Shown here: positions 1-25,066 of the stretch, piece after piece | Numbering within the stretch: position 1 is the stretch's first letter | Layout of the letters: each line of letters begins with the position of its first letter | IMG/VR virus record: IMGVR_UViG_3300037090_000360 | Span: 1 to 25,066 of that record | Strand: one strand, 5' to 3' | DNA: 25,066 nt | DNA from: a virus | Program-made: the position numbers and the translations under genes | The notes under the pieces: model-generated | Told to the model about the DNA's origin: nothing | The model's database searches: none | Seen by the model: the letters and a program-made list of their open reading frames with translations, nothing else

Positions 1-2
1 AA

Positions 3-1835
3 TTACCCGTTTTTGTAGTGCACTGTGAGAGAATACGCAAAAGAGCAGCGTATCAGTTAAGATTTCCAATTAATGACCAACTTACTAATAGAATAAAGGA
101 ATTGCCTCACGCTTCGAGAAGATGGGTTGCATTAGAATATGCATGGGAAGTTAATGCTGCAGGACTATTCAACCTAATTAAAAGATACAAGGGTTCAAAT
201 AAAATACATTTTGACTTTAGTAGTCCTGAGAGTAAAAAAATTTTTATTAATCAAATTAAGAAAGTTGAAGCTGCTGAAGAACAAAAACGTAAATTTATTG
301 CCGATCTCGATATTAAAAAAGAGCATTGGGTTAAATATAAGAAAGAATTAGAGACGACATATGAAAAGTATAGTGATCAAATGCACGCATTACTAAACCC
401 CGATATTAAACTTTACCCACATCAAATTCAAGCTGCCTTATTTGCAAATGCTACACGTAATACACTCATTTCTCATGAGATGGGATTAGGTAAGACGGCA
501 ATTTCAATTCTTTATGTTGAAATGAATCATTTTGAAAAGGTAGTTGTGATTACCCCAAATTCTTTAAAATTTAATTATTTAAATGAAGTTGAAAAATTTA
601 CTAATAGTAATTCACATATTGTTGGTTGGAGAAAAAATAAATGCAGTATTGAAAATGCTAAATATATAATTATTAATTATGATTTTTTCAATCCAAGCAG
701 AGAATCGAAGAAAAAGAATAAAGATGGTGTAAAAGAAAAGAAAGATAGATTTTTACTTAAATGGCAAAAATTAGGCATTTATGAAATTGATGCTGTTATT
801 TGTGATGAAAGTCAGAAATTAAAAAACACCAAAGCCAATACTTATAAGAATTTCAACAGAACATTCAATAAACTTTTATTTAAAAACGGTAAAATCAGTA
901 AAATTTTCTTATCAGGAACGCCAGCACCTAACAGGGCATATGAATTATACACGGTTTTAAATCAAATATCTCCATTGGATTTTCCAACAAAAGAATATTT
1001 TTATGAATATTATTGTGGTATGTCATATGATTATGATAGTGGTTGGGGATATGTTACAGATACTGCAGAAGCTAAACTTGAAGAACTTTATCATAAAGCA
1101 GCACCATATACTCATAGAAAAAGAAAATTTGAGGTATTACTTGATCTTCCAGATAAAATATATCAAAAAATTATGTTTGAAATGGATGAAAATGAATATG
1201 CTATATATGATGAAATTGAGGAAGGTGTTGCAAATGAATTTGTTTTACATCCAAACGGAAATCCATTAACAACAATGTTGCGTTTAAGGCAATATACAGC
1301 ATCTTTAAAGATCAAGCATGTTATTGAATTAGTTGAAAGTATTCTTGAAACAGGTGAAAAGGTTGTAATTGTTGATTATTTTAAAGATGCTTTATATGAA
1401 TTGAAAGAAAAACTTGGTGAGGTAGCTGCACTTCATACTGGTGATCAAAAAGATGATGAAAGAGCAGATATTGTAAAGAAGTTTCAAGACCCTAATAGTG
1501 ATTTGAAAGTATTTTTGGGTACAGTACAAACATGCGGGTATGGTTTAAATTTGTTTGCAGCCAGTAAGCTATTCTTTATGACACTTCCTTATTCAGTAGG
1601 TGAATATGATCAGGTAAGTGATAGACTTCATAGAATTGGTCAGAAAGCAGTTGTAAACATATATCCTTTGATGTTCAGGGACACAATTGACGATTATGTA
1701 TTCAGTTCAATTGAAAATAAAAGAAAAGAGATTACGAAGGTAATTGACAATGAAGATTACAAATCTGATGTTAGCGAATCGGTACTTAGTGAGGTAATTA
1801 AAAAAATTAAAGAAAAACATGGGAAACCTATATAG
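3..1835 (+). CDS. SNF2-family DNA helicase/translocase, 5' end probably outside the window
   Basis: This is an ATP-dependent double-stranded DNA translocase of the SNF2 branch of superfamily 2. The frame is open to the window edge, so the true start is probably upstream; the first possible start inside is GTG at 18, and residues are counted from there. The helicase motifs are clear: LYPHQIQAALFA (132-143), Walker A HEMGLGKT (153-160), DESQ in place of DEAH (263-266), LSGTPAPN (298-305) and motif VI ending HRIGQ (538-542). The last is diagnostic of SNF2 over other SF2 helicases. The N-terminal ~60 residues vaguely resemble the region before the motor in SMARCAL1-type annealing helicases, but this is weak. 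In phages such enzymes act in fork remodelling and recombination, as UvsW does in T4. It overlaps the next gene by 17 bases and shares a run with QueC and PolB, which suggests a replication operon. Confidence 0.93.
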   Translation, partial: LPVFVVHCERIRKRAAYQLRFPINDQLTNRIKELPHASRRWVALEYAWEVNAAGLFNLIKRYKGSNKIHFDFSSPESKKIFINQIKKVEAAEEQKRKFIADLDIKKEHWVKYKKELETTYEKYSDQMHALLNPDIKLYPHQIQAALFANATRNTLISHEMGLGKTAISILYVEMNHFEKVVVITPNSLKFNYLNEVEKFTNSNSHIVGWRKNKCSIENAKYIIINYDFFNPSRESKKKNKDGVKEKKDRFLLKWQKLGIYEIDAVICDESQKLKNTKANTYKNFNRTFNKLLFKNGKISKIFLSGTPAPNRAYELYTVLNQISPLDFPTKEYFYEYYCGMSYDYDSGWGYVTDTAEAKLEELYHKAAPYTHRKRKFEVLLDLPDKIYQKIMFEMDENEYAIYDEIEEGVANEFVLHPNGNPLTTMLRLRQYTASLKIKHVIELVESILETGEKVVIVDYFKDALYELKEKLGEVAALHTGDQKDDERADIVKKFQDPNSDLKVFLGTVQTCGYGLNLFAASKLFFMTLPYSVGEYDQVSDRLHRIGQKAVVNIYPLMFRDTIDDYVFSSIENKRKEITKVIDNEDYKSDVSESVLSEVIKKIKEKHGKPI

Positions 1836-2181
1836 TTGGGGTGGTAATCCATTTCGTGATTATTTATTAAATTCGATGTTATTGGATATTGATATTTCGC
1901 ATAAGCAAACAAAAAGAGATATTAATAGTGCATTTAAATATATTTTACAAAACATTTTGAATAATCCTAATGAAGCAGTATATTTGGATTTTGAAATAAC
2001 AAAAAATGAAGGTTATTATAAACTCATTGGAAAAAATGCAATAAGTGCTTTGTGGTTATGCGGTTTTTTTCCAGTTGATGCCACAAATATAATGAAAAGT
2101 TGTATGTTTATTATTGGAAATAGAAAATATGAATACAACAAAAAAACGAAAGAATTAACGTATATAATAATTAAAAATTAA
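1819..2181 (+). CDS. hypothetical protein, 120 aa
   Basis: I do not recognise this protein. It starts inside the last codons of the helicase (17-base overlap) and ends one base before the QueC-like gene, so it is almost certainly co-translated with both. The sequence begins MGNLYSWGGNPFRDYLLN and mixes helical stretches with a strand-rich C-terminal half ending in YIIIKN. There is no signal peptide, membrane segment or cysteine motif. Codon use matches the neighbours and the tight packing argues that it is real. Its setting between a helicase and a nucleotide-modification gene suggests a role in DNA metabolism, but nothing in the sequence shows it. Confidence 0.75.
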   Translation: MGNLYSWGGNPFRDYLLNSMLLDIDISHKQTKRDINSAFKYILQNILNNPNEAVYLDFEITKNEGYYKLIGKNAISALWLCGFFPVDATNIMKSCMFIIGNRKYEYNKKTKELTYIIIKN

Positions 2182-2182
2182 C

Positions 2183-3040
2183 ATGAGTAAAAAGATTGCT
2201 GTATTATTTTCAGGCGGGTTGGATTCAACTTATTTGATTTGGAAAAATCTTAAAGACGATAATGAAGTATATCCAGTTTATATTGAGATTGAAAATAATC
2301 AAACTAAAACAATTCTTGAAAAAAATCGTATTAAATTGTTAATTAAAGAGTTTAGAAAAGAATTTACCAATGAAAAAGATTATAGCGGGACGAGAATACA
2401 TGATATTGAATATGCATTAAAAGTTACTGTTAGCACAAGTGAATTTAGTTTATATTTTAAACAAATACCTGTTTGGATTTTTGGTACTGCATTTTTACAA
2501 AGTTTACCAGTTAGTGAGATTCAGATTGGTTATGTAACAAATGATGATGCAGTTTCATTTTTAGAGGACATAAAAAAAATTTATAAATCATATCAGGCAA
2601 TTTGTGAACCAATGAAACGTTTAACCTTTCCCGTTTCAAAAGTACGTAAAATTGAAATGGCAGAACAATTACCAAAACAATATCTTGATCTGATATTCAG
2701 TTGTGAAAACGCAACAATTATTGGTTCAGAAGATGCGGAAATAATTGATTATGAGCCATGCTGTAGCTGTCCATCTTGTAAACGTGTTATATCGAGCAAT
2801 TATTATGGATTAGGTAGGTTTCCAGAAAAATATAAAAAGGGCATTCGAATGCAACATGCGGTTGCTTTGTTGAGTGAAGGTTTTAGAGTTTTAGATAAGA
2901 ATGGAAATGATTTTCAAAACATTAAAAAATTTGAATATAAAAAAGAACCATATCAATTAGATTTATATTTAGATGGAGTTAATGCTGATAAAGTTGAAGA
3001 AGATAGTAGTAATTTAGAAAAAGTACCATTTAATGGATAA
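2183..3040 (+). CDS. queC: QueC-like 7-cyano-7-deazaguanine (preQ0) synthase
   Basis: QueC enzymes convert 7-carboxy-7-deazaguanine to preQ0 using ATP and ammonia; preQ0 feeds queuosine in tRNA or, in many phages, 7-deazaguanine bases in DNA that block restriction enzymes. Visible here are the N-terminal PP-loop ATP-pyrophosphatase motif FSGGLDST (9-16) and a C-terminal zinc site made by Cys174 and a CxxCxxC cluster (Cys193, Cys196, Cys199), the arrangement known in QueC. At 285 residues it is longer than the usual ~220-240, with extra sequence between the PP-loop and the zinc site and a C-terminal tail after ~210. No QueD, QueE, FolE or DpdA partner lies in the window, so the substrate could come from the host or from genes elsewhere. 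It overlaps PolB by 8 bases, favouring a DNA-modification role over tRNA queuosine. The family call is firm; the exact reaction is inferred. Confidence 0.82.
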   Translation: MSKKIAVLFSGGLDSTYLIWKNLKDDNEVYPVYIEIENNQTKTILEKNRIKLLIKEFRKEFTNEKDYSGTRIHDIEYALKVTVSTSEFSLYFKQIPVWIFGTAFLQSLPVSEIQIGYVTNDDAVSFLEDIKKIYKSYQAICEPMKRLTFPVSKVRKIEMAEQLPKQYLDLIFSCENATIIGSEDAEIIDYEPCCSCPSCKRVISSNYYGLGRFPEKYKKGIRMQHAVALLSEGFRVLDKNGNDFQNIKKFEYKKEPYQLDLYLDGVNADKVEEDSSNLEKVPFNG

Positions 3041-6000
3041 AGTAAAAGTTTTAGCAGAAATTAAAGGTTTCCTTGAAGGTTATAATAACGATTTAAAATA
3101 TTTGGTAAATGTTGAAACCGACCCAAATACAAATGTTGCTGAATGTTTAATACGTGAGCCAAACAAAGAACAAAAGATTGTAAAATTTCAATATGAACCT
3201 TTCACGTATGTAAAGGATTTAGCGAAATTAGGGCACATATTATATGAAGGTTATTCAGATAATTATATTGAAAGCAAAAGAATTAAATATGGCATTAAAA
3301 TTATTAAATTAAAAACTGGTAATCAAAAAAGACTGGTTAATGGATATTGTTATAAAGTTACAAGCAGTAAATCATATAATGCAATTGTAAATTATTTTAG
3401 CGATGGTGGCATTAACCCATTTGAAAAAGTCAGAGATGTTGATGGAAATGTTGTGAAAAATAAAAAGGGTGATGTAAAATTTATAAACCGTGATTTATTT
3501 CATTCACCCAAAACAACTGAGCAATTCTTTATATCCACACAATCAAGATTATTCAAAGGTATTGAAGAATATAAACAAATACATAAATTTACTTTCGATA
3601 TTGAAACTACTGGTTTAAGATACCAGATGGCAAGAATAATACTTATCGGTGTCAGGGACAATAAAGGTTTTGAAATGATTCTTGAACCAGAGAAACCAAA
3701 TGATGATGAAGCAGAAGCAAAACTTATACAAGAATTTTTTAATGTTATTGATCATATAAAACCTTCAATTATTTCTGGGTTTAACTCTGAAATGTTTGAC
3801 TTTGAGTTCATTTTGGGTAGAGCAAAATTACTTAAAATGGATTTGAGTAAAATTCCAACGAGTCTTAAAGAAGGAGTTCAATTAAAAAGAAAACCGAGAA
3901 CTTCAGTAAAATATGGTAATACTGCAGATAAATATACGGCTACAGAAATGTGGGGTTATTCCATTATTGATATTCTTCATGCAGTAAGAAGAACTGCTGC
4001 AGTTAACAGTGAAATAAAAGAAAATAAATTAAAATACATTGCCAAATTTGAAAAAATAGCGAAACCTAATAGAACCTACATCCCGGGCGAAGATAATGCC
4101 ATTGGTAGAATTTTTAATGAAAATAAAGTTTTTGTCATAGACATAAACAATAATTACATACAAATACCTAATGAATATCAAATAGTTGCAAAAAAATTAT
4201 ATACATTACAGACAAATAAAGCAACATTATCTGATGAACGCTATATTGTAATGAGAGACACATATCTTAATGATGCCTCAGATTTTGTTAAATGGTTTAG
4301 AACAGAAGCACTTCCAAAAAAAATGAATAGTTTTATTGGAGGTAAAAATCTCGTAAAACAATATTTGCTTGATGACCTTTGGGAAACCGAACATGTTGAT
4401 GAATTATATAATCAGTCATCATTCATGCTTGCAAAAATAGTACCTACGACATATCAACGTATTTGTACAATGGGTACTGCTGGTATTTGGAATTTACTTA
4501 TGACTGCATGGAGTTATGAAAATGATTTAGCAATTCCTATTTCAGATGTGAAATTGCCGAAAAAGTTTGCGGGTGGTCTTGCAAGATGTTTTAAATCAGG
4601 ATTTTCAAAAAGAATTATTAAAATTGACTTTGCTGGTCTTTATCCTACAATACAATTAACTGAAGATGTATTTCCGATCTTTGATATTACTGGCGTTATG
4701 AAGAAAATACTTTTGTATTTAACAACCACTCGTAATATTTACAAAAAATTGGGGAATGGTGTTACATTAGATGATGAAGAAGTCATGTTATTTAAACAAA
4801 TTGACCCTGAATATCATTTAAAATATGTAAACAAATCATTAACACCTGCCGATATTGCAATGTTCAAAATCAAACAGTTACCTATAAAGATTTTGAATAA
4901 CTCTTTATATGGTGCTTTAGGTTCTGATGTTTCATTCAATTGGTCAGATAACGTTTGTGCAGCACGCATTACTTGTACAGGTAGATTACATTTAAGACAT
5001 GCAATTTCATGGTTTAGTAAATTTGGTTGTGTTGCATTACTTGCAGTTACCGATGGTACAAATTTTAATTATCCTGAAAGAACGAATATTAGAATAACTA
5101 ATGAGGGAACAACTGAGGGAACAACTGAGGGAACTATTGAAGAAATGTGGCAATATGGTGGCAAAACGGGTATGAATGCACTTATTGAGAAGTTCAATAA
5201 AGAAGAAATGAAACCACCTTATATGTCAATTGATAATGATGGAGAATCAATTTCATGTTTAAATCTTTCAAGAATTAATTATGCGACTTTATCATTGGCA
5301 AAAGATAAGAAGAGTAATGAAATGAAAGAAAAAATCAAATTGACGGGTAATACAATTAAATCGAAAATTATGCCCGGATATATTGAAGAATTCATCGATA
5401 ATGGTCTCAATATGATTCTTCATGATAAAGGTAATGAATTTGTTAAATATTATACCGATTATGCAGAGAATTTATATTTGTGCCAGATTCCATTAAAAAA
5501 GATTGCAAGTAAAAGTAAAATAAAAACAACAATAAGTGCATATAAAAAGAGAGGTAAAGACAAAAATGGAAGGGAGAAAGGAAAACAAGCGCACATGGAA
5601 CTTTTGATTGAAAAAAGAAATAAGATTGCAGAAGAGTTATTTCAAAAACATAAAGAAACTTTAATATTTACCAGAGCAGAAGATAAGTTATCAATTGAAG
5701 ATAAATTGAAATTGGTTACTAACTATATGCCACCTGAACCTGAACTTGATAGCGTTGTTTATTATGTAAATACAGGAACTAAATTATCCGAAGGTAATTC
5801 GGGCATTATTAAAGATAAAGTGACTGGTGAAGAAAGATATTGTGCTACACTAATCACTACTGAAGATTTATTGGAAAATCCAAACATGATAGGTAAATAT
5901 AATGTGGCAAAATATTTAAATGCATTTAATAAACGTGTTACAGCATTGCTTGTTGGCTTTGAACCAGAAGTTTCTAAAAAGATTTTAGCTACGATAGTTA

Positions 6001-6719
6001 AAGATAAGAAAACTAAAGAGGTTAGTTTAAAATGCGGGGGTGAAAATTTTGCATCATATGAATTAGGATTGAAAAATTTTGATCTGAATGATTTTGACGA
6101 ATCAATGCATTTGGAAGAAAAAGAAGTTGAATATTGGAATAAAACGGGTTATGACCCAAGAAAGATATGGAATGGTTTTAAAATGTATGATGACAATAAA
6201 GTTTATTATGAAATATATGATCATGCATTAAATTATTTGAATGAAAAAATGATAGCAAGTAATAGACCAAAAATCAAATCAATTAATGAAGAATACGGAG
6301 AAGGTGATTTAGTTTTAATTAAATATGGTGATGAATATACTGTTGGAAAACATAATGGTGTGTTTATCGAAACTATTAGAGAAAATGTTGTTATTCCAAA
6401 GAGTGAAATTGAAATAGAATTGGACAGAAAAAAAACTGAAGAAGAAGAAAGAATTAAAAATCTTGAAATAACATTAGCCACTAAATCTGAGAAAGATAAA
6501 GAAATTGAAATTATAAAGCAAAACAGAGCAAGATATTTTGACAGATTTAAAAAACGTTTTAATATTCCAGAGGATATGACAATGGAAGAACTCTTTCGTG
6601 AAGAAAGCAGTGCAAGTGAAATGCTTGATTTTTATGTCAGCCAAATGGAAGGTATTGAAGACGAAGAAGAGGCAGAATATATTGATAGTGAAAATGAAGA
6701 TGGTGATGGTGCATATTAA
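3033..6719 (+). CDS. family B DNA polymerase with 3'-5' exonuclease and long C-terminal extension
   Basis: This is the likely replicative polymerase. The proofreading domain shows Exo I FDIETTG (188-194; Asp189, Glu191), Exo II FNSEMFD (250-256) and an Exo III-like YSIID (309-313). The palm shows motif A KIDFAGLYPTI (530-540; Asp532), motif B KILNNSLYG (619-627) and motif C around LLAVTDGTNF (669-678). The usual DTDS of motif C is VTDG, so the first Asp is lost while the metal-binding second Asp (Asp674) is kept. After motif C comes an acidic insert containing a threefold EGTT-type repeat. A thumb-like region includes KIKLTGNTIKSKIMPGY, followed by VVYYVNTGTK as in phage PolB C-termini. At 1228 residues it is ~300 longer than T4 gp43; the last ~120 residues are charged and end in an acidic tail. 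It starts 8 bases inside the QueC-like gene. Confidence 0.95.
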   Translation: MDKVKVLAEIKGFLEGYNNDLKYLVNVETDPNTNVAECLIREPNKEQKIVKFQYEPFTYVKDLAKLGHILYEGYSDNYIESKRIKYGIKIIKLKTGNQKRLVNGYCYKVTSSKSYNAIVNYFSDGGINPFEKVRDVDGNVVKNKKGDVKFINRDLFHSPKTTEQFFISTQSRLFKGIEEYKQIHKFTFDIETTGLRYQMARIILIGVRDNKGFEMILEPEKPNDDEAEAKLIQEFFNVIDHIKPSIISGFNSEMFDFEFILGRAKLLKMDLSKIPTSLKEGVQLKRKPRTSVKYGNTADKYTATEMWGYSIIDILHAVRRTAAVNSEIKENKLKYIAKFEKIAKPNRTYIPGEDNAIGRIFNENKVFVIDINNNYIQIPNEYQIVAKKLYTLQTNKATLSDERYIVMRDTYLNDASDFVKWFRTEALPKKMNSFIGGKNLVKQYLLDDLWETEHVDELYNQSSFMLAKIVPTTYQRICTMGTAGIWNLLMTAWSYENDLAIPISDVKLPKKFAGGLARCFKSGFSKRIIKIDFAGLYPTIQLTEDVFPIFDITGVMKKILLYLTTTRNIYKKLGNGVTLDDEEVMLFKQIDPEYHLKYVNKSLTPADIAMFKIKQLPIKILNNSLYGALGSDVSFNWSDNVCAARITCTGRLHLRHAISWFSKFGCVALLAVTDGTNFNYPERTNIRITNEGTTEGTTEGTIEEMWQYGGKTGMNALIEKFNKEEMKPPYMSIDNDGESISCLNLSRINYATLSLAKDKKSNEMKEKIKLTGNTIKSKIMPGYIEEFIDNGLNMILHDKGNEFVKYYTDYAENLYLCQIPLKKIASKSKIKTTISAYKKRGKDKNGREKGKQAHMELLIEKRNKIAEELFQKHKETLIFTRAEDKLSIEDKLKLVTNYMPPEPELDSVVYYVNTGTKLSEGNSGIIKDKVTGEERYCATLITTEDLLENPNMIGKYNVAKYLNAFNKRVTALLVGFEPEVSKKILATIVKDKKTKEVSLKCGGENFASYELGLKNFDLNDFDESMHLEEKEVEYWNKTGYDPRKIWNGFKMYDDNKVYYEIYDHALNYLNEKMIASNRPKIKSINEEYGEGDLVLIKYGDEYTVGKHNGVFIETIRENVVIPKSEIEIELDRKKTEEEERIKNLEITLATKSEKDKEIEIIKQNRARYFDRFKKRFNIPEDMTMEELFREESSASEMLDFYVSQMEGIEDEEEAEYIDSENEDGDGAY
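5103..5138 (+). repeat. 12-bp tandem repeat, three copies, inside the polymerase gene
   Basis: The unit GAGGGAACAACT occurs perfectly at 5103-5114 and 5115-5126, and a third copy at 5127-5138 diverges after GAGGGAACT. It encodes three EGTT/EGTI units just after polymerase motif C. The period is a multiple of three, so copy-number change would keep the reading frame. Confidence 0.9.
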
Positions 6720-6729
6720 ACATTTAATA

Positions 6730-6737
6730 GTATTTAT
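6730..6737 (+). promoter_or_regulatory. GTATTTAT motif, putative phage promoter
   Basis: One of seven copies of GTATTTAT found in intergenic gaps just before start codons. It lies 16 bases before the ATG at 6754 and 10 bases after the polymerase stop codon, in the context AGTATTTATA. The bottom strand reads TATAAATACT, very like the T4 late promoter, but it would fire away from the gene. Function and direction are unproven. Confidence 0.5.
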
Positions 6738-6753
6738 ATGAAAATATGCACTA

Positions 6754-7404
6754 ATGAAAATAAAAAAAATACAATTATTTGAAATTATTGATTCAAATGG
6801 TGAACTGATTGGAAGAAATGACGTGCCTTCAACTGGCGCAGATTTAGAATCAGGAGCAAACGGTACTACCGACATGAATGTTGGAAAAGGTCAACAGCCA
6901 TTCAGATACGATATGTTAGGTCGTTTCGGCTTTACATTATTGCCATTTTTCGAAGGCAAAGAAGATCAGGGACAAAAAGAATTATTAAAAGATTTGGCAC
7001 AACTTATGCATGATAAGCGTATTGATATCTTAAAATATTATTATAAAAATCCTCAATTATTAAAACCTGATTATAGAAAAGAAGCTGCTGGTGAACCACA
7101 TTCAGAACAGTGTGAAAAAGAAGATATTGCATGGGCAAGAAAAGCTATTAAGGCAGTTGAACCACATTTTGAAAAAGCATTTAAAGAACCTATTGATGAA
7201 GTTGATTCAATAAATGAAGATAAAATTATTGAAGACAATGTAGCTGAAGATAAACTTGTAGATAAAAGGGGTGAAGATGAAATATCTCAGAAAGCTGAAG
7301 ATAATGATATTAAAGATAAAAAACTTGAAAAAATTGCTGGTCTTATCAGTAAATTAGATCAGAAAGATAAGGATAAACTTACAAATTTATTGGAAAGAAG
7401 ATAA
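6754..7404 (+). CDS. hypothetical phage protein with acidic, coiled C-terminus, 216 aa
   Basis: Unrecognised. Residues 1-20 form a short strand-turn-strand (KIQLFEIIDSNGELIG). Residues 50-145 look globular and helical, with FRYDMLGRFGFTLLPFFEG in the middle. From about 147 onward the chain is a low-complexity run of Asp, Glu and Lys that ends in a predicted helix. There is an INED site at 153-156, at the start of this acidic tail. It is the first gene behind a GTATTTAT motif and lies one base from the Nudix gene, so the two form one unit after the replication genes. A virion or head-assembly role is possible from this context only. Confidence 0.8.
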   Translation: MKIKKIQLFEIIDSNGELIGRNDVPSTGADLESGANGTTDMNVGKGQQPFRYDMLGRFGFTLLPFFEGKEDQGQKELLKDLAQLMHDKRIDILKYYYKNPQLLKPDYRKEAAGEPHSEQCEKEDIAWARKAIKAVEPHFEKAFKEPIDEVDSINEDKIIEDNVAEDKLVDKRGEDEISQKAEDNDIKDKKLEKIAGLISKLDQKDKDKLTNLLERR

Positions 7405-7405
7405 T

Positions 7406-8179
7406 ATGGCAAACTCACAATTACTCGATAAGCAGTATAAGATACCCTCAGACGTGTTGAAAGGCATCCAAATGACTCTTATTACCAATCCTCAAGGTGA
7501 GGGCGTAAAAAGGGCTAAATTCATGCTTAATAACGGTGCTATTACTTATCAGGCAATGAAAAGATTGAAAAATTTCTTTGATTATTTCAATCCACAGACT
7601 GGAGATAGAATACAATATGCTCTTGCTGGTGGAAATGCAATGAAACAATTTGTTGAAACAACCTTAACAAGCGACAGGGCAGGTGTTGAAATGACAAAGA
7701 ACGTCAAACAGGATATGAATGTTAATACTATGTTTGGCACAAAACCAGCACAGACACCAAGACTAAATGAAGATAAAAAAGAATTGAAAAAGAATGCAGT
7801 TGTTGTAATTGTTGACGAAGATAATAAGATATTGTTACTAAAAAGAAGTTCTGACCCTAAAATATGGCAACCAAGTAAGTGGGCATTAGTTGGTGGTGGG
7901 ATTGAAAAAAATGAGACTCCACAACAAGCAATTGAAAGAGAAATAACTGAAGAAACAGGATTAGAAATAAAAAAATTTATTAAATCATTTAGTATTCAAA
8001 GAAATCCAGACAGTATTGAACATATATTTGCTTGTCGATATGAGGGTGACCCAACCGATATAAGGCTAAATGAAGAAAATACAAATTATGGTTGGTATGA
8101 TGTTGATGAAATGAAATTCTTAGATATTGTGCCACATTTGATAGAATATATTACAATGGCATTCAAAAAATACGATTAA
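7406..8179 (+). CDS. Nudix hydrolase with an extra N-terminal domain
   Basis: Nudix enzymes cleave nucleoside diphosphates linked to another moiety, such as ADP-ribose, NADH or oxidised dNTPs. The C-terminal half (about 129-257) is a full Nudix domain: strand AVVVIVDEDNKILLLKR, then a complete Nudix box GGIEKNE...REITEETGL (about 164-186) with all catalytic Glu residues and the Arg. The first ~115 residues are a separate helical domain I do not recognise, starting near QYKIPSDVLKGIQ and including YQAMKRLKNFFDYFNP. A linker with the tripeptide LNE (120-122) joins the two, exactly where a T4-type prohead protease could cut. Substrate cannot be read from sequence; ADP-ribose or NAD-related compounds fit the neighbouring ART-like and cysteine-hydrolase genes, but housekeeping of dNTPs is equally open. 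Confidence 0.92.
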   Translation: MANSQLLDKQYKIPSDVLKGIQMTLITNPQGEGVKRAKFMLNNGAITYQAMKRLKNFFDYFNPQTGDRIQYALAGGNAMKQFVETTLTSDRAGVEMTKNVKQDMNVNTMFGTKPAQTPRLNEDKKELKKNAVVVIVDEDNKILLLKRSSDPKIWQPSKWALVGGGIEKNETPQQAIEREITEETGLEIKKFIKSFSIQRNPDSIEHIFACRYEGDPTDIRLNEENTNYGWYDVDEMKFLDIVPHLIEYITMAFKKYD

Positions 8180-8182
8180 TTT

Positions 8183-8190
8183 GTATTTAT
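8183..8190 (+). promoter_or_regulatory. GTATTTAT motif, putative phage promoter
   Basis: Second copy of the motif, context TGTATTTATA, three bases after the Nudix stop codon and 35 bases before the ATG at 8226. The leader between them is almost pure A/T and has no Shine-Dalgarno sequence. Confidence 0.5.
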
Positions 8191-8225
8191 ATTAAAATAA
8201 TTGAGTTTAAATAAAAAATAAAAAA

Positions 8226-8465
8226 ATGAGCAAATTAGAAGGAATTAGTTTACAATTTCAAACTTGCAGCATCGCAAAAAATTCTTACACTTGTAATGAT
8301 CAATATAATACTGGTAACCCAGATGCATTATCTGATGGTGACGTACAAGGCAAAGGTGAATTGAACGGTAGTATTGGTAGCTGTGATGATATTAAAGACA
8401 GAAAATGTGAAATCACGAAAAATAAATATCAAGAAGACAGACAATATAATGCGAGTACCGCATAA
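8226..8465 (+). CDS. small hypothetical phage protein, 79 aa
   Basis: Unrecognised short, polar protein with four cysteines and no membrane segment. It is rich in Asn, Asp and Gly in the middle (PDALSDGDVQGKGELNGS) and basic near the end. The start follows an A-rich leader typical of this genome, and its stop overlaps the next ATG by one base (TAATG), so it is probably translationally coupled to the WYL-like gene. Composition suggests an extended or oligomeric structural peptide rather than an enzyme. Confidence 0.75.
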   Translation: MSKLEGISLQFQTCSIAKNSYTCNDQYNTGNPDALSDGDVQGKGELNGSIGSCDDIKDRKCEITKNKYQEDRQYNASTA

Positions 8466-9370
8466 TGATCAGTGAATCTAAAATACTATTTGAGAACGTT
8501 AAACATTTTCGCCAATTATTAACTGAAGGCGTTAGTGATAAGGTTATTGTCGATGCTATTAATCAACATAAATTTCTCTATATTTATTATAAAGGAGAAA
8601 ATACAGTTGAAACTGGCTATCGAACAATAAGACCTTTTGTGCTTGGCGTAAATACAAGTGGTAATTTAGCTGTTAGAGCATGGCAGGACAAAGGTAGAAG
8701 TGATAGCCTTAGATCAGATTCTCCAAGAAATAGATTACATCATGAACATGAAGTAGATACGGATGGATTGACAAAACCGGGTTGGCGATTGTTTCTTGTT
8801 AACAATATAACTTCTGCAATACCAACAGGTAAAAGATTTATTGATGCTCAAGGAAATGTTGAAATACCAACAGGATATAAAGAAAATGATAAAGATATGA
8901 CAGGTGGTATAATTGCATCTGTTACATCTGGCGGTAAAATACCTGTGGGCGGTATACCAACAACAAGACAAAAATTGCCGAGATGGGACAAATATAAAAA
9001 CGCAGATAAAAATAACCGACAAATTACAAAAGCAGATGTTCTTGGATTAAATGATATTGCCAAAAGAGTTATGAAAAAACCCATCACGGATTTTTTTGTT
9101 GCAATTGATGATAAAAATAACTTTAATTTACAGGATATAAGAACCAAACTTAGTTTTCCACAAAACGCATATGTGGATGATTTAAGTAATTTATATAATA
9201 GGCTTGTTATGAAAACACCTGTGGATAAAACAGCACAAGATCAGTTTGCAAAAAACCAAAAAGATAAAATGGTAAAAGGTCTTGCCGAAAAGCAAACTCC
9301 ACAAAATCCGTCAATGTTTAAAGAAAATGAAAATAATCCTATTGATAAGAAGACTTTTTTCAAACAATAG
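8465..9370 (+). CDS. WYL-like domain protein with a possible N-terminal capsid-targeting leader
   Basis: WYL domains are SH3-like folds that bind ligands or nucleic acid and often act in defence regulation. Residues ~27-125 fit the pattern: helix VIVDAINQHKFLYIYYKG, then RTIRPFVLGVNTSGNLAVRAW (52-72) and GWRLFLVNNITSA (106-118), matching the family's R-x-I-x-P and R-x-F-x-L-x-x-I positions. The preceding ~21 residues form a short amphipathic leader ending in LTEG (19-22). This is like T4 internal proteins, whose ~10-20 residue capsid-targeting leader is cut after L/I-x-E. The C-terminal half is polar and includes a domain near NADKNNRQITKADVLGLND that I do not know. A packaged WYL protein would be unusual. 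The WYL call is by pattern only; a structure prediction would settle it. Confidence 0.6.
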   Translation: MISESKILFENVKHFRQLLTEGVSDKVIVDAINQHKFLYIYYKGENTVETGYRTIRPFVLGVNTSGNLAVRAWQDKGRSDSLRSDSPRNRLHHEHEVDTDGLTKPGWRLFLVNNITSAIPTGKRFIDAQGNVEIPTGYKENDKDMTGGIIASVTSGGKIPVGGIPTTRQKLPRWDKYKNADKNNRQITKADVLGLNDIAKRVMKKPITDFFVAIDDKNNFNLQDIRTKLSFPQNAYVDDLSNLYNRLVMKTPVDKTAQDQFAKNQKDKMVKGLAEKQTPQNPSMFKENENNPIDKKTFFKQ

Positions 9371-9371
9371 A

Positions 9372-9379
9372 GTATTTAT
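9372..9379 (+). promoter_or_regulatory. GTATTTAT motif, putative phage promoter
   Basis: Third copy, context AGTATTTATA, one base after the TAG stop of the WYL-like gene and 23 bases before the ATG at 9403. The gene it precedes is a single-gene unit closed by a terminator at 10065-10098. Confidence 0.5.
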
Positions 9380-9402
9380 AAAAAAATATAAAAATTTATA
9401 AA

Positions 9403-10083
9403 ATGGCAAAACCAGATTTAAATAAACTTAGAACCGAGATCGATAATCGCAAAAGAGAAAGAAACATATCATCATCACCATTAGGTGAAAGTACAGGTGC
9501 TAATATTGCACCAAGGGATGCTTTTTTATATGAATTGATTAGGTCACATGATACTGGCGTTGAAACACCAGCAACCGATTTAATCAAGTTAGTTGAAAAT
9601 CAAGTTGCAATTAAAAATAAAGAAACGGTACGACATAACATTAATGAAACTGCTGTTGTTGACAGAGTACCAGCACGTCTTCCTATTCAAAACAATAAAG
9701 CTACTGAGATGTCACCTGAAAGAGACGAGCAGTTATTCACTGATCTTCAAAATAAAAGCAAACAAACATTAGCCGACTCAATTGCACCTTATGTTGGTGG
9801 TCAGAAAAAAAATCTTAATCCAACTGCTGGTGCAGCAGTATCACCAATGAATTTAAATGAAGGTTATTTGGTTGAAAACGTAAAAAAGATTGTTGATAAC
9901 TACTTGATTGATAATTTCGGTCCCGTTATCGAAGAAGCAATTAAAGGTACAATTATTGAAATGTATGCTGCAGAAAGAATCAAAGAAGTACTTACCGAGA
10001 ACAAAGAAATGATCAGAGCAGTTATAATTGAAGTTATTAAAGAAATTTCAGACAAAAATAAAGCAAAGAAAGCGCAACTGTAA
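9403..10083 (+). CDS. hypothetical phage protein, possible capsid-internal or scaffold-like, 226 aa
   Basis: No family recognised. The N-terminal third is basic and polar, the middle is disordered-looking (GGQKKNLNPTAGAAVSPM), and the C-terminal ~70 residues form a helical bundle or coiled coil. LNEG at 151-154 sits exactly at the border between the disordered middle and the helical end. Such a layout resembles assembly-core or internal head proteins that are processed by a prohead protease, but this is inference. It is flanked by a GTATTTAT motif in front and an intrinsic terminator whose hairpin loop contains its stop codon, so it is transcribed alone or as the end of a longer message. Confidence 0.78.
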   Translation: MAKPDLNKLRTEIDNRKRERNISSSPLGESTGANIAPRDAFLYELIRSHDTGVETPATDLIKLVENQVAIKNKETVRHNINETAVVDRVPARLPIQNNKATEMSPERDEQLFTDLQNKSKQTLADSIAPYVGGQKKNLNPTAGAAVSPMNLNEGYLVENVKKIVDNYLIDNFGPVIEEAIKGTIIEMYAAERIKEVLTENKEMIRAVIIEVIKEISDKNKAKKAQL

Positions 10084-10098
10084 TTGCGCTTTCTTTTT
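10065..10098 (+). terminator. strong rho-independent terminator
   Basis: A perfect 13-bp stem, AAAGAAAGCGCAA (10065-10077) paired with TTGCGCTTTCTTT (10084-10096), closes a 6-base loop and runs straight into a T-rich tail. The TAA stop of the 226-residue protein (10081-10083) lies in the loop. It separates this unit from the next GTATTTAT motif. Confidence 0.9.
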
Positions 10099-10110
10099 AT
10101 AATCAAGTTT

Positions 10111-10118
10111 GTATTTAT
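10111..10118 (+). promoter_or_regulatory. GTATTTAT motif, putative phage promoter
   Basis: Fourth copy, context TGTATTTATT, directly after the terminator and 21 bases before the ATG at 10140. A terminator immediately before it is the best positional argument that these octamers start new forward transcripts. Confidence 0.55.
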
Positions 10119-10139
10119 TAATAACTTAATATTCTTAAC

Positions 10140-13100
10140 ATGACTTACGATAACTTCTTAAAATTATTGGATGAATTTGAAGAAATACAATCATTTGCAA
10201 AGAAAATCGAATTTGCTAATCGATATTTTCAAAGAATAGGTAGTGGGTCAGGTAGAATTGTTTATGATATTGACGGCACTAAAGTTTTTAAATTAGCAAA
10301 GAATGCTAAAGGTGTTGCTCAAAATGAAGCTGAAATAAACATTGGTTCATATCATGACACCCACAATATAGTTACGAAAGTTTTAGAAAGTAATAATAAT
10401 GGTAGTTGGATTATTTCCGAAAAAGCAAAAAAAGTCAACGAAAGTAGAATTAAACAATTAACTGGCATTCCAAGTTTAAATGAATTATTTTATTTTCTTA
10501 GAAATCACGAAAATAACATTAAAGGTGGTCATAATATTTTTGGTCTGGATACAGATGTTGAAGAATCATTAAATAATAATGAATTCGTTATTGAATTGCA
10601 AGACATAATGTCAAATTATTCAATATCTGCTGGCGACTTAGGTAGACCAAGCACATATGGTGAAGTTCTTCGTGATGGTCAGCCAACAATTGTTTTAACT
10701 GATTATGGATTAACAGGTGAAGTATATGATACTCATTATAATCCAAGTAGAAAGAAAAATGATCGTTATGGTTTCAAAATGTATGAATTATATAATAATA
10801 ATGATGGCAACGATGATATACTTGGAGATATGCCACCACAAGATGCAATAGATACACGTAGAGGCATGTGGGCGCAAATACCTTACAGCGTAGGCGATGG
10901 TAGTGGTGTAATAAATGAAGGTTTTATATCATTTATACTTGACAGAGATAAGTATCCGACAAGAGTGTTGCCGAGCGCACCATATATAGTCGATGAATTT
11001 CATAATTGTGTAAATAATATTGACGAAACTTTGAATCATGTTAAAAATAAAAAGAAATTTTATGAAAATTTATTGAAACTTCAAGAATATCTTATTGAAC
11101 AAAAATTTTATGACAGAGAACCTTTAGGTGAAATTGTATATTTAAAAGAAGATGGTAGTGCTTTATACTCTACTGATAATGCAATGGGACAAGATAATTT
11201 TCCTGTACATAATAACATTGATACTTCACCTTTAATTAGAAATGATCTTGATGCAAATAGAGATAAGAATAATGAAGATTTAGAATATCATAATGTGGTG
11301 GGAGATGCTACGAAAGATCAATACATGTTGGATGAAAGACAATTATCTTCAATGGCTGGCAGCAGTACTGTAGAAGTAAAACAGAAATGCAGATTAGCGG
11401 GTAACGGTAACACTTCAACTGCATGCAATCAAGGAGACATTAGAAACTTGAATATCAAACCTCTTAAAGAAGAAATTTCAGCAAAGGAAGCATATACTGA
11501 TGAAGGTGCATTGAAAACAGTTTTAAACGGAAAAAGAAAGATTGGTTTTGTTCATATAAATAAACCAATTGCTCAAAAATTAGAAAAACTTAAAATTGGT
11601 GTTATTCCAGTAAGAATGACATCGCAAAATACCATGACAGCAATAATATATCGTGATAAAGTAAAAGCATATTTATTGTATGAAATTGCTAAAAAGCATG
11701 GTGGATATTTAAATGATAGAACTCCTGAAGAAGCACGTGAAATAGGACGATTGTTAGAATATAAAGAAGAGGATATTAACGAGTTTATTCATAAAAATTA
11801 TGGTGTAATACCAGATAAATCACCAGACGATTTTAATGATCTGGCTGAAAATGCTTCATTGGATTTTTGGGATTTGAATGAAGGAAATTTTCCAGCATTT
11901 GAAAAAGATATCCAGCAAGACCTTACAACCCATCAATTGGATAAAAAATATATAAGAAGTTATCAGGACGGAGAACACACATATAATGTATATGCTGTTA
12001 ATGGTGATCAAGTTCGTGATAGTGGTTTTATTGAATGGGTAGATGGTGGTAATCATTGGGTTGATGCTGATTTACCGAAAAAAGAACAAAAATATGCAAA
12101 ACATATTGGAGAAAATGATTATTGGATTGATGATGTGTTTATGGTCAAACCAGCAGATTTTGAAGCAATATTATTACATGAGAGAACAGAAAGTTTTATT
12201 ATAAGACATTATGGTTACGAATACGATGATGCTCATGAAATTGCAAATAAAGTTGAATTAATGTTCAGAAAAAAAATACCTGAAGGTGCAAATCGTGCTC
12301 TTGCTGAGAAAATTTATGATATATTTGTAGCTAATTTCAAACCAGAAAAAAGTAAACAGAAACATAAACCAGTAAATGAAAGCATTGCAGATGTGGCAGC
12401 AGAAAAACAATTTGGCATTCAGCATCCAGATACCGATTTTGAAACTCAATTCAGTAAAGAACAAAATATTGAAAATAAAGAAGAAATAATATATATAACA
12501 TCTAATGATAGATCATATAGTAATGTAGCAATGATAAAAAATCCAAAATCATGGCGTAATATTGGTAATAGTGTCAGAGGAGTTATAGATTCTACAGGAA
12601 ATTTATATATTGAATTAGTATCAAAACTAATACATGAAGATATTATTAATGAATTAAGTAGATTAAATCTTATTAAATACCAATCAGATTGGGATAAAAA
12701 ACTCCCTGAAAGTTTTATTACTGTACAACGACATAGAAAAACAAATAATATTTTTCTTGGAGAATCTACTTCAACGATGTATCCAGATGAATTTAGACCT
12801 AAAACAAATTATTGGCAAGAAATTCCAAGTAATAATTTTGCAAAACCAGTTATTCAGAAATTTTTAGATAAAGCAAAACAAAAAAATCCATATATTAATT
12901 TTATTAATGAAACTATTTATGAATATTATAAAAAAAATAAAGAAGAAGATATTTTTGAAAATGAAATATTAAATGAAGGACAGATAATGGCATTAAATTA
13001 TCTTCCGTTTAAAGAAGATGTTGAAGAAGCTGGTGGTAAAATATATTCAGTTGGTGGTGCTGTCAGGGATGAAATTCTCGGTAAAGAATCCAAAGACTTA

Positions 13101-14168
13101 GATATTCTTATTACTGGTGTGCCATTTGAAAAACTTGAAGAAATACTTAGTAAATATGGTGCTGTCAATGCAGTTGGCAAATCATTTGGTATATTAAAAT
13201 TCAAACCAAAAGGCGCAACAGAAGATATTGATATTGCAATTCCACGTACCGAAACACCAACAGGTGAAGGTGGTCATCAGGGATTTGATGTTAAATCAAA
13301 TCATGCTTTGCCAATTGAAAAAGACCTTGAAAGACGTGATTTTACCATCAATGCAATTGCAAAAGATGCTGAAGGTAATATTGTTGACCCATTTGGTGGT
13401 CAAGAAGATTTAAAAAATAAAGTTATTAAGGTTGTTAACCCACAGGCATTTAGTGATGACCCACTCAGAATGTTGCGTGCTGTACAGTTTGCAAGTCGTT
13501 TTGGTTTTACTATTGACCCAGACACAATGAAAATGATTCAGGAAAATGCTGGTCGTGTAAAAGAAATTGCACCTGAGAGAATTTTGACAGAATTCGAGAA
13601 AATTGTCAGAAAATGCAACATTTTGACAGGTGCAATACTACTTAATGAAACTGGTTTGCTTAAAGAAATATTTGGCAGAGGATTAAATTACGATTTTAGA
13701 AATACGAGAGAACCCTTTGATAAAGTTAGAACAATGGGAGAATTTGTTTATCTATTAAGTAAAAATCTTGTTAATAACCCTGCAGAGTTCTATAAAAATA
13801 ATCTTAAAGGTGACGAGAATTCATATAAAGAGATAAAGGCACTTCAATTAGCATATGAAAGTGGAGAGGCTACCAATTTAATCGAAGCAAGATCAATTGC
13901 ACATAATATGTACGTGACATCTCCAACATCATTACAAAGTCAGATATTGCCAAATGTAATTAAAACTGCTGCACAAGAATTATTTGAAGGTAAGTATCCC
14001 AAAACTGTTAATGAACTGGCAGTAAATGGTAATGATTTAATGGAACTTGGTTTACAAGGTAAAGCAGTTGGTGATATGCAAAAATCATTATTATTGAAGA
14101 TTTATTCAAATAAAGTTATGAATAATAAAGAAGATTTACTATCTTTGGCGGGTCAAAATGGAAAATAA
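10140..14168 (+). CDS. polyvalent polyprotein: kinase-like N-terminus, unknown modules, C-terminal CCA-adding nucleotidyltransferase
   Basis: This is a 1342-residue multidomain protein. Residues ~30-200 look like a protein-kinase/phosphotransferase fold: glycine-rich IGSGSGRIVYD (33-43), an FKLAKN lysine (~51), and a DFG-like VLTDYGLTG (185-193); no HRD motif is obvious. Residues 387-440 contain a Cys-containing CRLAGNGNTSTACNQGDI, and 455-555 another conserved-looking unit. Residues 620-712 contain LLHERTES (678-685) followed by AHEIA, zincin-like but lacking HExxH. Residues ~950-1330 form a complete class II CCA-adding/poly(A) polymerase: GGAVRD (972-977), DLD (986-988), RRDFTINAIA (1065-1074), DDPLRMLRA (1106-1114) and a C-terminal GNDLMELGLQGKAVG. 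INEG (258-261), LNEG (579-582) and LNEG (944-947) separate the modules. Met950 has an A/G-rich AAGGA upstream and could serve as an internal start. The nucleotidyltransferase call is firm; the kinase-like call is moderate. Confidence 0.9.
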   Translation: MTYDNFLKLLDEFEEIQSFAKKIEFANRYFQRIGSGSGRIVYDIDGTKVFKLAKNAKGVAQNEAEINIGSYHDTHNIVTKVLESNNNGSWIISEKAKKVNESRIKQLTGIPSLNELFYFLRNHENNIKGGHNIFGLDTDVEESLNNNEFVIELQDIMSNYSISAGDLGRPSTYGEVLRDGQPTIVLTDYGLTGEVYDTHYNPSRKKNDRYGFKMYELYNNNDGNDDILGDMPPQDAIDTRRGMWAQIPYSVGDGSGVINEGFISFILDRDKYPTRVLPSAPYIVDEFHNCVNNIDETLNHVKNKKKFYENLLKLQEYLIEQKFYDREPLGEIVYLKEDGSALYSTDNAMGQDNFPVHNNIDTSPLIRNDLDANRDKNNEDLEYHNVVGDATKDQYMLDERQLSSMAGSSTVEVKQKCRLAGNGNTSTACNQGDIRNLNIKPLKEEISAKEAYTDEGALKTVLNGKRKIGFVHINKPIAQKLEKLKIGVIPVRMTSQNTMTAIIYRDKVKAYLLYEIAKKHGGYLNDRTPEEAREIGRLLEYKEEDINEFIHKNYGVIPDKSPDDFNDLAENASLDFWDLNEGNFPAFEKDIQQDLTTHQLDKKYIRSYQDGEHTYNVYAVNGDQVRDSGFIEWVDGGNHWVDADLPKKEQKYAKHIGENDYWIDDVFMVKPADFEAILLHERTESFIIRHYGYEYDDAHEIANKVELMFRKKIPEGANRALAEKIYDIFVANFKPEKSKQKHKPVNESIADVAAEKQFGIQHPDTDFETQFSKEQNIENKEEIIYITSNDRSYSNVAMIKNPKSWRNIGNSVRGVIDSTGNLYIELVSKLIHEDIINELSRLNLIKYQSDWDKKLPESFITVQRHRKTNNIFLGESTSTMYPDEFRPKTNYWQEIPSNNFAKPVIQKFLDKAKQKNPYINFINETIYEYYKKNKEEDIFENEILNEGQIMALNYLPFKEDVEEAGGKIYSVGGAVRDEILGKESKDLDILITGVPFEKLEEILSKYGAVNAVGKSFGILKFKPKGATEDIDIAIPRTETPTGEGGHQGFDVKSNHALPIEKDLERRDFTINAIAKDAEGNIVDPFGGQEDLKNKVIKVVNPQAFSDDPLRMLRAVQFASRFGFTIDPDTMKMIQENAGRVKEIAPERILTEFEKIVRKCNILTGAILLNETGLLKEIFGRGLNYDFRNTREPFDKVRTMGEFVYLLSKNLVNNPAEFYKNNLKGDENSYKEIKALQLAYESGEATNLIEARSIAHNMYVTSPTSLQSQILPNVIKTAAQELFEGKYPKTVNELAVNGNDLMELGLQGKAVGDMQKSLLLKIYSNKVMNNKEDLLSLAGQNGK

Positions 14169-15099
14169 TAGAAAAGAAATATTGATTTGTAATGAATGTA
14201 ATAAAGAATTTAATTCATTAAAAGGATTGAAAAATCATAATAGATACGGATGTAGTACCAAATTACATTCAAATTATTTTAAATATTGCCCAATATGTAA
14301 TGAAATAATACATTATGAAAGTAAAACTAAATATGATTATGCAATTAAAAATGATTCAAAATGCCATAAATGTGGTAATATTGGTAGAGAAGTGTCTGAA
14401 AACACAAAAATTAAAACATCTAAAACATTAAAAGAAAAATATGATAATGGCACACTAATTCCAAACATGATAGGCGCACATTCAAATGAATCAAGAAAAA
14501 AACAATCTGCAAAGAGAAAGAATTGTAAGTTAACTGAATCGCATAAATTAAATATTTCGATTGGTTTAAATAAATCTGAAAATTTTAAAATATCCGTACA
14601 TTCAAAAGAAAGAGGTAATAAAATTTCAAAAAAATTAACAAATAAAAAATTTTCAAAAGAACATATCATTAAACTTTCTGAATCACATGCAAATGTTGCG
14701 AACGAAAATAATCCGTTTTATAATAAAAGTCATACTAATGAAGCTAAGAATAAAATGAGAATTAGTGCCATTGAAAGAATTAGATTAAATAAGTTTGAAA
14801 ATAATCAAATAGTGCCGTTTTATAACAAAAGAGGTTGTGAATATTTTAATAATCTAATGAAAATCAATAATTGTTTCATACAACACGCTGAAAATGGTGG
14901 TGAATTTTATATTAAGAAATTAGGATATTTTGTTGATGGATATGACGAAAAAAACAATATTGTTTATGAATGGGATGAAAAACGTCATTTTCAAAAAGGT
15001 AAATTAATTGAAAGGGATATTATTAGAGAAAATGAAATTACCAATTTACTAAAATGTGCTTTTATTAGAATTAAAGAAAGTGAGGTAAATAATGATTAA
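14158..15099 (+). CDS. free-standing homing endonuclease (zinc finger, NUMOD3-like repeats, nuclease domain)
   Basis: A mobile DNA endonuclease. It begins with a C2HC zinc finger (Cys11, Cys14, His27, Cys32), then two CxxC pairs (Cys44/47, Cys69/72). The basic middle (about 105-205) carries NUMOD3-like DNA-binding repeats such as KKFSKEHIIKLSES and SHTNEAKNKM. The C-terminal nuclease contains GYFVDGYDEKNNIVYEWDEK and His277, a pattern of acidic residues plus His that fits the Vsr/PD-(D/E)XK-related nucleases of phage homing enzymes. It starts 11 bases inside the polyprotein gene and ends 8 bases into the next gene, so it sits neatly between two genes that look like one packaged-protein series. 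It is even more A/T- and Asn/Lys-rich than its neighbours, consistent with separate mobility. Confidence 0.82.
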   Translation: MENNRKEILICNECNKEFNSLKGLKNHNRYGCSTKLHSNYFKYCPICNEIIHYESKTKYDYAIKNDSKCHKCGNIGREVSENTKIKTSKTLKEKYDNGTLIPNMIGAHSNESRKKQSAKRKNCKLTESHKLNISIGLNKSENFKISVHSKERGNKISKKLTNKKFSKEHIIKLSESHANVANENNPFYNKSHTNEAKNKMRISAIERIRLNKFENNQIVPFYNKRGCEYFNNLMKINNCFIQHAENGGEFYIKKLGYFVDGYDEKNNIVYEWDEKRHFQKGKLIERDIIRENEITNLLKCAFIRIKESEVNND

Positions 15100-15697
15100 G
15101 AAAATTATAGTTGAGGAAATTAAAAAATTTTTCTTAAATGAATTTGCTTATCCTGAAATGAGACCAGAAGAAAAGAATACTTGGGACATAAATGGAGAAA
15201 ATGTTGACATTAATTTCTTTGTACATAAATATGATGAATGGAATCATCAGGGTGGTGAAAATAGTGGTTATAAAGACCCTTCAGAAGCATCAGTGTTAGA
15301 ATTTATAGAGAATAACTATGAAGATTTTACACATGATGAAAAATTAAAAAAAGAGTTGCTTTGGGCATTGACAGATCGAGAAGTTTTAAATGAGAATGAA
15401 TCTAAATATAATAAAGAAAAAGAAGCATTAATGAAATCAAAAAGTATTGATGCTGAAATGAAAGAAAAGATTCTAAAATATTTTACTGCTGGTTCAACAT
15501 ATAAAGAAGGTGGACATGTACATGGTTTAAGCAAGCCAAAAGAATTAATGGACAAAACATCTAAAACAGAAGGTGTTAGTATGGGTGCAGATAAAGACGG
15601 ATTCTTTGTATATACACATCGTCAAAGGTCTAAGTCATATGAATCACCCGAAAAAATATCAATAAAAGACATTGAATTTACTGAAAGTACTGGCTAA
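15092..15697 (+). CDS. hypothetical phage protein with N-terminal LNE leader, 201 aa
   Basis: Unknown function. It begins with an amphipathic leader, MIKKIIVEEIKKFFLNE, then Phe18 and a Pro-rich stretch; LNE at 15-17 is placed like the cut site of a T4 capsid-targeting leader. Residues ~27-100 look globular and acidic, ~105-135 are helical, and the last 50 residues contain a distinct module: TEGVSMGADKDGFFVYTHR followed by a charged stretch ending DIEFTESTG. This end module reads like a conserved phage domain that I cannot name. It is coupled upstream to the homing endonuclease (8-base overlap) and downstream by TAATG to the cysteine-hydrolase-like gene, which may mean the two proteins work together. 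Confidence 0.75.
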   Translation: MIKKIIVEEIKKFFLNEFAYPEMRPEEKNTWDINGENVDINFFVHKYDEWNHQGGENSGYKDPSEASVLEFIENNYEDFTHDEKLKKELLWALTDREVLNENESKYNKEKEALMKSKSIDAEMKEKILKYFTAGSTYKEGGHVHGLSKPKELMDKTSKTEGVSMGADKDGFFVYTHRQRSKSYESPEKISIKDIEFTESTG

Positions 15698-16353
15698 TGA
15701 AAAAAGAAAAATTACTTAAAGAACAACAACGCAATAAATTACTCGAAGATTCGGGCATAAATCTTGTTCAAAATGCAAATTTATTGTCAATTGATATTCA
15801 ACCAGAATATCAAAATGCATTTAATTTTCAATTGAGTAATTATATACGATTTTTAAATAGAAATTTTGATACTATGAATTCTCTTACATTTTTATATAAT
15901 GGTGAGAATACTGTTGGTGGCGTAAGTGAAGGAGAATATAAAATGTGGTTAATAGAAAATGGTATTAAAGAATCAATACTTGATTATGCCAGATTTTACG
16001 ATAAAGGTTATGCATTTTTCAGAAGCTGTATGGATGATGGTCATGATGAAAAAGAAATTGTTAACTTAGTAAAATATATGATTAAACATGACATTAACGA
16101 TAGTAGAGACATTGATGAAGAAATGTGGCAAGGTTTTATGACAGAATATGGATATGATTCAAGTGATGTTCGTGATTTTCTTGAACCAGCACAGGATTGC
16201 ATTAATATACCAGATTTAATGGATTACTTACAAAAATTTTCTGGAAAAATAGTTATATGTGGCGGTGGAATAAACCAATGCTTTAAAGAAGTAGAAATTG
16301 CTTTAAATGCATTGGAAAAAATTTATAATGTTTTAACAAAATTTACTTATTAA
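15697..16353 (+). CDS. cysteine hydrolase (isochorismatase/nicotinamidase fold) candidate
   Basis: The isochorismatase superfamily uses an Asp-Lys-Cys triad to hydrolyse amides, carbamates or enol ethers, including nicotinamide. Here a first strand LLSIDIQPEY (29-38) supplies Asp33 in the family's D-x-Q context. A second block YDKGYAFFRS (101-110) supplies Lys103 in a K-x-Y-x-F context, and a third, KIVICGGGINQC (184-195), supplies Cys195 after a glycine-rich turn, followed by a helix. Order and spacing fit the family, and 218 residues is its usual size. The loops between are not typical, so the substrate is unknown. The first ~25 residues are a charged helix. It is coupled by TAATG to the 201-residue protein. 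It could instead be a non-catalytic phage derivative of the fold. Confidence 0.55.
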   Translation: MKKEKLLKEQQRNKLLEDSGINLVQNANLLSIDIQPEYQNAFNFQLSNYIRFLNRNFDTMNSLTFLYNGENTVGGVSEGEYKMWLIENGIKESILDYARFYDKGYAFFRSCMDDGHDEKEIVNLVKYMIKHDINDSRDIDEEMWQGFMTEYGYDSSDVRDFLEPAQDCINIPDLMDYLQKFSGKIVICGGGINQCFKEVEIALNALEKIYNVLTKFTY

Positions 16354-16393
16354 TTTTATTATTGTATAAGTGTGAGTTACTAAATCCTATAAA

Positions 16394-16401
16394 GTATTTA
16401 T
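16394..16401 (+). promoter_or_regulatory. GTATTTAT motif, only one base before a start codon
   Basis: Fifth copy, context AGTATTTATT. The ATG of the 58-residue gene begins at 16403, so if this were a -10 element the transcript would start inside or after that codon. Either the motif serves the ArdC-like gene at 16576, or the small gene is read from another message, or the motif is not a -10 box. Confidence 0.4.
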
Positions 16402-16402
16402 T

Positions 16403-16579
16403 ATGAAAAGCAAAGACAAAACAAGAACAGTTACACCAATGGATGTAGCCAAATTTTTAGGTGTTGAAAAAGAATATAAAGAAGTTCTTTTTGAACAAGA
16501 ACTGAAAGAAAATCATGATATTATTATGAGTAATAATATCGAAGAAAATAATACTATTAGAAAAGATAACAATAAATGA
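16403..16579 (+). CDS. 58-residue protein sharing a motif with the ArdC-like C-terminus
   Basis: A short gene whose stop overlaps the next ATG (ATGA). Residues 9-29 (TVTPMDVAKFLGVEKEYKEV and Leu) match residues 481-501 of the ArdC-like protein at 17 of 21 positions, and the DNA matches at 53 of 63 bases. The match includes the codons before the internal ATG at 16439, which supports the start at 16403. The rest is acidic and Asn-rich with no recognisable fold. It could be a real small protein that shares a docking or packaging tag with its neighbour, or the remnant of a tail-end duplication. Preserved reading frame and few radical changes favour selection. Confidence 0.6.
   Translation: MKSKDKTRTVTPMDVAKFLGVEKEYKEVLFEQELKENHDIIMSNNIEENNTIRKDNNK
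16427..16489 (+). repeat. 63-bp direct repeat, copy 1 (in the 58-residue gene)
   Basis: This pairs with 18016-18078 at 53 of 63 bases, in the same reading frame. Differences fall mainly at third positions or give conservative changes (Lys/Arg, Leu/Ile, Glu/Asp). Confidence 0.85.
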
Positions 16580-18135
16580 AAGCATTAAATGAAGCATTTG
16601 TTATAAGCAAAAGAACAGATCAGAAGGGTAATTATATTGCATATATTGACCCGAATAAGCCAGAAAACAAAGAAACTTTTAAATACAAAGACATATTTAA
16701 GAATCATGGTGCTAAATGGAATAATGATTATAAATTTTGGTTTTGGTATATAGGCAAAACAAAAGATCAATGGCAAAACGTTTACAGTCATTTCATTGAA
16801 CCAGCATTAAAAGAAGTACATGCATTAGAAGGTGCTCCAGAAGAAGAAAGTGCTGCAGCATTAATATCATCATTGGATGCTCTCTTATCAGAAATTAGTG
16901 CAACACCAACCACTACAAATCCAGAAAATGATGCTGAACTTACACCTGAAGAAAAAAAAGCACTTATTGACAAATTAGGAAAGTTTAAAGAAACTTTGGT
17001 CAATATTGATAGTGATGAAGAATTTAAAAAAACAATGCAGATTATTTTATCTTTTAAAAATTCTCAAGGACATTCATATAGTTTCATGAATAGTATATTA
17101 ATCATGATTCAGAATCCTAATGCAAGTTTAGTAAAAAGTGAAATCAACTGGAATAGATTTAACAGAACTGTTGTTGATAAGAAAAACAGAATGATTATAC
17201 GTTCTCCGAGTAAAAGGGCAATGAGACCGTATTCTAAAATTGAAAAAGAAAAAATTACCGCAGAATTTTTAAAATCGGTTGGCAAAAATACTTATAATGA
17301 ATTGGGTCCGGGTGAACGTGAACGTCTTGGCGTTCAGCTTCGTGGAGCATTTAGTGGTCACGATTTTGATTATACATTTGTATATGATGTTTCAAATACT
17401 CAACAAATGGAAGGCAAAGAAAATTTCTTGGGTGATTATGAAAAACGTAAAGAAATTAAATGGTTTGAAGAAAACATGATAAGTGAAGAAATCAGACCAA
17501 TATATAAATCATTACTTGATTTTGCTCAAGAAAATGGAGTTAAAATAGAATTGGTTGATGAATTGGATGGTGCAAGAGGAGTAAGTTCAAGTGGTTTGAT
17601 TCGAATTTTAAAAAATGAAGGTAATGATGTTGGTCTAACAAAAACATTGGCACATGAAATTGCACATGAATTATTACATCAAAGTTATGTGAAAAATAAA
17701 AATTCAAAGTTTTCACAATATTTTGTGGGTAAAACTGAAGGTAGAGATGCTGTTGAACAACAAGCTGAATTGACAGCATGGATGGTATTAGGTTCATTTA
17801 ATTTTGATTTAAAAACAACTTCTTTAAATTATGCAGCAATGTGGGGTGCTGATAAAGATGCTATGATTCGAGTATTTGATACAGTATCTGGTGTTGTCAG
17901 TATGTTGGTGGATTATATAAGTAGAAAAATTAAAAATAATGCAAACAATGTTGCACCACAAAATAACACAAATGCAGCCACACCACAAAATGAAGTACTT
18001 GATAATACATCAAAAACAGTTACACCAATGGATGTAGCAAGATTTATTGGTGTTGAAAAAGAGTACCAAGATGTTTTAAATAAAAATAAAAGCGAACTGG
18101 TAGAAAATTTCTACAGTTTATTAAAAAAATTATGA
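16576..18135 (+). CDS. ArdC-like anti-restriction protein with zincin metallopeptidase domain
   Basis: ArdC proteins bind single-stranded DNA and protect incoming DNA from restriction; they pair an N-terminal DNA-binding domain with a zinc peptidase-like domain. The DNA-binding signature is here: HSYSFMNSILIMIQNP (166-181), an INWNRFNRTVVDKK block (190-203) and IIRSPSK. The peptidase domain has LAHEIAHELLH (358-368; zinc ligands His360 and His364) and EQQAELTAW (394-402; Glu398 the likely third ligand). N-terminal residues ~18-75 form a separate domain with GAKWNNDYKFWFWYIG, like modules that bind nucleic acid. The protein begins MKALNEAF, a very short leader with an LNE site. Residues 481-501 repeat the small protein just upstream, after a disordered Asn-rich linker. 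It overlaps both neighbours by ATGA. A packaged, injected ArdC would act before host restriction; that part is inference. Confidence 0.85.
   Translation: MKALNEAFVISKRTDQKGNYIAYIDPNKPENKETFKYKDIFKNHGAKWNNDYKFWFWYIGKTKDQWQNVYSHFIEPALKEVHALEGAPEEESAAALISSLDALLSEISATPTTTNPENDAELTPEEKKALIDKLGKFKETLVNIDSDEEFKKTMQIILSFKNSQGHSYSFMNSILIMIQNPNASLVKSEINWNRFNRTVVDKKNRMIIRSPSKRAMRPYSKIEKEKITAEFLKSVGKNTYNELGPGERERLGVQLRGAFSGHDFDYTFVYDVSNTQQMEGKENFLGDYEKRKEIKWFEENMISEEIRPIYKSLLDFAQENGVKIELVDELDGARGVSSSGLIRILKNEGNDVGLTKTLAHEIAHELLHQSYVKNKNSKFSQYFVGKTEGRDAVEQQAELTAWMVLGSFNFDLKTTSLNYAAMWGADKDAMIRVFDTVSGVVSMLVDYISRKIKNNANNVAPQNNTNAATPQNEVLDNTSKTVTPMDVARFIGVEKEYQDVLNKNKSELVENFYSLLKKL
18016..18078 (+). repeat. 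63-bp direct repeat, copy 2 (ArdC-like C-terminus)
   Basis: Pairs with 16427-16489. It encodes TVTPMDVARFIGVEKEYQDV and Leu501, following a disordered linker, so it is a separable C-terminal tag rather than part of the peptidase fold. Confidence 0.85.
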
Positions 18136-18518
18136 GTAATATTTCTTATAGTGCCGTAGTTCTTGATGATAATTCAAGACAAAGGCTAATTGAAAGATTT
18201 AAGAATATAATACCCGAAGGTTGGGATATTATTGCAGATCATATGACTGTTAATTTGGGTGAAATTGACCCTGAATATGAAAAGTATCTTGGCTTAGCTG
18301 TACGTTTAACTGTTAATGATATTGCTATGGATGATAAAGTAATTGCAGTTGGCGTATCATCAGGAATTAACGCACATAATCCCAAAGCACATATAACACT
18401 GGCAGTAAATAGGACAAATGGTGGTAAACCAGTGATGTCAAATAATCTGACTAATTGGGAGAAATTACGCAGACCATTATTATTAAGAGGAAAAATAACT
18501 CAAGTAGAATATAAATAA
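18132..18518 (+). CDS. 2H phosphoesterase (tRNA-ligase CPDase-like or Acb1-like)
   Basis: 2H enzymes carry two H-x-T/S motifs and open 2',3'-cyclic phosphates in RNA or cleave cyclic nucleotides. The two motifs are DHMTVNLG (36-43; His37, Thr39) and AHITLAVN (86-93; His87, Thr89), spaced as expected for this 128-residue fold. The context ADHMTV...DDKVIAVGV...HITLAVN resembles the cyclic phosphodiesterase module of tRNA ligases. T4 Acb1, which destroys CBASS cyclic oligonucleotides, is another member of the superfamily, so anti-CBASS activity is an alternative. It overlaps the ArdC-like gene by ATGA and lies one base from a HAD phosphatase of the RNA-repair type, which leans towards RNA end healing. 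The superfamily call is strong; the substrate is open. Confidence 0.75.
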   Translation: MSNISYSAVVLDDNSRQRLIERFKNIIPEGWDIIADHMTVNLGEIDPEYEKYLGLAVRLTVNDIAMDDKVIAVGVSSGINAHNPKAHITLAVNRTNGGKPVMSNNLTNWEKLRRPLLLRGKITQVEYK

Positions 18519-18519
18519 A

Positions 18520-19101
18520 ATGATAACAAGACTATGTGCATTTGATTTTGATAGTACTCTCATAGATTCTCCCCAAAAAGAAAGTGGAAAAATTCAATGG
18601 TCAGAGAAAATGGGAAAGCCATATTCATATCAAGGCTGGTGGGGCAGACCAGAAAGTCTTGATTTGAATGTTTTTGATATTAAACCATTTCCAAAAATAT
18701 TGAATCTTTTAAATAAAGATGTTTCAACGCCAGCTACATATACAATTGTATTGACTTCAAGACAGGAAAAATTACGTTCTTTAGTTCAAGAAGTATTAGA
18801 TGCAAATAATATTCATGTCGATAAACTCGATATGCAACGTGATCAAAGAACTAAAGGTCAAAAAATTCTTGATTATACAAAAAAATTTCCAGACCTAAGA
18901 GAGATTAATGTTTATGATGATAAAGGTACAGACATTCTTTCATATGAAAACATAAAAAATCAGTTACCCAAAGGTATAAAATTTAATGTTTATTTGGCAA
19001 ATGAAGGTAATATTGCATTGAAGGAAGCAGATATGAAATTAATAAATTTTATTAATGAAATAATTTTCAGAGATTCTGAAATTTGGAAAAAATTAATTTA
19101 G
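18520..19101 (+). CDS. HAD phosphatase of the 'Swiss Army Knife RNA repair' type
   Basis: The HAD catalytic motif FDFDSTLIDSP (8-18; Asp9 and Asp11) is followed by QGWWGRPESLD (38-48). The GWW-x-x-P block is the mark of the HAD group associated with RNA-repair proteins. Motif II is VLTSRQEKL (77-85) and motif IV is VYDDKGTD (131-138; Asp133, Asp134), so the active site is complete. 193 residues is a full-length single domain. The expected role is removal of phosphate from an RNA or nucleotide end. It is one base from the 2H phosphoesterase, and the two together would heal 3' ends. It ends with a TAG two bases before the next GTATTTAT motif. Confidence 0.78.
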   Translation: MITRLCAFDFDSTLIDSPQKESGKIQWSEKMGKPYSYQGWWGRPESLDLNVFDIKPFPKILNLLNKDVSTPATYTIVLTSRQEKLRSLVQEVLDANNIHVDKLDMQRDQRTKGQKILDYTKKFPDLREINVYDDKGTDILSYENIKNQLPKGIKFNVYLANEGNIALKEADMKLINFINEIIFRDSEIWKKLI

Positions 19102-19103
19102 GT

Positions 19104-19111
19104 GTATTTAT
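19104..19111 (+). promoter_or_regulatory. GTATTTAT motif, putative phage promoter
   Basis: Sixth copy, context TGTATTTATA, two bases after the HAD stop and 15 bases before the ATG at 19127. Here the motif precedes a homing endonuclease, so the mobile gene sits behind the element rather than disrupting it. Confidence 0.5.
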
Positions 19112-19126
19112 AGTAAAATTATTATA

Positions 19127-20062
19127 ATGAAAAAATTAACTAAAGAAGAATTTATTGAGAAAGCAATTGATGTTCATGGTAATGAATATGATTATTCTTT
19201 AGTTAATTATATTAATTCTCGAACAAAAATTGATATTGTTTGTAAAGAACATGGTATTTTTTCTCAAAATCCAAGAAATCATATTGGATGTAAAAGTAAA
19301 TGTCCTCTATGTCGAAACAAAAAATTATCAAAAGAATTTGCATCAAATACTAATGATTTTATTGAAAAAGCAATTAAAATTCATGGCAATACATATGATT
19401 ATTCTAAAGTTGATTACATTAACACAAATACTAATGTAACAATTATTTGTCCAATACATGGAGAATTTGAACAAACACCTGCAAATCATTTAAATGGTTC
19501 TAATTGTATGAAGTGTGTTAAAAGTGAATTAGGTAAAAAATATTCATTGTTAGTCGGTGATTTTATAAAAAGAGCAAATGAAGTTCATAAGAATAAATAT
19601 GGATATAATAATGTTATTTATGAAAATCATATGAATAAAGTGGATATTATTTGTTTTAAACATGGTATATTTAAACAAACTCCTAATGCTCATTTACATG
19701 GTCAGGGATGTCCAATTTGTTGTGAATCAAAAGGTGAAAAAACTATTAAAGAATTTTTAATTGAAAACAATATTGAATTTATTAGACAAAAAAAATTTAA
19801 AGAATGTTGTGATAAAATGCAATTACCTTTCGATTTTTATCTTCCTAAATATAATTTATTAATTGAATATGATGGCGAACAACACCAAAAAATTATTAAG
19901 CATTATGGTGGAAAAAATGGATTGGTTGAAAGAAAAAAACGTGATATGATTAAAAATAAATTTGCGATTAATAATAAAATTTATTTATTGAGATTGCCAT
20001 ATATGCTTTTAGAAAATAATGAAATTATACCTACTTTAAAACATACATTAAATTTATGTTAA
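19127..20062 (+). CDS. homing-type endonuclease with three zinc-ribbon-like repeats
   Basis: This is a site-specific mobile nuclease. Three copies of a ~55-residue module occupy about 9-62, 78-130 and 146-198. Each reads FIEKAIxxHGNxYDYS...I.CxxHGxFxQ.PxxHLxG..CxxC, with Cys and His positions fit to bind zinc and recognise DNA. The C-terminal nuclease (about 202-300) contains GEKTIKEFL, LPFDFYLPKYNLLIEYDGEQH (233-253; Asp236, Glu247, Asp249, His253) and a KRDMIKNKFA helix, a Vsr/PD-(D/E)XK-like arrangement. This module set is common in large phages. It ends 7 bases inside the start of the ParB/ART-like gene. The protein is strongly enriched in Asn, Lys and Ile. It differs from the other endonuclease in repeat type, so the two arrived separately. 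Confidence 0.85.
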   Translation: MKKLTKEEFIEKAIDVHGNEYDYSLVNYINSRTKIDIVCKEHGIFSQNPRNHIGCKSKCPLCRNKKLSKEFASNTNDFIEKAIKIHGNTYDYSKVDYINTNTNVTIICPIHGEFEQTPANHLNGSNCMKCVKSELGKKYSLLVGDFIKRANEVHKNKYGYNNVIYENHMNKVDIICFKHGIFKQTPNAHLHGQGCPICCESKGEKTIKEFLIENNIEFIRQKKFKECCDKMQLPFDFYLPKYNLLIEYDGEQHQKIIKHYGGKNGLVERKKRDMIKNKFAINNKIYLLRLPYMLLENNEIIPTLKHTLNLC

Positions 20063-20883
20063 AAAACGGAAGACCATATCATTTACCACAAATCTCAATG
20101 CCGTTTGAAGAAATGCTTCAAAAACTTGATGAAGAAAACATCGAATATGAAATGATTGAACTTGAACCAAGCGAAAATGATGGAATAAATGTTTCACAAA
20201 ATGTTACATTTTCTGATGAAGTAGAAAAATGTAACATAAGTGATAAGAATCCTATTTGGATTGCTGAAGACAATAAAATTTGTGATGGTCATCATCGTTA
20301 TATCCGTGCACTGATTGATAAAGTGCCACTTAAAGCAATAAAACTTGGTTTAAATGAAAAAGATGCTTGCAGAGTTTTAAATAAAATAGAGGATATTTAT
20401 GAATATCAGCAAAAACGTGGCTTGGAAGAAGTTGAAATGCAAGACGCAATTAATTATTATGGTGGTGATGAAAATCAATTTTTAAATACTCTGGAAGAAG
20501 ATAATTTTAATATTGAAACTCCATCAGGAGAAACAAAAACAAATCAAAAGACAATTACTGCATATCGAAAAGAACCTATAAAAGAAAATTCGGCTGTAGG
20601 AAATTTCTTTTCATTAAAACCTATTGAGGGATTTAGTAAATATGAAATTGATTTTGACAATCTTTTAGACTTACATTCTTTGGGTGTTACATATAAAGAT
20701 GGACAAGAACCTGCCGATATTCTGGCAAAAATTTGGTTTCCACACATAAATTTTGAAAAATTAAGTGAACAATATGGCATGCCTTCAATTAATCTTAAGA
20801 ATAAAGCAATTACAGAAAAAGCAATGAGTTTAGGATATGATGGAATCAAGCATGATGATAAATTAATACAAGGATTAAAATAA
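20056..20883 (+). CDS. ParB-like domain fused to an ADP-ribosyltransferase-like domain
   Basis: Residues ~30-120 are a ParB/sulfiredoxin-like fold: strand PIWIAEDNKICDGHHRYIRAL (66-86, with GHHR at 78-81) is the family's nucleotide-binding signature, followed by KVPLKAIKLG. Such domains in phage polyvalent proteins act on nucleotides or DNA. Residues ~165-275 look like an ART-like domain: ITAYRKE (167-173), GNFFSLKP (182-189), YEIDFDNLLDL and the ending MSLGYDGIKHD (257-267). These patterns recur in phage ART-like modules, but the canonical catalytic Glu is not obvious, so activity is uncertain. The start overlaps the homing endonuclease by 7 bases; Met15 is an alternative start if that gene replaced the original leader. 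No L/I-N-E leader is present. T4 Alt is a precedent for an injected ART. Confidence 0.68.
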   Translation: MLKNGRPYHLPQISMPFEEMLQKLDEENIEYEMIELEPSENDGINVSQNVTFSDEVEKCNISDKNPIWIAEDNKICDGHHRYIRALIDKVPLKAIKLGLNEKDACRVLNKIEDIYEYQQKRGLEEVEMQDAINYYGGDENQFLNTLEEDNFNIETPSGETKTNQKTITAYRKEPIKENSAVGNFFSLKPIEGFSKYEIDFDNLLDLHSLGVTYKDGQEPADILAKIWFPHINFEKLSEQYGMPSINLKNKAITEKAMSLGYDGIKHDDKLIQGLK

Positions 20884-20892
20884 AATAAAGCT

Positions 20893-21237
20893 ATGAATAC
20901 ATACAAAATTACAAACTTAACAAATACCGCAGGAAAGCGTGATTTTAGATTCAATTCTTCATTAGACATTGAATATGTTGATAATATGATCAAGAAAACA
21001 GTTAGCGTAAAACCCGGGGCAAGTCTCTACCTGACAGTATCTTCTTTGCCTATGTCAGTACATAAATTAAGAGTAAAAAACTTAATTAGTGTTATTGAAG
21101 TAAGTGCAAAAGAATTGGCAGATTTTATGAACAACGCCAAACCAAAATCAGCACCTGTGGCAGTAAAAGAACTTGTAACTGAAGAAGTTACCGCAGAGGA
21201 AACTGCAAAAAGATCAAGCAGGAAGAAGAAAGAATAA
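20893..21237 (+). CDS. hypothetical phage protein, probably structural, 114 aa
   Basis: Unrecognised. Residues 1-75 look like a small beta-sandwich: TYKITNLTNTAGKRDFRFN, then KKTVSVKPGASLYLTVSSL and a last strand LISVIEVS. A disordered tail rich in Ala, Pro and Glu ends in SSRKKKE. The pattern (N-terminal beta domain, charged flexible tail) is usual for phage head or tail decoration proteins, but I cannot assign it. It is the last gene before a terminator, nine bases after the ParB/ART-like stop, and has an A-rich leader. Confidence 0.75.
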   Translation: MNTYKITNLTNTAGKRDFRFNSSLDIEYVDNMIKKTVSVKPGASLYLTVSSLPMSVHKLRVKNLISVIEVSAKELADFMNNAKPKSAPVAVKELVTEEVTAEETAKRSSRKKKE

Positions 21238-21263
21238 CATACATTCTTTATTAGTAGAATATT

Positions 21264-21293
21264 GATGCCAACATTTTGTTGGCATTTATTTTA
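21264..21293 (+). terminator. rho-independent terminator
   Basis: ATGCCAACA (21265-21273) pairs perfectly with TGTTGGCAT (21277-21285) around a 3-base TTT loop, then a TTTATTTT tail. It closes the unit ending at 21237. An in-frame ATG at 21276 lies inside this hairpin, one reason to start the glycosyltransferase at 21381 instead. Confidence 0.85.
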
Positions 21294-21333
21294 AAAATCT
21301 CTTTCATCTTTGATGATTTTCAGTTATTTTTAC

Positions 21334-21341
21334 GTATTTAT
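21334..21341 (+). promoter_or_regulatory. GTATTTAT motif, putative phage promoter
   Basis: Seventh copy, context CGTATTTATA, between the terminator and the ATG at 21381 (39 bases of A/T-rich leader). As at 10111, it lies directly after a terminator. Confidence 0.55.
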
Positions 21342-21380
21342 AATAAATTACATTATTTTATAATAATTTATAAACAAAGC

Positions 21381-22763
21381 ATGGACGGAAAAATTAGAAT
21401 TTTATTTTATAACCTTGATAGCGCAGGGGTAAACTACTTTAGAACATTAACACCAGCACAAGAACTTCAAAGAAATCATTCAGACGATTTTTTCGTTGAA
21501 ATTAATCCACAAATAGATTTTAATGACCCTAAGTATATCGATTACTTAAAAACATTTCATATAATACACTATCACCGTCAATTCTTAAGCGATACAAAAG
21601 ATATGTTAAAGTTGGCAACCGAACTAAGAAAATCAGGTACAATATTAATGGTTGATATCGATGACTACTGGCAATTACATAAAAAGCACCCATTCTATTC
21701 TTTGAATCTTGAGAAGAAAATGCATATTCCGATATTGGAAAATTTAAAGATTGCTGACTATGTTACAACCACAACAGATTTATTTGCAAGCGAAGTTCGT
21801 AAAATAACTGGCAGGGATAATGTTGGTGTATTTTACAATTCAATCGACCCTACATGGATGAAACAATTTCAGAACAATAGAAAACCAGACTCAGATGGTT
21901 TTGTAAGAATTACATATGCTGCAGGGTCAAGTCATATGGCTGATATGGAACAGCTTGAAGGTGTATTTAATGTATTATCAAATGATTCACAATTAAAAGA
22001 TAAATTTAAGATTATTCTTGCTGGATGGGATACTGAAGGTAATACCACTGATATTACTTTTAATCAGGAGTTTGGTGATATATTACAAAAGAAGAAATTA
22101 TGGACTCATGAAGTTGTTAAAGCAATTAATAAATCAAGAGGTGACGTAGATAAAATACCTAAATTACCCGCAGATTTGAAAGAGAAATATAGAGGTAAAA
22201 TTTTTAATCAAAAACAGAGAGATATTCAATCAACTGAAAGTGTCTATTTAATATATGAAAAAATATTGACAGACAATCATCACATGATTAATAATCCTGA
22301 TTACGTGCAATGGCTTTCAAATTTTGAAAGAAATGTTAAATATGATAATGAATTTAACTATGCCAGACGTTGGACAGAAAAAGCAAATACATATGCTAAA
22401 GTATTGGATGAAACTGATATTGTAATAGCACCTCTTGCTGACAATTCATTCAACAGGATGAAATCAAATTTGAAACAGGTAGAATGCTGGACAAGAAAAC
22501 TTCCGATAGTATGTTCAGATATACCTCCATATAATATAGATGGTAGACACATGGAAAATTGTGTTCTTATACCTACAGAAAAAAATGCCAGAAAATATTG
22601 GCAGAAGTATTTAAAGAAACTCATACTTGACGCTGATCTACGCAAACAACTTGGCGAACAGCTATATGAAGACTTTAAAGATAAATATAACTTGGCAACG
22701 GTTACAAAAAAACGTGCTGATTTTTATAAAGCAGCAGTTGCAAAAACATTAGCAGTAGTTTAA
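21381..22763 (+). CDS. GT-B fold glycosyltransferase (GT4-like)
   Basis: It transfers a sugar from a nucleotide donor; the acceptor may be a virion protein, phage DNA or a host surface. The N-terminal Rossmann half begins KIRILFYNLDSAGVNYFRT, typical of GT4-like enzymes, with FHIIHYHRQFLSD and TILMVDIDDYWQLH further on. The donor half starts near VRITYAAGSSHMADMEQLEG. Near the C-terminus are DIVIAPLADNSFNRMKSNLK and LPIVCSDIPPYN, which match the nucleotide-sugar site of the family. I start it at 21381 (460 aa): the upstream in-frame ATG at 21276 is inside a terminator hairpin and would add an unrelated hydrophobic stretch, and 21381 follows a GTATTTAT motif. A long charged insert (about 205-310) lies between the halves. 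Confidence 0.85.
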   Translation: MDGKIRILFYNLDSAGVNYFRTLTPAQELQRNHSDDFFVEINPQIDFNDPKYIDYLKTFHIIHYHRQFLSDTKDMLKLATELRKSGTILMVDIDDYWQLHKKHPFYSLNLEKKMHIPILENLKIADYVTTTTDLFASEVRKITGRDNVGVFYNSIDPTWMKQFQNNRKPDSDGFVRITYAAGSSHMADMEQLEGVFNVLSNDSQLKDKFKIILAGWDTEGNTTDITFNQEFGDILQKKKLWTHEVVKAINKSRGDVDKIPKLPADLKEKYRGKIFNQKQRDIQSTESVYLIYEKILTDNHHMINNPDYVQWLSNFERNVKYDNEFNYARRWTEKANTYAKVLDETDIVIAPLADNSFNRMKSNLKQVECWTRKLPIVCSDIPPYNIDGRHMENCVLIPTEKNARKYWQKYLKKLILDADLRKQLGEQLYEDFKDKYNLATVTKKRADFYKAAVAKTLAVV

Positions 22764-22773
22764 AAATAAAAAC

Positions 22774-23220
22774 ATGAAAACAAAATTAGTTAAATCAAAA
22801 AAAATTAAACAGCTTGAAAAGAAAGCTCGTAAAGAAGAAAAAAAAATACACTCTAAAGTAAAAAGGGTATTTGGTACAAGAGTTGGAAAAACACCAAAAA
22901 TTAACGAATATTATAACAAACAAGACGATAAAAAGGATAAGAGAAAAAGTAATCAACTTGTTGATGCGATCACCAAATCAGTTATTCTTAATAAAAGAAT
23001 GTTAGGTAGAGATAATTATCAACTAAAGAGATGGCAAGAATCATATTTTCAAGAACTATATTCTGAGTTTAGAAGATTAGTTGAAAAATATAATAAAGGA
23101 CTTCAGGTTAAAGCAGAAACATTAGCAGATAAAATTAGTGATTTAAAAACCGAAAAAAAAATGCTTCAGTGTGATGTAAAAGAACTTGAAGAAAGAAAGA
23201 AAGTATTGATTAATGATTAA
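22774..23220 (+). CDS. basic coiled-coil hypothetical protein, 148 aa
   Basis: Not recognised. The first ~60 residues are highly basic (KLVKSKKIKQLEKKARKEEK and on). The middle contains SNQLVDAITKSVILNKRMLG, and the last ~55 residues are a heptad-rich coiled coil (ADKISDLKTEKKMLQCDVKE and on). There are no enzyme motifs or signal peptide. It follows the glycosyltransferase after 10 bases and overlaps the next gene by 8, so the three are one unit. Charge and coil suggest a nucleic-acid-associated or assembly protein. Confidence 0.75.
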   Translation: MKTKLVKSKKIKQLEKKARKEEKKIHSKVKRVFGTRVGKTPKINEYYNKQDDKKDKRKSNQLVDAITKSVILNKRMLGRDNYQLKRWQESYFQELYSEFRRLVEKYNKGLQVKAETLADKISDLKTEKKMLQCDVKELEERKKVLIND

Positions 23221-24121
23221 TTTTTTTAAAAAAATATATTTTTGGTTTTATATTAAGATACATATTATCTTGATAAGTGTCGGCATTATGCTGTATAGAG
23301 CAGAAGCAGATGCACAAGCTGACCCAAATAATTTACAGGAAGGCGATAAAAGAATTCAAAGAATGCTTCACAGAAATCAAACCCTTGAAAAATTCTATGC
23401 TGGTAAAACTGATGAAAAATATGTCAGAGAATATTATGAAATATTAAAAAAGGCAGATAAGTTCATTCGTACAGCAACTCCATATCAGATGGCACTTGCA
23501 GCAGATAAACATGGAAGTTCTTATGCTCAAAAGGACCCAAGAGGTAAAAGATACGAGCATTTCGGTTTTTATGACGAAAAGCACAGACATGCTGGTAAAA
23601 CAATTGGTGAAGTTTTAATTCAGGAGTATGAAGAAAGAAGACTCAAAGATGATGATTATGAATTGCTTGGTATTTACAATAATGAACCAGTTGAAGTAGG
23701 ATTAGCAAAGGTTATGAATGTGATTAAAAAAATTGACGAAAATGATTTGGATTCTCAATATGAAGTAAAAGACATGACTGAAAAATCTAAGACTTTTGAA
23801 TTTCCAATCAAAGTTATTCGTGAAAATGAAAATACTGTAAATAAAATTGAACAACTTACTGAATTTTTACATATTAAAAAAATTGGGTTTGATTATCGTC
23901 AGTTAGAATTTTTAATACCGTTGAAATTCAAAACAAGTAATTATGACGAAAACACCGATCTTTTCAAAGAATTGATTAATATTAAAGAAGTTTTTCTCCG
24001 TAATGATTATGGCGAATTAACTGGTTATGGAATTATTAAATTTATAAAAAGAATACAACTAAATGATACTCATGATGTGTTGAAATTTGAAGCAATTGAA
24101 ATGCAAAACATGAGAACTTAA
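23213..24121 (+). CDS. hypothetical protein with an N-terminal membrane segment, 302 aa
   Basis: Function unknown. Residues 4-26 are a hydrophobic, aromatic stretch after a basic start (FFKKIYFWFYIKIHIILISV), either a signal anchor or a non-cleaved signal; ADAQADP follows it. Residues 40-120 contain a helical, charged region and the well-formed TPYQMALAADKHGSSYAQKD and RYEHFGFYDEKHRHAGKTIG. The C-terminal ~100 residues look like a small alpha/beta domain. Overlap with the upstream gene supports the first ATG, but Met26 (23288) would give a soluble protein if the hydrophobic part is not translated. Without the anchor it could be a virion component; with it, an inner-membrane phage protein. Confidence 0.7.
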   Translation: MINFFKKIYFWFYIKIHIILISVGIMLYRAEADAQADPNNLQEGDKRIQRMLHRNQTLEKFYAGKTDEKYVREYYEILKKADKFIRTATPYQMALAADKHGSSYAQKDPRGKRYEHFGFYDEKHRHAGKTIGEVLIQEYEERRLKDDDYELLGIYNNEPVEVGLAKVMNVIKKIDENDLDSQYEVKDMTEKSKTFEFPIKVIRENENTVNKIEQLTEFLHIKKIGFDYRQLEFLIPLKFKTSNYDENTDLFKELINIKEVFLRNDYGELTGYGIIKFIKRIQLNDTHDVLKFEAIEMQNMRT

Positions 24122-24141
24122 AATAAATAAAAAATATAATT

Positions 24142-24594
24142 ATGAACCCATATTTAGAAAACTTAAAAAAAGCAGTTGAAACTGGTGATTTTAATTCAGA
24201 AGCTGCAAAAAAAATAATTGAAATCGATAAAAACGCAGACAATGCAAAAGGTTTGTTTTTAACAGAAGAAGAAAAAAACGAATTGGCTAAGAAACGCTTA
24301 GATGCTGTTTTGGAAGGTACTGTTGTTACCGAAGAAGAAATTTTAAAAATTAATTCAGAATACGATAAAAAAATGGAAGAAATTAAAAAGCAAGATGCTG
24401 TCAATAAACAATTAGCAACATTAGTTGAAATTGAAGACATGGTAAAACTGAGTGTTGATGACATGATATCCTTTATAAAAGAACTTGAAGATAAATTCAA
24501 AAAAGAATTTGATGAAAATGACCCGATTTTTGAGAAATTAAAAACAAAAATAATAGAAACAAAACTTAAATATATATCTTTTATTAATTATTAA
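24142..24594 (+). CDS. acidic helical hypothetical protein, 150 aa
   Basis: No family recognised. It is charged and helical throughout, with AKKIIEIDKNADNAKGLFLT near the start and EIEDMVKLSVDDMISFIKEL in the second half, followed by KFKKEFDENDPIFEKLK. There are no cysteines, membrane segments or catalytic motifs. The leader is A-rich without a Shine-Dalgarno. It sits 20 bases after the membrane protein and 15 bases before the last gene. Its heptad-like composition suggests a coiled-coil partner or chaperone for a neighbouring structural protein. Confidence 0.72.
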   Translation: MNPYLENLKKAVETGDFNSEAAKKIIEIDKNADNAKGLFLTEEEKNELAKKRLDAVLEGTVVTEEEILKINSEYDKKMEEIKKQDAVNKQLATLVEIEDMVKLSVDDMISFIKELEDKFKKEFDENDPIFEKLKTKIIETKLKYISFINY

Positions 24595-24609
24595 TTAAAA
24601 ACAATTATT

Positions 24610-25066
24610 ATGACAAAATTTGAAGAAGCATCTGAGGATGTAGTAAAACTTTTTGATGAAGTTAGAGACGGCACAACAATCCCACAGTGGGTTGAATTTA
24701 AGGTTCTTTGTAATAACAAACAAAAAAAAGACCCTTGCAAACTTATAAAATCAAACGATCTTGTAGAAACACTTACTGAAGGATTAAACTTTGCAGTAGT
24801 AGTTAATGAAGAAATTTTTAACGAACTACCTGATGATATGAAAAAAATGGCATTTGATGAATGTCTCGCTGGTGTTGGTGTTAGTGAACTTGATGCACTT
24901 TCGCTTGAAAAACCAAATTTTAATACACATACAGGTGTATTACAGAAGTATGGACATGACCCAATTATTGTTCTTCACGAATCAATCAAAAGTCTTTATG
25001 ATACGAAAAAACAAAAAGAAGACGAAGAAAAAGCAGCAAAAAAAGAAAAGAAAAGTAAGAAGGGTT
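24610..25066 (+). CDS. hypothetical phage protein, 3' end cut by window; possibly an inactive metallopeptidase-like fold
   Basis: An open frame of 152 codons without a stop, beginning MTKFEEASEDVVKLFDEVRD, with an A-rich leader. Residues ~55-85 read DLVETLTEGLNFAVVVNEEI, then ELPDDMKKMAFDECLAGVGV (about 72-92). This is reminiscent of phage proteins with a 'putative metallopeptidase' fold in which a DHELxH helix occupies this position; here the His residues are absent (DECLAG), so any such fold would not bind zinc. The visible end is a Lys/Glu-rich tail, so the protein is probably close to its C-terminus. Fold assignment is tentative; that the gene is real is well supported by codon pattern and position. 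Confidence 0.7.
   Translation, partial: MTKFEEASEDVVKLFDEVRDGTTIPQWVEFKVLCNNKQKKDPCKLIKSNDLVETLTEGLNFAVVVNEEIFNELPDDMKKMAFDECLAGVGVSELDALSLEKPNFNTHTGVLQKYGHDPIIVLHESIKSLYDTKKQKEDEEKAAKKEKKSKKG

Follow-up and report, generated by a model that had tools for sequence, protein, structure and literature searches.

The locus poses the question of whether a run of neighbouring phage genes, whose products repeatedly carry the tripeptide L/I-x-E near their N-termini or between domains, encodes a set of proteins packaged in the capsid and matured by the prohead protease, as an earlier note on the sequence had proposed. L/I-x-E is the cleavage rule of T4 (PMC9026906). The window, i.e. the whole analyzed stretch of 25,066 nt, is a 25-kb piece of the genome of a jumbo phage with T4-type head genes, these genes being found in its relatives and not in the window itself; the host probably belongs to Bacteroidota. 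Our analysis makes it likely that the region is a late-gene cassette of this T4-headed phage, encoding modular packaged "polyvalent" polyproteins and leader-bearing proteins that would be cut in trans by the prohead protease, though cleavage, packaging and injection are all inferred, with no virion data.

Proteins of the kit and their L/I-x-E sites

All features described here are encoded on the plus strand; the slash marks the cleavage position, which is putative in the kit proteins. The 257-aa protein (7406..8179) consists of a helical N-domain, a disordered linker and a Nudix domain (Pfam NUDIX, 9.6e-21). Its LNE in positions 120-122 (nt 7763-7771) is invariant in all ten divergent clade homologs, while the surrounding linker is variable and, in residues 98-136, is predicted by AlphaFold with pLDDT <50. 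In the 226-aa protein (9403..10083), [LI]NE in positions 151-153 (nt 9853-9861) separates a variable N-part from a conserved helical C-part and is kept in 10/10 homologs beside variable linkers, with L and I interchanging. In these two proteins the site is internal, without an N-terminal leader of the kind described below.

Leaders of approximately 10-20 residues ending in L/I-x-E are found in the 301-aa and 201-aa proteins, and at the polyprotein N-terminus in most relatives. The 301-aa protein (8465..9370) starts with a 21-aa leader ending in LTE (positions 19-21, nt 8519-8527), and all ten clade homologs have [LI]xE followed by G, S or N, where x is T, K, N or F. Its body had been called WYL-like, a label that no profile hit confirmed. 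The 201-aa protein (15092..15697) comprises the leader MIKKIIVEEIKKFFLNE, ending in LNE 15-17 (nt 15134-15142), module A, LNE 99-101 (nt 15386-15394) and module B. Module A occurs as an internal module behind [LIM]xE in about 20 polyproteins, so that the LNE of this small protein is reused ahead of the same module elsewhere. Leaders within the window differ from one another, while in the relatives a common leader, RLFEMM..VN..LNE, precedes unrelated proteins, among them ART-PolyVal, P-loop kinase, cupin and IrrE. A leader of the form MKxxKxFxxFLNE is present in LR756504, which documents a similar leader elsewhere and nothing more; LR756504 was rejected as a close relative, since it encodes the CCA enzyme separately and with no leader.

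The 519-aa ArdC-like zincin (HEIAH; 16576..18135; PHROG 87 metallo-protease, 1.9e-5, supported by alignments) has LNE in positions 4-6 (nt 16585-16593), so the leader comprises only 6 aa; LNE is kept in five homologs, replaced by IFE in two, and absent in one (G007). The 128-aa 2H-type protein (HMTV..HITLAV; 18132..18518) stands alone in the window and has no LxE leader, while in at least 11 relatives it is joined to the polyprotein end behind LxE. No direct match between T4 57B (Acb1) and the 2H modules was found, and the Pfam Acb1 hit is sub-threshold (4.3e-5); an anti-CBASS role of these modules is a possibility to be treated as a lead only. A NUMOD3-type homing endonuclease (14158..15099; Pfam NUMOD3, 3.3e-6) is encoded between the polyprotein and the 201-aa protein, and in some relatives homing endonucleases occur at or close to module borders.

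The 1342-aa polyprotein (10140..14168; Pfam PolyA_pol 4e-24, PHROG 2244 1.3e-67) is composed of an N-terminal kinase-like domain, a CNQGDI stretch, an EAYT module, an HERxE module, a repeat (SIADVAAEK) module and a full CCA-adding enzyme. Related polyproteins reach 2688 aa, and modules are shuffled among 65 related proteins: their order and content differ between phages, and the same modules are also encoded as separate genes. ART-PolyVal (PF18760) is found among the relatives at 7.9e-14 in L004 and at 4.1e-8 in a leader protein of G010.

Four junctions of the polyprotein carry a site. LKE 442-444 (11463..11471) lies ahead of the EAYT module, which in relatives follows LKE, VNE, ISE, LDE or INE behind three different upstream modules. 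LNE 579-581 (11874..11882) lies ahead of the HERxE module, preceded elsewhere by IHE (G012) and LNE (G015) after unrelated upstream sequence. VNE 745-747 (12372..12380), disordered in the model, lies ahead of the repeat module, whose other copies follow QME, VDE, MLE or IDE. LNE 944-946 (12969..12977) lies ahead of the CCA-adding enzyme, preceded in relatives by MNE, INE or IDE after other upstream modules; here the fold of the enzyme is predicted to be complete and the preceding linker (931-949) has pLDDT <50. LNE 579 and LNE 944 are kept as IHE, INE or MNE ahead of the same module behind unrelated upstream modules. A possible leader site, LDE 10-12 (10167..10175; MTYDNFLKLLDE/F), is suggested by comparison of N-termini, with MTYDEFKQNFLTE/F and MTYNEFLQNFLPE/F in relatives.

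All motifs listed in the earlier note were confirmed in place. Its assignment of the Nudix, 226-aa, LNE 579 and LNE 944 sites to domain borders held, being supported by conservation and module swapping, as did the leader sites of the 301-aa and 201-aa proteins, that of the ArdC-like protein being weaker. The same assignment failed for INE 258-260 (10911..10919), which, although kept in most relatives, is situated within a continuous conserved domain and is MDD in G005. Border sites LKE 442 and VNE 745 of the polyprotein and LNE 99 of the 201-aa protein had been missed, and the polyprotein, instead of being one fixed protein, is a swappable string of modules.

Motif frequency and position relative to module borders

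The first rival explanation is that the motifs arise by chance in an Asn/Glu-rich proteome, and [LI].E itself is indeed frequent, with 12-15 occurrences per 1000 aa in the clade. The six proteins named in the earlier note contain 15 [LI]NE in 2846 aa (5.3 per 1000 aa; shuffled sequences 3.1±1.7), compared to three in 2238 aa (1.3 per 1000 aa) of the replication and metabolism genes. Since these six proteins had been chosen for the motif, the test was repeated with seven other genomes, in whose syntenic cluster [LI]NE is 1.7-4.5 times as frequent as in shuffled sequences, the rest of the same genomes showing a 1.3-1.6-fold excess.

The motif is concentrated at module borders, being present at 97 of 273 module starts (random positions 45.2±5.9) and 120 of 294 module ends (60.5±6.6) in the form [LI][NTGDSK]E, i.e. 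at approximately double the random frequency (z about 9). [LI].D and [LI].K show no enrichment. These z-scores are inflated by related sequences. Of 58 borders with distinct upstream context, 32 have [LI].E, against the background of 0.165 (p=2e-11). Applied to 641 other proteins from these genomes, the border test yields z of 0.4-1.1. About one third of borders have no [LIVM]xE in the strict window, several of them having the motif 1-2 residues outside. The border, conservation and control tests all but exclude chance for the set as a whole; it stays possible for INE 258. The possibility that the motif is no commoner than in replication genes, which would have refuted the original proposal, is not borne out, as it is both denser and concentrated at borders.

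According to the second rival, the motifs stay uncut and serve as conserved linker or docking elements, the multidomain protein being used whole. In its favor, an acidic composition could be natural for linkers, a mild enrichment at borders is also seen for [KNDE].E and E.[LI], and there are no cleavage data. Still, the enrichment is strongest for [LI]xE and is absent from borders of the 641 other proteins, and the same motif closes both short leaders and the capsid propeptide, making this explanation very unlikely.

The third rival holds that the motif is a DNA-level recombination or homing site for module shuffling, its residues being a by-product, in agreement with the shuffling itself and with the homing endonucleases near some borders. 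However, the codons vary between sites (CTA/TTA/CTT/CTG/ATT, AAT/AAC, GAA/GAG), as do the flanking bases, L, I, M or V may be used, and sites inside variable linkers are kept despite synonymous and L/I codon changes. A repeat in the DNA at the borders was therefore rejected and this rival is very strongly disfavored; the codon variation places selection at the level of the protein.

The prohead protease and the proposed maturation

Genomes of relatives, up to 349 kb, were located via a scan for baseplate gp6, and those reached in this way encode a T4-like gp23 capsid protein and a gp21-type (S77) prohead protease. PF03420 is above the cut-off in five of six relatives holding the capsid gene (G010, G012, G015, G017, G018). 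The G010 protease matches PF03420 at 1.7e-16 and the T4 gp21 structure 5JBL at 1.7e-9, and it retains two motifs of T4 gp21, ..HP.. and G[IV]SSRG. INE/S is invariant in six clade capsid proteins and aligns with LTE/A, the cleavage position of T4 gp23. Neither PF03420 nor PF07068 has a match in the window or in short relatives, because these are fragments without head genes. As the enzyme is encoded by relatives that hold the head genes, absence of a prohead protease, the other observation that would have refuted the packaged, protease-matured kit, is not borne out either, and that reading is supported, with cleavage, packaging and injection inferred and not shown. Identity with published bS21 jumbo phages of Bacteroidetes was rejected, as no S21 gene was found in that comparison.

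In the proposed mechanism, some kit enzymes would be made as short-leader proteins, like T4 internal proteins, and others fused in a modular polyprotein with [LI]-x-E between modules. Leaders or the N-terminus may bring the precursors into the scaffold core. The gp21-type protease, which would also trim the capsid precursor at INE/S, would then cut behind Glu at each border, as inferred from the site, the enzyme and the capsid precedent; the predicted disorder of the linkers between folded domains is in its favor. Once released, the CCA enzyme, 2H phosphoesterase, ART, kinase, Nudix and ArdC-like proteins would be injected with the DNA, and their domain families suggest tRNA damage, nucleotide signals and restriction as their early targets. 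Counting against this scheme, the protease is seen in relatives and not in the 25-kb window, and no cleavage, virion or injection data exist; the stand-alone 2H protein and one stand-alone CCA form have no LxE leader, and the ArdC-like leader is minimal and not universal. As some modules are stand-alone genes without a leader, the scheme does not imply that every piece is packaged.

The fourth rival is that the polyvalent protein cuts itself or is cut by a kit metallopeptidase (the ArdC-like zincin, the HERxE module or an IrrE-like protein). Embedded metallopeptidases are the release route proposed for polyvalent proteins (PMC5512222), the window encodes both the zincin and the HERxE module, and G010 has an IrrE-like M78 protein. 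On the other hand, among 30 polyproteins of at least 500 aa HExxH occurs in one and HERxE in five, no full ArdC-like gene was found in G010, G012, G017 and G018, which share the same borders, and the border motif is that of the capsid precursor. The HExxH count led us to reject an embedded metallopeptidase as the general releaser, and the rival as a whole is very improbable.

Under the preferred prohead-protease reading, a bolder version, which we consider more likely than not, is a true polyprotein strategy of a DNA phage for injected weapons: exchangeable enzyme cassettes joined in one chain would enter the prohead together, and the capsid maturation protease would split them in trans at a signal on every cassette border. 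A new anti-defence function could then be acquired by fusion and would not need a packaging signal of its own. If true, this would mean that tailed DNA phages, too, have a polyprotein system, would account for the arrival of long multidomain polyvalent proteins in the host as separate enzymes, and would provide a sequence criterion ([LI]xE where domains meet, plus a gp21-type protease) for recognizing effectors packaged in the virions of uncultured phages. From the predicted cargo (CCA-adding enzyme, 2H phosphoesterases with the weak Acb1 match, ART, Nudix, ArdC-like proteins), concrete, testable predictions follow on counter-defence that would be delivered at the very onset of infection.

Relation to known systems

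Internal proteins of T4 and polyvalent proteins have been described before. Splitting of a polyprotein by the head protease appears not to have been, no such case having been found in the open-access literature searched, which is not the whole literature. IPI-IPIII and Alt of T4, carrying a capsid targeting sequence cut by gp21, resemble the kit in the short leader ending in L/I-x-E (MKTYQEFIAE/A, verified in GenBank), the S77 protease, the anti-defence cargo, and the T4-like capsid protein with LTE/A aligned to INE/S. They are, however, single products with one leader, whereas here one precursor holds several modules and every border between them has its own site.

Polyvalent proteins of phages and conjugative elements (Iyer et al. 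2017, PMC5512222) share with the kit many effector domains per polypeptide, swappable cassettes, predicted packaging, the ART-PolyVal domain of the relatives and an ArdC-like protein. An embedded metallopeptidase is common, but not obligatory, in such proteins. In contrast to the release proposed there, the borders here bear a prohead-protease signal and most polyproteins lack HExxH.

The Dar proteins of P1 (DarB N-terminal capsid signal, PMC9024508) are similar in that a large anti-restriction cargo is taken to the capsid by an N-terminal signal, but splitting of a polyprotein at several borders is not reported there. In phiKZ and SPN3US (PMC5694885), jumbo-phage head proteins, including ejection proteins, are cut after x-x-E by a protease related to T4 gp21, with several sites per precursor; the additional sites are located in propeptide regions, while the sites described here separate folded enzymes.

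Occurrence and conservation of [LI]xE at module borders

The 1342-aa polyprotein (10140..14168, plus strand) is variable in the relatives, with lengths up to 2688 aa (locus G012), and its parts may be swapped, duplicated, missing, or encoded as separate genes. In particular, the 128-aa 2H-like protein (18132..18518, plus strand), encoded by its own gene in the window, is joined to the polyprotein end in at least 11 relatives, and every such fusion has L-x-E (LDE, LNE, LTE or LGE) 0-4 residues upstream, also in cases with a different module before it. Module A of the 201-aa protein is preceded by [LIM]xE in at least five upstream contexts, the window leader included, and the same behavior is seen for the EAYT, HERxE, CCA, 2H, ART and GNAT modules; stand-alone 2H and CCA genes have no leader. 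In three relatives (L002, L010, L011) homing-type endonuclease genes split the polyprotein between two modules, the CCA enzyme then being a separate gene.

When borders are defined, ignoring the motif, as ends of BLAST alignments between polyproteins, [LI][NTGDSK]E is found at 97 of 273 module starts (45.2±5.9 at random) and at 120 of 294 module ends (60.5±6.6), while [LI].D and [LI].K show no enrichment at these borders. As a control, this procedure was run on 641 further proteins from the genomes that encode the polyproteins, and yields no enrichment (53 of 644 vs. 47.5 and 70 of 733 vs. 61.9; z of 0.9 and 1.1). Relatedness inflates z-scores of the BLAST-border test; the safer figures are this control and a test in which each distinct upstream context was represented only once. 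In the latter, a single copy of every module served as the reference for its start and was itself left out of the count; [LI].E occurs at 32 of 58 borders (background 0.165, p=2e-11).

The earlier note had proposed individual sites of this type as cut by a T4-like prohead protease. The Nudix LNE and the 226-aa protein [LI]NE are each retained in 10 of 10 homologs (identity down to 32-50%), with surrounding linkers varying in length and sequence, and the 301-aa protein leader has [LI]xE in 10 of 10 homologs (x being T, K, N or F). By conservation exceeding that of the flanks these three sites rank 4th, 5th and 9th among 81 [LI]xE in window genes. As site codons vary between homologs and I substitutes for L, the constraint acts at the protein level. 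In AlphaFold models, the Nudix LNE (120-122), VNE 745 and LNE 944 are predicted to lie in segments with pLDDT <50, those of the Nudix LNE and LNE 944 between folded domains, with a complete CCA-adding enzyme downstream of LNE 944. The polyprotein site INE 258, also named in that note, probably fails as a cleavage site.

Relatives, prohead protease and capsid precursor

The 25,066-bp window is the entire virus record, that is, a fragment, where helicase, QueC-like and B-family DNA polymerase genes are followed by the studied cluster (6754-18518) and further genes. The QueC-like queuosine biosynthesis gene (2183-3040) lies between the helicase and the polymerase. In relatives, baseplate gp25 and gp6 genes come next after the cluster; a gp6 scan yielded 80 related loci, some within records of 200-349 kb, with genes called simply as longest ORFs. 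The host is likely to be a member of Bacteroidota, as a gp6 relative (77% identity) lies on a contig that binning placed with a Bacteroidota genome, and Flavobacterium phage immuto is among the nearest named relatives by gp6.

Among relatives reaching the head genes, PF03420 (S77, T4 gp21) scores above the cut-off in five records; these and a sixth encode the gp23 capsid family (E about 1e-64), the two genes being a few kb apart. The 234-aa S77 copy of G010 matches T4 gp21 (PDB 5JBL) at 1.7e-9 and keeps its ..HP.. and G[IV]SSRG motifs. The prohead protease is hence present in relatives that extend to the head genes, while the window itself provides no evidence of it. In protease genes of G012, G015, G018 and LR756508 the S77 halves are about 1.1-1.2 kb apart in one long frame, and the G015 gene has a Pfam Intein_splicing match (1.3e-4), so that the head protease itself likely contains an intein.

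The T4 protease cuts after L/I-X-E (PMC9026906). Capsid precursors of six clade members contain ..HMINE|SS.. or ..HMINE|ST.. (YMINE|SS in G010; the bar marks the presumed cut position), aligned with T4 FLTE|A, where the 65-residue T4 propeptide (PMC5694885) ends; therefore, the same tripeptide class occupies the position of an established T4 cleavage.

Leaders

A second leader type in relatives, M..SKERLFEMM.[KR]VN....LNE|, precedes unrelated bodies (cupin, P-loop kinase, ART-PolyVal, IrrE-like); the kinase and ART members have the helix, with the LNE after it missing. In LR756504, a distant 636-kb phage also having gp23 and S77 genes, [LI]NE[GASF] is about 15-fold denser at residues 10-15 than elsewhere, owing to the leader MK..K.F..FLNE|S on at least 12 proteins (LR756504.1 pieces L018-L037, L058-L069). 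OmpA-like or peptidoglycan-binding domains occur on related leader proteins there. These leaders resemble those of T4 internal proteins IPII and IPIII (MKTYQEFIAE|A) and of gp24 (MAKINELLRE|S), and are consistent with T4-type capsid targeting sequences, the targeting itself being inferred.

A further similarity involves phage immuto (NC_055915, KNV73_gp067) and the protein at L076:2675: a Glu-rich protein adjoining the capsid gene, likely the scaffold, ends in RWQKLAGIIK, similar to FRRMQKLAGIITE|, the leader with which a second protein begins. Given this resemblance, leader and scaffold might share a binding element.

Possible functions of the kit

Packaging, cutting and injection of the kit are inferred, without virion data and with the protease located in relatives. 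Judging by domain families, the CCA enzyme could repair tRNA, ART-PolyVal could perform ADP-ribosylation, Nudix could act in nucleotide clean-up, and the ArdC-like protein in anti-restriction; the 2H modules, with only weak matches to Acb1 and 2_5_RNA_ligase2, might cleave cyclic or 2'-5' nucleotides. Polyvalent proteins (PMC5512222) and head-packaged NAD/ADP-ribose enzymes (PMC9503650) have similar repertoires. No description of a polyprotein split by a prohead protease was found in the open-access literature searched. The short motif MDVA[RK]F[IL]GVE.EY at the ArdC-like C-terminus (17990-18080) occurs again in 61-62-aa ORFs of relatives (L003:9989-10177; L004:9832-10017).
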